From: Lachnospiraceae bacterium
GTDB lineage: Bacteria; Bacillota; Clostridia; Lachnospirales; Lachnospiraceae
DNA: 64,000 nt
Direction: 5' to 3'
Assembly (NCBI GenBank): GCA_029008875.1
Contig: JAQXJP010000015.1
Location: 1 to 64,000, forward strand
This document shows, piece by piece, positions 1 through 64,000 of this stretch. Within the stretch, counting starts at the first letter, position 1, and every line of letters starts with the position of its first letter. The notes beneath the pieces are model-generated. The model was not told the origin of the DNA, made no database searches, and saw nothing but the letters and a program-made list of their open reading frames with translations. Both the position numbers and the translations under genes were made by a program.

Positions 1-1
1 T

Positions 2-1549
2 CAGGGGCTTGCAATTCTGGCAGATATGGAGAATAAGATGCAGGCCGAGGGCAAAAAGGTTCTGTCCGGGGAAGATGCATTCAAATTATATGACACTTAC
101 GGATTCCCCATTGACCTGACCCAGGAAATCCTGGAGGAGAAAGGATTCTCCTATGATGAGCAAGGCTTTGCAGCCTGCATGGAAAAACAGCGTCAGACTG
201 CCCGGGGCGCTCGGAAAGAGACCAATTACATGGGCGCGGATGCAAACGTGTATAATGAGATTGATTCCACTCTGGCTACAGAGTTTACCGGATATGACAA
301 ATTGGAGGACGAGTCTGCCGTTGCCTTCCTGACCACGGAGTCAGAGGTGGTGGAGGCGCTTTCCGACGGGGAAAAGGGTTCCATTATCGTTCCGAACACA
401 CCGTTCTATGCCACCATGGGCGGACAGCAGGGAGATAAGGGTGTGATCAAATCCGCAGGCGGAACCTTCGTGGTCGAGGATACCGTGAAGGTGGTTGGAA
501 ATCGCTATGCCCATGTGGGTTACGTTTCCGAGGGTATGATCCGCGCCGGCGAGAAGGTGACACTCTCCGTGGATGAGAAACTTCGTGCTAGAACCTGTCG
601 TAACCATTCTGCGACACACCTTCTTCAGAAGGCGCTCCGCGAGGTGCTGGGAACCCATGTGGAGCAGGCAGGATCTTATCAGGACAGCGAGCGCACCCGA
701 TTTGACTTCTCCCACTTTACCGCAATGACTCCGGAGGAGTTGCAGAAGGTGGAGGATATGGTCAACGAGAAGATCGCGGAGGGTATCGCGGTTGACACGG
801 ACATCATGACCGTGGATGAAGCCAAGAAGACCGGAGCTATGGCGCTCTTCGGAGAAAAGTACGGGGAGAAGGTCCGCGTGGTCTCCATGGGAGATTTCTC
901 CAAGGAATTCTGTGGCGGTACACACGTGAAGAATACCGCAGATATCGCAAGCTTCAAGATTGTATCGGAGAGCGGTGTCGCAGCGGGAGTTCGCCGTATC
1001 GAGGCCCTGACCGGAGACAATGTGATTGCTTACTACGCTAAAATGGAGGAGGAGTTGGAGGCTGCTGCCAAGGTGGTGAAGGCGACTCCGGCAAATCTTG
1101 TGGAGCGTTTGGAAAAACTCATGGCGGAGGTGAAAGCCCTGCAGAGTGAGAATGAATCCCTGAAGAGCAAGGCTGCCCAGAATGCTCTGGGAGATGTCAT
1201 GGATCAGGTGACCGAAGTGAAGGGCGTGAAGCTCCTTGCAACCTCGGTGAGCGGTGTGGATATGAACGGACTCCGTGATCTGGGAGATCAGCTCAAGACC
1301 AAGCTGGGAGAGGGCGTGGTAGTTCTCGCTTCCGATTGCGACGGCAAGGTGAACCTGGTGGTTATGGCCACGGATGATGCCCAGAGCAAGGGAGCCCATG
1401 CCGGCAACCTGATCAAGGCCATTGCCGGTAAAGTCGGCGGAGGCGGCGGTGGCCGTCCGAACATGGCTCAGGCAGGCGGCAAGAATCCGGCGGGAATTCC
1501 GGATGCCATCGCGGAGGCAAAAGCAGCTCTGGAGACCATGATTTCCTAA
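2..1549 (+). CDS. alaS: Alanyl-tRNA synthetase, C-terminal part (5' end outside window)
   Basis: This is the 3' part of alaS; the reading frame is open from the first bases of the window, so the aminoacylation domain lies upstream. About 515 residues remain. They begin just before the conserved segment GEDAFKLYDTYGFP, which marks the junction of the synthetase core and editing part. The editing domain shows its zinc-binding motifs HSATH (near nt 605) and CGGTH (near nt 910). A coiled stretch (LMAEVKALQSENESLKSK) follows, and then the C-Ala/DHHA1 domain with the Gly-rich GGGGGGRPNMAQAGG signature near the end. It charges tRNA-Ala and hydrolyses mischarged Ser/Gly-tRNA-Ala in the cytoplasm. A weak hairpin follows the stop codon, but no convincing terminator is visible before the rpsU promoter. 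Confidence 0.97.
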   Translation, partial: QGLAILADMENKMQAEGKKVLSGEDAFKLYDTYGFPIDLTQEILEEKGFSYDEQGFAACMEKQRQTARGARKETNYMGADANVYNEIDSTLATEFTGYDKLEDESAVAFLTTESEVVEALSDGEKGSIIVPNTPFYATMGGQQGDKGVIKSAGGTFVVEDTVKVVGNRYAHVGYVSEGMIRAGEKVTLSVDEKLRARTCRNHSATHLLQKALREVLGTHVEQAGSYQDSERTRFDFSHFTAMTPEELQKVEDMVNEKIAEGIAVDTDIMTVDEAKKTGAMALFGEKYGEKVRVVSMGDFSKEFCGGTHVKNTADIASFKIVSESGVAAGVRRIEALTGDNVIAYYAKMEEELEAAAKVVKATPANLVERLEKLMAEVKALQSENESLKSKAAQNALGDVMDQVTEVKGVKLLATSVSGVDMNGLRDLGDQLKTKLGEGVVVLASDCDGKVNLVVMATDDAQSKGAHAGNLIKAIAGKVGGGGGGRPNMAQAGGKNPAGIPDAIAEAKAALETMIS

Positions 1550-1598
1550 GTACTGCCTTTTGCGGCAATATTTACTGCAAGAAATTTTGCGTTTTCCC

Positions 1599-1626
1599 TT
1601 GACAAACAGGGAATATTTGTTAAAAT
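1599..1626 (+). promoter_or_regulatory. Sigma-A type promoter of rpsU
   Basis: A perfect -35 hexamer TTGACA (1599-1604) is followed after 16 bp by TAAAAT (1621-1626). It lies about 70 bp upstream of the rpsU start, in the alaS-rpsU gap, and is the only good promoter there. Confidence 0.75.
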
Positions 1627-1654
1627 ACTTTTTAGTGCAATTAGGATTACCTTA

Positions 1655-1678
1655 CAGTTGGTGCACAATAAGCAACTG
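1655..1678 (+). promoter_or_regulatory. Hairpin in rpsU 5' leader next to the ribosome binding site
   Basis: CAGTTG (1655-1660) and CAACTG (1673-1678) form a perfect 6-bp inverted repeat with a 12-nt loop. The 3' arm directly abuts the strong ribosome binding site GGAGGGAGG. Such a placement could allow control of S21 translation, but the stem is short and this is inference only. Confidence 0.3.
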
Positions 1679-1698
1679 GAGGGAGGTTAGGAAAGCAA

Positions 1699-1875
1699 AT
1701 GTCAAGTGTTATCGTAAAAGAAAATGAGACCTTAGATAGCGCATTACGCAGATTTAAGAGAAACTGCGCTAAGGCAGGTATTCAGCAGGAAATTCGTAAG
1801 CGTGAGCATTATGAGAAGCCTTCAGTAAAGCGTAAGAAGAAATCTGAAGCTGCTAGAAAAAGAAAATACAACTAA
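1699..1875 (+). CDS. rpsU: 30S ribosomal protein S21
   Basis: This short gene encodes 58 residues (start [19 protein letters not shown]), the usual size of Firmicutes S21. The protein is highly basic, with the typical [14 protein letters not shown] tail that contacts 16S rRNA on the 30S platform near the anti-Shine-Dalgarno region. A strong GGAGGGAGG ribosome binding site lies upstream, a consensus promoter is at 1599-1626, and a rho-independent terminator follows immediately, so it appears to be a monocistronic unit. Codon use is that of a highly expressed gene (many AAG/CGT codons). Confidence 0.97.
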
Positions 1876-1885
1876 TGTATTCACA

Positions 1886-1916
1886 AGAGGGCTGTGTTGC
1901 ACAGCCCTCTTATTTT
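1886..1916 (+). terminator. Rho-independent terminator after rpsU
   Basis: An 11-bp perfect stem, AGAGGGCTGTG (1886-1896) with CACAGCCCTCT (1900-1910), encloses the loop TTG and is followed by TATTTT. It sits 10 bp after the rpsU stop codon. Confidence 0.9.
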
Positions 1917-1959
1917 CTACCCATCACACAGGAACGGGCCGGAGAAAAGGGGAGATGTT

Positions 1960-3696
1960 ATGAAAAAGAATCTGAAAAAAATGTTGGGCTACTACAAGCC
2001 CTATATGAATATATTTTGGACCGATATGCTCTTTGCAACCATATCGGCGGCAATTGCGCTTACCATACCCCTTGTGGTTCGGTATGTCACCTCCACATTA
2101 ATCTATATGGAAGCCGGGGAGATATTGCGACGGCTGGTAGTCATCGGTCTGTTTTTGATGCTTCTTCTGGCGTTGGATTGTTTCAGCAAATATTATATCG
2201 GAAATTATGGACATGTGATGGGCGCAAAGATGGAGTATGATATGCGAGCGCAGATATTCAATCACATGCAGAAATTGTCCTTCTCCTTCTATGATGACGC
2301 GAAGGTGGGACAGCTCATGAGCCGCATTACTTCGGACTTGTTTGACATTACGGAATTGCTTCACCACGGGCCGGAGAATATCATTCTGTCCTTGCTCAAG
2401 ATCGTGGGATCGTTGGTGATTCTGTCCGGCATTAACGGGTGGCTGACGCTGGCTGCCTTTGTAATTCTACCTATTATGTTTTGGTTCGCCTTTGTGCTGA
2501 ATAAGAAAATGCGCAGAGCCTTTAAGCGCAATCGGGAGAAAATCGCGGAAATCAACGGACAGATAGAGGATAATTTGTCCGGAATCCGGGTGGTGAAATC
2601 CTTTGCCAACGAGGACATCGAAAATGAAAAGTTTAAAGTCGGAAACGACGGTTTTTTGGCGGCAAAAAGAAACAGCTACAAATACATGGGAACCTTCCAG
2701 GCGGGAGTCGGTGTGTTCTCCACATTGATTCAGGTGAATGTCATTGTGGTGGGAAGTATTCTCATCGCATACGGTCGGGTGGATATCAATGATTTGATTA
2801 CCTTTTTGCTGTACATCGGGGTGTTTACCGATCCAATCCGCACCCTAGTGGATTTTACCGAGCAGTTTCAGAACGGATACACCGGCTTTGAACGGTTCCG
2901 GGAAATTATGGATATTGAGCCGGACATTGAGGATGCGGCGGATGCGGTGGAGTTGACGGATGTTAGGGGAGACATTTCCTTCCGGAATGTGTCCTTCCAG
3001 TATGCGGACGGCGGAGAGAGGGTGTTGAACAATGTGTCCCTGCAGGTGCAGGCAGGCTCCTACATGGCTCTTGTAGGTTCTTCAGGAGCGGGAAAGACAA
3101 CACTGTGCTCACTGATTCCCCGGTTTTATGATGTGACCGAGGGCTCCATCGAAATTGATGGCAAGGATATCCGCCATGTGACGCTGAAAAGTCTTCGCAA
3201 TCACATCGGAATGGTTCAGCAGGATGTCTATCTGTTTTCGGGGACAATCTATGAAAATATCTGTTACGGAAAGCCGGATGCCACAAGGGAAGAGGTGATT
3301 GCGGCTGCAAAGAATGCAAATGCGCACGATTTTATCATGTCCTTCCCGGACGGATATGACACGGATATCGGACAGCGAGGAATCAAACTGTCCGGAGGAC
3401 AGAAGCAGAGACTTTCCATTGCCAGGGTTTTTCTGAAAAATCCGGAAATTCTGATCTTCGATGAGGCTACCTCCGCCCTGGACAACGAGAGCGAGCGGGT
3501 GGTTCAGGAGTCCTTGGAGAAACTGGCGAAGAACCGCACCACATTTGTGATTGCCCACCGCCTGACCACCATCCAGAATGCGCAGAAGATTCTGGTGTTG
3601 ACGGAGGATGGAATCGCGGAGAGCGGAACCCACGAAGAACTGCTGGCAAAGGGAGGAATATACGAGAAGCTTTACCATATGCACGGCACGATGTGA
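1960..3696 (+). CDS. ABC exporter, fused membrane and ATPase domains (MsbA/LmrA type)
   Basis: This 578-residue half-transporter probably acts as a dimer to export a drug, lipid or peptide; the substrate cannot be told from sequence. Residues about 15-310 form the six-helix type I exporter domain, with the coupling region YDDAKVGQLMSRITSD. The nucleotide-binding domain follows, with Walker A GSSGAGKTT (373-381), signature LSGGQKQR (about 477), Walker B ILIFDEATSALD (about 497) and the H-loop AHRLTT. The ATG at 1960 is chosen because GGGGAG precedes it by 6 nt; a longer in-frame start lies inside the rpsU terminator. No partner half-transporter is adjacent, which suggests a homodimer. No promoter was recognised in the short gap after the terminator. 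Confidence 0.93.
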   Translation: MKKNLKKMLGYYKPYMNIFWTDMLFATISAAIALTIPLVVRYVTSTLIYMEAGEILRRLVVIGLFLMLLLALDCFSKYYIGNYGHVMGAKMEYDMRAQIFNHMQKLSFSFYDDAKVGQLMSRITSDLFDITELLHHGPENIILSLLKIVGSLVILSGINGWLTLAAFVILPIMFWFAFVLNKKMRRAFKRNREKIAEINGQIEDNLSGIRVVKSFANEDIENEKFKVGNDGFLAAKRNSYKYMGTFQAGVGVFSTLIQVNVIVVGSILIAYGRVDINDLITFLLYIGVFTDPIRTLVDFTEQFQNGYTGFERFREIMDIEPDIEDAADAVELTDVRGDISFRNVSFQYADGGERVLNNVSLQVQAGSYMALVGSSGAGKTTLCSLIPRFYDVTEGSIEIDGKDIRHVTLKSLRNHIGMVQQDVYLFSGTIYENICYGKPDATREEVIAAAKNANAHDFIMSFPDGYDTDIGQRGIKLSGGQKQRLSIARVFLKNPEILIFDEATSALDNESERVVQESLEKLAKNRTTFVIAHRLTTIQNAQKILVLTEDGIAESGTHEELLAKGGIYEKLYHMHGTM

Positions 3697-3834
3697 TTGT
3701 CGCTTTTTCCATCGGGGTACAATCGTCGAATTCGGTGTAAAAGGTTTGCATTTTATTGGGTTTCATAGTAGAATTATACGATATGGAATGTTTGTAAATA
3801 TACGTTTATCATATAGGATAGGAGTGTAACAGAG

Positions 3835-5076
3835 ATGACGAAGATTGATATTATTTCCGGTTTCCTGGGAGCAGGGAAGACTACTTTCATCAAGAAGATG
3901 TTGGAAGAGGGCTTTCAAGGGGAACAGATCGTACTGATTGAGAACGAGTTTGGCGAGGTCGGCATCGACGGAGGATTTTTGAAGGATGCAGGGATTGAGA
4001 TCACGGAGATGAATTCCGGATGTATCTGCTGCTCATTGGTGGGTGATTTTGCGGAGAACCTTCACAAGGTGATTCAGCAGTTCCACCCGGACCGTATTCT
4101 CATCGAGCCTTCAGGTGTGGGAAAATTGTCGGACGTGATGAAGTCCGTGATTGACATCGAGAAGGAAGAGAACGTGAAATTGAACGCTCTGGTGACGGTT
4201 GTGAATGCCTGCAAGGCAAGCAAGCAAATGAAGGCGTTTGGCGAGTTCTTTAACAACCAGATTGAATACGCTACCACGGTGGTGTTGAGCCGTGCCCAGA
4301 GTGCTACTCCGGAGCAGTTGGAGTTTTGCGTAAAGCAGATTCAGGCGCTGAACCCCAATGCGGCAGTAATCACAACCGCGTGGGATGCGATCTCCGGAGA
4401 ACAGATTCTTAAAGTGATGGAAGGCCAGGATAACCTGGAGATGAAGACTTTGGCGGAGGCGCGCCACGCCGCGGACGAGGAGGAGCATGAGCATTGCCAT
4501 CATGATCATGACCATGAGCATCATCATCACGATGAAGATGACCATGAGTGTTGCCATCACGACCATGACCACGAGCATCATCACGATGGGGATGACCATG
4601 AGTGCTGCCACCACGATCATGACCACCAGCATCATCACGATGAGGATGACCATGAGTGCTGCCATCACGACCATGATCATGACCACGATCACCATCACCA
4701 CCATGAGGATGACCACGATCATGACCACCATCATGACGATGATGAGGTATGTCCCTGCTGCGGAGGCCATCACGACCATGATCATGAGCATCATCATCAC
4801 CATCACGCAGATGAGGTGTTCACAAGCTGGGGCAAGGAAACTCCCCACAAATTCGACCGCAATCAGTTAGAGGAGATTTTGAAAAAATTCAGCGAGGATG
4901 ACACCATTCTCCGGGCAAAGGGGATGGTGGAAGGAACGGATGGAAAGTGGATTTACTTCGATATGGTTCCGGGTGCATATGAACTTCGGGACGGCGAGCC
5001 GGATTACACAGGTCGTCTGGTGGTAATCGGAACCGATATTCATGAGCATGAATTGGAAGAAATCTTCGGAATATAG
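3835..5076 (+). CDS. G3E-family GTPase (CobW/COG0523 type) with long His-rich metal-binding insert
   Basis: This 413-residue P-loop GTPase belongs to the CobW/YjiA/ZNG1 metallochaperone family. Walker A GFLGAGKTT is at residues 9-17, ENEFGEVGIDG follows near 37, and the family metal motif GCICC is at 62-66. The C-terminal CobW domain (about 330-413) is preceded by an insert (211-324) in which 53 of 114 residues are His, mixed with Asp, Cys and Glu. It includes three 18-residue tandem repeats built around DDHECCHHDHDH and a CPCCGGH motif. Members of the family deliver Zn, Co or Ni to target proteins. The insert probably stores or buffers metal ions, most likely Zn or Ni; the metal is inferred. 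The next gene is a second, divergent GTPase 20 bp downstream, so the two are probably co-transcribed. No clear Zur site was found upstream. Confidence 0.93.
   Translation: MTKIDIISGFLGAGKTTFIKKMLEEGFQGEQIVLIENEFGEVGIDGGFLKDAGIEITEMNSGCICCSLVGDFAENLHKVIQQFHPDRILIEPSGVGKLSDVMKSVIDIEKEENVKLNALVTVVNACKASKQMKAFGEFFNNQIEYATTVVLSRAQSATPEQLEFCVKQIQALNPNAAVITTAWDAISGEQILKVMEGQDNLEMKTLAEARHAADEEEHEHCHHDHDHEHHHHDEDDHECCHHDHDHEHHHDGDDHECCHHDHDHQHHHDEDDHECCHHDHDHDHDHHHHHEDDHDHDHHHDDDEVCPCCGGHHDHDHEHHHHHHADEVFTSWGKETPHKFDRNQLEEILKKFSEDDTILRAKGMVEGTDGKWIYFDMVPGAYELRDGEPDYTGRLVVIGTDIHEHELEEIFGI
4531..4692 (+). repeat. Three 54-bp tandem repeats inside the His-rich insert
   Basis: Three consecutive 54-bp units encode 18-residue repeats of the pattern DxDDHECCHHDHDHxHxH (residues 233-286 of the G3E GTPase). 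Flanking sequence is His/Asp-rich but less regular. The units differ mainly by third-base changes, which points to old duplication kept under selection for the protein sequence. The number of units may vary between strains. Confidence 0.85.
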
Positions 5077-5096
5077 TATAGAAATGAGGAATAGAA

Positions 5097-6041
5097 ATGG
5101 CGGAAGAGGTACCGGTATATTTATTTACGGGATTTATGGATAGCGGAAAGACTTCTCTGATTCAGGAGACTTTGTTTGAGAACAACTTTGGGGATGGCTC
5201 CAAGGGCGTAATCATCATGTGTGAGGATGGGGAGAAAGAGTACGACGAGGATAAGCTTCGCACCATCAACATCAGCCTTGCCTCCATCGAGAACGAGGAG
5301 GATTTTACAGGGAAAAAACTGCAGGAAATCAACGATTCCTTTTTGCCCAAACAGGTATTTATCGAATATAACGGGACCTGGGGCATGGATCGGATTCTTG
5401 AGACCCAACTTCCGAAGAACTGGGTGATAGTCCAGTCTTTGGCCACGGTGGATTCCACCACCTTCGATCTGTATCTGAACAATATGAGAGCTATGATGCA
5501 GGAGCAGGTGTTTGCCTCCGATGTTGTCATCTTTAACAGGACGGATGACGATACCGATCGGGGACATCTTCGCCGTATGATCAAGAACATCAACCGCAAG
5601 GCCCAGATTGTCTATGAGCGCAAGGATGGCACCATCGATGAGAGACCGGAGGAATTGCCTTTTGATATCAACCAGGATCTGATTGAACTGTCGGATGCCG
5701 ACTATGCAATCTGGTTTATGGATGCTACGGAGAATTACAAGAAATATGATGGCAAAAAGATTAAGTTCTTGGCTCTGTGCTACAATCCGGAGGATTTGAA
5801 AAAGGGTGTGTTCGTTCCGGGCAGATTTGCCATGACCTGCTGTATCGAGGATGTGACGTTCATTGGGTTTAAGTGCAAATACGATAGGGAGAACGAGATT
5901 CCCCATAAGTCATGGATTAATCTCACGGCGGAGGTCCATGTGGAATTTGCCAGGGAGTACAAGGGAAGAGGCCCCGTACTTTACCCGATTTCCATTGAAC
6001 CAGCGGAAAAACCGGAGGATGAATTGGTATATTTTAGTTGA
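5097..6041 (+). CDS. Divergent G3E-like GTPase fused to a DUF1980/TIGR03943-like C-terminal domain
   Basis: This 314-residue protein starts with Walker A GFMDSGKTS (residues 12-20) and has a plausible guanine-specificity motif NRTD (147-150), so the N-terminal ~200 residues are a P-loop GTPase related to CobW. It lacks the CxCC metal motif of its neighbour. Residues 221-314 look like the C-terminal part of the DUF1980/TIGR03943 family: RFAMTCCIEDV (243-253) with paired Cys, then a SWINL segment and a closing PxxEDELVYF segment. DUF1980 proteins are normally partners of a DUF318-type permease. Here the domain is joined to a GTPase and no permease is next to it. The fusion and the adjacent His-rich metallochaperone suggest a role in metal supply. 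Function is inferred; the domain match is by eye. Confidence 0.8.
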   Translation: MAEEVPVYLFTGFMDSGKTSLIQETLFENNFGDGSKGVIIMCEDGEKEYDEDKLRTINISLASIENEEDFTGKKLQEINDSFLPKQVFIEYNGTWGMDRILETQLPKNWVIVQSLATVDSTTFDLYLNNMRAMMQEQVFASDVVIFNRTDDDTDRGHLRRMIKNINRKAQIVYERKDGTIDERPEELPFDINQDLIELSDADYAIWFMDATENYKKYDGKKIKFLALCYNPEDLKKGVFVPGRFAMTCCIEDVTFIGFKCKYDRENEIPHKSWINLTAEVHVEFAREYKGRGPVLYPISIEPAEKPEDELVYFS

Positions 6042-6048
6042 CAAAGAA

Positions 6049-6120
6049 GTCCCAGGCCCGGGGGTTTGGGACCATTTGTTGCTCAAAATAGTTTAACAAA
6101 TCAGCGCGATAAATCGCTGA
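6049..6120 (+). promoter_or_regulatory. Two hairpins in the leader of the TrpXYZ-like operon
   Basis: A 10-bp stem (GTCCCAGGCC 6049-6058 with GGTTTGGGAC 6063-6072, two G-U pairs, loop CGGG) is followed 28 bp later by TCAGCG (6101-6106) pairing with CGCTGA (6115-6120). No U-tract follows the first stem, so it is not a classical terminator. The second lies 6 bp before the AGGAGG ribosome binding site of the lipoprotein gene. They may separate the operon from the upstream GTPase genes or stabilise the 5' end; a T-box was looked for and not seen. Confidence 0.4.
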
Positions 6121-6139
6121 CAAAATAGGAGGATTTTTT

Positions 6140-7189
6140 ATGAAAAAGAAACTTATGGCAATGGCTCTTGTGGCCGCAATGGCACTGATGTCTATGGTCG
6201 GATGCGGCAATGCAACCGCGGGAAGCGGCACGGAATCCGGCACGGCAAATGAGGGAAGAACCGAGTACAAGGTCGGCATTGTGAAGTATGTGGACGATGC
6301 ATCTTTGGACCAGATTGAATCTGCAATCATGGCGGAGCTGGATGCCAAGGGAGCCGAGCTTGGGGTGACCTTCAATTATCAGGATTACACTACCAATGGT
6401 CAGGCGGACGCTACCGTGTTGAATCAGATTGCTGCAGATTTGGTTGCAGATGAGGTGGATGTCATTATCCCAATTGCAACTCCGGCGGCAATGGTTATGC
6501 AGTCTGCAACGGAGGACAATCAGATTCCGGTTGTCTTTTCCGCAATTTCCGATCCTGTGGGCGCAGGTCTTGTGGCAAGCCTGGACGCGCCGGGCGCCAA
6601 CATTACCGGAACCAGCGACGCTCTGGATACGGACGCAATTATGAATTTGATTCTCACCGCAAATCCGGATGCAAAGAAGATTGGCCTCCTCTACGATAAG
6701 AGCCAGGATTCTTCCAATGCTGCCATCGCAACCGCAATCGATTTTTGCAAGGCAAACGGATTGGATTATGTAGAGAAAACCGGAACTACCACAGCGGAAC
6801 TTTCCGCAGCGGCGGATGCCCTTGTGGCAGAGGGGGTTGACGCGGTGTTCACCCCGTCCGACAACACGGTAATGACCGCAGAACTTGCCATTTTTGAGAA
6901 GTTTACCGAAGCGAAGATTCCTCACTATGCCGGTGCGGATTCCTTTGCGCTGAACGGAGCTTTTCTGGGATATGGCGTAAACTATACCAACCTGGGAACC
7001 GTCACTGCAGATATGGCAGTAGATGTGCTGGTGAACGGGGCAAATCCGGCGGAGACTCCGGTGCAGACCCTTGCGGACGGAATTATCACTGTGAATACGG
7101 AGACAGCTGAGGCGTGCGGCATCGATGTAAGTATTTTTGAGGGACTGGGCTCTAAACTTGTAGAGGTTGTTACAGCAGAGAGCTTTTAA
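6140..7189 (+). CDS. ABC importer substrate-binding lipoprotein (TrpX/COG2984 type)
   Basis: This 349-residue protein has a lipoprotein signal peptide (MKKKLMAMALVAAMALMSMVGC, lipidated Cys22), so it is anchored outside the cell membrane. The mature part is a two-lobed periplasmic-binding-like fold of the ABC_sub_bind family (COG2984). Family features seen are PVVFSAISDPVGAGLV and TPSDNTVMTAE, plus the GVNYTNLG segment. Some members bind tryptophan (TrpX); the exact ligand here is not readable. An AGGAGG ribosome binding site lies 7 nt upstream. It is the first gene of a three-gene importer operon with the permease and ATPase that follow. Confidence 0.9.
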   Translation: MKKKLMAMALVAAMALMSMVGCGNATAGSGTESGTANEGRTEYKVGIVKYVDDASLDQIESAIMAELDAKGAELGVTFNYQDYTTNGQADATVLNQIAADLVADEVDVIIPIATPAAMVMQSATEDNQIPVVFSAISDPVGAGLVASLDAPGANITGTSDALDTDAIMNLILTANPDAKKIGLLYDKSQDSSNAAIATAIDFCKANGLDYVEKTGTTTAELSAAADALVAEGVDAVFTPSDNTVMTAELAIFEKFTEAKIPHYAGADSFALNGAFLGYGVNYTNLGTVTADMAVDVLVNGANPAETPVQTLADGIITVNTETAEACGIDVSIFEGLGSKLVEVVTAESF

Positions 7190-7212
7190 TCACATTTTGG
7201 GGAGCGTAAAAC

Positions 7213-8184
7213 ATGGGTAATATTATTACGATGTCCATCGTGCAAAGCGCATTGGAACTGGGATGCATTTATGCGTTGGTGGCAATGGCTCTGTTCATTT
7301 CCTTTACCATTTTGGATATTGCGGATTTGTCCACGGACGGCTGCTTTACTCTGGGATGTGCGGTCTGTGCTACGGTCACCATCATGGGGCATCCCATTTT
7401 GGGACTGTTTGCAGCCATGCTTGCCGGGGTGGTATCCGGATTTGTCACGGCCTTTTTGCAGACGAAGCTGGGAATCCAGTCCATCTTGGCGGGGATTATC
7501 GTCAATACGGGATTGTATACCATCAACATTGCGGTGATGGGCTTTTCATCCAACTTGAACCTGTTCGGTTGTACCACTATCTTTACATGGGGAAAAGAAA
7601 GTTTCGGCAGTAGCTGGTCACAGCTTGTGCTTGCGCTAGTCATCGTGCTGGTGGTTGGATTATTGATTTCCCTGTTCCTAAATACACGGTTGGGCCTGTC
7701 CATCCGTGCCACCGGTGACAACCCGGATATGGTGCGGGCGTCCAGCATCAACACGAAGCTGATGATCACCATCGGCCTGTGCGTGGCCAACGCCATGACG
7801 GGATTGTCGGGAGGGCTGTTGGCACAGTACCAGCGCTCCTGCGATATCAATTTGGGAACCGGAATGGTGACCATTGCGCTGGCCAGCCTGATTATCGGGG
7901 AGAGTCTCATCGGAAAAGGATCCATGTTCACGAGGATTCTTGGCGTGATTTTGGGAAGCTGTCTGTATCGCTTTATCGTGGCTGTGGCTTTGCGCCTCAA
8001 TGTGCCGGCGGAGGCATTGAAGTTGGTCTCCTCAATTATCGTGGCTATCGCCATCGCGCTTCCGTATCTGAAAAAGCAGTTTGCTTTTTACAAGGCAAAG
8101 CGGATTGCAAAGGAAGAGAACGAGGCATACATACAGGAGATTACAGCGCAGGAACAAAATAGCCGGAAGGGGGAGATGGAATAA
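7213..8184 (+). CDS. ABC importer permease (TrpY/COG4120 type)
   Basis: This 323-residue hydrophobic protein belongs to the branched-chain amino acid/ribose-type permease family (COG4120). About eight to nine membrane helices are visible. The loop NTRLGLSIRATGDNPDMVRASSIN (around residue 160) is the cytoplasmic coupling segment characteristic of these permeases. The charged C-terminus after residue 285 is cytoplasmic. The gene lies 23 bp after the binding protein gene, and its stop codon overlaps the start of the ATPase gene (TAATG). A homodimer probably forms the channel through which the ligand of the upstream lipoprotein is imported. Confidence 0.9.
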   Translation: MGNIITMSIVQSALELGCIYALVAMALFISFTILDIADLSTDGCFTLGCAVCATVTIMGHPILGLFAAMLAGVVSGFVTAFLQTKLGIQSILAGIIVNTGLYTINIAVMGFSSNLNLFGCTTIFTWGKESFGSSWSQLVLALVIVLVVGLLISLFLNTRLGLSIRATGDNPDMVRASSINTKLMITIGLCVANAMTGLSGGLLAQYQRSCDINLGTGMVTIALASLIIGESLIGKGSMFTRILGVILGSCLYRFIVAVALRLNVPAEALKLVSSIIVAIAIALPYLKKQFAFYKAKRIAKEENEAYIQEITAQEQNSRKGEME

Positions 8185-9011
8185 TGGCAGAGAATATGCT
8201 GATTATGAAAAATGTCTCAAAAACCTTTAACCCCGGAACTGTGAACGAGAAAACCGCTTTATCAAATCTTAATTTAACTTTAAGAAAAGGGGATTTTGCC
8301 ACCATTGTGGGAAGCAACGGAGCGGGAAAATCCACCATGTTCAATGCCATTACCGGCGCCTTTTTTGTGGACAGGGGACTGATTTTGTTGGACGGGGAGG
8401 ATATTACCTACCAGAAGGAACATGTGCGCAGCAAGGTGATCGGTCATCTGTTTCAGGATCCGCTCAAGGGAACGGCGCCTCACATGACCATCGAGGAAAA
8501 TATGGCGCTTGCCTTTTTGCGCTCCTCCACATCACAGAATGCGTACTTCAGCCGGATCACGGGCAAGGATAAGGCGAAGTTTCGGGAGCAGCTGGCCCTT
8601 CTTGACATGGGGCTGGAGGACCGCATGAAGCAGCCGGTGGGACTTCTGTCCGGAGGCCAGCGGCAGGCACTTACGCTACTGATGGCGACCTTTGTCACAC
8701 CCAAGATTCTGCTGCTGGATGAACATACTGCGGCGCTGGATCCCGCCACTGCGGAGAAGGTGCTCACATTGACCAAGGAGATTGTGGAACAGCGCAACAT
8801 TACCTGTCTCATGGTTACCCATAACATGCATCAGGCGTTGGATTTGGGAAATCGCACCATTATGATGGATTCCGGAAATATTGTTTTGGATATTGCCGGG
8901 GAGGAAAGAAATGGAATGACGGTGGATGATCTGCTGAAGCAATTTGCTATCAATGCAGGGAAAGAATTGGACAATGACCGGATTCTATTATCCCAGGATG
9001 GAAAAAAATAA
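8184..9011 (+). CDS. ABC importer ATP-binding protein (TrpZ/COG1101 type)
   Basis: This 275-residue ATPase energises the importer. Walker A GSNGAGKST (residues 43-51), signature LLSGGQRQALTLLMA and Walker B ILLLDEHTAALDP are intact, followed by the H-loop VTHNMHQAL. The signature reads SGGQRQ, as in COG1101 ATPases that pair with COG2984 binding proteins and COG4120 permeases. Translation is coupled to the permease through a TAATG overlap. A strong terminator at 9038-9076 ends the operon. Confidence 0.93.
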   Translation: MAENMLIMKNVSKTFNPGTVNEKTALSNLNLTLRKGDFATIVGSNGAGKSTMFNAITGAFFVDRGLILLDGEDITYQKEHVRSKVIGHLFQDPLKGTAPHMTIEENMALAFLRSSTSQNAYFSRITGKDKAKFREQLALLDMGLEDRMKQPVGLLSGGQRQALTLLMATFVTPKILLLDEHTAALDPATAEKVLTLTKEIVEQRNITCLMVTHNMHQALDLGNRTIMMDSGNIVLDIAGEERNGMTVDDLLKQFAINAGKELDNDRILLSQDGKK

Positions 9012-9037
9012 TACGTTCCATAACAAATAATTATAAT

Positions 9038-9076
9038 AAAAAGGGTGGGATATACTTGATATCTTGCCCTTTTTTC
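9038..9076 (+). terminator. Terminator after the TrpXYZ-like operon (possibly bidirectional)
   Basis: A long stem, AAAAAGGGTGGGATAT with ATATCTTGCCCTTTTTT (three G-U pairs), encloses the loop ACTTG and lies 26 bp after the ATPase stop codon. A-rich and T-rich flanks would allow termination from either side. Confidence 0.85.
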
Positions 9077-9161
9077 TGTATTATTTAAAAAGTGTATTCT
9101 TATTGGATTATAACCATGAGGAATATCGTACAAGGGATTAGAACATATTAGGAGGAAAGAG

Positions 9162-10052
9162 ATGTATCCAATCGTTCGAAGAGAAAAATTGCAGGATAAC
9201 ATCATTTTGATGGATATCAAGGCACCGCGCGTAGCAAAAGAATGCTTGCCGGGACAGTTTATCATCGCCAAGACGGATGAGTACGGGGAGCGTATTCCAC
9301 TCACCATCTGCGATTATGACAGAGAGAAGGAGACCGTCACCATCGTTGTTCAGACCATCGGAGCCGGAACAGAGAGAATGATGGCGTTGCAGGAGGGGGA
9401 TTCCCTGATGGATTTTGTCGGACCTTTGGGATGTCCTTCGGAGATTTGCCTTGAGGAAAACCTTGAGGAGACCAGGAAAAAGAAAATTGTATTTATCGGT
9501 GGAGGTCTTGGAACCGCACCGGTATATCCGCAGGTAAAATGGCTGCATGAGCACGGCATTGACGCGGATGTCATCATCGGATACCGCAATAAGGATCTTC
9601 TGTTCTATGAGGATGAGATGAGATCCGTTGCCGGCAATCTGTACGTTACCACGGATGACGGTTCCTACGGATTCCACGGAAACGGATGCCAGCAGCTGCA
9701 GGCACTTGTGAATGAGGGTAAGAAATACGATCTCTGTGTGTCCATCGGACCCATGATCATGATGAAGTTTGTCTGCCTGCTCACCAGAGAACTTCAGATT
9801 CCCACCGTTGTCTCCATGAACCCGATTATGGTGGACGGAACCGGAATGTGCGGCGCATGCCGACTGATGGTGGATGGTAAGGTGAAGTTTGCCTGTGTTG
9901 ACGGTCCGGAGTTTGACGGTCATCTGGTTGATTTCGATCAGGCCATGAAGAGAATGCAACAATACAAGACGGAAGAAGGAAGAGCGAAACTTGCTTATGA
10001 AGAAGGCGACACCCACCACGGTGGCTGTGGTCATTGCGGAGGTGACAAATAA
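9162..10052 (+). CDS. nfnA: Ferredoxin:NADP+ oxidoreductase, small (FNR-like, 2Fe-2S) subunit NfnA/SudB
   Basis: This 296-residue flavoprotein is the small subunit of the electron-bifurcating NADH-dependent ferredoxin:NADP+ oxidoreductase. The FAD domain has RIPLTICDYD (about residue 45), the nucleotide domain has GGGLGTAPVYPQ (about 112), and the 2Fe-2S cluster is bound by the GTGMCGACRLMVDGKVKFAC region. The tail HHGGCGHCGG adds two Cys that could bind metal. The stop codon overlaps the start of the large subunit gene (TAATG). The complex balances NADH, NADPH and reduced ferredoxin in anaerobes. A related alternative is sulfide dehydrogenase SudB, which has the same architecture. Confidence 0.88.
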   Translation: MYPIVRREKLQDNIILMDIKAPRVAKECLPGQFIIAKTDEYGERIPLTICDYDREKETVTIVVQTIGAGTERMMALQEGDSLMDFVGPLGCPSEICLEENLEETRKKKIVFIGGGLGTAPVYPQVKWLHEHGIDADVIIGYRNKDLLFYEDEMRSVAGNLYVTTDDGSYGFHGNGCQQLQALVNEGKKYDLCVSIGPMIMMKFVCLLTRELQIPTVVSMNPIMVDGTGMCGACRLMVDGKVKFACVDGPEFDGHLVDFDQAMKRMQQYKTEEGRAKLAYEEGDTHHGGCGHCGGDK

Positions 10053-11437
10053 TGGACGGATTAGTACGTGTACCGGTGCGTGAGCAGGAGCCGAAGGTTC
10101 GTGCCACAAACTTTGAGGAAGTATGTTACGGATATAACGAGGAAGAGGCAGTAGCGGAGGCATCTCGCTGCCTGAATTGTAAAAATGCACAATGTATGAA
10201 GGGGTGTCCGGTTTCCATCAACATTCCGGCATTTATTGCTCAGGTGAAGGAGCGCAATTTTGAGGAGGCATATCAGATTATCTCCGAATCCTCAGCGCTT
10301 CCGGCAGTGTGTGGACGTGTATGCCCCCAGGAGAGTCAGTGCGAAGGAAAGTGTATTCGCGGAATCAAGGGTGATCCCGTCGCAATCGGCAAGTTGGAGC
10401 GTTTTGTGGCGGATTGGGCGAGAGAGCACAATATTAAGCCCAAAAAAGCGAAGGAGAGCAATGGACGCAAGGTGGCTGTAATCGGTTCCGGTCCTGCAGG
10501 ACTTACCTGTGCCGGAGACTTGGCAAAACTCGGCTACGATGTGACCATTTTTGAGGCGCTTCACATGGCCGGAGGCGTATTGTCCTACGGTATTCCGGAG
10601 TTCCGTCTCCCGAAGGATAAGGTGGTTGCCGCTGAGGTGGAGAATGTGAAAGCCCTCGGCGTTAAGATTGAGACCAATGTGGTCATCGGAAAGTCGGTGA
10701 AGATCGATGAACTGATGGCGGAGGAAGGCTTTGAGGCAGTGTTTATCGGATCCGGCGCGGGTCTTCCGAGATTTATGGGAATCCCGGGAGAACAGGCGAA
10801 CGGCGTGTTTTCCGCCAACGAGTTCCTCACCAGAAACAACCTGATGAAGGCATTCCAGGAAGGCTATGAGACCCCAATCTCAAGAGGTAAAAAAGTAGTC
10901 GTTGTGGGTGGCGGAAATGTTGCCATGGATGCAGCCAGAACCGCACTTCGTCTGGGGGCAGAGGTTCATATCGTATACCGCCGCGGCGAGGAAGAACTTC
11001 CTGCGAGAAAGGAAGAAGTTCATCACGCAAAAGAAGAGGGAATCATCTTTGATTTGCTTCAGAATCCTACCGAGATTCTTGTGGATGAGAACGGATGGGT
11101 AAAGGGAATCCGCATCATCAAGATGGAACTGGGAGAGCCGGATGAATCCGGACGCAGAAGCCCAGTGGAAATCCCCGGCTCCGAGTACGATATCGAGTGT
11201 GATACCGTTATCATGTCCCTGGGAACCTCTCCGAACCCGCTGATTTCTTCCACCACCGAAGGGTTGGAAGTAAACCGCAGAAAGTGCATCGTGGCGGACG
11301 AGACAAATGGTCAGACTTCAAAGTGTGCAGTATTTGCCGGCGGAGATGCAGTTACCGGTGCAGCAACCGTAATCCTTGCCATGGGAGCAGGAAAAGCCGC
11401 TGCAAAGGGTATCGACGAGTACCTTTCCAACAAATAA
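10052..11437 (+). CDS. nfnB: Ferredoxin:NADP+ oxidoreductase, large subunit NfnB (GltA/SudA type)
   Basis: This 461-residue protein has the NfnB/GltA architecture. An N-terminal double 4Fe-4S domain has Cys clusters CLNCKNAQCMKGCP (about residue 40) and CGRVCPQESQCEGKC (about 88). The FAD-binding motif GSGPAGLTCAGDLAKLGYDV is near 148 and the NADPH motif VVGGGNVAMDAART near 290, with the Arg-rich VYRRGEEELPAR loop. It may have been named glutamate synthase small subunit or GltA, but the adjacent FNR-like subunit and the absence of a large glutamate synthase gene favour Nfn. Translation is coupled to nfnA. A terminator follows within 25 bp. Confidence 0.9.
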   Translation: MDGLVRVPVREQEPKVRATNFEEVCYGYNEEEAVAEASRCLNCKNAQCMKGCPVSINIPAFIAQVKERNFEEAYQIISESSALPAVCGRVCPQESQCEGKCIRGIKGDPVAIGKLERFVADWAREHNIKPKKAKESNGRKVAVIGSGPAGLTCAGDLAKLGYDVTIFEALHMAGGVLSYGIPEFRLPKDKVVAAEVENVKALGVKIETNVVIGKSVKIDELMAEEGFEAVFIGSGAGLPRFMGIPGEQANGVFSANEFLTRNNLMKAFQEGYETPISRGKKVVVVGGGNVAMDAARTALRLGAEVHIVYRRGEEELPARKEEVHHAKEEGIIFDLLQNPTEILVDENGWVKGIRIIKMELGEPDESGRRSPVEIPGSEYDIECDTVIMSLGTSPNPLISSTTEGLEVNRRKCIVADETNGQTSKCAVFAGGDAVTGAATVILAMGAGKAAAKGIDEYLSNK

Positions 11438-11460
11438 TTATACCTAAATTATATTTCTCA

Positions 11461-11488
11461 AAAGAGGCTGCTTGCAGCCTCTTTTTTG
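11461..11488 (+). terminator. Rho-independent terminator after nfnB
   Basis: GAGGCTGC (11465-11472) pairs with GCAGCCTC (11475-11482), flanked by AAAA and TTTTTT. It is a clear terminator for nfnAB and ends only a few bases before the long inverted repeat. Confidence 0.9.
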
Positions 11489-11490
11489 CG

Positions 11491-12078
11491 TGGGGACGTT
11501 CCTTCTGTCACGGCCATCGCCCTTTGGCTCGGGGCTGTCCCTCTGCCTCCAAGATACTCCAACCGGCACCGTTTCGTCCCCCCCCACAGATATCCCGCAT
11601 GACCTGTTTGTACAATCTTGTTTTCTAGCGGCTTGTCTGTGTTTCTTTTTATTTTTACAGTACGCCAAAACGTGGACACCACAGCGTATTTGTTTGTCAG
11701 GGACGGAGTATTTCTGCAGAATGCTTACTGGCTCTTGACGTACCCGGACGCTGATACCACCGCGGCGAGGACCTGTTTGACCGAAGGGAGTTCCACAGCC
11801 GCGGTTATTTTCATAAAAGAAGTGGACGGGTACGTCTTAGAGCCAGTTAGTGTTCGAAGCCTTACTCCGCCCTTGACAAACAAAGGCGTTGCGGTGTTCA
11901 CGAGTTGTCGTACAGCAAATTAGAAACACAGACTGCGCCTAGAAAACTACGATCTCCAAAGTGGTCACGCGGGATATGTGTGGGGGGACGAAGTGGTGCC
12001 GGTTGGAGTTCTCCAGTGATAGAGAGGGACAGCCCCGAGCCAAAGGGCGATGGCCGTGACAAATGGAACGTCCCTACT
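11491..12078. repeat. 588-bp imperfect inverted repeat (giant hairpin; MITE-like or structured RNA)
   Basis: The left arm (11491 to about 11748) and right arm (about 11828 to 12078) are reverse complements over roughly 250 bp each, with mismatches and small gaps. The outermost ~54 bp are almost identical (about 50 matches), beginning GTGGGGACGTTCC on the left and ending GGAACGTCCCTAC on the right. Further matching blocks include GGCTCGGGGCTGTCCCTCT, TCCAACCGGCACC, GTTTTCTAG, GTCTGTGTTTCT, TTTGTTTGTCA and GACGTACCCG with their complements. The middle (11749-11827) holds a smaller hairpin, ACCGCGGC (11760-11767) with GCCGCGGT (11799-11806). No credible protein is encoded. Together with the terminator at 11461 it fills the 683-bp gap between nfnB and the ATPase gene. 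No clear target-site duplication is seen. The origin is most likely a non-autonomous foldback element; no transposase is in the window. Confidence 0.9.
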
Positions 12079-12120
12079 AAAATGCAGGAAAGCGGGCATA
12101 CTATTCCGAGAGGTGAAAAT

Positions 12121-14514
12121 ATGATCGGAATATATATGGATGAAGAGATTGATGTGGAGCGCGGCCTGTCGAAGGAGCAGGTGAGCGAGCGGATTCTGGC
12201 AAACAGGGAGAATGTTTCGGTGAAATCTGCGACGAAATCCCGTCGGGAGATTGTCAAGGAGAGCGTCTTCACCTATTTCAATTTTCTGTTTTTCCTCTTG
12301 GCGGTTCTTCTGGCCATGGTGGGAGCGTGGAGCGATATGCTGTTTTTGTTCGTGATCGTGGCCAACACACTGATTGGAATGATTCAGAAACTTCATGCGA
12401 AAAAGGTGTTGGATGGGCTGGCAGATCAGGCAATCCAGAATGTAACAGTGGTTCGGAACGGCAGGAAGGAAACGGTGCCGGCAGACAAGCTGGTGCTGGA
12501 CGACGTTGTCTGGTTTTGCCCCGGTGATCAGATTGTGGCAGATGCGCTCGTGGTGGAGAAATCGGCGTTGGTCAATGAGGCGTTAATCACCGGGGAGGCG
12601 GATGAGATAAAAAAGACTGCGGGGGATATGCTTCTGTCAGGAAGCTTTGTGGTGTCCGGCGAGGTGAAAGCGGTCCTGGTGGCAGTGGGAGAGGAGTCCT
12701 ACCTGTCCGGCCTGACTATGAAGGCCACGATGAGCAAGGAAGAGGAACTGTCCGAGATGATTCGATCCCTGGATAATCTGATACTGGTGATTGGAATTAT
12801 TCTCGTACCCATCGGGATTGCCTTGTTTGTGCAGTCCTATCGCTTTAACGGACAATCCCTTTTTGACAGTGTTACCGGAATGGTGGCGGCAGTGATTGGG
12901 ATGATCCCGGAGGGACTGTATCTGTTGTCCAGTGTTGCCATGGCCATGGGAACCATGCGATTGGCCAAGAAAAACGTGTTGGTGCACGATATGCGGTGCA
13001 TCGAGACTTTGGCAAGGGCGGATGTACTGTGCGTGGATAAGACGGGGACCATCACAGAGCCGGGAATGATGGTGTATCGAATCTTGATACCGGATTGTTT
13101 GCCACGGCAATGCGCGCGGGAGGAGGTGGAAAAAAGACTTGTCTGCCTGGTGAAGAGCATGGATGCGGACAACGTTACCATGGAGGCGATTCGGGAGTAT
13201 TACAGAGAATGGGATAAGGAATACGAGACCCGGGAGGTGATTGGATTCTCGTCAAAAAACAAATATTCTGCTGTGTTGTCGGATGGTTTCTACTATGTGT
13301 TGGGAGCGCCGGAAAAGATATGGGCGAACCATGACGATGAGATGGAGCAGGTGATTGAAAACTACTCCGCCAAAGGGTTTCGCGTTCTGGCCTTCGGGAT
13401 GTGTGAGTCCCTGGAGGAAGGGGAAAATCCGAAGGCCGAGCTTCTGGCATTTCTTATTCTGGCGAATCCCATCCGCGAAAATACAAGGGAAACTTTCGCC
13501 TATTTTGCGGATAACGGGGTGGAAATCAAGGTGATCTCCGGAGATTATCCACTGACCGTGTCAGCCATCGCGCAGGATGCGGGGATTGCGGGCGCACAAA
13601 AATATGTGGATGCCTCTACTCTCAATACTTGGGAGGATTATTTCTACGGGGTGGAGAAATACAATATCTTTGGACGTGTGACCCCGGAACAGAAGAAAAT
13701 ATTGGTGCAGGCACTGAAAGCACGGGGAAAAACCGTGGCTATGACAGGGGATGGGGTGAACGATGTGTTGGCGCTGAAAATTGCGGACTGCAGCATTGCC
13801 ATGGCTTCCGGCTCCGACGCAGCATCGACGGTTTCCCAGCTGGTGCTTATGGATTCGGACTTCTCCAAGATGCCTTCCGTTGTGGCGGAGGGCAGGAGAG
13901 CCGTAAACAATCTTCAGAAAACCGCGGCTTTGTATATCGCAAAAAACATCTTTTCCCTGCTTTTGGCGTTTTTTTCGGTTCTGCTCATGTGGGATTATCC
14001 TCTTGTGCCGTCCCAGGTCACTCTGATATCGGCTTTCACCATAGGTATCCCGTCGGTGATGCTGACGCTGGAGCAGAATCAGAAACCAATCCGGGGACAT
14101 TTTCTGGCGAATGTGCTGCTTCGGGCCTTCCCGGCGGGGGTCACAAGCTTTGTCACTGTGGCGGGGCTTGTGACTTTTTCCAGGGAATTTCAAGTGGATT
14201 TGGAGTGCCTGTCAACCTCCTGCACCATACTGGTTACGGCAGTGGGATTTTTGATTCTGTACCAGATTGCAAAACCTTTGAAAAAGCAACATATCATGAT
14301 GTTTGTGGGGTTGCTTTTCGGATGGCTGTTTTGCATGACGAAGGTTGGGGAATTCTTTTCCATCACGGCGATTTCAAAACAATGTGCGATGCTCACGGTA
14401 TTGTTTTTGCTGATTGCAGAACCGGTGCTCTATTATCTCACAAAAGTTGTGTCGAAATTATATAGCAAAATAACTTTATTTCGAGAAAAAGGAATGACAA
14501 AGGAGCCGAAATAG
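12121..14514 (+). CDS. Cation-transporting P-type ATPase, CtpE-like
   Basis: This 797-residue membrane pump has an actuator domain with a TGEAD motif (near 158), the helix-4 signature MIPEGL, the phosphorylation motif DKTGT (Asp306) and the hinge TGDGVND. About eight to ten membrane helices are present. The PEGL motif and overall size match the CtpE subgroup, for which calcium uptake has been described in Mycobacterium; the ion here is inferred. The start at 12121 is chosen because GAGAGGTG lies 5 nt upstream. The frame stays open upstream through the right arm of the inverted repeat, but that extension has no homologous look. The promoter was not found and may lie inside the repeat. Its last codons contain the promoter of the next operon. 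Confidence 0.9.
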   Translation: MIGIYMDEEIDVERGLSKEQVSERILANRENVSVKSATKSRREIVKESVFTYFNFLFFLLAVLLAMVGAWSDMLFLFVIVANTLIGMIQKLHAKKVLDGLADQAIQNVTVVRNGRKETVPADKLVLDDVVWFCPGDQIVADALVVEKSALVNEALITGEADEIKKTAGDMLLSGSFVVSGEVKAVLVAVGEESYLSGLTMKATMSKEEELSEMIRSLDNLILVIGIILVPIGIALFVQSYRFNGQSLFDSVTGMVAAVIGMIPEGLYLLSSVAMAMGTMRLAKKNVLVHDMRCIETLARADVLCVDKTGTITEPGMMVYRILIPDCLPRQCAREEVEKRLVCLVKSMDADNVTMEAIREYYREWDKEYETREVIGFSSKNKYSAVLSDGFYYVLGAPEKIWANHDDEMEQVIENYSAKGFRVLAFGMCESLEEGENPKAELLAFLILANPIRENTRETFAYFADNGVEIKVISGDYPLTVSAIAQDAGIAGAQKYVDASTLNTWEDYFYGVEKYNIFGRVTPEQKKILVQALKARGKTVAMTGDGVNDVLALKIADCSIAMASGSDAASTVSQLVLMDSDFSKMPSVVAEGRRAVNNLQKTAALYIAKNIFSLLLAFFSVLLMWDYPLVPSQVTLISAFTIGIPSVMLTLEQNQKPIRGHFLANVLLRAFPAGVTSFVTVAGLVTFSREFQVDLECLSTSCTILVTAVGFLILYQIAKPLKKQHIMMFVGLLFGWLFCMTKVGEFFSITAISKQCAMLTVLFLLIAEPVLYYLTKVVSKLYSKITLFREKGMTKEPK

Positions 14515-14522
14515 AGTATAAT
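14494..14522 (+). promoter_or_regulatory. Promoter of the four-gene DUF5717/DUF5716 operon
   Basis: ATGACA (14494-14499; five of six -35 bases) is followed after exactly 17 bp by a perfect TATAAT (14517-14522). The promoter overlaps the last codons of the ATPase gene and lies about 35 bp upstream of the next start codon, so the downstream operon can be transcribed independently. Confidence 0.65.
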
Positions 14523-14556
14523 TTGTTCTTAAGAATGACACAAAAGGGTGGTATCT

Positions 14557-17500
14557 GTGCGGAAACGAATCCGGCAATTGGCCAGAGGAAAATTCGATTA
14601 TGTGAAGCCAGAACTTACCTTTTCGCAAGAGAGTATTGAGCTTGAAGCGACAGAGAATTCCGAGCAATCCGGCAGTTTTACAATTACAGGTGACGGCCGC
14701 CATGGAATTCGCGGAGTGATATATTCCACCAACCCCAGGATGGAATGTCTTACTCCACAATTCGACGGTGAGGAGTGCGTGATTCGATACCGGTTTCATG
14801 GACGTGGACTTGCGGAAGGAGAAAGTCAGACAGGCGATTTTGTGATTGTATGCAACCAGAGGGAATACAGTCTTTCTTTTTGTGTCAACATTTCCAAGCA
14901 ATACATGGATTCCTCCATCGGACAGATTAAGACTCTGTACGATTTTTCCAATTTGGCGAAGGAGAGCTGGGAGGAGGCTTTCCAACTGTTCTACAACAAG
15001 AACTTTGTCAATATTATCAAGCCCAAAGAAGTAAAAGAGGCTATGATCTACCGCGGAATCGTATCCGCGAAGCCTTCCAACAACAATTTGGAAGAGTTTT
15101 TGGTGGGCATTCGCAAGAAAAATCCAATTAATTTCAAAATTGAACAGACGGAATTGTACTTTGAGGATGTGACGGAGTCTCGCAAGGAGGTTTTGGAGAT
15201 TCACAAGGACAATTGGGGGTATCTGGAGATCGATGTCACTTCCAGTGAGCCCTTTTTGTGTGTCTCAAAGGAGAAGATAACCACCGACGATTTCCTCGGG
15301 AGCACCTGTCTGTATGAGTTTTACATCGACGTGGAAAAACTCCATGCAGGGCGGAATTTTGCATCCCTGACATTCACGGGGGTGAAGCAATCTGTCACCG
15401 TAAGCATGGAGATCACCAACGGATTGATGGGGGAGCAGAAAAAAGCCTACCGTGCAGAAATCAACGAATGTAAGGCCGGAATCATGGAACTCTATCAGGC
15501 CTATCGCCTGAAGAAAATTGTGACGGGGGTCTGGGCCAACGAGACGATTCAGATTTTGGATCACCTGCAGCAGATGGTTCCGGAGGAACCTATGTATGTG
15601 CTGATGAAAGCCCAGGTTCTTATCATCAATCGACAGCGTCAGGAAGCGGAATGGATTTTGGATGATTTCAAACGGGAGTGGGTGGACCGCAAGGCTCCGG
15701 TATGGGGGTATTATCTGTATGTCATGACCCTGATGGAGCGGGAACCCAGCTATGTGGACCGCATGACGAAGGAAATCGAGTTGATTTTCCACGAGAATCC
15801 GGATTCGGTGTTGCTGTTCTGGGTCCTCACCTTTTTGCAGGAGGAGTACTACAACAACAACGCCCACAAGCTAAAAGCCATTGAGTACTGGGTGCTGAAG
15901 GGATGTTCCTCCCCATATCTGTATCTGGAGGCCTACTATCTGATCTGGCAGGATCCGTACCTGTTGACCAAGCTTGGAACCTTTGAGATTCGCATTCTCC
16001 GCTGGGCGGTTCACCACCACGCCATCACCAAGGATATTGCGGTTCAAATTTTCCAGATTGTGGAGACCACCAAAGGGTTTGACCCGGTGCTTTACGAGTT
16101 GCTGTGTGCTGCCTACGAGGTGGATCAGAAGCCTGCCAACATCGGCATGATCTGCAGCTATCTCATAAAGGGACAACAGTACGGAAGAGAATTTCACGAC
16201 TGGTATGTGAAGGGAATCGAACTGGAGCTTCGCATTACCGGATTGTATGAGGCATATCTGCTCTCCATGGATGAGCGGGAGATATTTGAGGTGCCCAAGA
16301 TCATCCAGATGTATTTCCAGTACGAGACTGCGCTTCCCTATCGCAAGATGGCTGTATTGTACAACAACATTATCGCGGGGAAGGAGTCCAATCCGGAGGT
16401 CTACAACAAGTACCGCCGGGTGATGGGCAGATTCGCCATGGAGCAGGTGGAGCAACAGCACATGGACGACAATCTGGCAGTTGTGTACCGGGATATGCTG
16501 GAACTGGGCATGGTGAATGAGGACATTGCCCATTCACTAACCAGGATATTGTTCACCCACAAACTGATGATCACCGGGGGCCGGATGGTTCGCGCCATCG
16601 TGTACCAGCATCAATTGAAGGATCCCCAGATTGTTCCGATTACCGACAACGTGGCCTATTTCCAGCTGTACACCAAAGAGTATGCGGTGGTGTTTGAGGA
16701 TGAGAAGGGCAGACGCTATGTAGGTAATGTGGACTATCAGATCGACCAGCTGATGGATCCCAACCCCTATCTGGGAAAATGCATGGAGCTTGCGCCGGAG
16801 GAACTGCCTTATATACTCGCCTACTTTGATACCCGCAAGAATTATCTCACATTCACCCAGGAGGACCGCAAGTACTTCGGAAGGGTATTGTTCGCCAAGG
16901 AATTGAGCGTGCAATACCAGGCGGAGATTATCCCGGAGATTATCCGTTTTTACCAGACATGTGAATATGACGGCGTGATTAAGGAATACCTGGAGCAGAC
17001 GGATTTCGATGAGATGCCCACCATGGTGCGCAGATACATGATGGAGCTTTTGGTGGAAAATCATCTATTTGATAAGGCTTATGACATGCTCATGAGATAC
17101 GGAATCGATCAGATCGGCTCCGCCGGCAAGGTGGCTCTGTCCAGTTACCTGATCAAGAAGTACTCCGCGGAGGAGGACGAATTCTTAGTTTCCTTGGTGG
17201 AACAGGGATTTCTGGCAAACAAGTACAATGATGATATGCTGTCGTACCTGTGCCGCTATTATAACGGCCCTACGGACACCATGCTGGCTGTCTGGAAGGC
17301 TTCCTCGGTGTTTGAACTGGCCACCTTTGAGTTGGAGGAGCGCCTGCTGGTTCAGATGCTGTACTCGGAAAAACTGAGGTCGGAGACTCCGGAAATTTTC
17401 AAGAGCTACTATGAGAACGGCGGAAGGGAACTGGTGGTACTGGCTTACCTGTCCTACCGCGGACATGAATTTTTCCGCAATGAGGTATCCTGTGAGGAAT

Positions 17501-18099
17501 ATGTATTTGAGATGATTCAGGCGAGGTATGTGTACCACATGGAGCTGAACGATGCGTGTAAGCTGGCATTGCTCAAGTACCTTGCGGAATTAAAGAACAT
17601 CGACAACACGCAGTACGCCATCGAGGATGAACTTCTCGAGGAGTACACATGCCGCAACATGAATTTTGCCTTCTACAAGAAGTTGGACAAGCGGCTGGTG
17701 ATGAAATACCATTTTTACGACAAGGTATTCCTGGAATACCGGGCGAACCCCCGCAAGCATGTGGTGCTGCATTTCAGCAGGGATGAGGACGGGTCCGTGT
17801 TCTTGGCAGAGGATATGCCGGATGTATATTACGGCATTTTCGTTAAGTCCTTCGTCATGTTTTTCGGGGAGATGGTACAGTACTATATCTCGGAGGAATA
17901 CAAGGGTGAGGTCTCCGTCACGGAGAGCAACCGGATTATGAACAATGATGTGTATGGGGAGAAGGACGAAAGCCGTTACAACCTCATCAATCAGATGCTG
18001 ATTTCCACCACGCTGCAGGATGAGAATACGCTGTATCACAACATGAAGCAGTATGCGGGATATGAGCAGGTGACAGACACGATATTTAAACTGTTGTAG
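14557..18099 (+). CDS. Large uncharacterised protein, DUF5717-like, Ig-like N-terminus plus helical repeats
   Basis: This protein has 1180 residues. The N-terminus is basic (MRKRIRQLARGKFDYVKPEL). Two beta-rich Ig-like segments follow, at about 20-115 (FSQESIELEATENSEQSG, then GDFVIVCNQREYSLSFCVNI) and about 195-290 (beginning KIEQTELYFEDVTESRKEVL). From about 300 to 1080 the sequence is alpha-helical and Tyr-rich and resembles irregular TPR/SEL1-like solenoid repeats (for example MYVLMKAQVLIINRQRQEAEWIL). No signal peptide or membrane helix is visible. It resembles the DUF5717 family of Lachnospiraceae as I remember it. The GTG at 14557 is chosen because AGGGTGG lies 5 nt upstream; another GTG is 9 bp earlier. 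It leads a tight four-gene operon. Function is unknown; a scaffold or partner-binding role is inferred. Confidence 0.85.
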   Translation: MRKRIRQLARGKFDYVKPELTFSQESIELEATENSEQSGSFTITGDGRHGIRGVIYSTNPRMECLTPQFDGEECVIRYRFHGRGLAEGESQTGDFVIVCNQREYSLSFCVNISKQYMDSSIGQIKTLYDFSNLAKESWEEAFQLFYNKNFVNIIKPKEVKEAMIYRGIVSAKPSNNNLEEFLVGIRKKNPINFKIEQTELYFEDVTESRKEVLEIHKDNWGYLEIDVTSSEPFLCVSKEKITTDDFLGSTCLYEFYIDVEKLHAGRNFASLTFTGVKQSVTVSMEITNGLMGEQKKAYRAEINECKAGIMELYQAYRLKKIVTGVWANETIQILDHLQQMVPEEPMYVLMKAQVLIINRQRQEAEWILDDFKREWVDRKAPVWGYYLYVMTLMEREPSYVDRMTKEIELIFHENPDSVLLFWVLTFLQEEYYNNNAHKLKAIEYWVLKGCSSPYLYLEAYYLIWQDPYLLTKLGTFEIRILRWAVHHHAITKDIAVQIFQIVETTKGFDPVLYELLCAAYEVDQKPANIGMICSYLIKGQQYGREFHDWYVKGIELELRITGLYEAYLLSMDEREIFEVPKIIQMYFQYETALPYRKMAVLYNNIIAGKESNPEVYNKYRRVMGRFAMEQVEQQHMDDNLAVVYRDMLELGMVNEDIAHSLTRILFTHKLMITGGRMVRAIVYQHQLKDPQIVPITDNVAYFQLYTKEYAVVFEDEKGRRYVGNVDYQIDQLMDPNPYLGKCMELAPEELPYILAYFDTRKNYLTFTQEDRKYFGRVLFAKELSVQYQAEIIPEIIRFYQTCEYDGVIKEYLEQTDFDEMPTMVRRYMMELLVENHLFDKAYDMLMRYGIDQIGSAGKVALSSYLIKKYSAEEDEFLVSLVEQGFLANKYNDDMLSYLCRYYNGPTDTMLAVWKASSVFELATFELEERLLVQMLYSEKLRSETPEIFKSYYENGGRELVVLAYLSYRGHEFFRNEVSCEEYVFEMIQARYVYHMELNDACKLALLKYLAELKNIDNTQYAIEDELLEEYTCRNMNFAFYKKLDKRLVMKYHFYDKVFLEYRANPRKHVVLHFSRDEDGSVFLAEDMPDVYYGIFVKSFVMFFGEMVQYYISEEYKGEVSVTESNRIMNNDVYGEKDESRYNLINQMLISTTLQDENTLYHNMKQYAGYEQVTDTIFKLL

Positions 18100-18110
18100 G
18101 AAGGGATAGG

Positions 18111-19343
18111 ATGGAATCGAAAAGTCCGTTGTACATTGGCATTGATCTCAACGATCGGTTTGCCATGGTAAGCTTCTATCAACTGAATATGCAGGAGCCG
18201 GAGACCGTCAGCACGGTGGCGGGCAGTGAGAACTATACTATTCCCCTGGTGCTGGCCAAAAGGCGGGGGCTGGGACAGTGGTATTACGGGGAGGAAGCCA
18301 TGAAGATGGCGAAGACCAGCGAGGTCATCTGTGTGGATTCCCTGCTCCGGCGAGCGATTGACGGGGAGGCTATCAAGATCGAGGATGAGACCTTTGCCGC
18401 CGAGGACTTGCTTGGACTTTTTATCCAAAAACTGGTTCAGCTTCCGCAAAAACTGGGGAACACGGTGGGGTGTGACCGTCTGGTTTTGACCCTGGAGAGG
18501 CTGTCCCGGGAAAATATGGACCTGTTCTGGAGAATTGCCGCAAAGCTGGGTCTGGAGAGACAGCAGTTCATGGTGGTGGATCACAAGGAGAGTTTTTACT
18601 ACTTTGCACTGAATCAGAAGGAGGATCTGTGGTTCCACGATGTATATCTCTTCGAGTGCGATAACGACAGCATGTTCTATTATGCTTTAAAGCGCAATAC
18701 ACGGACGGTTCCACAGGTGGTCAGCATCACGGAGGGAAACCGGGTTCTGCTCAGCGAGGATAAGGACTCTTCCTTCCTCCACATTCAGCAGAGTGCTTTC
18801 GAAAATAAAATCATCTCTTCCGTCTACCTGGTGGGGGATGGGTTTGACGGCGGATGGATGAAGGAATCCCTGAACTTCCTCTGCAGGGGAAGACGAGCCT
18901 TTGTGGGCAAGAATCTCTACTCCAAGGGCGCCTGCTATGCGGCTGTGATCCGTGAGCAGGAGGATCGGTGGCCCTATATCTACATGGGCGAGAACGAGAT
19001 GAAGTTCAACATTTGTTTCAAGGTACATAACCGCGGAGAACTGGAGTTTTACACCCTGATCAGTGCCGGGAAAAACTGGTTTGAGACCAAGGGAGAGTGT
19101 GAGGTAATCCTGGCGGGGAACTCCCAGATTGAGTTTTGGAAACAACTTCCCTACAGCAGGGAGGCCCAGATTGAGACTTTGGAGCTGACGGATCTGCCCA
19201 AGAGACCGGATTGCACCACCAGACTTCGAATCACCGCACAGCCCATCGCAGATGACAAGGTGGTCATCGAGATCAAGGATCTGGGATTCGGAGAGATTAT
19301 GAAGGCCACGGAAAAGGTCTGGAAATATACGATGTCAATTTGA
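18111..19343 (+). CDS. Degenerate Hsp70/actin-like protein, DUF5716-like
   Basis: This 410-residue protein follows the order of an Hsp70 nucleotide-binding domain. YIGIDLNDRFAM (residues 7-18) stands where DnaK has its phosphate-1 loop. YTIPLVLAKRRGLGQWYYGEEA resembles the 'TPSVV...GEEA' segment. AEDLLGLFIQKLVQ and the RLSRENMDLFWRIAAKLGLE helix follow in the expected places. VYLVGDGFDGGWMKESL aligns with the adenosine-motif region. Key nucleotide residues are changed: the GGGT phosphate-2 loop is replaced by VYLFECDNDSMF, and GTT by NDR. No substrate-binding domain of DnaK type is present; the C-terminal ~120 residues look beta-rich. ATP binding may therefore be lost or altered. It lies 11 bp after the large protein and 10 bp before the TPR protein. 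The fold assignment is by eye. Confidence 0.75.
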   Translation: MESKSPLYIGIDLNDRFAMVSFYQLNMQEPETVSTVAGSENYTIPLVLAKRRGLGQWYYGEEAMKMAKTSEVICVDSLLRRAIDGEAIKIEDETFAAEDLLGLFIQKLVQLPQKLGNTVGCDRLVLTLERLSRENMDLFWRIAAKLGLERQQFMVVDHKESFYYFALNQKEDLWFHDVYLFECDNDSMFYYALKRNTRTVPQVVSITEGNRVLLSEDKDSSFLHIQQSAFENKIISSVYLVGDGFDGGWMKESLNFLCRGRRAFVGKNLYSKGACYAAVIREQEDRWPYIYMGENEMKFNICFKVHNRGELEFYTLISAGKNWFETKGECEVILAGNSQIEFWKQLPYSREAQIETLELTDLPKRPDCTTRLRITAQPIADDKVVIEIKDLGFGEIMKATEKVWKYTMSI

Positions 19344-19353
19344 GGAGGCTGCA

Positions 19354-20193
19354 ATGGGAGAATTGTTATTGTGTAGAGAATCGATTGCGGCAATGCCTTT
19401 TTATGTGGAAGGAATCTCCATCAATCTGTATTCTCTGGAGGAATTGAGTTATTACATTGCCAACAATACCTATCTGTTGGAACCGGATTTCATGTCGGAG
19501 GAACTGTGCACCTGGATTGATAAGGAGTTGAAACGCACGAATCTGGCGGACAAATTGCGGGATATGATACGGGAACAAGTAAAGCTGGCCACGTTTGTGG
19601 AGTTGATTTTGAAGGAGACCGGCTATTGTACCGGGCAGGAAATTATCAACATCTGCGCCGCTATCTCGGATATGGAGGAACGCTCCGATTTTGAATGCAA
19701 CAAAATCCGGGCGGACCGCCTGATGGAGAGGGACAAGATACTGGCTGCAATCTATGAGTATAAGCGGCTGCTGGGCACGGAGGATGCCAAACAGGAGGAT
19801 CCGGAGGTGGTTGGCAACATCTGGCACAATCTGGGTACGGCGTATGCCAGGTTGTATATGTTCGATGGGGCCATTGAATGCTATCACATTGCCTATTCCC
19901 TGAATCAAAATCCGGAGTCCAGGAAGGGAGAGCTGATGGCGTACCGGTGTAAGAGGGACGAGAGCGACTTCATTCGCGTAGCCATGGAGTACGGTCTGGA
20001 TGACAATGAGATGCAGCAACTGCGCAATGAGTTAACCATGGTCAGCCGCAGCGAGCGGATGCAGGAGTTTGAGGCCCAATTGGAAGAGATTGCTCGATTG
20101 CCGGAGCAGGGAGAAAAGGAAAAGTATAAGCAGGAGATTCAGGCAATCATACAGAACTGGAAAGACGGATACCGGCGTCTTTGCCGCGTATAG
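19354..20193 (+). CDS. TPR-like helical protein of unknown function
   Basis: This 279-residue soluble protein is mostly alpha-helical. Residues about 140-205 form a recognisable TPR pair, with EVVGNIWHNLGTAYARLYMF then DGAIECYHIAYSLNQNPESR and the preceding helix RDKILAAIYEYKRLL. The N-terminal part is acidic and carries no motif that I recognise. The C-terminal ~50 residues (ERMQEFEAQLEEIARLPEQG onward) are predicted coiled coil. The gene starts 10 bp after the Hsp70-like gene, behind a GAGGAGG ribosome binding site, and its end nearly touches the next gene. A TPR protein next to an Hsp70-like protein suggests a co-chaperone-like partner, which is inference. Confidence 0.8.
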   Translation: MGELLLCRESIAAMPFYVEGISINLYSLEELSYYIANNTYLLEPDFMSEELCTWIDKELKRTNLADKLRDMIREQVKLATFVELILKETGYCTGQEIINICAAISDMEERSDFECNKIRADRLMERDKILAAIYEYKRLLGTEDAKQEDPEVVGNIWHNLGTAYARLYMFDGAIECYHIAYSLNQNPESRKGELMAYRCKRDESDFIRVAMEYGLDDNEMQQLRNELTMVSRSERMQEFEAQLEEIARLPEQGEKEKYKQEIQAIIQNWKDGYRRLCRV

Positions 20194-20201
20194 AGGTTAG
20201 A

Positions 20202-21407
20202 ATGTTATTTGATTTTTTTCGAAAAAGAAAAACCTATATTGAGGATTACGAGGAGGAAAGGGCTCAGAGAAACGGCTATGCGCCCCTGGTGCCGGAGGAG
20301 GACCCGGAGGTGGTCAGGAAGCGGGAAATCGCGATGGCGGCCAGCCGCAAGCATACGGCGGTGCAGCGATGCGAGGAACTGATTGACGCCGTCCGTGTGC
20401 TGGACGACCTCAAGTCGGAGTACCAGCTGGTTACCGCCTATCTCAATGATATTCAGAAAATCGAGGAGATGGACCCGAGGCAGAGGGAGCCCATCACGGA
20501 GGCAGCTCGCCAGATCGGTAAACTGGACACCGCCCGCAATCAGTTCCTCAACAAGGAGCATACCTTGTCGGATTATCAGTATGCGCAATTCCAGGAGGAA
20601 GAGCGGGATATGCCGGGAATCATCCGGCGCTTCCAGTCCAACGAGGCTTATCTGGAGGCCATCCAAAAGGATATGCGTCTGTTGGAGGGGGAGAAAGTCG
20701 AGTGGGAGATGTTGAAGGAGGACCAGTTGGAGGAGCAAAAGACCCTGCGGCGGATGTCGGTGGGAGTATTGATTCTCGCGGCGGGGGTGGTACTTCTCTT
20801 GACACTCCTGTACTTTGTCATGGAGATGGACACCCAGCTCTACATGCTGATTGTTGCTTTTCTGGTGGTGCTGTATTCCTCCTACGCAATCATCCGATAC
20901 CAGGAGTCCAACAGGGAGATTAAGAAGAGTGAGATCAATCGGAATCAGGCAATCTCTCTGGAAAACCATGTCAAGATCAAGTATGTAACCATCAAAAATG
21001 CGGTGGACTACACCTGCACCAAGTACAAGGTGACAAATTCCAGGGAACTGATCTACAATTTTGAGCAGTATCAGGAGATGCTCAAGGAGAAACAACGCTT
21101 TCGGCAGACCAGCGACGATTTGATCTATTACAGTGAGCGCCTTGTGCGCCTTCTGGAGAATGAGAATATGTATGATTCCAGAATCTGGCTTCACTATATC
21201 AGCGCCCTGATGGAGCCCAAGGAAATGGTGGAATTGAAGCACAGCATGCTCACTAGGAGACAGCAGGTCCGCTCCCAGATTGAGAATCAGATGGAGACGG
21301 TCAAACAGCTTCGGGAGGAGATAGCTGGGTATGTTTATGAGTCGGGGGCGGATATGAAGCAGGTGGCGCAGGTGCTCAGGCAAATAGATGCACTGAACAT
21401 ATTATAA
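20202..21407 (+). CDS. Coiled-coil protein with two central membrane helices, unknown function
   Basis: This 401-residue protein begins MLFDFFRKRKTYIEDYEEER. Residues about 55-180 are charged coiled coil. Two adjacent hydrophobic segments follow (VGVLILAAGVVLLLTLLYFV near 190 and LYMLIVAFLVVLYSSYAII near 215), and then about 170 residues of further coiled coil. Both ends are expected in the cytoplasm, with a hairpin in the membrane. It is the last gene of the four-gene operon and may tether the complex to the membrane. The ATG at 20202 with AGAGG 5 nt upstream is preferred over an upstream TTG. I do not recognise a named family. Confidence 0.8.
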   Translation: MLFDFFRKRKTYIEDYEEERAQRNGYAPLVPEEDPEVVRKREIAMAASRKHTAVQRCEELIDAVRVLDDLKSEYQLVTAYLNDIQKIEEMDPRQREPITEAARQIGKLDTARNQFLNKEHTLSDYQYAQFQEEERDMPGIIRRFQSNEAYLEAIQKDMRLLEGEKVEWEMLKEDQLEEQKTLRRMSVGVLILAAGVVLLLTLLYFVMEMDTQLYMLIVAFLVVLYSSYAIIRYQESNREIKKSEINRNQAISLENHVKIKYVTIKNAVDYTCTKYKVTNSRELIYNFEQYQEMLKEKQRFRQTSDDLIYYSERLVRLLENENMYDSRIWLHYISALMEPKEMVELKHSMLTRRQQVRSQIENQMETVKQLREEIAGYVYESGADMKQVAQVLRQIDALNIL

Positions 21408-21436
21408 TTACAGTGTTTTTCGGACAAAATCCTGTG

Positions 21437-21465
21437 TTGACACCACATATTCATTTTCATATAAT
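21437..21465 (+). promoter_or_regulatory. Consensus sigma-A promoter of gltX
   Basis: TTGACA (21437-21442), a 17-bp spacer and TATAAT (21460-21465) match the consensus perfectly, 44 bp upstream of the gltX start codon. It should give strong constitutive expression of gltX. Confidence 0.9.
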
Positions 21466-21509
21466 TGACAGGACGGATGCATAAAAATCCGCAGGAAAGA
21501 GGAGATATT

Positions 21510-22961
21510 ATGAGCAAGGTTAGAACAAGATTTGCTCCCAGCCCGACGGGAAGAATGCACGTGGGCAATTTGCGTACCGCATTGTACGCATACCTGCTGG
21601 CAAAGCACGAGGGCGGAGATTTCATATTGAGGATTGAGGACACCGACCAGGAACGTCTTGTGGAGGGCGCCGTGGACATTATCTACCGCACTATGGAGAA
21701 AACCGGATTGATTCATGACGAGGGGCCGGACAAGGACGGCGGTTGCGGACCCTATGTGCAGAGCGAGCGCCAGGCAAGCGGCATCTATCTGGAGTACGCA
21801 AAGAAATTGATTGAAAAAGGGGAGGCATATTACTGCTTCTGCGATAAGGAACGCCTGGAGGGTCTTCGTACCAGCGTGGCAGGGAAAGAGATTTCCGTGT
21901 ATGACAAGCATTGCCTCCATCTGTCCAAGGAAGAGGTGGAAGCCAACCTGGCAGCCGGAAAACCTTACGTCATTCGTCAGAACAACCCCACGGAGGGTAC
22001 CACATCCTTCGAGGATGAGATTTACGGCACCATCACGGTGGATAATGCGGAACTCGACGATATGATTTTGATTAAGTCGGACGGCTTTCCAACCTACAAT
22101 TTTGCCAATGTTGTGGACGATCATTTGATGGGAATCACACATGTGGTCCGGGGCAATGAATATCTGTCATCTTCCCCCAAGTATAACCGCCTGTACGAGG
22201 CCTTCGGGTGGGAGGTTCCCACCTATGTGCACTGCCCGTTGATTACGGACGAGGAGCACAACAAACTGTCCAAGAGAAGCGGACATTCCTCCTTCGAGGA
22301 TTTGCTTGAGCAGGGATTTTTGACAGAGGCGGTTGTGAATTTCGTAGCGCTTCTGGGCTGGTCCCCATCCGATAATCAGGAGATCATGAGCCTGGAGGAA
22401 CTGGTGGAGAAATTCGATTACCACCATATGAGCAAATCCCCCGCGGTATTTGATTACACAAAGCTGAAGTGGATGAACGGCGAGTACATTAAGAAGATGG
22501 ATTTCGACTCCTTCTACGAGATGGCAGAGCCCTATATCAAAGAGGTGGTGACCAAGGATTACGACCTGCGCAAGATCGCAAGAATGGTGCAATCCCGAAT
22601 TGAAATCTTCCCGGATATCAAGGAGCACATCGACTTCTTCCAGGAACTTCCGGAGTATGATGTGTCCATGTATACCCACAAGAAGATGAAGACCAACGAG
22701 GAGACCTCCCTGGAGGTGTTGACCGAGGTTCTTCCGCTTCTGGAAGCCCAGGAGGATTACAGCAACGACGCTCTCTATGCCACACTCTGTGACTATGTTG
22801 CCGAGAAGGGGGTCAAGAACGGTTACGTTATGTGGCCAATCCGCACCGCGGTATCCGGCAAACAGATGACTCCGGGCGGTGCGACGGAGCTGATGGAAGT
22901 GTTCGGTAAGGAAGAGTCCCTGGCCCGCATTCGCAAGGGCATCCAGCTTTTGTCCAAGTAA
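21510..22961 (+). CDS. gltX: Glutamyl-tRNA synthetase
   Basis: This 483-residue class I synthetase has the HIGH-equivalent motif [11 protein letters not shown] (residues 10-20) and the KMSKS-equivalent KLSKR (252-256). The anticodon-binding helical domain occupies the last ~150 residues. It attaches glutamate to tRNA-Glu, and in Gram-positive bacteria usually also to tRNA-Gln for later amidation; the latter is family knowledge, not visible here. The ATG at 21510 follows AGAGGAG by 7 nt. The gene has its own consensus promoter. The helicase gene follows 37 bp later with no terminator between, so it may be co-transcribed. Confidence 0.97.
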
Positions 22962-22998
22962 TTTCTTTTTTTCATTGTCCATACATGGAGGTTATTCC

Positions 22999-24906
22999 AT
23001 GGAATATAACAAGTCTCAAGCGTTGGCCATCCAGCATAAGGATGGCCCGATGCTTGTCCTGGCAGGGCCGGGTTCCGGTAAGACTGCCGTTATCACCAAG
23101 CGTGTTAAAAACTTAATCACCGAGTACCATGTGGATCCCGGAGCCATACTTGTCATCACCTTTACAAAGGCAGCCGCCATGGAGATGAAGCAGCGATTTT
23201 TCGCCATGGCGGGACCGAATCAGGCACATGTGACGTTTGGAACCTTTCACGCCGTATTTTTTACGGTGTTGAAGCTGGCGTACCACTATGAGAGCAGCAA
23301 TATCATTTCCGAGGAACAGAAATTCAAGCTGATGCGGGAGATTATTTCCCATCACCATCTGGAGTATCGGGATGAAAATGAATTGATTACCAATCTGCTG
23401 GGGGAAATCTCCAAGATTAAAAATGACAGGATACCCATCGAGCATTTCTACTCCGGCCAGTGTGGGGAGGAGATTTTCCGAGACATCTATAAGGAGTACC
23501 AAAAGAGGTTGAAGAGAGCAAGGTTGATCGATTTCGACGATATGCTGCTGTACACCTACGAGCTGTTCTGTGAGCGGCCGGATATCCTGGAGGCTTGGCA
23601 GAAAAAGTATCGGTATATCATGATTGATGAGTTTCAGGATATCAATCAAATTCAGTTTGATATCGTGCGTCAGATGGCGGCCCCCTTGAACAATCTGTTT
23701 GTGGTGGGGGATGACGACCAGTCCATATACCGCTTTCGAGGGTCCAAGCCGGAGCTGATGCTGGCGTTTCGCAAATCCTACCCGGATGCCAAGCAGGTGC
23801 TTTTGGATATCAATTACCGTTGCGATGAACGGATACTGGCGGATGCACTGCACCTGATCGCCCACAATAAGACTCGGTTTGACAAGAAAATTGTGGCTTT
23901 TTCCAAGGGGGAGGAAGATGAAACATTGCAACATCCTTCCGGAGATGGAGAAGGAAACCTTTCCGGTGTCCGCTATCTGGGGTACGAAAATCAGCGGGCC
24001 CAGAATGATGCCATCGTCCGGGAAATCAAAGCTCTGGTGGAAAAGGGAAGCCACTATGAGGATTTCGCTATCTTGTTTCGCACCAACACCCAGCCCCGGA
24101 TTTTGACGGAGCAGCTCATGGATGAAAATATCCCTTTTCGCATGCGGGACCACATTCCCAGCCTGTATGAGCACTGGATTGCGAAGGATATCTTTACCTA
24201 CCTGCGGATTGCCGGGGGAAGCAGGGAGAGAACCGATTTCTTGCAGATTATGAATCGGCCGAAGCGCTATATCGGCAGGGACAGCCTATGCGAGCCACAG
24301 GTGGCATTCGACGAGTGGATCAAACTCTACGAGGAGCAGCCCTGGATCGGAGAGCGAATCGAAAAACTGTGGTACGATGTGAAGTTGCTGTCCAGGATGA
24401 GCCCTTACGCGGCAATCAACTATATACGGAGGGGGATTGGGTACGACGATTACCTGAAGGAGTACTCCGACTATCACAACCTGAACCCGGAGGATCTGCT
24501 TGACATTCTGGAAGAACTTCAGGCCACCTCCAAAGGGTATCAGAACTATGACGAGTGGTTTTTGCATATCCGGGAATACTCCGACCGGATGAAGGAGCAG
24601 GAGAGAGCGCGCAGCAAAATGACCAATGCCATCACCCTCGCAACCCTACACAGCGCCAAGGGCCTGGAATTTGAGAATGTCTATATCATCGATGCCAACG
24701 AGGGCATCATGCCGTATAAAAAGGCAGTTTTGGAACAAGATATTGAGGAGGAGCGGCGTCTGTTCTATGTGGGGATGACCAGGGCCAAGAAGAACCTGTG
24801 CATCTGCTACACTTCCTCGGTGAACGACAAAGCCATGGAACCCTCCAGATTTCTGGCGGAGGCGAAGGGCGAAACTGTGGGGCAGAAGATAAATACATTC
24901 GAATAA
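22999..24906 (+). CDS. UvrD/PcrA/Rep-family ATP-dependent DNA helicase
   Basis: This 635-residue superfamily 1A helicase has all motifs in order: Walker A AGPGSGKT (about residues 22-29), motif Ia TFTKAAAMEM, motif II DEFQDINQ, motif III GDDDQSIYRFRGS, motif IV NYRCD, motif V TLHSAKGLEF and motif VI RRLFYVGMTRAKK. It is about 100 residues shorter than typical PcrA and lacks the long C-terminal tail, so it is a compact UvrD-like helicase rather than PcrA itself. It probably unwinds DNA in repair or recombination. The ATG at 22999 is preceded by TGGAGG at 7 nt; a TTG codon 24 bp upstream is less likely. Confidence 0.92.
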   Translation: MEYNKSQALAIQHKDGPMLVLAGPGSGKTAVITKRVKNLITEYHVDPGAILVITFTKAAAMEMKQRFFAMAGPNQAHVTFGTFHAVFFTVLKLAYHYESSNIISEEQKFKLMREIISHHHLEYRDENELITNLLGEISKIKNDRIPIEHFYSGQCGEEIFRDIYKEYQKRLKRARLIDFDDMLLYTYELFCERPDILEAWQKKYRYIMIDEFQDINQIQFDIVRQMAAPLNNLFVVGDDDQSIYRFRGSKPELMLAFRKSYPDAKQVLLDINYRCDERILADALHLIAHNKTRFDKKIVAFSKGEEDETLQHPSGDGEGNLSGVRYLGYENQRAQNDAIVREIKALVEKGSHYEDFAILFRTNTQPRILTEQLMDENIPFRMRDHIPSLYEHWIAKDIFTYLRIAGGSRERTDFLQIMNRPKRYIGRDSLCEPQVAFDEWIKLYEEQPWIGERIEKLWYDVKLLSRMSPYAAINYIRRGIGYDDYLKEYSDYHNLNPEDLLDILEELQATSKGYQNYDEWFLHIREYSDRMKEQERARSKMTNAITLATLHSAKGLEFENVYIIDANEGIMPYKKAVLEQDIEEERRLFYVGMTRAKKNLCICYTSSVNDKAMEPSRFLAEAKGETVGQKINTFE

Positions 24907-24935
24907 TCAATCTTTATCATGAGAAAGAGGATTTT

Positions 24936-24974
24936 ATGTGGCAGTTGTTTGGAAGAAAAAGGAGGACCAGATAA
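24936..24974 (+). CDS. Possible 12-residue leader peptide
   Basis: An ATG at 24936 behind AAAGAGG encodes MWQLFGRKRRTR and then stops at 24972-24974. The codons AGG AGG of this peptide are also the ribosome binding site of the following lipoprotein, and its stop codon touches an in-frame ATG of the lipoprotein gene (TAAATG). Such an overlap would couple translation. The peptide is too short to judge by coding statistics, so this is a candidate only. Confidence 0.25.
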   Translation: MWQLFGRKRRTR

Positions 24975-24989
24975 ATGAGGAGAGTCATT

Positions 24990-25988
24990 ATGAGAAAAAT
25001 CAGTTGTTTGGTTTCAGTGTTGGTTGTTCTCGGATTATGCGCATGTGGCAATAAAGAGGATTCCATGGCGCCCGTAGATGCAACAGGGAATTCAGCTGTG
25101 CAAATAGAAGAGACTGCTTCTGACACTGAAACGGAAACAAATAGCATTAAAACGACTGAAAATAATGAGGATAGGAAAGAGGAAAATAGCGATAATGCTG
25201 ATAATTTTTTATCCATCGTAAAGGTTAAAATCAACCCGGAAATGGATATTTATCTTGATTCCTTCAAGAACATAATATACGTGGAGTATGTTAACGATGA
25301 TGCAAGAAAATTGGCGGAGGCTATATCTGATAGTGGAGAAGCGCTGGTGGGAAGACCATTTCTGGCCGGACTGGAAATCGTTCTTAACAGTGCAATAGAC
25401 AGCGGTTACTTAAAAGAAAAAGCAGATGTAGACATTTCACTTGATGAAATCAGTATCAATTATGAAGCAGATTATGAGAAGGTTCTGGAAGGCGTTGATG
25501 ATGTAGTTCAAAATGTAATATCAGAAAAGGATATGGATTTTCATTGTAACGTAACCAGTGAGGATTATCGTGTACGCGATGACAGGGAGGAACCCGTTGA
25601 TGTGATGCTTGAGCCGGGCAACAAGTCAGACCCCGAGCCGGACCGTGAGTCAAATCGTGAGCCAAACCAGAATGGAAATACCATCTGTCAAGAGTGTAAT
25701 GGTACGGGAACAGTCGTGGTTGTGGAGGAACGTGTTGAAAAGGTATACAATGGAACACCGTGTCGTATTTGTAATGATGTAGGTACGGTGGACGATGGAA
25801 TGCATGGCGGTAAGAGAGCGGAATGTGGAGAATGTCGGGGCTTTGGCGCAAGCCATAGTGTTGGTGATGTCGATGACAATTCTGCTGGGTTTAATGGTGA
25901 CTACAGGGGTTATGCATTCGATGAAAAAACAGTAATGGAAGAACATTCTGAAACATGTCACGCCTGCGGAGGTCGCGGTTTCTACTAA
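24990..25988 (+). CDS. Lipoprotein with four DnaJ-like Cys-rich zinc-finger motifs
   Basis: This 332-residue protein starts with a lipoprotein signal (MRKISCLVSVLVVLGLCAC; lipidation probably at Cys19), so it is anchored outside the membrane. A Thr/Glu/Asn-rich linker (about 20-70) leads to a small alpha/beta domain (about 75-190). The C-terminal part contains four motifs of the DnaJ zinc-finger type: CQECNGTG, CRICNDVG, CGECRGFG and CHACGGRG. There is no J domain. In DnaJ such motifs bind two Zn ions and act on unfolded protein; seeing them on the cell surface is unusual. An alternative ATG at 24975 exists (MRRVIMRK...). Base composition is more AT-rich than neighbours, which hints at later acquisition. 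A bidirectional terminator follows. Confidence 0.8.
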   Translation: MRKISCLVSVLVVLGLCACGNKEDSMAPVDATGNSAVQIEETASDTETETNSIKTTENNEDRKEENSDNADNFLSIVKVKINPEMDIYLDSFKNIIYVEYVNDDARKLAEAISDSGEALVGRPFLAGLEIVLNSAIDSGYLKEKADVDISLDEISINYEADYEKVLEGVDDVVQNVISEKDMDFHCNVTSEDYRVRDDREEPVDVMLEPGNKSDPEPDRESNREPNQNGNTICQECNGTGTVVVVEERVEKVYNGTPCRICNDVGTVDDGMHGGKRAECGECRGFGASHSVGDVDDNSAGFNGDYRGYAFDEKTVMEEHSETCHACGGRGFY

Positions 25989-25998
25989 AAGTGGGATA

Positions 25999-26065
25999 AT
26001 ACCGAATCGGTATAGTTAGGGGATGATTACGGTTACATGCCGGCGAAAGTAGAATACAACCGTAA
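25999..26065 (+). other. Two inverted repeats between the lipoprotein gene and its terminator
   Basis: ATACCGA (25999-26005) and TCGGTAT (26007-26013) form a perfect palindrome around one base. A second pair, TTACGGTT (26027-26034) and AACCGTAA (26058-26065), is perfect and separated by 23 nt. With the terminator at 26082 they would give a structured 3' region or a small RNA. No promoter for a separate transcript was found. Confidence 0.4.
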
Positions 26066-26081
26066 AATTGGATTGCCTAAT

Positions 26082-26127
26082 AAAAAACACCCGTACACTT
26101 TTTGACTAGTGTACGGGTGTTTTTTTG
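26082..26127. terminator. Bidirectional terminator between convergent genes
   Basis: ACACCCGTACACT and AGTGTACGGGTGT form a 13-bp perfect stem, preceded by six A and followed by seven T. It lies between the + strand lipoprotein gene and the - strand DUF1292 gene and can stop transcription from both. Confidence 0.93.
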
Positions 26128-26165
26128 AAACCATAACTAAATGACATCGGTTATCACAGCCCTTT

Positions 26166-26492
26166 TTAGTCGTCCATCTCGTCAAACATGGCCTCGTCGA
26201 GAAGCTCGTCGAAGCGGTCTGCAACGGCCTCATATTCTTCGTCGTTATCAATGTTGGAGAGAGAAGGATTGCCTTCCTCGTCCTCTGCGTAACGGTAGAT
26301 AAATACTTCGCCTTCCGCATTGTCATTGCCCTTCTCGTCCAGCGGAAGAAGAACAATGTAGTCCTGCTCGCCCACATCAAAGATGGTGAGGATACGGCAT
26401 TCAACCGTCTCGCCCCCATCCAGATCCAGGGTCACGCGGATATCATCAGCTTCCTCCTCGGTAACCGGTGTTGCTTTTGTCTCATCTGCCAT
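26166..26492 (-). CDS. DUF1292-domain protein
   Basis: This very acidic 108-residue protein (MADETKATPVTEEEADDIRV...) has the DUF1292 pattern: a central TLDLDGGETVECRILTIFDV strand region, then QDYIVLLPLD and EVFIYRYAEDEEGN, and an acidic helical tail ending DEMDD. DUF1292 proteins are small cytoplasmic Firmicutes proteins of unknown function, often near yrzL/ruvX in other genomes. Here the gene stands alone on the - strand with a good AAGGAGG ribosome binding site (reading leftward from about 26511). It shares a divergent promoter region with the GH13-like gene. Confidence 0.9.
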   Translation of the reverse strand: MADETKATPVTEEEADDIRVTLDLDGGETVECRILTIFDVGEQDYIVLLPLDEKGNDNAEGEVFIYRYAEDEEGNPSLSNIDNDEEYEAVADRFDELLDEAMFDEMDD

Positions 26493-26524
26493 CGGAATAA
26501 CCTCCTTATGTCTAATATGGGTTT

Positions 26525-26553
26525 ATTATAAGGCATTTCCGCAGAAATTACTA
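26525..26553 (-). promoter_or_regulatory. Putative promoter of the DUF1292 gene
   Basis: On the - strand a perfect TATAAT (26530-26525) lies about 30 bp upstream of the start codon. The best -35 at 17 bp spacing is TAGTAA (26553-26548), which is weak. It overlaps the region of the divergent GH13 promoter. Confidence 0.4.
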
Positions 26554-26580
26554 TACAAAGGGGAAGAAAAAAGCTATAAT
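26552..26580 (+). promoter_or_regulatory. Putative promoter of the GH13-like gene
   Basis: TATACA (26552-26557), a 17-bp spacer and a perfect TATAAT (26575-26580) lie 36 bp before the preferred start codon. This makes the ATG at 26584 unlikely as a start, because it would fall at the transcription start point. Confidence 0.5.
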
Positions 26581-26616
26581 TTAATGGCAAATGTTGACGG
26601 ATCAGTAGGAGACACA

Positions 26617-28482
26617 ATGGGATTTGTAGTAAGAGAGGGCGATTACGCCAAACTTGGGACATGTATTCACAATCAGAAGGTTACCTTCACTTTTGAGGGA
26701 GAGAAGGAGGATTCCTGTGCAATCGTTTTGATTGACAAGAAATCCGGGAAACAGGAGCGGGTGGAGGTAAGTGATCAATTTTGCCTTGGCTCCCTTCGGT
26801 CTGTGGTGATTGAGGGCATTGATACCGCAGCGTATGATTATCTGTATGAGCGCAACGGTGTTTTGCAGATGGACCCCTACGCGCGCAGGATTAAGGGCCG
26901 TGAAATCTGGAAAAATGAGGCTCGGAAAGAGCAGGAGTACCATGTGATGGCGGCTTTTGACGAGACGAATTTTGACTGGAGCACGGATGTCAAGCCAGAG
27001 ATTCCAAAGTCGGAAATGATTATGTATAAGCTGCATGTGCGCGGTTTTTCCATGGATCACGGTGCGCCTGCGAAAATAGCCGGGACATTCCGGGCGGTGG
27101 AGGATAAGCTGGATTATCTCAAGGATTTGGGCATCACCACCCTGGAGTTTATGCCGGTGTACGAGTTTGAGGAGATTGTGGTTCCCGTCAAGGAACCGCT
27201 CCCGCAATACATTAATTGGGAGCCTGAAGAGGAGGATGTGATTCTTCCTGAACAGGAGGAGCTTCCCACCCGCTTGAATTATTGGGGCTACGGGAGCGGA
27301 GACTATTTTGCGGTGAAGGCATCCTACGCTGTGAATCCCGGAAAAGCCAACCTTGAGTTCATGGAGCTTGTCCACGAACTGCACAATCGGGGAATGGAAT
27401 GCATTATGGAAATGTATTTCCCCGAGGGCGTGAATCATAATCTGATTCTGGATGCACTCCGATATTGGGTGAGAAGTTTTCATGTGGACGGCTTCCATCT
27501 GTTGGGTGAGAATCTTCCGATTACCGCAATCGTTCAGGATGTGCTCCTTAGCAGAACCAAGATTTTCTACACGAATTTTGACGGAAGTCTGCTCCGGGAA
27601 GACAAGAAATACAAGAATCTGTTCGTTTACAGGGAGGAGTACCAGTATCCGGCCCGCAAGATTTTGAATCATATCAATGGTGATATGGTTGAGTTCGTAA
27701 ACCAGCAGAGGAAGCAGGGGAACTGCCTGGGCTTTGTGAATTTTATTGCCAGCAATAACGGATTTACCCTTGCGGATCTCTTTATGTATAACGACAGGCA
27801 CAACGAGGAAAACGGTGAGGATAATGCGGACGGAAATCCCTGGAATTTCAGCAACAATTACGGGGTGGAGGGACCGACCCGCAAGAAGTTTGTTGCCGCA
27901 TCCCGCATGAGGCAGTGGCGGAATGCGGTTTTGATGCTTTTTTTGGCCCAGGGGGTTCCCCTTCTGTGGTCAGGGGACGAGATGCAAAATTCCCAGAAAG
28001 GCAACAACAACGCGTATTGTCAGGACAACCCTACCGGGTGGCTGAACTGGAAGAATGCCAAGAGCCATGCCGATTGCATTCAGTTTGTGAAGGATGTGAT
28101 TGCTTTTCGTAAGCTGCATCCCATTGTGGCCAATGAGATGCCCTTTCATTTCAACGACTATCAGACGGTGGGATTCCCGGATTTGTCATACCACGGGGAA
28201 AACGCATGGGTTACCGGGATTGAGTTGGGCAGAATGAGCCTGGGTATGCTCTATTGCGGAGCGTACAGCAGTGGTGAGAACAGGGAGGATGTGTATGTGG
28301 GATATAACTTCCTCTCGGCAGTTACCTCCCTTGCACTTCCCAAACTTCCGAAGAAGAGAAAATGGTATCTGGCCATCGACAGCAGTGCGGAGGTACCGGT
28401 TTGCTCCAAGCCCACAGTTATGAAAAACCAGCAGCAGATTCTGATGAATCCGCAATCTATCTGTGTTTTGGTAGGTAAGTAA
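26617..28482 (+). CDS. GH13 isoamylase/debranching-type protein with replaced catalytic motifs (probable pseudoenzyme)
   Basis: This 621-residue protein has an N-terminal CBM48-like domain (about 1-110) and a GH13 barrel related to glycogen debranching enzymes. The segment GFTLADLFMYNDRHNEENGE...GVEGPTRK is nearly diagnostic for the isoamylase/TreX group. The catalytic motifs are altered. In region I the usual VVYNH is MEMYFP. In region II the usual GFRxD reads GFHLL (292-296), so the nucleophile Asp is Leu. The region III Glu is missing around IFYTNFDGS. The region IV HD reads NN (380-381). It may bind glycogen or starch without cleaving it, or use different chemistry. The start at 26617 has TAGGAG 5 nt upstream. 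The DUF5662 gene follows 1 bp after its stop. Confidence 0.85.
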   Translation: MGFVVREGDYAKLGTCIHNQKVTFTFEGEKEDSCAIVLIDKKSGKQERVEVSDQFCLGSLRSVVIEGIDTAAYDYLYERNGVLQMDPYARRIKGREIWKNEARKEQEYHVMAAFDETNFDWSTDVKPEIPKSEMIMYKLHVRGFSMDHGAPAKIAGTFRAVEDKLDYLKDLGITTLEFMPVYEFEEIVVPVKEPLPQYINWEPEEEDVILPEQEELPTRLNYWGYGSGDYFAVKASYAVNPGKANLEFMELVHELHNRGMECIMEMYFPEGVNHNLILDALRYWVRSFHVDGFHLLGENLPITAIVQDVLLSRTKIFYTNFDGSLLREDKKYKNLFVYREEYQYPARKILNHINGDMVEFVNQQRKQGNCLGFVNFIASNNGFTLADLFMYNDRHNEENGEDNADGNPWNFSNNYGVEGPTRKKFVAASRMRQWRNAVLMLFLAQGVPLLWSGDEMQNSQKGNNNAYCQDNPTGWLNWKNAKSHADCIQFVKDVIAFRKLHPIVANEMPFHFNDYQTVGFPDLSYHGENAWVTGIELGRMSLGMLYCGAYSSGENREDVYVGYNFLSAVTSLALPKLPKKRKWYLAIDSSAEVPVCSKPTVMKNQQQILMNPQSICVLVGK

Positions 28483-28483
28483 C

Positions 28484-29080
28484 ATGAACATTTGGAAACA
28501 TTTTTGTACGATTACACAGCATAAAATCCTAGTGATGCGAGGTTGCTTTAAGCTGGGACTGTACAGGCAGGGAATTCTCCACGATATGTCCAAGTATTCC
28601 CCCGCAGAATTCTGGGTTGGCTGCAAGTATTACCAGGGGACACAGAGTCCCAACAACGCGGAGCGGAAGGCGGTGGGCTACTCCTCCGCATGGCTTCATC
28701 ATAAGGGGAGAAACAAACACCACCTGGAGTATTGGATTGATTACAGCGCGGCGGAGGGGGAAGGCGAGCACAAGGGAATGGTTGGCATGAAAATGCCTAT
28801 CCGGTATGTTGTGGAAATGTTCGTGGACCGCGTCAGCGCCTCCAAGAATTATCAGAAGAAAAAATACACGAAGGAGAGCTCCCTGATCTACTATGAGAGG
28901 GGACAGGAAGCATATCTGATCCACAAGGACACCAAAGCATTGCTGGAATATCTGTTGACCATGCTTGCGGTGAAGGATGAGAAGGAGACCTATCGCTTTA
29001 TCAAACAGGAACTGTTGAGGGGGAAGGTTCCGTATGAAAAAGAGGAATTGGACAGTCGAAAAAAGCGCTTGAAGTCCTGA
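28484..29080 (+). CDS. DUF5662-like protein with HD-type metal-binding residues
   Basis: This 198-residue protein starts MNIWKHFCTITQHKILV. It contains GILHDMSKYSPAEFW (around residue 30) and a HHKGRNKHHLEYW segment (around 75), a His/Asp pattern reminiscent of HD-domain metallohydrolases. It looks like the DUF5662 family, which is common in Clostridia and phages; no activity is established that I know of. It begins one base after the GH13-like gene and is probably translated from the same mRNA. The ribosome binding site is weak, which fits coupling. Confidence 0.78.
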   Translation: MNIWKHFCTITQHKILVMRGCFKLGLYRQGILHDMSKYSPAEFWVGCKYYQGTQSPNNAERKAVGYSSAWLHHKGRNKHHLEYWIDYSAAEGEGEHKGMVGMKMPIRYVVEMFVDRVSASKNYQKKKYTKESSLIYYERGQEAYLIHKDTKALLEYLLTMLAVKDEKETYRFIKQELLRGKVPYEKEELDSRKKRLKS

Positions 29081-29083
29081 AGT

Positions 29084-29108
29084 AAAGGGACATTCGGGTG
29101 CCTTTTTT
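29084..29108 (+). terminator. Weak terminator after the DUF5662-like gene
   Basis: AAAGG pairs with CCTTT, with a small bulge and an inner CA/TG pair, around a TTCGGG loop, and six T follow. The stem is short and imperfect. Confidence 0.4.
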
Positions 29109-29185
29109 ATAGAAATTGGCTGGGAAAAGCACAATGATGTATGTCCGTGACATAGAATATTAAAAAGACACGGGCAGGATATTTC

Positions 29186-29809
29186 ATGGAACCGTTTTTA
29201 TCACCTTTATCTGTGGAAGAGGAGAGAGACTGCCTGGAGAGGCTACAAAACAGTGATGAAACTGCCAGAGAAAAGTTGATTCTTCACAATATGAGGTTGG
29301 TGGCGCATGTGGTAAAACGATACGGCAGTTCGGCAGAAGACCCGGAGGATTTGATTTCCATAGGAACCATCGGCTTGCTCAAAGCTGTAAATACATTTCA
29401 CCCGGATAAAGGCAGCAAGTTTTCAACATATGCCATTCGATGTATTGAAAATGAGATACTTATGTTTTTTCGGTCCAGGAAGAAAATGCGGAGTGAGGTA
29501 TCCATTTTCGAGCCCATCGGAACAGATAAAGAAGGGCATGCCATTTTGCTCTACGATGTTTTGGAGAGTGAGAATGCCGATTTTGTGCTGATGACAGAGC
29601 AAAAGAGCATGATGCAGAAGATGATGGAAAATCTGGATCGGATTCTGACGCCCAGAGAGTTGGAGATTATCGGTTACCGGTACGGCGTGGGGGGAAAAAA
29701 GGAACTGACACAGCGGGAGATTGCGACCCGCATGAATATTTCCAGATCCTATGTCTCACGCATTGAGAAAAGGGCACTGGGAAAAATCAGAAAATATTTG
29801 AACGAATAG
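29186..29809 (+). CDS. sigK: Sigma-70 family sigma factor, SigK-like
   Basis: This 207-residue sigma factor has region 2 (NMRLVAHVVKRYGSSAEDPE, then DLISIGTIGLLKAVNTFHPD and STYAIRCIENEILMFFRSRK) and region 4 (LTPRELEIIGYRYGV, REIATRMNISRSYVSRIEKR). The spacing and segments such as PIGTDKEGHAILLYDVL closely follow sporulation sigma-K. The gene is continuous, with no skin-type insertion, and the N-terminus is short. In spore formers SigK directs late mother-cell genes. The host's ability to sporulate cannot be judged from this window, so a changed role is possible. It is monocistronic with a strong terminator at 29815. No clear SigE-type promoter was found upstream. Confidence 0.85.
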   Translation: MEPFLSPLSVEEERDCLERLQNSDETAREKLILHNMRLVAHVVKRYGSSAEDPEDLISIGTIGLLKAVNTFHPDKGSKFSTYAIRCIENEILMFFRSRKKMRSEVSIFEPIGTDKEGHAILLYDVLESENADFVLMTEQKSMMQKMMENLDRILTPRELEIIGYRYGVGGKKELTQREIATRMNISRSYVSRIEKRALGKIRKYLNE

Positions 29810-29814
29810 GATGG

Positions 29815-29855
29815 AAAAAGATGAAATGTATGATATAATACATTCATCTTTTTTT
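29815..29855 (+). terminator. Rho-independent terminator after the sigK-like gene
   Basis: AGATGAAATGTAT (29819-29831) pairs with ATACATTCATCT (29838-29849) with one bulged A and loop GATATA. It is preceded by A and followed by six more T. A TATAAT inside the loop is part of this stem. Confidence 0.85.
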
Positions 29856-29902
29856 CTTGCATGGTTCTATGCGCATTTCCATACAATTGGAATAGGAGAA
29901 TA

Positions 29903-31429
29903 ATGTACAGTACAACGAAAACGGCTTTGATTGACGGTATCCACGCCAGAATCATCACGGTGGAGGCGGATTTGAGTACCGGAATGCCCATGTTTGATAT
30001 GGTGGGGTATTTGTCGTCGGAGGTGCGGGAGGCGAAGGAGAGGGTGAAGACTGCGCTTCACAATTGCAATATCTCTTTGCCTGCCAAGCGGATTACGGTG
30101 AATTTGTATCCGGCTAATCTTCGCAAATGCGGGACAGGTTTCGACCTACCCATCGCAATTGCGCTTCTTCTGGCAATGGGGCTTGCCAATGAGGAGATTG
30201 CCCGGGATATTTTGTTCGTGGGGGAGTTGAGCCTGAACGGAAGGATTTTGCCGGTAAACGGTGTTCTTCCCATCGTGTGTGACGGAAAGAACAATGGAAT
30301 CACGAAATTTGTAGTGCCCGGCCAAAACGAAACGGAAGCAAAATTGGTGGACGGAGTCGAGATATATTGCTTCGAGACCCTGGAGGAACTTTTGGCCTTT
30401 TTAAACGGGGAACCGTACAGACCCAGGGCCTGTGAACATCCTGTGGCCAGTCAGGAAAAGAAGTCGGTGGATTTTTCGGAGATATGCGGACAACAGTATC
30501 TGAAGCGGGCCTGTGAGGTTGCGGCGGCAGGCATGCACAATATGCTGCTGATCGGCTCACCGGGAACCGGGAAGACCATGATATCCCAGCGACTCGCCAC
30601 CATCCTTCCCCCGCTGAATCAGGAGGAACGGCTGGAACTGTCCAAAATATACAGCGTGTGCGGCTTGTTGAGCGGGTGTGATTCTCTGATGGATGAGAGA
30701 CCTTTCCGAAGTCCTCACCACACCATTAGCAGCGCAGGACTTATCGGGGGAGGAGCAAACCCCAGACCGGGAGAAATCTCCCTGGCCCACAAAGGGGTGT
30801 TGTTCCTGGATGAGTTGACAGAGTTTCAAAAACATACCATGGAGGTGCTGCGGCAGCCTCTGGAGGAGCATGAAGTGAGGCTGGTGCGGGCGAATTGTGC
30901 GGTGACTTACCCGGCGGATTTTTTGCTGCTTGCGGCGATGAACCCCTGCGATTGTGGATATTATCCGGATATGCAGCGGTGCCGTTGCTCCGCGGGCACT
31001 CTTCAGCGTTATTTTGGCAAGGTGTCACAGCCACTCATCGACCGCATTGATCTCTGCGTGGAAGCACCGCAAGTTTCCTACGCGGATTTGACGCAAAAAG
31101 GACATGGGGAGAGCTCCGCCGCAATCCGTAAACGGGTTGTCCATTGCCACCGGATACAGTGTGAGCGCTTCCGGGGAGAGAACTTTTTCTACAACAGTAA
31201 AATCCCGGTGTCCAAGCTGGAGGAATACTGCGCTTTGGGGGAATCCGAGAGCAGGTTTATGAAGGATGTGTTTGAGAAGCAGCAATTGACTGCCCGAACT
31301 TACCATAAACTGTTGCGGGTGGCCCGAACTATTGCGGATTTGGACCAAAGTCCGGAAATTAAGATTCGGCATCTCACAGAGGCGGTATGCTACCGCACGG
31401 TGGACAAACGTTTTTGGGGAGGTGCGTAA
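29903..31429 (+). CDS. YifB/ComM-family Mg chelatase-like AAA+ ATPase
   Basis: This 508-residue protein has an N-terminal Lon-protease-like fold domain (about 1-170, DMVGYLSSEVREAKERVKTAL and NLYPANLRKCGTGFDLPIAI), then the AAA+ core with Walker A GSPGTGKTM and Walker B GVLFLDEL, and a C-terminal helical lid. ComM in other bacteria is a branch-migration helicase that extends recombination during natural transformation. The gene overlaps dprA (TAATG), another transformation/recombination gene, which supports that link. The ATG at 29903 with AGGAG upstream is chosen. Confidence 0.92.
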   Translation: MYSTTKTALIDGIHARIITVEADLSTGMPMFDMVGYLSSEVREAKERVKTALHNCNISLPAKRITVNLYPANLRKCGTGFDLPIAIALLLAMGLANEEIARDILFVGELSLNGRILPVNGVLPIVCDGKNNGITKFVVPGQNETEAKLVDGVEIYCFETLEELLAFLNGEPYRPRACEHPVASQEKKSVDFSEICGQQYLKRACEVAAAGMHNMLLIGSPGTGKTMISQRLATILPPLNQEERLELSKIYSVCGLLSGCDSLMDERPFRSPHHTISSAGLIGGGANPRPGEISLAHKGVLFLDELTEFQKHTMEVLRQPLEEHEVRLVRANCAVTYPADFLLLAAMNPCDCGYYPDMQRCRCSAGTLQRYFGKVSQPLIDRIDLCVEAPQVSYADLTQKGHGESSAAIRKRVVHCHRIQCERFRGENFFYNSKIPVSKLEEYCALGESESRFMKDVFEKQQLTARTYHKLLRVARTIADLDQSPEIKIRHLTEAVCYRTVDKRFWGGA

Positions 31430-32508
31430 TGAATTACGGAGCATGGCTGGCACAGGCAACCGGGCTTACCGGCCCCAAGTTGCACTATTTATATAGTAGA
31501 TTCTCGGACGCGGAGGAGGTATACCGCGCCCCCCGGGAACAGATTCTGACTCTGGAAGGGTTGAATGAGGAGGAGAAAAATTCCCTGCTGGGCTATCGGC
31601 AGAGAGTATCCGTGGAGGAGAGCAATCTGCGGCTGGCATCCATGGGGATTGATTTTGTATGTATCGAGGACGCAAATTACCCCAACCGGCTGAAAAATAT
31701 CCACAATCCGCCCTACGGCCTGTTTTACAGAGGGAAACTTCCGGATGAGACAAAGCGTTCCGTCGCGATTGTGGGAGCTCGGGGGAGATCCGCATACGGA
31801 GAGCAGGTGGCCCGGAAATTGTCCAAGACCCTGGCGGAGCATGACGTTTCCATCATCAGTGGCCTGGCAATCGGGATTGACGGGGATGCCCACAAGGGTG
31901 CGCTGGAAGGCGGAGGCAGGACATACGGGGTTCTTGCGGGCGGCGTGGAGACATGCTATCCCGCATCCCATCGCTTTTTGTATGACAAAATATTGGATCA
32001 AGGTGGAGTGTTATCGGAATATGCGCCGGGGACAGAACCCCTTTCGTTTATGTTCCCCATGCGCAACCGCATCATCTCCGGACTGGCGGACTGCGTCATC
32101 GTGATCGAGGCCAGAGAGAAGAGCGGATCGTTAATCACGGCGGATTTTGCCATGGAGCAGGGCAGGGATGTCTATGCGCTCCCGGGACGGATCTCCGACC
32201 CCCTAAGCAAGGGGTGCAACTGCCTGATAAAACAGGGGGCCGGAGTGATATGCAGCATCGAGGATTTTCTGCAAGAGTGGAATCTCATGTGCGACAGGGA
32301 GCCGATTCAAATGGATTTTCGGAAAAATTTACTTGAAAAAGAGGAGGCGTTGGTGTATAGTTTACTCGATTTTCGTCCCGTGGGACTGGGAAAACTGATG
32401 GAGCAGACCCCCTACGGACCGGCGGAAATCCTGGAGATTTTACAAAAGCTGGAGCGGAAGGGATTTGCGGAGGAAAAACTCCCGAATTATTATGTCCGCA
32501 CCATTTGA
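31429..32508 (+). CDS. dprA: DNA processing protein DprA/Smf
   Basis: This 359-residue protein has an N-terminal helical segment, the Rossmann-like DprA core (about 75-285, with GARGRSAYGEQVARKLSKTL, SGLAIGIDGDAHKGAL and the GRDVYALPGRISDPLSKGCN stretch), and a small C-terminal winged-helix-like domain (ALVYSLLDFRPVGLGKLMEQ). DprA loads RecA on incoming single-stranded DNA during transformation. Its start codon overlaps the yifB stop codon, and topA follows 35 bp later, so the yifB-dprA-topA order common in Firmicutes is kept. Confidence 0.95.
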   Translation: MNYGAWLAQATGLTGPKLHYLYSRFSDAEEVYRAPREQILTLEGLNEEEKNSLLGYRQRVSVEESNLRLASMGIDFVCIEDANYPNRLKNIHNPPYGLFYRGKLPDETKRSVAIVGARGRSAYGEQVARKLSKTLAEHDVSIISGLAIGIDGDAHKGALEGGGRTYGVLAGGVETCYPASHRFLYDKILDQGGVLSEYAPGTEPLSFMFPMRNRIISGLADCVIVIEAREKSGSLITADFAMEQGRDVYALPGRISDPLSKGCNCLIKQGAGVICSIEDFLQEWNLMCDREPIQMDFRKNLLEKEEALVYSLLDFRPVGLGKLMEQTPYGPAEILEILQKLERKGFAEEKLPNYYVRTI

Positions 32509-32543
32509 GAATAGGGAAGAAGAGAAGAAGGAGAAACTGGGAT

Positions 32544-34601
32544 ATGGCAAAGTATTTGGTGATTGTGGAGTCCCCTGCGAAGGTGAAGACCATCAAGAAG
32601 TTTCTGGGCAAAAACTATGAGGTGGTGGCGTCCAACGGACATGTGCGGGATCTGCCGAAGAGTCAGCTTGGCGTTGACATTGAGAATGGATATGAACCCA
32701 AGTATATCACAATCCGAGGCAAGGGAGATGTGCTTGCGATGCTCCGCAAGGAAGTGAAAAAGGCGGACAAAGTGTATCTCGCGACGGACCCTGACCGGGA
32801 GGGGGAGGCAATCTCCTGGCATTTGAGCCAGGCGCTGAAACTCGAGAACAAGAGTGTTGCGAGAATCAGCTTCAATGAGATTACCCAGAGCGCGGTGAAG
32901 GAATCTCTCAAAAACCCCCGGGAGATTGATATGGATCTGGTGGATGCCCAGCAGGCCCGCAGAATTCTTGACCGTATGGTGGGTTACCGCATCAGCCCTC
33001 TTCTCTGGGCCAAGGTGAAACGGGGACTCAGCGCAGGGCGCGTGCAGTCTGTGGCACTTCGCATTGTCTGCGACAGGGAGGAGGAAATCAATGCTTTTAT
33101 CCCGGAAGAATACTGGTCTTTGGATGCGGAACTGGCTGTGGAGGGTGAGAAGAAACCCATCACGGTAAAACTGTACAGCAAGAACGGAGAGAAGATTGCC
33201 GTTTCATCCCAGAAGGAGATGGATCAGATTCTGGAAGAGGTCAAAAACGCGGAATTCAAGGTTCTGGATGTGAAAAAGGGAGAGCGAACCAAGAAAGCTC
33301 CGCTCCCCTTCACAACCAGTACTTTGCAGCAGGAGGCATCCAAGGCGCTGAACTTCCCAATCTCCAAAACCATGCGGATTGCACAGCAGCTGTACGAGGG
33401 CGTGGATATAAAGGGCCAGGGTACAGTGGGATTGATTACCTACCTCCGTACGGATTCCACACGAATCTCCGAGGAGGCAGACGCTGCGGCCAGAACTTTC
33501 ATTTCCGGTGCACATGGGGAGAGATATCTCTCCGAGGGACAGGGGACCAAGTCCGGAAACAACAAAATCCAGGATGCCCACGAGGCAATTCGACCTTCGG
33601 ATATCAATCGCATTCCTTCTTCCATCAGCGATTCCCTGACCAGAGATCAGTTGCGGTTGTATCAACTGATCTGGAAGCGGTTTGTAGCCAGCCGGATGGC
33701 GAATGCGGTATATGAGACAACCACTGTAACTATCGGTGCAGGGGAATACTGTTTCCACGCGTCCACATCCAAGGTACTCTTCGACGGATTTATGTCGGTC
33801 TATGTGGAGGCGGATGAGGAGAAGAACGGTTCCCCGGTACTTTTGAAGTCCTTGGACGAGAGCACAAAGCTTTCTATGAATAATCTGGAGGCTAAGCAGC
33901 ATTTTACACAGCCGCCGGCACATTACACGGAGGCATCCCTGGTCAAGGCACTGGAAGAACTGGGAATCGGTCGCCCAAGTACCTATTCCCCCACTATCAC
34001 CACCATCATTGCGCGCCACTACATCACCAAGGAGAATAAGAACCTGTATGTGACGGAGATTGGGGAGATTGTGAATCAGATGATGAAGGAGCAGTTCCCC
34101 ACCATTGTAGATGAGCATTTCACGGCGAATATGGAGTCTCTTCTGGATGGCGTTGCTGAGGGCAAGGTGAATTGGAAGAGTGTGATCTCCAACTTCTATC
34201 CGGATTTGGACAGCGCAGTCCTCGCCGCGGAGAAGAAGCTGGAAAAGGTTACCATCGAGGATGAGAAGACAGATGAAATCTGTGATGTCTGCGGTCGCAA
34301 CATGGTAATCAAATACGGCCCTCACGGAAAGTTCCTGGCCTGCCCGGGGTTCCCGGAATGCCGGAACACCAAGCCATATTTCGAGAAAATCGGCGTCAGC
34401 TGTCCAAAATGCGGCAAGGATGTGGTAATTAAAATGACCCGAAAGGGCAGAAAATATTACGGATGTATCGACAACCCCGAGTGTGATTTCATGAGCTGGG
34501 GAAGACCGGTTGAGGAGAAATGCCCACGCTGCGGAGGGTATATGGTGAAAAAGGGAAATAAGATTGCCTGCGCCGATGAAAAGTGCGGTTTTGTAAAATA
34601 A
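32544..34601 (+). CDS. topA: DNA topoisomerase I
   Basis: This 685-residue type IA topoisomerase relaxes negative supercoils. The Toprim domain starts at the N-terminus (VIVESPAKVKTIKKFLG) and contains ATDPDREGEAISWH. The catalytic Tyr300 lies in TYLRTDSTRIS. Three C-terminal Cys4 zinc ribbons are present, starting CDVCGRNMV, CPKCGKDVV and CPRCGGYMV. The ATG at 32544 lies 10 nt after AAGGAG. It is the last gene of the yifB-dprA-topA run; codY follows with its own promoter. Confidence 0.97.
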   Translation: MAKYLVIVESPAKVKTIKKFLGKNYEVVASNGHVRDLPKSQLGVDIENGYEPKYITIRGKGDVLAMLRKEVKKADKVYLATDPDREGEAISWHLSQALKLENKSVARISFNEITQSAVKESLKNPREIDMDLVDAQQARRILDRMVGYRISPLLWAKVKRGLSAGRVQSVALRIVCDREEEINAFIPEEYWSLDAELAVEGEKKPITVKLYSKNGEKIAVSSQKEMDQILEEVKNAEFKVLDVKKGERTKKAPLPFTTSTLQQEASKALNFPISKTMRIAQQLYEGVDIKGQGTVGLITYLRTDSTRISEEADAAARTFISGAHGERYLSEGQGTKSGNNKIQDAHEAIRPSDINRIPSSISDSLTRDQLRLYQLIWKRFVASRMANAVYETTTVTIGAGEYCFHASTSKVLFDGFMSVYVEADEEKNGSPVLLKSLDESTKLSMNNLEAKQHFTQPPAHYTEASLVKALEELGIGRPSTYSPTITTIIARHYITKENKNLYVTEIGEIVNQMMKEQFPTIVDEHFTANMESLLDGVAEGKVNWKSVISNFYPDLDSAVLAAEKKLEKVTIEDEKTDEICDVCGRNMVIKYGPHGKFLACPGFPECRNTKPYFEKIGVSCPKCGKDVVIKMTRKGRKYYGCIDNPECDFMSWGRPVEEKCPRCGGYMVKKGNKIACADEKCGFVK

Positions 34602-34614
34602 TTTCAAAAATTGT

Positions 34615-34643
34615 TTGAATTGTCAGATAAATCGTGATAATAT
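34615..34643 (+). promoter_or_regulatory. codY promoter with overlapping CodY-box-like site
   Basis: TTGAAT (34615-34620), a 17-bp spacer and TAATAT (34638-34643) form a plausible promoter 50 bp before the codY start. The 15-mer AATTGTCAGATAAAT (34618-34632) matches the CodY consensus AATTTTCWGAAAATT at 12 of 15 positions and covers the -35/spacer, which is the place for autorepression. Confidence 0.5.
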
Positions 34644-34692
34644 CAATTTACATCCCACCGGTTAGAGAAGCGGGATGATTGAGGAGAAGATG

Positions 34693-35472
34693 ATGAGTGT
34701 TCAGCTGCTGGATAAGACCAGAAAGATTAACAAATTGCTTCACAACAACAACAGCACCAAGGTGGTGTTCAACGATATCTGTGAAGTGTTGACGGGAATT
34801 TTGGATTCCAATATTTTAGTTATCAGCAAAAAGGGGAAAGTGCTCGGCTCAAGCGTATGTAAGGGCGTGGAGGAGATACAGGAACTGATTGTGGATCAGG
34901 TGGGAGGATTTATTGATTCCACATTGAACGAGCGGTTGCTGGGAATTTTGTCTACCAAGGAGAACGTGAATTTGGAGACTCTCGGTTTTGGGGAGGAGAC
35001 CAGACCTTATCGTGCAATCATCACACCCATCGACATTGCCGGTGAACGCTTGGGGACTCTGTTTGAGTATCGGTTTGAGCGGGAGTATGATATCGACGAT
35101 ATTATCCTCACCGAGTACGGCACCACCGTTGTGGGGCTGGAGATGATGCGTTCGGTCAACGAGGAGAGCGCAGAGGAGGAGCGTAAGGTTCAGATTGTCC
35201 GCTCCGCCATCAGCACCTTGTCTTTTTCCGAACTGGAGGCAATCATCCACATCTTTGACGAACTCGGCGGGAATGAGGGAATCCTCGTGGCCAGCAAGAT
35301 TGCGGACCGGGTGGGAATTACAAGATCTGTGATTGTCAATGCGCTCCGCAAATTTGAGAGCGCGGGAGTTATCGAATCCCGGTCTTCCGGGATGAAGGGA
35401 ACCTACATCAAGGTTGTCAATGATGTGGTGTTTGATGAGTTGGCGGAAGTGAAGAAAAAAAATCGTTCATAA
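34693..35472 (+). CDS. codY: GTP/branched-chain amino acid-sensing global regulator CodY
   Basis: This 259-residue protein has the typical CodY length. The N-terminal GAF-like domain (MSVQLLDKTRKINKLLHNNN..., DSNILVISKKGKVLG) binds isoleucine or valine, and the C-terminal winged helix (about 190-250, LVASKIADRVGITRSVIVNA, then LRKFESAGVIESRS) contacts DNA. CodY represses or activates nutrient-limitation genes, including motility genes in several Firmicutes. The ATG at 34693 (GAGGAG 6 nt upstream) gives the family length; ATG codons at 34675 and 34690 are alternatives. It lies just upstream of the flagellar cluster, separated from it by a terminator. Confidence 0.95.
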   Translation: MSVQLLDKTRKINKLLHNNNSTKVVFNDICEVLTGILDSNILVISKKGKVLGSSVCKGVEEIQELIVDQVGGFIDSTLNERLLGILSTKENVNLETLGFGEETRPYRAIITPIDIAGERLGTLFEYRFEREYDIDDIILTEYGTTVVGLEMMRSVNEESAEEERKVQIVRSAISTLSFSELEAIIHIFDELGGNEGILVASKIADRVGITRSVIVNALRKFESAGVIESRSSGMKGTYIKVVNDVVFDELAEVKKKNRS

Positions 35473-35493
35473 AACCTACGGATGGGGTTATGT

Positions 35494-35527
35494 AAAAGGA
35501 CTTATAGTTTTCTATAAGTCCTTTTTT
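35494..35527 (+). terminator. Rho-independent terminator after codY
   Basis: AAAAGGACTTATAG (35494-35507) pairs perfectly with CTATAAGTCCTTTT (35512-35525) around TTTT, and more T follow. It isolates codY from the flagellar operon. Confidence 0.92.
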
Positions 35528-35549
35528 GTATATTATGATAATACCCGGG

Positions 35550-35570
35550 GTCACACTTATCTTGTGTGAC
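35550..35570. promoter_or_regulatory. Inverted repeat upstream of the flagellar operon (possible operator)
   Basis: GTCACAC (35550-35556) and GTGTGAC (35564-35570) are a perfect 7-bp inverted repeat with a 7-bp spacer, 116 bp upstream of flgB. A related half site, TGACACA, follows at 35574-35580. The regulator is unknown. Confidence 0.4.
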
Positions 35571-35616
35571 GAATGACACAAAAACACAATATTTTGTATA
35601 AATTGACAAAAACCAC

Positions 35617-35644
35617 TTGTGTTTTTCCCATAATAAATTATAAT
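35617..35644 (+). promoter_or_regulatory. Putative promoter of the flgB-flgE operon
   Basis: A perfect TATAAT (35639-35644) lies 41 bp before flgB, with TTGTGT (35617-35622) 16 bp upstream. A consensus TTGACA at 35603-35608 has no well-spaced -10. No SigD (FliA)-type motif was seen, so housekeeping sigma is likely. Confidence 0.4.
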
Positions 35645-35685
35645 GAATATGATACAGTACTTGGGTGTATTGTAAGGAGGAGCGT

Positions 35686-36075
35686 ATGATTCAATCAACT
35701 GCGTTTAATTATGTCAACCTTTTGGACAAGGCGGCCGATGCCAGCTGGACAAGGGAGAGCTTGATTGCAAACAACCTGGCCAACGTGGATACCCCGGGCT
35801 ATAAGCGCCAGGATTTGGATTTTGAAAGCCTGCTGAAAAAGGAACTTGGACATTCCAAGTATTCTTCTTTGGATGAGAAGGTGTCCACTGTGGATTTGAG
35901 CCAATTGACGCCCACGGTTCGGACGGATTATGCAGGGTATTCCTACCGTCTGGACGGCAACAACGTGGATATTGACACCGAGAACGTGGAACTGGCATCC
36001 GAACAGTTGAGATATACGGCGCTCACCACGGGAATTACCAAGGAATTTACACGCATGAAGACAGTGATCAAATAG
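35686..36075 (+). CDS. flgB: Flagellar basal-body rod protein FlgB
   Basis: This 129-residue proximal rod protein has the rod/hook family signature near the N-terminus (SLIANNLANVDTPGYKRQDLDF) and a C-terminal helix (VDIDTENVELASEQLRYTAL). It is exported by the flagellar type III system and forms part of the rod between the MS ring and hook. An AAGGAGG ribosome binding site precedes the ATG at 35686; a start 21 bp upstream would lie before this site. It is the first gene of the flagellar cluster. Confidence 0.95.
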   Translation: MIQSTAFNYVNLLDKAADASWTRESLIANNLANVDTPGYKRQDLDFESLLKKELGHSKYSSLDEKVSTVDLSQLTPTVRTDYAGYSYRLDGNNVDIDTENVELASEQLRYTALTTGITKEFTRMKTVIK

Positions 36076-36091
36076 TTAGGAGGGGGAGACA

Positions 36092-36532
36092 ATGGGCTTA
36101 TTTCAATCATTCAATATCAGCGCATCCGGAATGACCGCACAGCGTTTTCGCACCGACATTATCGCTGAGAATATAGCAAATGTAAATACCACAAAGACCG
36201 AGGACGGGACTCCTTATCGCCGCAAGGTGGTTACTTTTTCCGAGAAAGGTGTGACACCCTTTAGCCAGTATTTTACCGCGTCCAAAAACGCGGCAGTCGG
36301 AAACGGAGTGAAGGTCTCCCGGGTGTCCGAGGATTACGAGACGGATTTTGTGGCAACCTATGACCCGGCAAACCCGGATGCGGACGAGAACGGATACGTC
36401 TATTATCCGAATGTCAATACCGTAACCGAGATGACGAACCTGATTGACGCTACCAGAGCCTACGAGGCCAATGCCACCGCATTTGACGCAAGCAAGGAGA
36501 TGGCGAAGCAGGGGCTGTCCATCGGTCAGTAA
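36092..36532 (+). CDS. flgC: Flagellar basal-body rod protein FlgC
   Basis: This 146-residue rod protein begins MGLFQSFNISASGMTAQRFR and carries the family motif IIAENIANVNTTKTEDGTPY. The C-terminal helix EMTNLIDATRAYEANATAFD is typical. It assembles with FlgB, FliE and FlgG in the axial rod. It starts 17 bp after flgB behind GGAGGGGG. Confidence 0.96.
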   Translation: MGLFQSFNISASGMTAQRFRTDIIAENIANVNTTKTEDGTPYRRKVVTFSEKGVTPFSQYFTASKNAAVGNGVKVSRVSEDYETDFVATYDPANPDADENGYVYYPNVNTVTEMTNLIDATRAYEANATAFDASKEMAKQGLSIGQ

Positions 36533-36551
36533 AGATTAGGGGGATTTTTCT

Positions 36552-36863
36552 ATGGATATCACATCATTGTCCGGCGTTACATCGGACTATTTGAGCACAT
36601 ATGCCGCAAACAAGTCGCTCACCGTCAAGGAGGATGACTCCTTCGGCGCCGTGTTTCAGTCCATGTTGAGTTCGCTGGACGAGACCAACCAGTTGCAAAA
36701 TGCCGCAGAGTCCGCGGAGATTCAGTTTGCTTTGGGAGAGTCGGACAATACGCACGATTTGTTGATTGCGGAATCGAAGGCGGAGATTGCGCTTCAATAC
36801 ACGGTTGCCGTAAGGGACAAGCTGATTGATGCTTACAAAGAGTTAATGCAAATGTCTGTATAA
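36552..36863 (+). CDS. fliE: Flagellar hook-basal body protein FliE
   Basis: This 103-residue protein is the adaptor between the MS ring (FliF) and the rod. The conserved C-terminal part ESDNTHDLLIAESKAEIALQ, followed by VAVRDKLIDAYKELMQM, is characteristic. The N-terminal third is variable. It lies between flgC and fliF, as usual. Confidence 0.93.
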   Translation: MDITSLSGVTSDYLSTYAANKSLTVKEDDSFGAVFQSMLSSLDETNQLQNAAESAEIQFALGESDNTHDLLIAESKAEIALQYTVAVRDKLIDAYKELMQMSV

Positions 36864-36878
36864 AAGGGGTAAAGGGAC

Positions 36879-38483
36879 ATGCCTGAACAGTTGCAAAAGA
36901 TACTGGATCGTATCTTGGAATGGTGGAAGAAATTTAATAATAAGCAGAGAGCTATCATGATCAGTATCGCAGCCGTTGTGATTATGGCGCTTGGGATTCT
37001 GGGTTATGTGGTATCCCGGCCGAGTTATGTGAGTATCTATTCGGCGGAGGATATGAAGGAGGCAAGCTCCATCAGCAAGCTGTTGAGCGACAATGGGATC
37101 GCCTACAATACCATTAACGGCGGCATGACTTTCCAGGTGGACGAGAAGAATGAGGCGACAGCGTGCTACCTGTTGGCGGAGAACGATTATCCTTCTCTGA
37201 CATACGATATCAGCAATGTCACCAGCGGAAGCTTTTCCACCACGGAAGCCGACAAGCAAAAGCTCTGGAAGGATTACTTGGAAAAGAAATTTGCGGATCA
37301 CCTGACACAGTTTGACTTTGTCAAGTCTGCGAATGTGGATATCACCCTGCCGGACAACAACGGTACAATTCTGGCAAGCCAGGATCAGGGGACTGCGGCA
37401 GTCCAGCTGTTCTTGAAGCATGATATCGACTCCGAACAGGCCTATGGCTTGGCTTTGTTCGTGGCGACGGAGCTGGGAAATGATGACACCAAGGGCATCA
37501 CCATCCTGGATCAGGACAGTAATGTGCTGTACTCCGGATCGGATGAGGGAACTGCGTACGGTGTTGCTAATTCCCAGTTGAATAATACTCAGAAAATGTC
37601 CGCAATCATCAAGGATGAGGTGCGGGATGTTTTGCTGGGAACCCAGATGTTTTCCAATATCGAGGTTGCCATGCGGCTGACAGTGGATTATTCCGACACC
37701 ACAACCGCCACCCACGAGTATTACGGAAACGATCCGGACTCCAATACCAACATGATCGGTGAGATCTCACAGTACAGTGCGGAGAGCAACGGGGGAGCGG
37801 GAGCGATTCCCGGAACGGATTCCAACGATGACACTACATACTATATCGACGACAACGGAAATGTCTACTATGCGGTGGACGATTCCGATATTGTATATCA
37901 GAACAATGAAAAAGTGATAACCGAGACACGGCCGGGCGGCGTGATTGATTATGAGAAGTCATCCATTGCGATTGTGGCCACCCGCTATGTGACATACAGC
38001 GAGGAGGTTTTGGAGGATTCCGGAGAACTGGATGACATGACCTTCGCGGAATTTAAGGCAGCTCACTCCGAGCCCACTGCAGTGGAGGTGGATGACAGCT
38101 TTGTACCCTTGATTGCAAATGCTACCGGTGTGGATGCGGAGAGCATTTCTTTTGCATGCTACGAGCAGCCGGTGTTTGTGGAGAAGGAGCGGGGAATTCG
38201 CTCCGTTACCGATATTTTACAGATTGTTCTGGCAGTGCTCATTTTTGCACTTTTGGGTTATGTGGTATTCCGCAGCACGAGAAGAAGCGCGGAGACAGAG
38301 ATGGAGCCGGAGTTGTCCGTGGAGACTTTGCTTGAGTCCACGGCGGAGGAGCAGAGTGCTCTTGATGATATCGGTTATTCGGAGAAGTCAGAGACAAGAA
38401 TTCTGATTGAAAAATTCGTGGACGAGAATCCGGACGCAGTTGCACTTTTGCTCCGGAACTGGTTGAACGAGGATTGGGAGTAA
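36879..38483 (+). CDS. fliF: Flagellar MS-ring protein FliF
   Basis: This 534-residue protein forms the membrane-embedded MS ring. There are two membrane helices, at about 27-47 (AIMISIAAVVIMALGILGYV) and about 447-467 (ILQIVLAVLIFALLGYVVF). Ring-building motifs lie between them, including SISKLLSDNGIAYNTINGG and the YxxYLEKKFADHL region. The periplasmic part contains an Asp/Asn-rich stretch (about 290-350) typical of variable FliF loops. The cytoplasmic C-terminus (LIEKFVDENPDAVALLLRNW) binds FliG, encoded next. Confidence 0.96.
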   Translation: MPEQLQKILDRILEWWKKFNNKQRAIMISIAAVVIMALGILGYVVSRPSYVSIYSAEDMKEASSISKLLSDNGIAYNTINGGMTFQVDEKNEATACYLLAENDYPSLTYDISNVTSGSFSTTEADKQKLWKDYLEKKFADHLTQFDFVKSANVDITLPDNNGTILASQDQGTAAVQLFLKHDIDSEQAYGLALFVATELGNDDTKGITILDQDSNVLYSGSDEGTAYGVANSQLNNTQKMSAIIKDEVRDVLLGTQMFSNIEVAMRLTVDYSDTTTATHEYYGNDPDSNTNMIGEISQYSAESNGGAGAIPGTDSNDDTTYYIDDNGNVYYAVDDSDIVYQNNEKVITETRPGGVIDYEKSSIAIVATRYVTYSEEVLEDSGELDDMTFAEFKAAHSEPTAVEVDDSFVPLIANATGVDAESISFACYEQPVFVEKERGIRSVTDILQIVLAVLIFALLGYVVFRSTRRSAETEMEPELSVETLLESTAEEQSALDDIGYSEKSETRILIEKFVDENPDAVALLLRNWLNEDWE

Positions 38484-38489
38484 TGCTTT

Positions 38490-39500
38490 ATGCAAGAACA
38501 AGAAGGCTACAGCGGGGTACAGAAAGCTGCAATATTGTTGATTACGCTTGGTCCTGAAAAAGCTGCAACAATATTCAAACACCTCAAAGAGGATGAAATT
38601 GAAGAATTGACGTTGGAAATTGCCAACACCCGAAGTGTATCTCCCCAGACGAAAGAGGACATTTTGAACGAGTTTTATCAGGTGTGTCTCGCTCAGCAAT
38701 ATATTGCGGAGGGTGGTATCAGTTACGCCAAAGAGTTGCTGGAGAAGGCGTTGGGTGAGGATAAGGCTCAGGGTGTCATCCAGAAACTTACCGCATCTCT
38801 TCAGGTGCGTCCTTTTGAGTTTGTTCGCAAGACGGATCCGAGCCAGCTGTTGAACTTTATACAGGATGAGCATCCGCAGACCATTGCCATGATCTTGTCC
38901 TATTTACCGGCATCCCAGGCTTCTATGGTTCTGGGAGCATTGCCGCCGGAGAAACAGGCCGATGTGGCAAAGAGAATCGCCATGATGGACCGCACCTCGC
39001 CGGATGTGATCAAGGAGGTGGAGAGAGTGCTGGAGCGCAAGCTTGCATCTCTCGTCAATCAGGATTACACCATCGTGGGTGGCGTGGATGCAATTGTGGC
39101 AATCCTAAACAGTGTGGATCGCGGTACAGAAAAGCATATTATGGAGTCTCTTGAAATTGAGGAGCCGGAGCTGGCGGACGAGATTCGCAAGAAGATGTTC
39201 GTATTCGAGGACATCTTGCTGCTTGACGACCGCGCGATTCAGAGAGTGCTCCGGGATGTGGACAATGCCGATCTGGAGCTTGCACTCAAGAGCACATCCG
39301 AGGAAGTACAGAATGCAATATTCCGCAACCTGTCAAAGCGTCTTGCGGCTATGATCAAAGAGGATATGGAATTCATGGGGCCTGTCCGTATGAAAGACGT
39401 GGAGGAGGCGCAGCAGAAGGTTGTTGGTGTTATCCGTAAACTGGAGGATTCCGCTGAAATTGTAATTTCCCGTGGCGGAGGTGACGATATTGTTGTCTAA
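38490..39500 (+). CDS. fliG: Flagellar motor switch protein FliG
   Basis: This 336-residue switch protein binds FliF through its N-terminal domain and contacts FliM and the stator through its middle and C-terminal domains. The EHPQT motif (DEHPQTIAMILSYL, about residue 130) is intact. The C-terminal torque helix contains the expected charged residues (MFVFEDILLLDDRAIQRVLR). It begins 6 bp after fliF and overlaps the start of fliH. Confidence 0.97.
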   Translation: MQEQEGYSGVQKAAILLITLGPEKAATIFKHLKEDEIEELTLEIANTRSVSPQTKEDILNEFYQVCLAQQYIAEGGISYAKELLEKALGEDKAQGVIQKLTASLQVRPFEFVRKTDPSQLLNFIQDEHPQTIAMILSYLPASQASMVLGALPPEKQADVAKRIAMMDRTSPDVIKEVERVLERKLASLVNQDYTIVGGVDAIVAILNSVDRGTEKHIMESLEIEEPELADEIRKKMFVFEDILLLDDRAIQRVLRDVDNADLELALKSTSEEVQNAIFRNLSKRLAAMIKEDMEFMGPVRMKDVEEAQQKVVGVIRKLEDSAEIVISRGGGDDIVV

Positions 39501-40377
39501 TCTTGTGAAGCAATTTTATGTGACCACCGATCCTGATAATAGTGGGCCTATGATTATTAATTCCAATGACCGGGTTGCGGCCTGCATGAAGTTCTACGAG
39601 GAAGAACAGGCACGACTTCAGGAGGCTAAAATGGCGGAGGAATCCGCCGGCGATGCAGAGTTTAGGGAGGGGTTAATCCTGGAAACTGTGGACGGTGAAG
39701 TGTATCGGGGCGAGGGTAATCCGGAGGGAGAGAGTTCCCCCGTTCAAGCAGCAGCGTTGGATGGTCCCACCTACGATGAGATTGTTGCGAAGGCAAACGA
39801 AGAGGCAGAGCGCATTCTCGGGGAAGCACGCATGAAGGCGGATCAGATCATGAACGAGGCGAATCAAAACGGCAAGATCGTCTTTGAGGAGCAGAAACAG
39901 GCCGGATATCAGGCCGGTGAGGCCCAGGTTCAGGAGGAACTGGAGACGGCCCGCCGAGAACTGGAGGCACAGTTTGCCAAGCAGTCGCAACAGCTACAGC
40001 AGGATTATCAGATTCGTCTCGGACAGATGGAATCGGATATTATCGATGCGATTATTCAGGTGTTTGACCATGTGTTTCATATTCAATTCGAGGATCGGAG
40101 GGAAATCCTTCTGTATCTTGTCAACAACACCATTCAGAACATATCTTCCGGGAAGCATTTTAAGATTTTTTCCTCCTCGGAGAACCTTCCATTTCTGGAG
40201 GAAAATCTCCCAGCATTGCGGGAAAAATTGGGAAGCGATGTGGAAGTGGAGTTGATGTATGATGCCGCGCTGTCCTCGGATGGGTGTAGAATCGAGACGG
40301 AGTGCGGCGTGTTCGATTGTGGAATTGACACAGAGCTTGCAAACATATATAAGGATATCCGCTCCCTTTGCGGATAG
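39490..40377 (+). CDS. fliH: Flagellar assembly protein FliH
   Basis: This protein of about 295 residues is the stator-like regulator of the FliI ATPase. It has a Glu/Gln-rich coiled coil (about 100-190, with GEAQVQEELETARRELEAQF) and a C-terminal globular domain. The start is uncertain: a TTG at 39490 lies 7 nt after GGAGGTG, while TTG 39493 or GTG 39472 are also possible; all overlap the fliG end. Sequence similarity is low, as is normal for FliH, so the call rests on coiled coil plus position between fliG and fliI. Confidence 0.88.
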   Translation: MLSNLVKQFYVTTDPDNSGPMIINSNDRVAACMKFYEEEQARLQEAKMAEESAGDAEFREGLILETVDGEVYRGEGNPEGESSPVQAAALDGPTYDEIVAKANEEAERILGEARMKADQIMNEANQNGKIVFEEQKQAGYQAGEAQVQEELETARRELEAQFAKQSQQLQQDYQIRLGQMESDIIDAIIQVFDHVFHIQFEDRREILLYLVNNTIQNISSGKHFKIFSSSENLPFLEENLPALREKLGSDVEVELMYDAALSSDGCRIETECGVFDCGIDTELANIYKDIRSLCG

Positions 40378-40394
40378 GAATTTGGGGTTTTTCC

Positions 40395-41705
40395 GTGGGA
40401 AACGAAGCAGAGAAGTATTTACAACTGTTGGATCACCAATTTTATAACAGCTATGGCAAGGTGATCAAGGTTGTGGGATTGACAATTGAATCGATTGGGC
40501 CGGAGGCACGGTTGAATGATCTGTGTCGCATCTATATGGACAAGGAGCGACAGGAATACGTGATGGCAGAGGTGGTAGGATTTTCGGATTCGAGACTGAT
40601 TCTCATGCCGGTAGACAGCGTCGATGGAGTTGGTGTCGGATGTGCTGTAGAGAATACAGGACATCCGTTATCTGTTTCCGTGGGGGATGAAATTCTGGGA
40701 CATACTTTGGATGGAATCGGAAGGCCCACGGACGGGGCGGAGTTTCATTTTTCCAAAGAGTATCCGGTGGAGTGCCTGCCGCCGGACCCCATGGCAAGAA
40801 AGATTATCAGCGAGGTTCTGCCTCTTGGGGTCAAGGCGGTAGATGGCCTGATTACAGTGGGAAAGGGACAGCGTATCGGAGTGTTCGCAGGATCCGGTGT
40901 GGGAAAAAGCACCTTGCTGGGTATGTTTGCCCGCAACACCAAGGCGGATATCAACGTGATCGCCTTGATCGGCGAGCGTGGGCGTGAGGTTCGGGAATTC
41001 ATTGAGCGGGATTTGGGACCGGAAGGTATGGCCCGGTCCGTGGTGGTTGTAGCGACTTCGGATAAACCGGCCCTGATTCGCAACAAGGCGGCGAAAACTG
41101 CCACCGCAATCGCGGAATATTTCCGGGATCAGGGGAAGGATGTTCTTTTGATGATGGATTCCCTCACCCGGTTTTCCATGGCGCAACGGGAGATTGGGTT
41201 GGCATCCGGAGAACCTCCGGTGACCAGAGGATATCCTCCCAGCGTGTATTCCGAGATGCCGAAACTGTTGGAACGGGCGGGAACCTCGGAGAGGGGATCC
41301 ATCACCGGACTCTATACGGTTTTGGTGGACGGCGACGATATGAACGAGCCCATCGCGGATACCGCGAGAGGCATTCTGGACGGACATATTGTATTGGATC
41401 GCCGGTTGGGACAGAAGAATCATTACCCCGCAATCGATGTGCTGCAGAGCATTTCCAGAGTGATGAGCTCCATCGCGACCAAGGAGCATAAGCAGTTGGC
41501 CGGAACGCTGAAAAACGTGCTGGCAACTTACAATGAGGCGGAGGATTTGATCAACATCGGGGCATACAAGAGCGGCTCCAATCAGGACATTGATTACGCA
41601 ATATCCAAGATAAAGGCCGTAAACGAGTATCTCTGTCAGGGGACGGATGAAAAATTTCAGTTTGATGAGGAAGTCGAACTGTTAGGCCGGGTGTTTATGA
41701 ACTAA
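40395..41705 (+). CDS. fliI: Flagellar export ATPase FliI
   Basis: This 436-residue ATPase is related to the F1 beta subunit and powers flagellar export. Walker A GSGVGKST is at residues 166-173, Walker B is in VLLMMDSLTRF, and the family segment GERGREVREF is present. The GTG at 40395 is chosen as start because it gives the usual family length; the upstream frame overlaps fliH. FliH and FliJ are encoded on either side. Confidence 0.96.
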   Translation: MGNEAEKYLQLLDHQFYNSYGKVIKVVGLTIESIGPEARLNDLCRIYMDKERQEYVMAEVVGFSDSRLILMPVDSVDGVGVGCAVENTGHPLSVSVGDEILGHTLDGIGRPTDGAEFHFSKEYPVECLPPDPMARKIISEVLPLGVKAVDGLITVGKGQRIGVFAGSGVGKSTLLGMFARNTKADINVIALIGERGREVREFIERDLGPEGMARSVVVVATSDKPALIRNKAAKTATAIAEYFRDQGKDVLLMMDSLTRFSMAQREIGLASGEPPVTRGYPPSVYSEMPKLLERAGTSERGSITGLYTVLVDGDDMNEPIADTARGILDGHIVLDRRLGQKNHYPAIDVLQSISRVMSSIATKEHKQLAGTLKNVLATYNEAEDLINIGAYKSGSNQDIDYAISKIKAVNEYLCQGTDEKFQFDEEVELLGRVFMN

Positions 41706-41717
41706 TCTGGAGGAGTT

Positions 41718-42158
41718 ATGCCTAGATTTCGTTATCGCATGCAAAATATCCTGGACATTAAGCTGAAGCTTGAGGAGCAGGCAAAAATTGCATATGGGCT
41801 GGCGGAACAGCGCTATCAGGCGGAACAATCCAAACTGCAGGAGATGCTGGCGCGCCGGAGTGGATATGAGGCCGAGTTGAAGTCCTGCATGGACGGGCGG
41901 ATGGATTTGCAGAAAATTCATGAACTCAGAAGTGCCTGCGATGCCATGAAGGTTTTGATTCGACGCCAGATGATGGAGGTCCACAAGAAGGAATTGGAGC
42001 TGGAGGCAGCCAGAAGCGCGCTGATGGATGTGCGCAAAGAGCGGATGATGCACGAGAAACTCCGCGAAAAAGCCTTGGAAAAGTATAGAAAAGAGGAACT
42101 TGACCGGGAGGGAAAGGAAGTCGACCAACTGGTAAGTTATACTTATAACGCCAAATAA
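41718..42158 (+). CDS. fliJ: Flagellar export protein FliJ
   Basis: This 146-residue protein is almost entirely coiled coil. It starts MPRFRYRMQNILDIKLKLEE, as Firmicutes FliJ does, and ends in a Lys/Glu-rich helix. It acts as the central stalk of the FliI hexamer and escorts chaperones to the export gate. It lies 13 bp after fliI behind GGAGG. Confidence 0.93.
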   Translation: MPRFRYRMQNILDIKLKLEEQAKIAYGLAEQRYQAEQSKLQEMLARRSGYEAELKSCMDGRMDLQKIHELRSACDAMKVLIRRQMMEVHKKELELEAARSALMDVRKERMMHEKLREKALEKYRKEELDREGKEVDQLVSYTYNAK

Positions 42159-42169
42159 GGAGAGCATTT

Positions 42170-42988
42170 ATGGCAGACAAGAAGCAAGATTTGGAAGATA
42201 AAAAAGCCCGCAGGAAGGCAAAAAAGGACAAAAAGAATCAAATTGCCGAGCTTGGGGTGGAGGAGGAAGATAAGCTAAGCAGCAAAATCCTTCTGTTTTT
42301 TGTGACCCTGTTTATCATTGTGATCTGGCTTGCTATTTTCGGACTGCTGATCAAGATGGATGTGGGGGGATTTGGTTCCTCCGTCCTCTATCCGGTTTTG
42401 AAGGATGTCCCCTATGTGAACAAGATACTTCCGGAATCCAGCGATGTGTCCGTGATGGAGGAGGATACCCAGTACCAGTTCCGTAATATGGAGGAAGCAA
42501 TTGACCGCATCAAGGAACTGGAGATGGAGTTGGCCGATGCTCAGACGAGTGGTGTCTCCGACAATGAGAGAATCGCCGAGCTGGAAGGCCAGGTGGCTGA
42601 ACTTAGTGTGTACAAGGAAGAGCAGATTGAGTTTGAGAATTTGAAAGAAAAATTCTATGAAGAGGTTGTCTTTTCCGATTCCGCACCCGATATAGAAGAA
42701 TATAAGACTTACTATGAGAGCATTGACCCTGCCAATGCGGAAGTCTTGTACAAGCAGGTGGTTGAGCAGAATGCCTATAGCCAGCAAATCGATGATTACG
42801 TGAAAACCTATTCTTCGATGAAGCCCAAGGAGGCTGCGGCTATTTTTGATTCCATGACCGACGACCTTGGACTTGTGGCCGACATCCTGATGAACATGAA
42901 TAGTCAGGCACGCGCTGATATTCTTGGAAAGATGGATTCGGAAACAGCCGCGAAGGTTACGGAGCTCATGGAGCCGAAGAAAAGATAA
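42170..42988 (+). CDS. MotE/YlxF-like membrane protein of the flagellar operon
   Basis: This 272-residue protein has a basic N-terminus (MADKKQDLEDKKARRKAKKDKK), one membrane helix (about 42-65, ILLFFVTLFIIVIWLAIFGL), a coiled coil (about 105-150) and a C-terminal MgtE-N-like domain (about 195-270, with SMKPKEAAAIFDSMTDDLGL and LMNMNSQARADILGKMD). The same layout is found in MotE/FlbB/YlxF proteins encoded between fliJ and fliK, which are linked to stator function in some bacteria. The direct role here is inferred from layout and position. Confidence 0.85.
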   Translation: MADKKQDLEDKKARRKAKKDKKNQIAELGVEEEDKLSSKILLFFVTLFIIVIWLAIFGLLIKMDVGGFGSSVLYPVLKDVPYVNKILPESSDVSVMEEDTQYQFRNMEEAIDRIKELEMELADAQTSGVSDNERIAELEGQVAELSVYKEEQIEFENLKEKFYEEVVFSDSAPDIEEYKTYYESIDPANAEVLYKQVVEQNAYSQQIDDYVKTYSSMKPKEAAAIFDSMTDDLGLVADILMNMNSQARADILGKMDSETAAKVTELMEPKKR

Positions 42989-43024
42989 ACGGCAGGCATA
43001 ATACGGAAGAAAGGAGGAGAGGAC

Positions 43025-44437
43025 ATGACCAGTGCAAATATTATGAATTTGGGAAATGTGGATTCCGGTTCCGTGAACGGGGCCATAAACGGCAAAAACA
43101 AGAGCGCGGTTGAGGCGGCATCTTCCGCTTTTGCTTCCATGATGCAACGCCAGGAACCTTTGGTGAAATCCGGAAGTTTTGAGGAGACAAAGGTTCAGCA
43201 GACCTCACAGACCCAGGAATTCGATCGCTATCAGTACCGGGATAAAACGGTGGAAGAGGCGAAGGTTCCCACTGTTTCGGACAAGATTGATTCCGCCAAG
43301 GAAGACATCGAAGAATTTGCCGAGCGAGTGGTGGAAACCATAAACGAAGAATTGGGCACAAGCGAAGCGGAGATCAAGGAAGTGATGGAAGAACTTGGAA
43401 TGACCGTGTTTGATCTCTTGAATCCCCAGAATCTCGCACAGGTTGTCATGGCACTGAACGGAACTAAGGATTCGGCGGAATTGCTGTTGGATACGGATTT
43501 CCAGAGCCTGATGAGCAAAATCGGACAGTTTGGGGTCGAACTTATGAATCAGTTGGATCTTGAGATGAAACAGATGGATGAACTTATTTCACAGATGGAT
43601 ATTCTTGAGACACCGGTGGTAATGGACGATGTTGCGGTAACAGAAGAAGCTATGGGTGCGGTATCGGATGAGGAAATCGCCGGGAATCCGGGACTGACAG
43701 AAGCGGTTGCAGATGAGGTGACTGTGGTTGTGGATGACAGGCGGGAAGCTCCGGAAGATACAGTGGATGGAAAACTTGGCAAATCTGTGGAGCAGGCGGC
43801 GCCGGAAGAGGCTCTGGAGCCGAAGACGGATATGAAGCGGGACGATTCCTTTGGCAAGAGCAATCATTTTCAGGACAGTTCCCCGGAGCAGCATATGATG
43901 GCACAGCAGACAGACAACAGTGTTTTTCAGACGTCTTTTGCAGAGCATATTTCACAGCCGGTTTCTTACGCATCCATTGACACCATTGATTTGATTCGAC
44001 AGGTCGCTGAAAATATCCGAATTGTCCTGGCCAACGATGAGACCACGATGGAGTTACAACTCAATCCGGAGAATCTTGGCAAAGTTTACATGAATGTTTC
44101 TACAAAAGAAGGGATTGTCAATGCACAGATCACCGCGCAGAACGAGGCGGTAAAGCAAGCGCTTGAAGTTCAACTGGCGGATTTGAGGGAAAACTTGAAT
44201 CAGTCCGGGGTCAAGGTAAATTCAATTGAGATTACGATTGCCACCCACGAGTTTGAGCGCAATCTGGAGCAGAATCAAGGCGGACAGGAAGACAATGGCC
44301 GCGGGGAAAAACGTCAGGGAAGAAGAAATCTCGATGTGGATTCCTTGGATGAGTTATCCGGCCTGATGAGCGAAGAGGAAACTTTGGTTGCCCGGATGAT
44401 GAGGGACAATGGCAATTCGGTGGATTATACCGCATAA
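43025..44437 (+). CDS. fliK: Flagellar hook-length control protein FliK
   Basis: This 470-residue protein is the molecular ruler that sets hook length and triggers the export switch through FlhB. The N-terminal ~330 residues are low-complexity and Glu/Asp-rich, as in other FliK proteins. The C-terminal Flg_hook domain is clear (about 345-415, ELQLNPENLGKVYMNVSTKE then GIVNAQITAQNEAVKQAL). It lies between motE-like and flgD. Given the unusually long hook subunit encoded downstream, the ruler length may be of interest. Confidence 0.93.
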   Translation: MTSANIMNLGNVDSGSVNGAINGKNKSAVEAASSAFASMMQRQEPLVKSGSFEETKVQQTSQTQEFDRYQYRDKTVEEAKVPTVSDKIDSAKEDIEEFAERVVETINEELGTSEAEIKEVMEELGMTVFDLLNPQNLAQVVMALNGTKDSAELLLDTDFQSLMSKIGQFGVELMNQLDLEMKQMDELISQMDILETPVVMDDVAVTEEAMGAVSDEEIAGNPGLTEAVADEVTVVVDDRREAPEDTVDGKLGKSVEQAAPEEALEPKTDMKRDDSFGKSNHFQDSSPEQHMMAQQTDNSVFQTSFAEHISQPVSYASIDTIDLIRQVAENIRIVLANDETTMELQLNPENLGKVYMNVSTKEGIVNAQITAQNEAVKQALEVQLADLRENLNQSGVKVNSIEITIATHEFERNLEQNQGGQEDNGRGEKRQGRRNLDVDSLDELSGLMSEEETLVARMMRDNGNSVDYTA

Positions 44438-44451
44438 GAAAGGAAGTAGTT

Positions 44452-45174
44452 ATGGCATTTACGACAAATGGGTTAACAGCAAAGGTTGAGAACGGAAAGC
44501 TGGATTATTCCTATACGGACAGTTCGGAAAAGAAAGCCAATGGATCTGAACTGGGATATGATCAGTTTTTACAGTTGCTATGCGCAGAAATGCAGTATCA
44601 GGATCCTTTGGAGCCTACCAGTAATACGGACTACGTGGCGCAGCTGGCAACCTTTTCACAGCTTGAGGCAGTACTGGAACAGACCACACTTCAACAAGGA
44701 AACATGGCCAACAGCCTGGTAGGAAAGGACGTAATCCTCTGTGTTGAGGACGAGAAGACCGGCAGCATGAATTACGTGGAAGGCCGCGTGGATTACGTGA
44801 TGTATCAGAACGGGGAAGCATATCTCTCCGTAAATGATAGCCTTTATCCGCTGTCTTCTCTGGATACAGTTGCAGATGACCAGTATTATGACGCTGTGAC
44901 GCTGGCCAAGAATTTCTCCAAGATGGTGGAGCTTTTGCCGGATGTGGACAATGTGACAACCACATACAAGGGTGCAATCCAGCAGCTTCGGGAACTGTAT
45001 GACGGTCTGACAGACTATCAGAAGAAATTCATCAGCGAAGACGATCTTACAGCACTCAAGAAGGTGGAGGAGAGATTGAATGAACTGTTGGCAGCGGAGG
45101 AAGCAACAGAAGGTGGTTCCGAGGGCACGGAAGAGGGAGAGCCTTCTGAGGAGGAAGTGACGGAAGAAGCATAA
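44452..45174 (+). CDS. flgD: Flagellar hook cap protein FlgD with atypical C-terminus
   Basis: This 240-residue protein has the typical FlgD N-terminus (about 25-75, GYDQFLQLLCAEMQYQDPLE and DYVAQLATFSQLEAVLEQT), which is needed for hook assembly. A small central domain follows (about 85-145). Instead of the usual Ig/FN3-like domain, the C-terminal part holds a helical segment (LYDGLTDYQKKFISEDDLTA) like helical repeats of Firmicutes surface proteins, then a very acidic tail (EGGSEGTEEGEPSEEEVTEE). The gene stands in its standard place before the TIGR02530-type gene. Confidence 0.93.
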   Translation: MAFTTNGLTAKVENGKLDYSYTDSSEKKANGSELGYDQFLQLLCAEMQYQDPLEPTSNTDYVAQLATFSQLEAVLEQTTLQQGNMANSLVGKDVILCVEDEKTGSMNYVEGRVDYVMYQNGEAYLSVNDSLYPLSSLDTVADDQYYDAVTLAKNFSKMVELLPDVDNVTTTYKGAIQQLRELYDGLTDYQKKFISEDDLTALKKVEERLNELLAAEEATEGGSEGTEEGEPSEEEVTEEA

Positions 45175-45189
45175 CATGGAGGTGTGCGA

Positions 45190-45597
45190 ATGACGAACGT
45201 TATTGGTAACCGGTTTTCCAGCATTGAACAGGTGACCAATCAGTTTTTATCTCCGACGGGCGTTAAGGAAACAGCCAAGACATCCGATATATCCTTTGAG
45301 GATGTACTGAAGATAAAACAAAATGAGCAGGTGATGGAAAGTTCCGAATTGAAATTTTCCAAACATGCTGCGATGCGATTGGCGAGCCGTGGAATCGATT
45401 TGACCGAATCGGTGAGTCAGAGATTGGAAAACGGGGTGGAGCAGGCAAGCAAAAAGGGTATTCAAGAATCGCTTGTACTGGTTGATCAACTGGCCTTTAT
45501 CGTGAATATTCCCAACAAGACGGTGGTGACGGCCATGGATCAGACAGAAACAAACAGTAATGTATTTACAAATATTGACGGCGCGGTGATTATGTAG
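45190..45597 (+). CDS. Flagellar operon protein, TIGR02530 type
   Basis: This 135-residue protein begins MTNVIGNRFSSIEQVTNQFL. Its conserved core is LKFSKHAAMRLASRGIDLTE, then LVLVDQLAFIVNIPNKTVVT, which matches the small TIGR02530 family found between flgD and flgE in Clostridia and Bacilli. Its exact role is unknown; a part in hook assembly is inferred from location. The ATG at 45190 has GGAGG 7 nt upstream. Confidence 0.88.
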   Translation: MTNVIGNRFSSIEQVTNQFLSPTGVKETAKTSDISFEDVLKIKQNEQVMESSELKFSKHAAMRLASRGIDLTESVSQRLENGVEQASKKGIQESLVLVDQLAFIVNIPNKTVVTAMDQTETNSNVFTNIDGAVIM

Positions 45598-45678
45598 CTG
45601 GACCTTATGGAAGCGAAGACTCCTGACTGACTGAAGGAGCAGACATCGTACCGTCCCCAAATTGGAGGATGAAGTACT

Positions 45679-48447
45679 ATGATGAGATCAATGTACTCTG
45701 CTGTGTCCGGTCTTAAGACACATCAGACAAGAATGGACGTTATTGGTAACAATATCGCCAATGTTAACACGGAAGCGTTTAAGAGCTCTTCCGTTACTTT
45801 TAGTGAGATTATGTATCAGACCATTTCCGGTGCAAGCTCCGGAAACGGCGCAACCGGAACCGGTGGTGTCAATGCAAAACAGATTGGTCTCGGTGTAACT
45901 ACGGGATCGACCTCCATCAGCATTGAGACTGCAGGTGCTGCCGAGACAACAGGTAACCCGTTCGATTTGAAGTTGACGGACAGTCAGACCACCAACTTTT
46001 TTATCGTCAGTGACGGAACCAACACTATGTTTACAAGAGCCGGCTCCTTCTATGTAGACGGAAACGGATATCTCTGTATGAGTTCTACCGGATATACCTT
46101 GATGGGATGGCAGGTGGATCCCGCCACCGGTGAGATTCGCAAGAACACCGTATCTTCCCTTCAGGTTATGTCTCCGGGAAATCAGACATCACAGCCGGAA
46201 GCCACCACAAAGGCTTATGTTTCCGGTGTTTTGGACAAAAATGATTCCAATCTGTTCAGCGATGACGGATATGTTCTGGCTCTCGATTTTTACGACAGCC
46301 TTGGATACGGATATACCGGAAAATTCAAGGTTGTTCCCACCGGCTTGAACGACGGCGAGTACAATATTGAACTGACAGATATCATTGACAACGAAGGAAA
46401 GTCCATCCTGAAGGATCCTACCGATCCTACCGGTGAGACCTACCTATACAATCCGGGAACCATCTTCTCTACCGGTGAGAGAACCGTGGTGCCTGAGGAT
46501 GTTCCCCAGTATGTGTATGATTCCACCGGCGTGAAGTGTCCGATTTACAACCTAGGTTCTCCTTCGGTACCGGTGCTTGTGTCCATCGGTGGAGACGGCA
46601 AAATCTACAGCGTGGAGAAGAACGGCAACACCTACAGCATGGATGGCGTTCTGTACGATTCCATCATGGATTCCAACGGAAAGACTTCTTATGTGGCTCC
46701 CACGGATGAGGTTAAGCTGGATGTGAGCAAGGTGGCAAAGGATGCTTCCGGCAATTACATTGTGGCAAACGGCAAGGATGTGTACACATTCAACAACGGA
46801 GGAAACGTCGAGTATTACTTCAAAGGGGATGACGGTCTTTACACAGTCACCAAGAATTACATCGGATTGTACAATTCGGATGCAACCGTTACCTACAGCA
46901 AATTCACCGATGCTGCCGGAACGGAGGTTTATGTGAAGAATGCGGACGCAAGTCTGGCTACCACCTCCTTCATCAACAATCTGGGAAGTGCACTCACCGC
47001 ATCGACTACCGTGATTTTGAACGATAACGATAAGTATGATTTTTACAAGAATGCATCCACCGGCAAGACCTTTGCAATCGATAAGACAACCAAGGATGTG
47101 TATTTTCTGGAGGATACGGATGTTGTATCCGCGGAAGTGACTCCGGATAAGAATGTACTCAATGATTTTACTCCGGGAGGAAGCTTTACCTACGATGCCA
47201 GCTTGTCATGGTATGATGCAGATCCGCTGGTAACTCAGGATGTTGCATTTCAGAATGCGATTGCAAACGGAACACTGACGGAAGTAACCCCTTATGTGAA
47301 CGATCCCGTAAATAAGTATTATGTGGATGCTTCGGGAAACTACTATATGACTGCAGATAATGGTGTCACTGTAGATACAGCAACTGCAAATTATGCGGAC
47401 GTTCCGGACCCGGCGAACAAGTATACTACCTACACCTACACTGTGAACACTGCCAACGTGGCATACAAGGCAATCACCTCCGGGGATAAGACCTACTATA
47501 CGGCTCCGTCTGCAATTCTTACGGACGCGGATTTGACCTTGGATACGAATATCGTGTGTGACGGTGATACCGTGTATGATGTGAACGGTGAATATTTCAC
47601 CATGGATCAGAATAAGAACCTCTATGCGGTAAGCGGCGGGGTTTCAGCGATGGATGCATCGTATCTGGCATATGAGAATTCCGCCAGAGAGGAAGTGTAT
47701 ATCGCTTCCACCTCCACAACCTACTCGCTGGAAGCTCTGGGAATCAGCAAGGACAAGCCTTACACAATTCCCACCAACACAGAGAAATATAAGCCCTATA
47801 CCATTGTGTATGACCAGAATAAGGGTACCTTTGTGGGCGTCGGAGACAGCAATCAGGCGGAAGGTAAGACTCTTACAATGAATCTTGCCGACATTATGGT
47901 AAATCACCAGATTAGTAGCGAGGATAACGCAAATAATGTCTGGACTTCCGAGGATGGATTTACCACAAGTAATTTCAGCAACATTGAGATTGATTTTTCA
48001 AAGAGCATGAACTACAACAACAGCGGCACCTCCACCATGAAGGCCTTGAAGGGCGATACCACCGGTGACGGGACCGGCAAAAAACTGGGTGCTCTAATCG
48101 GTTTGACGGTAAATAGTGACGGATGTATCTACGGTTCCTACGACAACGGTAACAAGATGCTCCTCTGCCAGATTGCCGCAGCCCAGTTCTCCAATGCCTC
48201 CGGTCTGGAGAAGGTGGGAGAGAACTGCTACAAGACTACATTGAACTCCGGAGATTTCGACGGAATCGGCGTGGATATCTCCGCGGACGGAAGTTCCATC
48301 TCCACCGGAGAACTGGAAATGTCCAACGTGGATTTGTCTGCGGAATTTACCAGCATGATTGTGACACAGCGTGGTTTCCAAGCCAATTCGCGAGTGATTA
48401 CAACCTCGGATACTTTGTTGGAAGAATTGATCAATCTGAAGAGATAA
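45679..48447 (+). CDS. flgE: Flagellar hook protein FlgE, unusually long (922 aa)
   Basis: This is the hook subunit. The N-terminal rod/hook signature (MMRSMYSAVSGLKTHQTRMD, NNIANVNTEAFKSSSVTF) and the C-terminal part (about 730-922, EDGFTTSNFSNIEIDFSKSM and VDLSAEFTSMIVTQRGFQAN, ending TLLEELINLK) are well conserved. FlgE is usually 260-450 residues; here about 450-500 extra residues lie between about 220 and 720. The insert is Tyr-, Thr- and Asp-rich and contains loose repeats of the type 'ASGNYY', 'VYDVNGEYF' and 'KTYYTAP', resembling beta-rich surface domains. It would be exposed on the outer hook surface. A strong terminator follows. Confidence 0.93.
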   Translation: MMRSMYSAVSGLKTHQTRMDVIGNNIANVNTEAFKSSSVTFSEIMYQTISGASSGNGATGTGGVNAKQIGLGVTTGSTSISIETAGAAETTGNPFDLKLTDSQTTNFFIVSDGTNTMFTRAGSFYVDGNGYLCMSSTGYTLMGWQVDPATGEIRKNTVSSLQVMSPGNQTSQPEATTKAYVSGVLDKNDSNLFSDDGYVLALDFYDSLGYGYTGKFKVVPTGLNDGEYNIELTDIIDNEGKSILKDPTDPTGETYLYNPGTIFSTGERTVVPEDVPQYVYDSTGVKCPIYNLGSPSVPVLVSIGGDGKIYSVEKNGNTYSMDGVLYDSIMDSNGKTSYVAPTDEVKLDVSKVAKDASGNYIVANGKDVYTFNNGGNVEYYFKGDDGLYTVTKNYIGLYNSDATVTYSKFTDAAGTEVYVKNADASLATTSFINNLGSALTASTTVILNDNDKYDFYKNASTGKTFAIDKTTKDVYFLEDTDVVSAEVTPDKNVLNDFTPGGSFTYDASLSWYDADPLVTQDVAFQNAIANGTLTEVTPYVNDPVNKYYVDASGNYYMTADNGVTVDTATANYADVPDPANKYTTYTYTVNTANVAYKAITSGDKTYYTAPSAILTDADLTLDTNIVCDGDTVYDVNGEYFTMDQNKNLYAVSGGVSAMDASYLAYENSAREEVYIASTSTTYSLEALGISKDKPYTIPTNTEKYKPYTIVYDQNKGTFVGVGDSNQAEGKTLTMNLADIMVNHQISSEDNANNVWTSEDGFTTSNFSNIEIDFSKSMNYNNSGTSTMKALKGDTTGDGTGKKLGALIGLTVNSDGCIYGSYDNGNKMLLCQIAAAQFSNASGLEKVGENCYKTTLNSGDFDGIGVDISADGSSISTGELEMSNVDLSAEFTSMIVTQRGFQANSRVITTSDTLLEELINLKR

Positions 48448-48477
48448 TTTCAGAGTGAATCCTTGAGAAAAAGGGGT

Positions 48478-48509
48478 GGGGAACGGCTTTGCCGTTCCCC
48501 TATTTTTTT
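48478..48509 (+). terminator. Strong terminator after flgE
   Basis: GGGGAACGGC (48478-48487) pairs perfectly with GCCGTTCCCC (48491-48500) around TTT, followed by TATTTTTTTT. It divides the flagellar cluster into two transcription units. Confidence 0.92.
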
Positions 48510-48531
48510 TCTTTTTTTCACAAAAAGAATG

Positions 48532-48560
48532 TAGACAAGAAAGGTAATGTCTAGTAAAAT
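48532..48560 (+). promoter_or_regulatory. Promoter of the motA-to-cheA unit
   Basis: TAGACA (48532-48537), a 17-bp spacer and TAAAAT (48555-48560) lie 82 bp upstream of motA and after the flgE terminator. Five of six bases match in each hexamer. Confidence 0.65.
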
Positions 48561-48642
48561 CATATAAAAGGGTTTTCATGGCGAATTATGTCCATTTTTA
48601 AGTAAAAACCCCGTATTCTAGAGAAAGTGGAAGGTGATATTT

Positions 48643-49437
48643 GTGGATATAGCATCTCTTGCCGGCATAGTTTTGGGCCTTGTCATGGTTGTTTTCGGTA
48701 TTATTTCCGGAGGCGGACCAGCAGCATTTAAATATTTCCTTGACCTTCCGTCGGTAATTATCACCATTGGAGGATCCGTCAGTGGAACCCTTGCGTGTCA
48801 TAAACTTTCAGATTTTATCAACGGTCTTAAGGGAATTAAGATTGCTTTTAAGGGGGAAGTGAAGGATCCGGGAGAGTCCATCGCCTCCATTATCGATTTG
48901 GCCAATGTGGGACGAAAAGAGGGCTTGCTGGCTTTGGAGGAGGCTGCCAACAATATTGAAGACGACTTCCTCAAGAAGGGGATTATGCTCGTGGTGGACG
49001 GAACTGATCCTGATCTTGTGCGAGGAATTTTGGAGACGGAGCTGATGTGCCTGGAGGACAGACATAAGAAGGTAATCGGCTTCTGGGAGAAATGGGCAGA
49101 GTTGGGCCCAGCATGGGGAATGATCGGTACTCTTGTCGGTCTTGTTATCATGCTTTACAACATGGAGGATGCGTCGTCCATCGGACCGGCCATGGCAGTT
49201 GCACTTTTGACCACCTTATACGGTTCCCTGGTTGCCAACTGGCTGTGTAACCCCATTGCGTCCAAGATGAAAGTGAACAATGAGATGGAAGTTACCATCA
49301 AGAATATCACGATTGAGGGGCTGCTCTCCATTCAGGCCGGTGAGAACCCCCGTGTCATTGAGGAGAAGCTGAAATCCTTCCTGGCACCTTCTGCTCGTGA
49401 TGCTGTTGGAGCGGATACCGGCGGAGGTGAGGAGTAA
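48643..49437 (+). CDS. motA: Flagellar stator protein MotA
   Basis: This 264-residue protein has four membrane helices, the first two at the N-terminus (about 4-22 and about 31-50) and the last two at about 145-165 and 178-200. The segment LGPAWGMIGTLVGLVIMLYN contains the conserved Pro of the third helix. The cytoplasmic loop carries the charged residues that act on FliG. It forms the proton- or sodium-driven stator with MotB. The GTG at 48643 with AAGGTG 6 nt upstream is preferred over GTG 48634. Translation is coupled to motB (TAATG). Confidence 0.94.
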   Translation: MDIASLAGIVLGLVMVVFGIISGGGPAAFKYFLDLPSVIITIGGSVSGTLACHKLSDFINGLKGIKIAFKGEVKDPGESIASIIDLANVGRKEGLLALEEAANNIEDDFLKKGIMLVVDGTDPDLVRGILETELMCLEDRHKKVIGFWEKWAELGPAWGMIGTLVGLVIMLYNMEDASSIGPAMAVALLTTLYGSLVANWLCNPIASKMKVNNEMEVTIKNITIEGLLSIQAGENPRVIEEKLKSFLAPSARDAVGADTGGGEE

Positions 49438-50249
49438 TGGCTAAGAAGAGACAGGAGGAGCCGCCGAAGGGATCGCCGGCATGGATGACCACGTTCTCGG
49501 ATTTGATGAACCTTCTTTTGTGCTTCTTTGTGTTGTTGTATTCCATGTCCAGCGTGGATTCCGAGAAATTCCAGATGGTCATCGCTTCGCTGCAGAGTAA
49601 CATGAGCATTCTTCCGGCGGGGGGGCAGAGCATCGGAGATGGGGAACTGATTTCCTCCGGCGTGAGACAGTTGGAGTTTTTGGATACATATTACAACGAG
49701 AGAGCAAATTCCCAGAGTGATGAGGAGACCGACGATACGAACAATTCCGTCACGGAAGCTTACCGGGAACAGGAACTGTCCGAATCGGAGCGGATGGCGG
49801 AGGAGATTCAGGAGAGTGTGGAAGCCGCAGGAATTCAGAATTTGGTAGAGGTGGATTTCAATGCGGAGTATGTTCAGTTGAGTCTCAGCGGTGCAATCCT
49901 TTTTGATTCGGGGAAATCGGAGATACTGGATGATGCATATCCGCTGGTGAACAAGATTGCTGCCATACTGGAACAGTATGATTCCAACATTATCGAGATT
50001 GAGGGGCACACGGACAATGTTCCGATTTCGTCCGCAAAGTATGAGAGCAATGACGTCCTGTCCATGTACCGTGCTCTTTCCGTCGCGGACTATGTGAGAG
50101 AGATGACGGATTTGAATCCCGCCTACGTGAAATCCTCCGGAAGAGGAGATTATGTTCCCGTGGCGGACAATTCCACGGCGGAGGGACGTTCCCGCAACCG
50201 GCGTGTGGAGATCAAGATCTATAATTCCTATAACTCGGATTTAAACTAG
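49437..50249 (+). CDS. motB: Flagellar stator protein MotB
   Basis: This 270-residue protein has one membrane helix (about 20-42) with the ion-binding Asp22 in MTTFSDLMNLLLCFF. A linker leads to the OmpA-like peptidoglycan-binding domain (about 130-265, IEIEGHTDNVPISSAKYESN and SRNRRVEIKIY). It anchors the stator to the cell wall. It overlaps motA and precedes fliL. Confidence 0.95.
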   Translation: MAKKRQEEPPKGSPAWMTTFSDLMNLLLCFFVLLYSMSSVDSEKFQMVIASLQSNMSILPAGGQSIGDGELISSGVRQLEFLDTYYNERANSQSDEETDDTNNSVTEAYREQELSESERMAEEIQESVEAAGIQNLVEVDFNAEYVQLSLSGAILFDSGKSEILDDAYPLVNKIAAILEQYDSNIIEIEGHTDNVPISSAKYESNDVLSMYRALSVADYVREMTDLNPAYVKSSGRGDYVPVADNSTAEGRSRNRRVEIKIYNSYNSDLN

Positions 50250-50264
50250 AGGAGAATGGGTGGT

Positions 50265-50786
50265 ATGAAGAAAAATTTGATGTCAGTGATTATTCTGGCG
50301 CTTGTATTTGCGAATTTTGTGTTAACCGCATTGTTGACCTTTACGATTTTGCCTGAGACAAAAAAGGCAAACACCATGATTGAAAAGGTGTGCAGTGCCA
50401 TTGACCTGGAGTTGAACAGCGGTGGTGCATCCGGGCCGTCATCAATTCCCATTGATCAGATTACAACATACGCCATCAACGGCGGTGAGACCATGATGAT
50501 TAATCTTCGCACCGAACCGGGAGAGACGAGCCATATTGCAGTGCTTGCAATCGCATTATCCCTCAATACCAAGAGTGATAACTACGAGAAATATTCTCCC
50601 ACCGTCCTGGCAGAGAAAGAGGATATTATCAAGAACGATATCGACCGTATCGTGAGCCAGTACTCCAAGGAGGAGTTTGACGCGAATCCACAGATGGTGC
50701 AGGACGAGATTCTCGCGGACATGCAGGATATGTTTGGCGCAGATTACATTGTTGGGGTGAATTTCTCCAGCAGATTAACTCAGTAA
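50265..50786 (+). CDS. fliL: Flagellar basal body-associated protein FliL
   Basis: This 173-residue protein has one N-terminal membrane helix (MKKNLMSVIILALVFANFVL...) and an external domain with the FliL pattern (NLRTEPGETSHIAVLAIALS, ending YIVGVNFSSRLTQ). FliL surrounds or supports the stator. The ATG at 50265 is preferred because a start at 50256 would be too close to the GAGGAG site. Confidence 0.88.
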   Translation: MKKNLMSVIILALVFANFVLTALLTFTILPETKKANTMIEKVCSAIDLELNSGGASGPSSIPIDQITTYAINGGETMMINLRTEPGETSHIAVLAIALSLNTKSDNYEKYSPTVLAEKEDIIKNDIDRIVSQYSKEEFDANPQMVQDEILADMQDMFGADYIVGVNFSSRLTQ

Positions 50787-50798
50787 ACGAACATTATG

Positions 50799-50825
50799 AG
50801 ACTGACCGTATTTTGGGGTTGGTCT
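50799..50825 (+). other. Intergenic hairpin between fliL and fliM
   Basis: AGACTGACC (50799-50807) can pair with GGTTGGTCT (50817-50825) with two wobble pairs. No U-tract follows, so it is not a terminator; it could affect mRNA processing or stability. Confidence 0.3.
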
Positions 50826-50853
50826 TGTGGTGGTTACAGGTGGTGAATGACAG

Positions 50854-51834
50854 ATGGGTGATGTTTTATCTCAAAATGAGATAGACAGTTTGCTGGCGGC
50901 CTTAAGCAGCGGCGAGTTGGACGTTGAAGAAATAAAAGATAATAACGAAAAACAGGTGAAGGATTATGATTTTGCCCGCCCGTCCAAATTTTCCAAGGAG
51001 CATTTGAGAACTCTGGAGATTATTTTTGAGCACTATGGCAGATTGCTATCCACAAATCTGCCGGTTTACCTGCGGAAAGCGGTCCAGGTCGAAGTTATGA
51101 ATTCGGAGGCGGTAACATATTCCGAGTTTTCCAATGCGCTTTCCAATCCCGTCCTGCTGGGGATCGTCAATTTTGCGCCGCTGCAGGGCAATATCATCCT
51201 GGAGATGGCTTCCAACTTAGGATATGCCTTTGTGGACCGTATGCTCGGAGGCCAGGGGACGAGCCTTGACAAGATCAGAGAGTTTTCGGAAATAGAGTTG
51301 ATTATCATTGAGAGAATATTTATCGTCTGTGTGAATTTGCTGCGGGAGCCGTGGGCGAACGTGGTTGACATTCACCCGCATCTGGAACGAATTGAGACAA
51401 ATTCCCAGTATGCACAGATTATTTCCCCCAGTGAAATGATTGCCATCGTCACAATCAATGTGAAGGTTGGAGATGTGGAAGGACTTATGAATATCTGTCT
51501 TCCGTATATTACGGTGGAGGATGTTATTGATAAGTTGAATACGAAGTACTGGTATTCCAACATGCAGAATCAGGATGAGACCAATTATGCGGATGCCATT
51601 GAGGCGTTGATTCAGCGTGCACAGATTCCGGTGAAGGCAGTGCTTGGCAAGAGTTCCATCTCTGTCAGCGATTTCGCAGGTCTGCAACCCGGGGATATCA
51701 TTCGACTTGACCGCAAGGTGGATGAAGAACTGGACGTCTATGTTGGAAATATCCGAAAGTTTACAGCGTTACCGGGTGAATCCGGGGATGAATACGCTGT
51801 CAGAGTTACTTCGGTAATAAGAGAGGAGCAATAG
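50854..51834 (+). CDS. fliM: Flagellar motor switch protein FliM
   Basis: This 326-residue protein begins with the CheY-P-binding motif MGDVLSQNEIDSLLAALSSG. The CheC-like middle domain (about 45-225) and C-terminal SpoA domain (about 250-320, KAVLGKSSISVSDFAGLQPG) are complete. It forms the C-ring with FliG and FliY. A weak AGGTGG ribosome binding site precedes it. Confidence 0.97.
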   Translation: MGDVLSQNEIDSLLAALSSGELDVEEIKDNNEKQVKDYDFARPSKFSKEHLRTLEIIFEHYGRLLSTNLPVYLRKAVQVEVMNSEAVTYSEFSNALSNPVLLGIVNFAPLQGNIILEMASNLGYAFVDRMLGGQGTSLDKIREFSEIELIIIERIFIVCVNLLREPWANVVDIHPHLERIETNSQYAQIISPSEMIAIVTINVKVGDVEGLMNICLPYITVEDVIDKLNTKYWYSNMQNQDETNYADAIEALIQRAQIPVKAVLGKSSISVSDFAGLQPGDIIRLDRKVDEELDVYVGNIRKFTALPGESGDEYAVRVTSVIREEQ

Positions 51835-51838
51835 GAAA

Positions 51839-53056
51839 ATGGACGGAGTTTTATCTCAGGAAGAAATTAATGCATTGCTGAGTAATCCCGGCGGTTCCGG
51901 TGGTGCGGGCGATAGTGAAACGCTTACCGAAATTGAGAAAGATACCATTGGCGAAATTGCCAACATCAGTATGGGTACTGCGGCAACAACATTATTTTCT
52001 CTGGTTAATCGCAGAGTGGAGATTTCTACGCCGGTAGTTTCCCTTACCCAATGGGATGAAATCGCGGAGAGGTATGAAAAGCCGTGTGTATTTATTCGAA
52101 TTGCATATACCGTAGGATTGGACGGAAGTAATATTCTGGTTCTCAAGGAGAACGATGTAAAAATCATCACGGACCTTATGATGGGCGGTGACGGAACCAA
52201 CACAGAGGGAGAACTGGGAGAACTTCATTTGAGTGCAATCAGCGAGGCTATGAACCAGATGATGGGGTCTTCTGCCACATCCCTTTCCTCCATGCTCAAC
52301 AAGATGATTGATATCAGCCCGCCAATTGCCAATGTGGTTGATTTGAAAGATAATGTGAATGAGAGTGAAATTGACGAGTTCCTGTCCGGACAGTTTGTCA
52401 AGATCTCTTTCCGCATGGAGATTGGAGATTTGGTGGACAGCGAGATTATGCAGTTGTATCCCATTGCCTTTGCCAAGGAAATGTGTAAGGGGGCTGCCAG
52501 CACCATGGAGGCGGATACCAGCAGCATCAAGGAGGATGCGCCGACTCCTGCTCCGGCACCGGCACCTGCTCCCACAGCAGCTGCGCAACCGCAGATGAAT
52601 CCGAATATGATGGGACAGCCAATGGGACAGCCGATGATGGGTCAGCCGATGATGGGGCAGCCGATGATGGGACAACCGATGATGGGTCAGCCGATGATGG
52701 GACAACCGATGATGGGTCAGCCGATGATGGGACAACCGGTCAATGTGCAACCGGCCCAGTTTACTGCATTCAATGGCGGAGCCGGCGGATATTATCAGCC
52801 GGAGAATATTGATCTGATTATGGATGTTCCCCTTGAGGTTACAGTGGAACTTGGCAGGACAACAAAATCCATCTCCGATATTTTGGATTTTGCGCCGGGT
52901 AAGATTATTGAATTGAACAAGATTGCAGGGGAACCGATTGACATTTTGGTAAACGGCAAGAACGTTGCAAAAGGTGAAGTTGTTGTTATTGAGGAGAGCT
53001 TTGGTATTCGAATTACGGAGATTATCAGTAATACAAGTAATATGCAGAAGCAGTAA
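51839..53056 (+). CDS. fliY: Flagellar motor switch phosphatase FliY (FliN-type SpoA domain)
   Basis: This 405-residue protein has an N-terminal CheY-P-binding-like peptide (MDGVLSQEEINALLSNPG), a CheC-like phosphatase domain with two catalytic-type motifs (ETLTEIEKDTIGEIANISMG and ELHLSAISEAMNQMMGS), a Pro/Ala then Met/Gly/Gln/Pro-rich linker (about 240-305) with nine MGQP units, and a C-terminal FliN-type SpoA domain (about 325-400). FliY dephosphorylates CheY-P at the switch in Gram-positive bacteria. The linker is unusual (see the repeat entry). It lies 5 bp after fliM. Confidence 0.95.
   Translation: MDGVLSQEEINALLSNPGGSGGAGDSETLTEIEKDTIGEIANISMGTAATTLFSLVNRRVEISTPVVSLTQWDEIAERYEKPCVFIRIAYTVGLDGSNILVLKENDVKIITDLMMGGDGTNTEGELGELHLSAISEAMNQMMGSSATSLSSMLNKMIDISPPIANVVDLKDNVNESEIDEFLSGQFVKISFRMEIGDLVDSEIMQLYPIAFAKEMCKGAASTMEADTSSIKEDAPTPAPAPAPAPTAAAQPQMNPNMMGQPMGQPMMGQPMMGQPMMGQPMMGQPMMGQPMMGQPMMGQPVNVQPAQFTAFNGGAGGYYQPENIDLIMDVPLEVTVELGRTTKSISDILDFAPGKIIELNKIAGEPIDILVNGKNVAKGEVVVIEESFGIRITEIISNTSNMQKQ
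52607..52738 (+). repeat. 15-bp tandem repeats encoding the MMGQP linker in FliY
   Basis: The array encodes MMGQP, then MGQP, then seven more MMGQP units (44 residues, 132 bp). Units differ only at wobble positions (GGA, GGT or GGG; CAG or CAA). The near identity suggests recent slippage and possible copy-number variation. One unit lacks a codon, but the frame is kept. Confidence 0.95.
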
Positions 53057-53062
53057 AAGGAT

Positions 53063-53434
53063 ATGAGTATTTTATTATCATCATCGCTGGAAAGCTTTTT
53101 ACAATTGATTGGCGTTCTGCTGATTTTTGTGTTTGTACTCTTTATCACATATATCACCACCAGATGGCTGGGGGGATATACGAGAGCGCACAGTCATAAT
53201 AAGAATCTGAAGATGATTGAGACCATCAACATGGGTAACAATAAGATGATCAGTATTGTGCAGGCAGGGACAAAGTATCTGGTGGTGTCGGTCGGAAAGG
53301 ATGACATTCATTTTTTGACGGAACTGACAGAGGAGGAATTGTCCGAACTTCCGGATTATTCGGAGAGTACAGCGGGGCAGGAAAGCTTTCAGCAGATTTT
53401 TGAAAAGGTAAAAGCAAAATTACCGAAAAAATAG
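53063..53434 (+). CDS. fliO: Flagellar biosynthetic protein FliO (FliZ type)
   Basis: This 123-residue protein has one N-terminal membrane helix (LIGVLLIFVFVLFITYITTR) and a small cytoplasmic domain with the FliO pattern (HSHNKNLKMIETINMGNNKM, then ISIVQAGTKYLVVSVGKDDI). It helps assemble the FliP-FliQ-FliR export gate. It lies between fliY and fliP; no cheY gene is present in between. Confidence 0.88.
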   Translation: MSILLSSSLESFLQLIGVLLIFVFVLFITYITTRWLGGYTRAHSHNKNLKMIETINMGNNKMISIVQAGTKYLVVSVGKDDIHFLTELTEEELSELPDYSESTAGQESFQQIFEKVKAKLPKK

Positions 53435-53441
53435 GATTATT

Positions 53442-54326
53442 ATGAGTAACAAGTTTAAGAAGAGATACTGTACCTGGTCATTTATCTTCGCAGTTGCAGT
53501 AGTGATTATTACAATTTATACCGGGTTTGCTTCCCCGGAGGTGGCGTTTGCAACAGGAAATACCGTGGGAGATGAGATTGCGGATGAGACATTCGATCCG
53601 GAAAGTATCACGGGCTTCACGAATCCTGTGGATGGAGCTACCGCGGATGCTATGGGGGACAATACCAACGGTTTTTCTATTATTTACAATAATTCTGAAG
53701 GATCCATCTCCACTCCGGTGCGCATGCTTTTGGTATTGACGATTTTATCGTTGGCGCCATCCATCTTGATTATGATGACTTCTTTTACGAGAATCATCAT
53801 CGTATTGCATTTTGTCAGGACGGCTATCGGTACACAAACTGCTCCGCCCAATCAGGTTCTTGTGGGACTTGCACTGTTTTTGACGTTTTTCATCATGTGG
53901 CCCACATTTTCCCAAATTAATGAAGTTGCCATCAAACCCTTGGATGCGGGGGAGATTACCCAGCAGGAGGCTTTTGCTGCGGCGCAGGTTCCCCTTCGCG
54001 AGTTTATGTACGGACAGACCCAGACCAAGGATCTGGAGGTTTTCTTGGAGATATCCGGGGAGACCTATGAGTCCTACGACGAGGTGCCTTTTACCACATT
54101 GGTGCCCGCCTTTATTTTGAGTGAGCTTCGAAGAGCCTTTATTATGGGCTTTTTGATATATATTCCCTTTATTGTCATTGATATGGTTGTATCATCCGTG
54201 CTCATGTCCATGGGTATGATGATGTTACCACCTACGACCATATCGCTACCGTTCAAGATACTCCTGTTTATTTTGGCTGACGGATGGGATTTGGTAATTA
54301 AGTCAGTGGTTCAGACGTTTTATTAG
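53442..54326 (+). CDS. fliP: Flagellar export gate protein FliP
   Basis: This 294-residue protein starts with a basic N-terminus and a signal-peptide-like helix (YCTWSFIFAVAVVIITIYTG, then Ala-rich cleavage region). Four further helices follow. Family segments are SFTRIIIVLHFVRTAIGTQT, APPNQVLVGLALFLTFFIMW and the long C-terminal stretch (PFIVIDMVVSSVLMSMGMMM). It forms the core of the export gate with FliQ and FliR. The N-terminal 80 residues are longer than in many FliP proteins. Confidence 0.96.
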   Translation: MSNKFKKRYCTWSFIFAVAVVIITIYTGFASPEVAFATGNTVGDEIADETFDPESITGFTNPVDGATADAMGDNTNGFSIIYNNSEGSISTPVRMLLVLTILSLAPSILIMMTSFTRIIIVLHFVRTAIGTQTAPPNQVLVGLALFLTFFIMWPTFSQINEVAIKPLDAGEITQQEAFAAAQVPLREFMYGQTQTKDLEVFLEISGETYESYDEVPFTTLVPAFILSELRRAFIMGFLIYIPFIVIDMVVSSVLMSMGMMMLPPTTISLPFKILLFILADGWDLVIKSVVQTFY

Positions 54327-54340
54327 TGAGGGAGTGACGT

Positions 54341-54619
54341 ATGGATTTTGAAGGAGCAGTACTTGATATTGCGAGAGAAGCCATCTATACCATCATCATA
54401 ACTTCGGCACCGCTTTTGCTGGTTTCCCTGATTGTGGGGTTGATCGTCAGTATTTTTCAGACAGTCACCTCCATCCAGGAGCAGACCTTGACATTTGTTC
54501 CCAAGATTCTGGCGGTGTTTATCACAATGATGATATGCGGTTCATGGATGATTAACAATATGTCCGGTTTTATGACGGAATTGTGGTCAAACTTCAGTTA
54601 TTACTTGAGTATGGTGTGA
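54341..54619 (+). CDS. fliQ: Flagellar export gate protein FliQ
   Basis: This 92-residue protein has two membrane helices (about 16-38 and 53-73) and the FliQ motif TVTSIQEQTLTFVPKILAVF. It is the smallest gate component, present in four copies around FliP-FliR. It lies between fliP and fliR with short gaps. Confidence 0.95.
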   Translation: MDFEGAVLDIAREAIYTIIITSAPLLLVSLIVGLIVSIFQTVTSIQEQTLTFVPKILAVFITMMICGSWMINNMSGFMTELWSNFSYYLSMV

Positions 54620-54625
54620 TGTTTT

Positions 54626-55405
54626 ATGGTAAACATGAGTTTCTCGCTGGTTAATTTTGAATATTTTCTGCTGATTTTGGTTCGAATTACAGCTTTTATT
54701 TATATCGCACCGATTTTTAATTCGAGAGGTGTTCCCAATCAGGTGAAAATCGGTTTGGGTGCCATATTGTCTGTGCTGCTGTATAACATGGTGGATCACC
54801 CGGTATTGGAGTATACAAGCGTTATCGGATACGCAATATATGTATTGAAAGAGGGAATTACGGGGTTGCTGATTGGTTTTGCTGCGAACATCTGTAGTTC
54901 CATTATTTTATTTGCGGGCAATGTCATGGACATGGATATCGGCTTTTCCATGATGACCGAATTTAACATAGAGATGGGAACGGAAGTGACGATTTCCGGT
55001 AATTTCTATTATTATCTGGTCATGTTGCTGTTGGTGGGATCCGATATGCATGTTTACGTATTGCGGGCAATCTGTGATTCATTTTCCGTAGTTCCCATCG
55101 GGGGTGCCGTGTTTGAATGGGATAGTATGCTACTGTCCATGATTCGATATATGGGGGATCTGTTTATCATCGCATTCCGTATCTTTTTGCCGGTGTTTGC
55201 CTGCATTATGATCTTGAATTGTATTTTGGGTATCATGGCAAAGGTTGCCCCGCAGATGAATATGTTTGCGGTAGGAATTCAGCTGAAGGTGTTGGTGGGA
55301 CTGGTGGTGATCTTCCTCACCGCATTTATGATTCCCGATATTGCAAACTTTATTTACTCTGAAATCAAGCAGATGGTGGTGTTGATGATTGAATCCATGT
55401 ATTGA
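54626..55405 (+). CDS. fliR: Flagellar export gate protein FliR
   Basis: This 259-residue protein has six membrane helices and the FliR pattern (ILVRITAFIYIAPIFNSRGV, then LLIGFAANICSSIILFAGNV and the C-terminal GIMAKVAPQMNMFAVGIQLK). It completes the FliP5-FliQ4-FliR1 gate. flhB begins 5 bp after its stop codon. Confidence 0.95.
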   Translation: MVNMSFSLVNFEYFLLILVRITAFIYIAPIFNSRGVPNQVKIGLGAILSVLLYNMVDHPVLEYTSVIGYAIYVLKEGITGLLIGFAANICSSIILFAGNVMDMDIGFSMMTEFNIEMGTEVTISGNFYYYLVMLLLVGSDMHVYVLRAICDSFSVVPIGGAVFEWDSMLLSMIRYMGDLFIIAFRIFLPVFACIMILNCILGIMAKVAPQMNMFAVGIQLKVLVGLVVIFLTAFMIPDIANFIYSEIKQMVVLMIESMY

Positions 55406-55409
55406 TGAT

Positions 55410-56534
55410 ATGAAACTGAATACCCGCTTGGCCTACAACCTGCAGTGGTTTGCAAAGGACGGAGAGGGAGGAGAGAAGACGGAGCCTGCAACCGCCAAGA
55501 AATTGGAGGATGCCAGAAAAGAAGGAAAGGTTGCCAAGAGCAAGGAATTGACATCGGCCTTCGATCTCATCGTGCTGTTTCTGTGCCTGAAGATTTTTGT
55601 GAGCTATGTGGGCGGTGGCATGCTGGATGTTTTTTCTGCGGTGTATGGCAACATGGCGGACTTTGTCAAGATAAACAGCGCCTTTTTGTCTTCGCAGGCA
55701 GTGGCAGGTCTGATGGCGGACATGATCAAGAGGTGGATGCTGATTGTTTTGCCCTTTTTTCTGTTTGGAATTGTGATTACATTCTTGATTACCATTGTCC
55801 AGGTTAAGTGGAAAATCTCCACGAAACCGTTGGAACCGAAACTGGACAAGTTTAATCCCATCAATGGGTTTAAACGTATTTTTTCCAAGGATTCTCTGTT
55901 CAATCTCGTTATGTCGATCATCAAGGTCGGGGTGATTGGATTTATCGCATACATGTGCATTAAGGACAAGAGGGACGATTTGTTTATCCTCTATGATATC
56001 CCCCTGAATCAGGCGATTGCCCTGATTGGCAATATCATTATTGACACGGGATTGAAGATCAGCCTGTTTTATCTGATTGTCGGAATTGCGGATTTCGCAT
56101 ACCAGAAATGGAAGTTCAGCGATGAGATGAAGATGACTAAGCAGGAAGTGAAGGACGAGTTTAAGAACACGGAGGGAGATCCGCAGATCAAAGGACGTCA
56201 GAGAAGAGTGATGCAGGAAGTATCCAGACGTCGAATGATGCAGGATGTACCGAAGGCGGACGTGGTAATTACGAACCCGACTCATTTTGCCGTGGCATTA
56301 AAATACGACGCAGAGGCCGGAAAAGCCCCCTATTTGCTGGCAAAAGGAGAGGACTATCTGGCGTTAAAAATTAAGGAAATCGCGCGGGAGAACGGCGTTG
56401 AGATTGTTGAGAACAAGCCGCTTGCGCGAATGATTTACCACAATGTGGATGTGGGAAATGAAATTCCGCCGGAACTGTACCAGGCGGTGGCAGAAATTCT
56501 TGCCAATATCTACCGCAAGAATCATGCTTCGTAA
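55410..56534 (+). CDS. flhB: Flagellar export switch protein FlhB
   Basis: This 374-residue protein has a conserved N-terminal segment (LQWFAKDGEGGEKTEPATAK), four membrane helices (about 40-220) and the cytoplasmic domain with the autocleavage motif NPTH (289-292), which controls the switch from hook to filament substrates. The ATG at 55410 is chosen over an upstream TTG in fliR. There is no strong ribosome binding site, so translation may be coupled to fliR. Confidence 0.95.
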   Translation: MKLNTRLAYNLQWFAKDGEGGEKTEPATAKKLEDARKEGKVAKSKELTSAFDLIVLFLCLKIFVSYVGGGMLDVFSAVYGNMADFVKINSAFLSSQAVAGLMADMIKRWMLIVLPFFLFGIVITFLITIVQVKWKISTKPLEPKLDKFNPINGFKRIFSKDSLFNLVMSIIKVGVIGFIAYMCIKDKRDDLFILYDIPLNQAIALIGNIIIDTGLKISLFYLIVGIADFAYQKWKFSDEMKMTKQEVKDEFKNTEGDPQIKGRQRRVMQEVSRRRMMQDVPKADVVITNPTHFAVALKYDAEAGKAPYLLAKGEDYLALKIKEIARENGVEIVENKPLARMIYHNVDVGNEIPPELYQAVAEILANIYRKNHAS

Positions 56535-56614
56535 TCCATATATTCGTTTAGAAAAAGTAATTTTGTGAAATACAACATCCGGAGAAATTATTTTGAGAAA
56601 GGAGGCGTACATAA

Positions 56615-58660
56615 TTGAAAAAAGCGGATCTTGGCGTAGGATTATATTTGCTTGCTGCAGTGATTTTCTTCATCATCCCTATACCGTCCATACTTTTGGA
56701 TGTTATGTTGGCGCTGAATATCTCAATGGCTCTCATTATTATGTTTAATGTATTGTTCGCGAAGGAGGTTTTGGATATGTCCTTCTTCCCGACCTTACTG
56801 TTGTTTACCACTATTTTTCGTATCTCACTGAATATGTCATCCACACGACTGATTCTTACCACAGGTGATCCAGGAAACGTAGTAACCACCTTTGGTGAGT
56901 TCGTAGGTGGCGGAGATTTGGTCATCGGAGCGATTGTATTCGTCGTTCTGATTTTGATTCAGTTTATTGTCATCAACAAAGGTTCGGAACGAGTATCCGA
57001 GGTAACCGCTCGATTCACCTTGGACGCTATGCCCGGTAAGCAGATGGCGATTGATGCGGATTTGAACACCGGTGCCATCACGGACAAGGAAGCGCAGGAG
57101 AGACGTGAGAAAATCCAGAAAGAGGCGAGCTTCTTTGGCTCCATGGACGGTGCCACGAAGTACGTAAAGGGAGATGCCACAGCAGGTCTTATCATCACCA
57201 TCATCAACCTGGTGGGGGGAACTGCGATGGGGGTGATGAATCAGGGATTGGATTTTTCCGCCGCCATCAGCCAATTCGGTATCCTCACCATCGGTGACGG
57301 GTTGGTTTCCCAGATACCTTCCCTTTTGATTTCACTTTCCACCGGTATTCTGGTAACAAAGGGCTCCGGCGAGGCGGACTTTACCGGAATGCTGGTCAAG
57401 CAGTTGTTCGGCGTGCCGAAGGTTCTCTATATCGTGGGAGGCGTGCTGTGCTTCCTGGGAATTGTAACACCGCTGAATCCGCTGATTTTTATCTTGCTGG
57501 GGGCCGCTTTTATTGTGACAGGCCGCTCCATGAGCAAGGTGATTGGGGAGGAATCCATCGAGGAGGAGGTCGCCCAGGCGGAGACGGAAGCGGAGGAGAT
57601 CCGAAGGCCGGAGAATGTGGTGTCTCTTCTGTCTGTGGATCCCATCGAGTTGGAGTTCGGCTACGGAATCATTCCCCTGGCGGATGTCAATCAAGGCGGC
57701 GATTTGCTGGATCGCGTAGTAATGATTCGAAGACAGATTGCGTTGGAGTTGGGTACGGTTGTCCCGATTATTCGTTTGCGGGATAACATTCAGTTGAACC
57801 CCAATCAGTACATCATCAAGATTAAGGGAATTCAGGTTACGGAGGGAGAAATCTTATTTGACCACTATATGGCTATGAATCCGGGGTATGTGGAGGAGGA
57901 GATTACCGGTATCCCGACCTTCGAGCCTTCCTTCCATCTGCCGGCTATCTGGATCACCGAGGGCCAGAGGGAGCGGGCGGAGAGCTTGGGTTACACGGTT
58001 GTGGATCCACCTTCCATCATCGCAACCCATTTGACGGAGGTGATTCGCTCCCACATTGCAGAGCTTTTGACCAGGCAGGATGTGCAGAATCTGGTCAACA
58101 ACCTGAAGGAATCCAACCCGGTTTTGGTGGACGAACTTATCCCGAAGATGTTGGGGCTTGGCGAGGTGCAGAAGGTATTGCAGAATCTTTTGGAGGAGGG
58201 TATCTCCATCCGGGATTTGCTTACGATTTTTGAGTCCCTGGCAGACCATGCTTCGGCGACCAGAGATACGGATGTGCTGACGGAATATGTGCGCCAAAGC
58301 TTAAAGCGCGCGATTTCCAACAAATATTTTCCGGCGAATGAGACCACCAGCGTGGTAACCCTGGATCCCCGTGTGGAGCAGGAGATTATGGCTTCCGTGA
58401 AGCAGACGGAGCAGGGAGCTTATCTGACTCTGGACCCGGAGAAGACACGCAAGATTATGGCTTCCGTGGAGACGGAGGTAGGGAAGTTGGAGAGTCTCGG
58501 AAAAAATGCTATTATCATTACATCCCCCATTGTGCGGATGTATTTTAAGAAGTTGACAGAAGAGTATTTTAAGGATCTGATTGTTGTGTCTTATAATGAA
58601 GTGGATTCCAGTGTGGAATTACAATCTGTGGGAATGGTGACATACGCAAATGACAATTAA
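56615..58660 (+). CDS. flhA: Flagellar export apparatus protein FlhA
   Basis: This 681-residue protein has eight membrane helices in the first ~310 residues, with the FHIPEP signature RFTLDAMPGKQMAIDADLNT, and a large cytoplasmic domain that binds export chaperones (RRQIALELGTVVPIIRLRDN). The start is a TTG at 56615, 10 nt after AAAGGAGG; no ATG is better placed. Its end overlaps flhF by 11 bp. Confidence 0.96.
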   Translation: MKKADLGVGLYLLAAVIFFIIPIPSILLDVMLALNISMALIIMFNVLFAKEVLDMSFFPTLLLFTTIFRISLNMSSTRLILTTGDPGNVVTTFGEFVGGGDLVIGAIVFVVLILIQFIVINKGSERVSEVTARFTLDAMPGKQMAIDADLNTGAITDKEAQERREKIQKEASFFGSMDGATKYVKGDATAGLIITIINLVGGTAMGVMNQGLDFSAAISQFGILTIGDGLVSQIPSLLISLSTGILVTKGSGEADFTGMLVKQLFGVPKVLYIVGGVLCFLGIVTPLNPLIFILLGAAFIVTGRSMSKVIGEESIEEEVAQAETEAEEIRRPENVVSLLSVDPIELEFGYGIIPLADVNQGGDLLDRVVMIRRQIALELGTVVPIIRLRDNIQLNPNQYIIKIKGIQVTEGEILFDHYMAMNPGYVEEEITGIPTFEPSFHLPAIWITEGQRERAESLGYTVVDPPSIIATHLTEVIRSHIAELLTRQDVQNLVNNLKESNPVLVDELIPKMLGLGEVQKVLQNLLEEGISIRDLLTIFESLADHASATRDTDVLTEYVRQSLKRAISNKYFPANETTSVVTLDPRVEQEIMASVKQTEQGAYLTLDPEKTRKIMASVETEVGKLESLGKNAIIITSPIVRMYFKKLTEEYFKDLIVVSYNEVDSSVELQSVGMVTYANDN

Positions 58661-59948
58661 TAAATTTCAAGGCAAGACAAAAGAAGAGGCAATTGAAAAA
58701 GCGAAGCAGGAGTTGGGTGAATCGGCCGTGATTATGAATGTCAAGGAAGTGAAACCAAAGGGGATTTTTCGCGCCTTCAAGAGTTCCACCTACGAAGTGA
58801 CGGCGGCAATGGAGGAGAGAGAGGTATCTGTCAGCCCCATGAGCGCGCTCAGCGCCCCCAAAAAAATGCATGATTCCATCAGCCTTGCCGCAGACGAAAA
58901 GATTGATATCCCTCCGATTGCAAGGCCGATTGCGAAAACAGAACCCATTCTGGGGCCGGAGCAGATCAAGAAGGCGGAGAGTTCCATGAAAGCGGAGCGG
59001 GGTGCAGAGGCACCGCGGGAACCTGACACAAATATAGAAAAAAGATTGGATGATTTGTCGACTATGCTGGAAAAGAAACTGGGTGTTCCCAAGAATCCGG
59101 AGACAGAAGCTGCTCCTGTAGCGCAGACTCCCAAATCACAGAGCTCGGAGGAGTTAAATTTTGTGCGGGTGCTGTACAACACCTTAATCAACAATGAGGT
59201 TAACGAGAAGTATGTGAACCAGATTATGGATGAGGTGGAACAGTTCATCAAGCCGGGCAACAGTGTAGATGTGATTCTGTCCAATGTATACCAGAAGATG
59301 ATTCTTCGATTCGGAAGACCGGAGACGATTCGTATGACCGGGCGGAGACCGAAGGTTATCTTCTTTATTGGTCCCACCGGCGTGGGCAAGACCACAACCA
59401 TCGCAAAAATCGCTTCCAAATATAAGGTGGAGCAGGACAAAAAGGTTGCCTTCATCACTGCGGATACTTACCGGATCGCTGCCACGGAGCAGCTTCGCGT
59501 GTATGCCAACATTCTGGATTCTCCCATGTCGGTGGTGTACAGCTCAGAGGATTTAAACGCTGCAATTGCCCGGATGGAGGATTACGATTTGATTTTTGTG
59601 GACACTGCAGGATTTTCTCACAAGAATGAGAACCAGCGCAGTGATACGAAGAAATTGATTGACGGCACGGACGTTGCTTTTTCCAAGGAAGTGTATCTGG
59701 TACTCAGTGCCACCACCAAGTACAAGGATCTGCTGGATATCATTGATATCTACAAGGAGATTGCCCCGGACTTCAAACTGATTTTCACAAAACTGGACGA
59801 GACCAGTGCATACGGAAATATCCTGAATGTCAAGTTATATTCCGGAGCGGATCTCTCCTATGTAACAAATGGTCAGAATGTGCCGGATGATATTGAAGTC
59901 TTCAATACCCAGAAGGTTGTTAAGCAGTTATTGGGGGGAGGCAGATAA
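58650..59948 (+). CDS. flhF: Flagellar SRP-like GTPase FlhF
   Basis: This 432-residue protein has a short N-terminal domain (MTINKFQGKTKEEAIEKAKQ), a variable linker, and the SRP-type NG domain with Walker A GPTGVGKTT (241-249), then ITADTYRIAATEQLRVYA and DLIFVDTAGFSHKN. FlhF sets the place or number of flagella together with FlhG. It overlaps flhA and is coupled to flhG by TAATG. Confidence 0.95.
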   Translation: MTINKFQGKTKEEAIEKAKQELGESAVIMNVKEVKPKGIFRAFKSSTYEVTAAMEEREVSVSPMSALSAPKKMHDSISLAADEKIDIPPIARPIAKTEPILGPEQIKKAESSMKAERGAEAPREPDTNIEKRLDDLSTMLEKKLGVPKNPETEAAPVAQTPKSQSSEELNFVRVLYNTLINNEVNEKYVNQIMDEVEQFIKPGNSVDVILSNVYQKMILRFGRPETIRMTGRRPKVIFFIGPTGVGKTTTIAKIASKYKVEQDKKVAFITADTYRIAATEQLRVYANILDSPMSVVYSSEDLNAAIARMEDYDLIFVDTAGFSHKNENQRSDTKKLIDGTDVAFSKEVYLVLSATTKYKDLLDIIDIYKEIAPDFKLIFTKLDETSAYGNILNVKLYSGADLSYVTNGQNVPDDIEVFNTQKVVKQLLGGGR

Positions 59949-60826
59949 TGGATCAGGCGACTCAACTTCGCAATGTTATTAAGATGCGCAACCAGAACAG
60001 TGCACCCCAGGCCCGTGTGATTACCATCACAAGCGGAAAGGGTGGCGTGGGCAAGTCCAATCTGGCTGTGAATCTTGCAATTCAGTTAAAAAAAGCGGGA
60101 AAGCGTGTCATCATATTCGATGCGGACTTTGGCCTGGCAAATATTGAGGTCATGTTCGGTGCAATCCCCAAGTATAATTTGTCGGATTTGATGTACCGCG
60201 GTATGTCCATTCAGGAGATCATTACCCCGGGACCTATGGATATCGGTTTCATATCCGGAGGCTCCGGTGTGATTTCTTTGAACAATCTCTATCACGACCA
60301 GATTATGTATTTAGTAAAATGCCTAAACGAATTGAATGAATTGGCAGATTTTATTATAATAGATACAGGCGCAGGAATTTCGGATCAGGTGCTGGAGTTT
60401 GTGATGGCGAGCCCGGAGGTGCTTCTGGTGACAACGCCGGAACCAAGCTCACTCACGGATTCCTATTCTCTGCTGAAGGCTTTATACCGCAATCCCAATT
60501 TCCAGACCGGCGGAACCACAATCCATGTGATCCCCAACAAGGTGACCTCCAGGGAGGAAGGGATGGCGGTCTATGAGAAACTGGAGTCCGTGGTGGAACA
60601 GTTTTTGAACGGACATTTGAATTATCTTGGGATGATTCCGCAGGACGCTGCGCTGGAGCGCTCTGTCAGACAGCAGAAGACCGTCTCTTTGAATGAGCCG
60701 AATGCGCATTCCACGAAGGCCTTTGCCTTAATAGCGGAGAGCCTTTTGAGCGGGAACGGAGAGCAGACACAATTAAAATGGGGAATTACACAGTTGTTTA
60801 CGAACTTTTTATCACGAAAAAGATAG
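59948..60826 (+). CDS. flhG: MinD/ParA-like ATPase FlhG (YlxH/FleN)
   Basis: This 292-residue ATPase has the deviant Walker A SGKGGVGKS (29-37), DADFGLANIEVMFG and IIDTGAGISDQVLEF. The N-terminal DQATQLR motif stimulates FlhF GTPase in Bacillus, and is kept here. It controls flagellar number by acting on FlhF. The C-terminal helix needed for membrane binding lies in the last 30 residues (LKWGITQLFTNFLSRKR). Confidence 0.95.
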   Translation: MDQATQLRNVIKMRNQNSAPQARVITITSGKGGVGKSNLAVNLAIQLKKAGKRVIIFDADFGLANIEVMFGAIPKYNLSDLMYRGMSIQEIITPGPMDIGFISGGSGVISLNNLYHDQIMYLVKCLNELNELADFIIIDTGAGISDQVLEFVMASPEVLLVTTPEPSSLTDSYSLLKALYRNPNFQTGGTTIHVIPNKVTSREEGMAVYEKLESVVEQFLNGHLNYLGMIPQDAALERSVRQQKTVSLNEPNAHSTKAFALIAESLLSGNGEQTQLKWGITQLFTNFLSRKR

Positions 60827-60836
60827 GGGATAATGG

Positions 60837-61589
60837 ATGCTACTTTCGGATATCACCAATTTGGGGGACAAGATTGATATCCAGTTGGTTCAACAACTGG
60901 AACAACTAAAGAGCGGGCAATTGAGCGAACCGATTCGGACGTACAAGAGCAGTCTGTTCGATTATCTGAACGATAAGGAAATCGAGATTGCCATGCCCAC
61001 AGAGAATGGCAGGATGGTGCTGTTTCAGGTTGGGTTGCGCTGCAGGATGCTTTTTTATACAAAAAAGGGATTGTACACCTGTTTTGCCACCGTGCAAAAG
61101 CGGTATAAAAAGGACAATTTCTTTATGCTTCAGATGCTGGTGGTCTCAGATCCGGTCAAGTTCCAGCGGAGGGAATTCTTCCGTGTGGAGTCCATGATTG
61201 ACATGAAATACATAAGAGTTCCCAGAGCGTTTGCGGAATACCCCACTACAGAATCGGTGTTCGAGCATATTCAGGAATTGGGATATGTGGAGAATCAGCG
61301 AAAGGGTATCACGCTGGATATCAGCGGCGGCGGTATTCGTTTTGTATCCGATGAGAGAATGGAACCGGAATCTTTCATTCTGATAATTATCCGGCTTACC
61401 AACGATAAAATTGATCAGACATTCTATTTGGTTACCGAAATGATAGATTCCATCCCGTCACCGAAAGTTTCGGGGAAATTTATCTCGCGGGGGAAATTCC
61501 TGTTCAAGGATTTGAAGGACAGAGAGGGAATTGTGAGATACGTATTTGAGGAAGAGCGAAGAATTCGCAGAAAAGAGATGGGATCATGA
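60837..61589 (+). CDS. PilZ-domain c-di-GMP receptor (YcgR/DgrA type)
   Basis: This 250-residue protein has an N-terminal YcgR-like domain (about 1-100) and a C-terminal PilZ domain with the two c-di-GMP-binding motifs, RxxxR in RREFFR (about residue 112) and DxSxxG in LDISGGG (about 160). Such proteins slow the motor when c-di-GMP is high, by acting on the stator or switch. It sits between flhG and cheB and overlaps cheB by ATGA, so c-di-GMP control is built into the flagellar operon. Confidence 0.93.
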   Translation: MLLSDITNLGDKIDIQLVQQLEQLKSGQLSEPIRTYKSSLFDYLNDKEIEIAMPTENGRMVLFQVGLRCRMLFYTKKGLYTCFATVQKRYKKDNFFMLQMLVVSDPVKFQRREFFRVESMIDMKYIRVPRAFAEYPTTESVFEHIQELGYVENQRKGITLDISGGGIRFVSDERMEPESFILIIIRLTNDKIDQTFYLVTEMIDSIPSPKVSGKFISRGKFLFKDLKDREGIVRYVFEEERRIRRKEMGS

Positions 61590-62686
61590 AGAAAAACATT
61601 TTAGTTGTTGATGACTCTGCACTTATGAGAAGGGTTATCTGTGATATAATCAATTCAGATAACAATTTTCAGGCAACTGACACCTGTAGAGACGGACTTG
61701 AGGCATATGAAAAATTGAAGACCACATCCTACGATGGAGTGCTTCTGGATGTCAATATGCCGAACATGGACGGCCTAGAGTTGTTGGAACGGTTACAAAA
61801 AGAAAACATCAAGGCGAATGTCGTGATGGTCAGTACCCTTACCACAAGGGATGCGGAAGTGACGATTATGGCGCTGGAACGAGGTGCAATCGATTTTGTG
61901 ACCAAGCCCACCAATATTGTTGAGGCAAAAGGCGAGAAGTTCAAGAATCATTTAATCGAGGTTTTGTCCGCCGTTTTGAATTCCCGTTCCTACCTGACAA
62001 GGAAACCTGCTGTGGCAGCACCTTCCCAGGACCGCAGAAATCTCTCTGCGGCTCCCCTTGATTCCAAACCGATTGGTTCCATCAAGCGGATGAAGGCAAC
62101 CGGGAAGAACCGCTTGGTTGCGCTTGCCTGTTCCACAGGCGGGCCCAAGGCATTGCAGGATGTTGTTCCGTTTTTGGACCGCAACATGGATGCACCGGTT
62201 GTCCTCGTGCAGCATATGCCGGCCGGGTTTACCAAATCCATGGCAGATCGACTGAACGAGATCAGTAAGGTGGAGGTCAAGGAAGCGGAAGACGGGGATG
62301 TGTTGGAGAAGGGGCATGTCTATATTGCTCCCGGCGGAAGACATATGGAGGTCAAGAAGAACCCTGACGGTTCGCACAAGATTGTATTGAACGATATGCC
62401 GGCAATCGGGGGATTGCGGCCCTGTGCAAATATCACGTATGATTCACTGTCCGGTTCCGGGTATGACGAGATTGTGTGTGTTGTTCTCACCGGAATGGGG
62501 GCAGATGGAACAAACGGTATTTTGTCCCTGTGTCAGCATAAACCGGTATACGTCATCTCCCAGAATGCGGAGACTTGTGTAGTGTACGGAATGCCAAAAT
62601 CAATTGCGGAGGCGGGAGTTGTCGATGAAGTTGTTCCTCTAAAGGAAGTAGCGAAAACGATCATCAAAAAAGTGGGGGTAAAGTAA
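61586..62686 (+). CDS. cheB: Chemotaxis methylesterase CheB
   Basis: This 366-residue protein has a receiver domain with phosphoacceptor Asp55 (LLDVNMPNMDGL) and acidic pair VVDDS, a linker, and the methylesterase domain with catalytic Ser in ACSTGGPKALQ, His in VQHMPAGFT and Asp in LTGMGADG. It demethylates or deamidates chemoreceptors for adaptation. Its start overlaps the PilZ gene and cheA follows immediately. Confidence 0.97.
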   Translation: MKKNILVVDDSALMRRVICDIINSDNNFQATDTCRDGLEAYEKLKTTSYDGVLLDVNMPNMDGLELLERLQKENIKANVVMVSTLTTRDAEVTIMALERGAIDFVTKPTNIVEAKGEKFKNHLIEVLSAVLNSRSYLTRKPAVAAPSQDRRNLSAAPLDSKPIGSIKRMKATGKNRLVALACSTGGPKALQDVVPFLDRNMDAPVVLVQHMPAGFTKSMADRLNEISKVEVKEAEDGDVLEKGHVYIAPGGRHMEVKKNPDGSHKIVLNDMPAIGGLRPCANITYDSLSGSGYDEIVCVVLTGMGADGTNGILSLCQHKPVYVISQNAETCVVYGMPKSIAEAGVVDEVVPLKEVAKTIIKKVGVK

Positions 62687-62687
62687 A

Positions 62688-64000
62688 ATGGATGTTAGTC
62701 AGTATCTCGAGATTTTTATTGACGAAAGTGGGGAGCATTTACAGACCTTAAGTGACTGTATCATGACTCTTGAGAGCGAGCCGGACAACAAGGACACTAT
62801 CAATGAGGTGTTCCGAGCTGCTCACTCCTTAAAGGGTATGGCGGGCACCATGGGCTTTAAGCGCATGCAGCACCTGACCCATGACATGGAGAATGTGTTC
62901 CAGGAGGTGCGAAGCGATAAGATTAAGGTTGACAGTGCCATGATTGATTTGCTGTTCGAGTGTCTGGATGCCATCGAGGGATATCTGGATAATATCAAAG
63001 CGACATCCGATGAGGGCACCGAGGATAATGAGCTGATCATTAAGGAACTGAACGATTTTATCGCCAAGGCAAACGGTGAAACCGTTCCGGATAAGGCTCC
63101 GGCTGCAGAGACCGTTGCGGAAGCAGGCGGTGAGGCGGAGGAGACCGCTGCACCGGTTGAATCGAAATTGGTAACTTTTGAGCTGAGTCAGCATGAACAG
63201 AAGGATATTGCCGCAGCGCGTGAGGCAGGCAACAAGATTTACGGCCTTACCGTTTATATTCAGAAGGAATGTCTGCTTAAGGCGGCACGGGCTTTTCTGG
63301 TGTTCCGCGCGGTGGAGGAGCTTGGCAATATTGTGGTATATCGCCCAAGTTCACAGGATATTGAGGATGAGAGATTCGAGTTGGATTTCAGCATTTACGT
63401 TGCAACCACAGAACCTTTGGATAAACTGATTGCAGCAGCTAAGAATGTGTCTGAAATTGAAAATGTGGTCGGGGAGGAGATTCCGAATACAGAAGAGAAG
63501 GTTGTGGAACAGGTACCGGCGGAGACAAAGCCTTCCACAACAGCCAAAGAGGAATCCAAGCCTGCGGCAGCCGCAGCACCTTCCGGCAGTGCTCCTGCCA
63601 AGAAAGCATCCGCAGGAAAACCGGCAACCAACAGAACGGTCCGTGTGGATATCGAGAAATTGGACGCTTTGATGAATCAGGTTTCCGAGTTGATTATTGC
63701 GAAGAACTCACTGGTGTCTATCAGTTCCAGCGAGGGTGGAAGCTTTGCAAGTCAAGGCTTCCATGATCAGATCGAATATCTTGAGAGAATCACTACCAAT
63801 CTTCATGAGTCGGTTATGAAGGTTCGAATGGTTCCTATCGAGAGCGTGGTTAACAAGTTCCCTCGTATGATTCGCGATTTGTCAAGAACTCTTGGCAAGA
63901 AGATGGAACTGGTGATGACCGGTGAGGATACAGAGCTGGATCGTACCGTTGTGGATCAGATTGGAGATCCGCTCCAGCATTTGCTCCGCAACTCTGCGGA
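62688..64000 (+). CDS. cheA: Chemotaxis sensor histidine kinase CheA (3' end outside window)
   Basis: The gene starts with ATG at 62688, one base after the cheB stop codon, and is open to the window end (about 437 codons seen). The HPt domain (1-105) contains phosphorylated His46 in FRAAHSLKGMAG. A P2-like CheY/CheB-binding domain follows (about 165-250, LVTFELSQHEQKDIAAAREA), then an Ala/Pro/Lys-rich linker, the dimerisation domain (VRVDIEKLDALMNQVSELII) and the beginning of the ATPase domain, with the N-box HLLRNSA at the very end. The catalytic remainder and regulatory domain lie downstream. Confidence 0.97.
   Translation, partial: MDVSQYLEIFIDESGEHLQTLSDCIMTLESEPDNKDTINEVFRAAHSLKGMAGTMGFKRMQHLTHDMENVFQEVRSDKIKVDSAMIDLLFECLDAIEGYLDNIKATSDEGTEDNELIIKELNDFIAKANGETVPDKAPAAETVAEAGGEAEETAAPVESKLVTFELSQHEQKDIAAAREAGNKIYGLTVYIQKECLLKAARAFLVFRAVEELGNIVVYRPSSQDIEDERFELDFSIYVATTEPLDKLIAAAKNVSEIENVVGEEIPNTEEKVVEQVPAETKPSTTAKEESKPAAAAAPSGSAPAKKASAGKPATNRTVRVDIEKLDALMNQVSELIIAKNSLVSISSSEGGSFASQGFHDQIEYLERITTNLHESVMKVRMVPIESVVNKFPRMIRDLSRTLGKKMELVMTGEDTELDRTVVDQIGDPLQHLLRNSA

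Follow-up and report, generated by a model that had tools for sequence, protein, structure and literature searches.

The analyzed window comprises 64,000 nucleotides from a Lachnospiraceae bacterium (contig JAQXJP010000015.1). Within it, four plus-strand genes, here termed A to D, run head to tail from position 14557 to 21407 with gaps of 11, 10 and 8 bp, confirming the tight four-gene operon with ~10-bp gaps proposed in a preliminary description of this DNA. The features considered below are as follows.

14494..14522, + strand: sigma-70-type promoter-like site upstream of A, ATGACA - 17 - TATAAT (11/12 consensus matches)
14557..18099, + strand: gene A, DUF5717_N plus DUF5717, 1180 aa, GTG start (PF18984, 4e-284; PF18983, 2e-97)
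16555..16749, + strand: beta domain within A, residues ~667-731, between two solenoid runs (model of residues 341-1180)
17716..17937, + strand: second beta domain of A, residues ~1054-1127, after the second solenoid run (same model)
18111..19343, + strand: gene B, DUF5716, 410 aa, degenerate Hsp70 with nucleotide-binding domain (NBD) and SBDbeta but no lid (PF18980, 1e-109)
18138..18161, + strand: degenerate phosphate-1 loop of B, GIDLNDRF versus GIDLGTTN in DnaK (alignment)
18639..18830, + strand: degenerate phosphate-2 loop to adenosine motif of B, lobe IIB missing (spacing)
18996..19340, + strand: SBDbeta-like C-terminal part of B (alignment; model strands at residues 300-409)
19354..20193, + strand: gene C, TPR protein, 279 aa (PF07719, 3e-4)
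20202..21407, + strand: gene D, coiled-coil-like membrane hairpin protein, 401 aa, optional member (hydropathy, alignment, distribution)
20742..20900, + strand: transmembrane hairpin of D, residues ~181-233 (19-residue hydropathy maximum 2.83)

The site upstream of A, previously designated the operon promoter, does match 11 of 12 consensus positions but by itself is weak evidence, because the whole region holds 14 promoter-like sites versus 9.4 (s.d. 3.1) expected. In 21 of 61 relatives, the 200 bp preceding A contain a site with at least 10 of 12 matches, compared with 7% of mononucleotide shuffles. A perfect 12/12 sigma-70-type site is also present at 21437-21465, ahead of the gene 3' of the operon, which, judging from its sequence, we take to be glutamyl-tRNA synthetase-like. 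With a G+C content of 0.498, the operon resembles the window (0.488), which gives no hint of recent transfer.

For A and B, the suggested resemblance to DUF5717 and DUF5716 turned out to reflect full matches, with bit scores far above the Pfam curated cut-offs (945 versus 25 for PF18984, 327 versus 25 for PF18983 and 366 versus 34.7 for PF18980). A structure model of A covering residues 341-1180 (mean pLDDT 79.6, pTM 0.50) supports the helical solenoid noted earlier and resolves it into two solenoid runs, each followed by a beta domain; this repeated arrangement may represent an internal duplication. Hydropathy analysis detected no transmembrane-like segment in A, B or C. In four loci from a family of the same phylum (f31; L218, L219, L220 and L221), ORFs of ~1050 aa with a conserved neighborhood match 55 residues near the C terminus of A (E values 4e-6 to 3e-4); no nearby Hsp70-type gene was seen in these loci, and the single ORF scanned contained no Pfam family.

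Structure modeling and fold matching revealed an Hsp70 fold in B, consisting of NBD and SBDbeta and extending the NBD-like character recognized before. The model was built on an alignment of B2, a homolog from sister families described below, and could lean on those sequences; residues 171-222 have pLDDT values below 50. Best fold matches include Hsp110 and Ssz1 chains tied with DnaK, a tie that leaves B without special kinship to Ssz1. The altered nucleotide loops reported for B are real and common to the B proteins of the family, as judged from alignments of 62 sequences. Lys70, Glu171 and Thr199, the catalytic residues in DnaK numbering, are present as a complete set in none of the 62 and individually in 0, 0 and 1, respectively. 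Among other ATP-site residues, Asp8 is kept in 53, Gly10 in 17, Thr11 in 0 and Asp194 in 33, and the adenosine-motif glycine in all 62; the wide retention of Asp8 means that nucleotide binding is possible. The spacing between the phosphate-2 loop and the adenosine motif is 60 residues in the window protein and 60-78 in all 62 B proteins, versus 143 in DnaK, with ~70 residues gone where lobe IIB, the GrpE contact of Hsp70, lies. The most conserved motifs of B, AGxNWY, LPxRP and DxGFG, are located in the SBDbeta-like C-terminal part. PF00012 did not match the window protein, which was hit by PF18980 only, nor did a PF00012 search of its genome retrieve it. By ancestry and fold B is an Hsp70, but its catalytic residues and the lobe-IIB segment have been lost. 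On sequence grounds, it would not qualify as a working Hsp70 chaperone, lacking the catalytic residues, the PF00012 match and lobe IIB alike.

In the window, C gives a weak, sub-threshold TPR match (3e-4); a sister-family ortholog gives a strong one (5e-26). D starts at ATG 20202, as in its homologs, rather than at TTG 20181, and its hydrophobic hairpin agrees with the two-helix membrane protein described previously. The accompanying proposal that D is the membrane anchor of a common machine did not hold as a general rule: D turned up in 29 of 61 Lachnospiraceae loci, and in genomes whose operon lacks it no copy was found elsewhere (9 of 9). The A-B-C core is, therefore, not necessarily membrane bound. 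In four sister-family genomes, D is unlinked from the cluster; in three of these it neighbors a valS-like gene (L214:8685-9899, L215:9799-11034 and L217:9051-10424), identified as valS in the one case scanned with Pfam. As a valS-like gene also lies 3' of D, or of C, in a number of intact loci, linkage of D with valS may go back to the ancestor.

Conservation within the Lachnospiraceae was assessed in 200 genomes, one per genus. PF18983 (A) and PF18980 (B) were each found in 195 genomes and jointly in 194. Two genera had only one of them (G417 and G543, genomes 67-68% complete) and four had neither (G426, G488, G495 and G525, three of them with genomes at least 93% complete), showing that the operon is not strictly essential to the family. 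In 61 further loci, selected among genomes with a match on long enough contigs, A and B invariably adjoined on one strand, separated by at most 108 bp in 60 loci and by 926 bp in the other (L252). C was a separate gene after B in 59 loci and fused to B in two, from two other genera, yielding proteins of 709 aa (L234; B at 6-419, C at 434-708) and 685 aa (L250; B at 2-411, C at 433-671). Gene linkage is, thus, conserved across the family, in line with the earlier view that these genes belong together. Trees from 59 loci shared 29 of 56 splits between A and B, 23 between A and C and 22 between B and C (relabelled A-B trees, 0.12). Mean identities of the family's A, B, C and D proteins are 27-29%, and A and B are nearly always single copy. 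These data establish A-B-C(-D) as a near-universal, vertically inherited operon of the Lachnospiraceae.

Beyond this family, we identified a larger locus that the preliminary description had missed. It encodes four proteins of Hsp70 type, one of GrpE type and a von Willebrand factor A (vWA) domain. PF18980 matched 71 of 146 genomes sampled across the order, 15 of them from the Lachnospiraceae, and loci were retrieved for 20 of the other 56. Fifteen of these 20 share the gene order A, B1, GrpE-like, B2, B3, B4 and C, with D added in six; the remaining five were cut by contig ends or broken up. A second set, obtained through the vWA end of B4 (best 80 of 105 matches) and overlapping partly with the genomes of the 20 loci, comprised 79 named loci. 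Of these, 38 contain B1-GrpE-B2-B3-B4, and in 28 of the 38 the block is preceded by A and followed by C; elsewhere the flank or contig often ends early. Carriers among the named organisms include Defluviitalea phaphyphila, Candidatus Epulonipiscium, termite-gut Defluviitaleaceae, Petrocella and Vallitaleaceae. In four loci from termite-gut Defluviitaleaceae or related metagenome-assembled genomes (L129, L134, L140 and L175), several unrelated ORFs lie between B3 and B4, which looks like an ongoing break-up of the block.

In one locus (L057), Hsp70 matches were obtained for B1 (5e-76), B3 (7e-63) and B4 (4.5e-96, with VWA at 1.9e-10), while B2 matched both Hsp70 (1.4e-17) and DUF5716_C (1.5e-26), and a GrpE domain (3e-13) lies at the end of a helical protein of 644 aa (residues 517-641). 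The B1, B3 and full-length B4 proteins examined have intact ATP motifs, and those of the 12 B2 proteins are degenerate. The vWA domain of B4 takes the place where a lid would be. Mean identity across 11 sister loci is 68% for B1, 66% for B3 and 69% for B4, but drops to 23% (A), 30% (B2), 28% (C) and 25% (GrpE-like protein). A is homologous between the reduced and larger versions (9e-76 over 786 columns). At L239:14788-16128, a secreted-looking vWA protein is encoded 1 kb upstream of A; of B4, it matched the vWA part alone (E value 2e-11).

A 46-row tree placed the Lachnospiraceae B proteins inside B2 (100/100), adjoining the B2 of G598 (100/99), with B2 and B3 forming a clade (100/100); long branches and uneven composition were flagged in this analysis, and a quick 70-row tree agreed. 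By this phylogeny, B is the ortholog of the degenerate Hsp70 B2 of the sister families. Among relatives with the full set, G598 is the closest; in its locus, B4 and C are each split over two reading frames (L047:7339-9383 and 6204-7230) and the GrpE-like protein is short (279 aa), which may reflect decay or an assembly error and blurs the record of gain and loss there. Three Lachnospiraceae genomes contained one GrpE each and seven sister genomes two, and a PF00012 search of three Lachnospiraceae genomes returned only DnaK and short MreB-like matches. Since B is nested within a degenerate-Hsp70 clade, the family appears to have kept the fast scaffold and lost three ATP-competent-looking Hsp70s, GrpE and the lobe that GrpE grips, IIB. 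In the simplest history, B1, B3, B4 and the GrpE-like gene were lost on the Lachnospiraceae stem, as was lobe IIB of B, and the present operon looks like a reduced derivative of the larger locus. In that history, what was lost is the slowly evolving motor, together with the fast GrpE-like protein, and what was kept is the fast-evolving scaffold, as if the scaffold had outlived its motor.

We consider it somewhat probable that an ancestral, dedicated Hsp70 machine existed, that the Lachnospiraceae dropped its motor and kept its scaffold and that B now acts as an Ssz1-like body in an A-B-C complex. In the ancestor, a conserved motor (B1, B3, B4 and GrpE) would have operated on a fast-evolving scaffold (A, B2, C and D). 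For the present operon, we infer that B is most likely an Ssz1-like pseudo-Hsp70 subunit of a stable A-B-C complex. It would form a locked Hsp70 body that works independently of nucleotide and grips, in its SBDbeta, either a client or a segment of a partner, with C as a permanently bound TPR partner and the solenoid A as a platform organizing both. Among the observations, only the B-C fusions (2 of 61 loci) point, indirectly, to contact between subunits. D would tether the complex to the membrane in versions that possess it, and the task of the operon may be a housekeeping one in this lineage.

Other readings were weighed against this one. B could act as a switch that binds nucleotide without hydrolyzing it, or could assemble like an actin, in either case within a membrane complex and not as a client holder; PilM and FtsA function in such complexes. 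The retained Asp8 (53 of 62), Asp194 (33 of 62) and adenosine-motif glycine (62 of 62), together with the membrane hairpin of D in 29 of 61 loci, fit this idea, which we nonetheless regard as unlikely: Thr11, Lys70 and Glu171 are present in 0 and Gly10 in 17 of 62 proteins, the most conserved portion is an SBDbeta-like end absent from actins, and D is missing from many loci. Quite unlikely is a B-C pair that forms no separate complex and instead serves cellular DnaK, either as a holdase or as an exchange factor of the Hsp110 kind. TPR proteins frequently partner with Hsp70, and Hsp110 and Ssz1 chains rank among the best fold matches of B, albeit tied with DnaK. B, however, lacks the lobe-IIB segment and the lid, dnaK is unlinked to the operon in the genomes viewed (nearest at ~22 kb, in G636), and the sister version carries Hsp70s and GrpE of its own.

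A conflict or antiphage function, like that of GAP1-N2 neighborhoods (PMC7159879) or CoCoNuTs (PMC11090510), seems highly improbable. Shared themes are Hsp70s, GrpE, an Ig/FNIII-plus-TPR protein and vWA; moreover, three of six sister proteins matched PADLOC entries over Hsp70 or TPR stretches, namely B3 and B4 to the candidate PDC-M61B (9e-11 and 4e-7, part of the NBD) and C to two entries (4e-6). Set against this are the vertical inheritance of both genes, which occur together in 194 of 200 genera and are almost without exception single copy, the absence of PADLOC matches at 1e-3 for all four window proteins, the lack of effector domains in Pfam scans of window and sister-locus proteins and the detection of the GAP1-N2 GTPase (PF20013) in none of 12 genomes (control search, 1 of 14). 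The reverse history, with A-B-C-D as the original state and GrpE and Hsp70s gained later by sister families, is disfavored and barely credible. Parsimony alone would permit it if the root fell on the Lachnospiraceae, but their B proteins are nested in B2, B2 is sister to the intact B3, and both degeneracy and deletion are derived states relative to DnaK.

The reading of a reduced Hsp70 machine provides two function-less Pfam families, each present in 195 of 200 genera, with a fold and a line of descent as well as a role open to testing. An Hsp70 machine apparently shed its ATPase, its exchange factor and the lobe gripped by the latter as one package while the scaffold stayed. The larger version, G598, the reduced version and the B-C fusion form a natural series in which to ask what function a pseudo-chaperone has without ATP. 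In the literature searched, DUF5717 was not mentioned and DUF5716 appeared only in an unrelated listing, and no description of the reduced or larger version was found in these papers, matching the earlier remark that a joint role had not been described. Both families are Pfam entries without function; the identification of DUF5716 as an Hsp70 and its link to the larger locus are new here.

Among known systems, Ssz1 of the yeast ribosome-associated complex (RAC) has an SBDbeta that holds a segment of the J-domain partner Zuo1 (PMC7083937). The neighbor of B, unlike Zuo1, is a TPR protein; Pfam detected no J domain among the operon proteins, with J domains occurring elsewhere in the nine genomes searched. 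B further differs from Ssz1 by the missing lobe-IIB segment. GAP1-N2 neighborhoods of firmicutes and actinobacteria, as outlined by Kaur et al. 2020 (PMC7159879), combine HSP70 and GrpE with an FNIII protein fused to TPR or DnaJ, and some also have a second, truncated HSP70. In contrast, the sister version features four Hsp70s with a vWA fusion, and the Lachnospiraceae operon is near-universal and single copy. CnuD of Type III CoCoNuTs (PMC11090510) shares with B a degenerate Hsp70 NBD/SBD and is predicted to be a poor ATPase. CoCoNuTs center on McrB-like GTPases and nucleases; neither a McrB-like GTPase with coiled coil nor nucleases were found by Pfam in four window and ten sister-locus proteins. 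The sister cluster resembles DnaK-DnaJ-GrpE in that B1, B3 and B4 keep ATP motifs and a GrpE domain (3e-13) is present, but it differs in lacking a J protein and lids, in carrying GrpE on a long helical protein and in adding a vWA domain on B4 and a degenerate fourth Hsp70. We see about even chances that an undescribed kind of Hsp70 machine originated in this order, combining an Ig/solenoid scaffold and a vWA arm with four Hsp70-type proteins devoid of lids and a long GrpE dedicated to them, and that the Lachnospiraceae shed its ATP motor and retain a nucleotide-free, near-core pseudo-chaperone complex.
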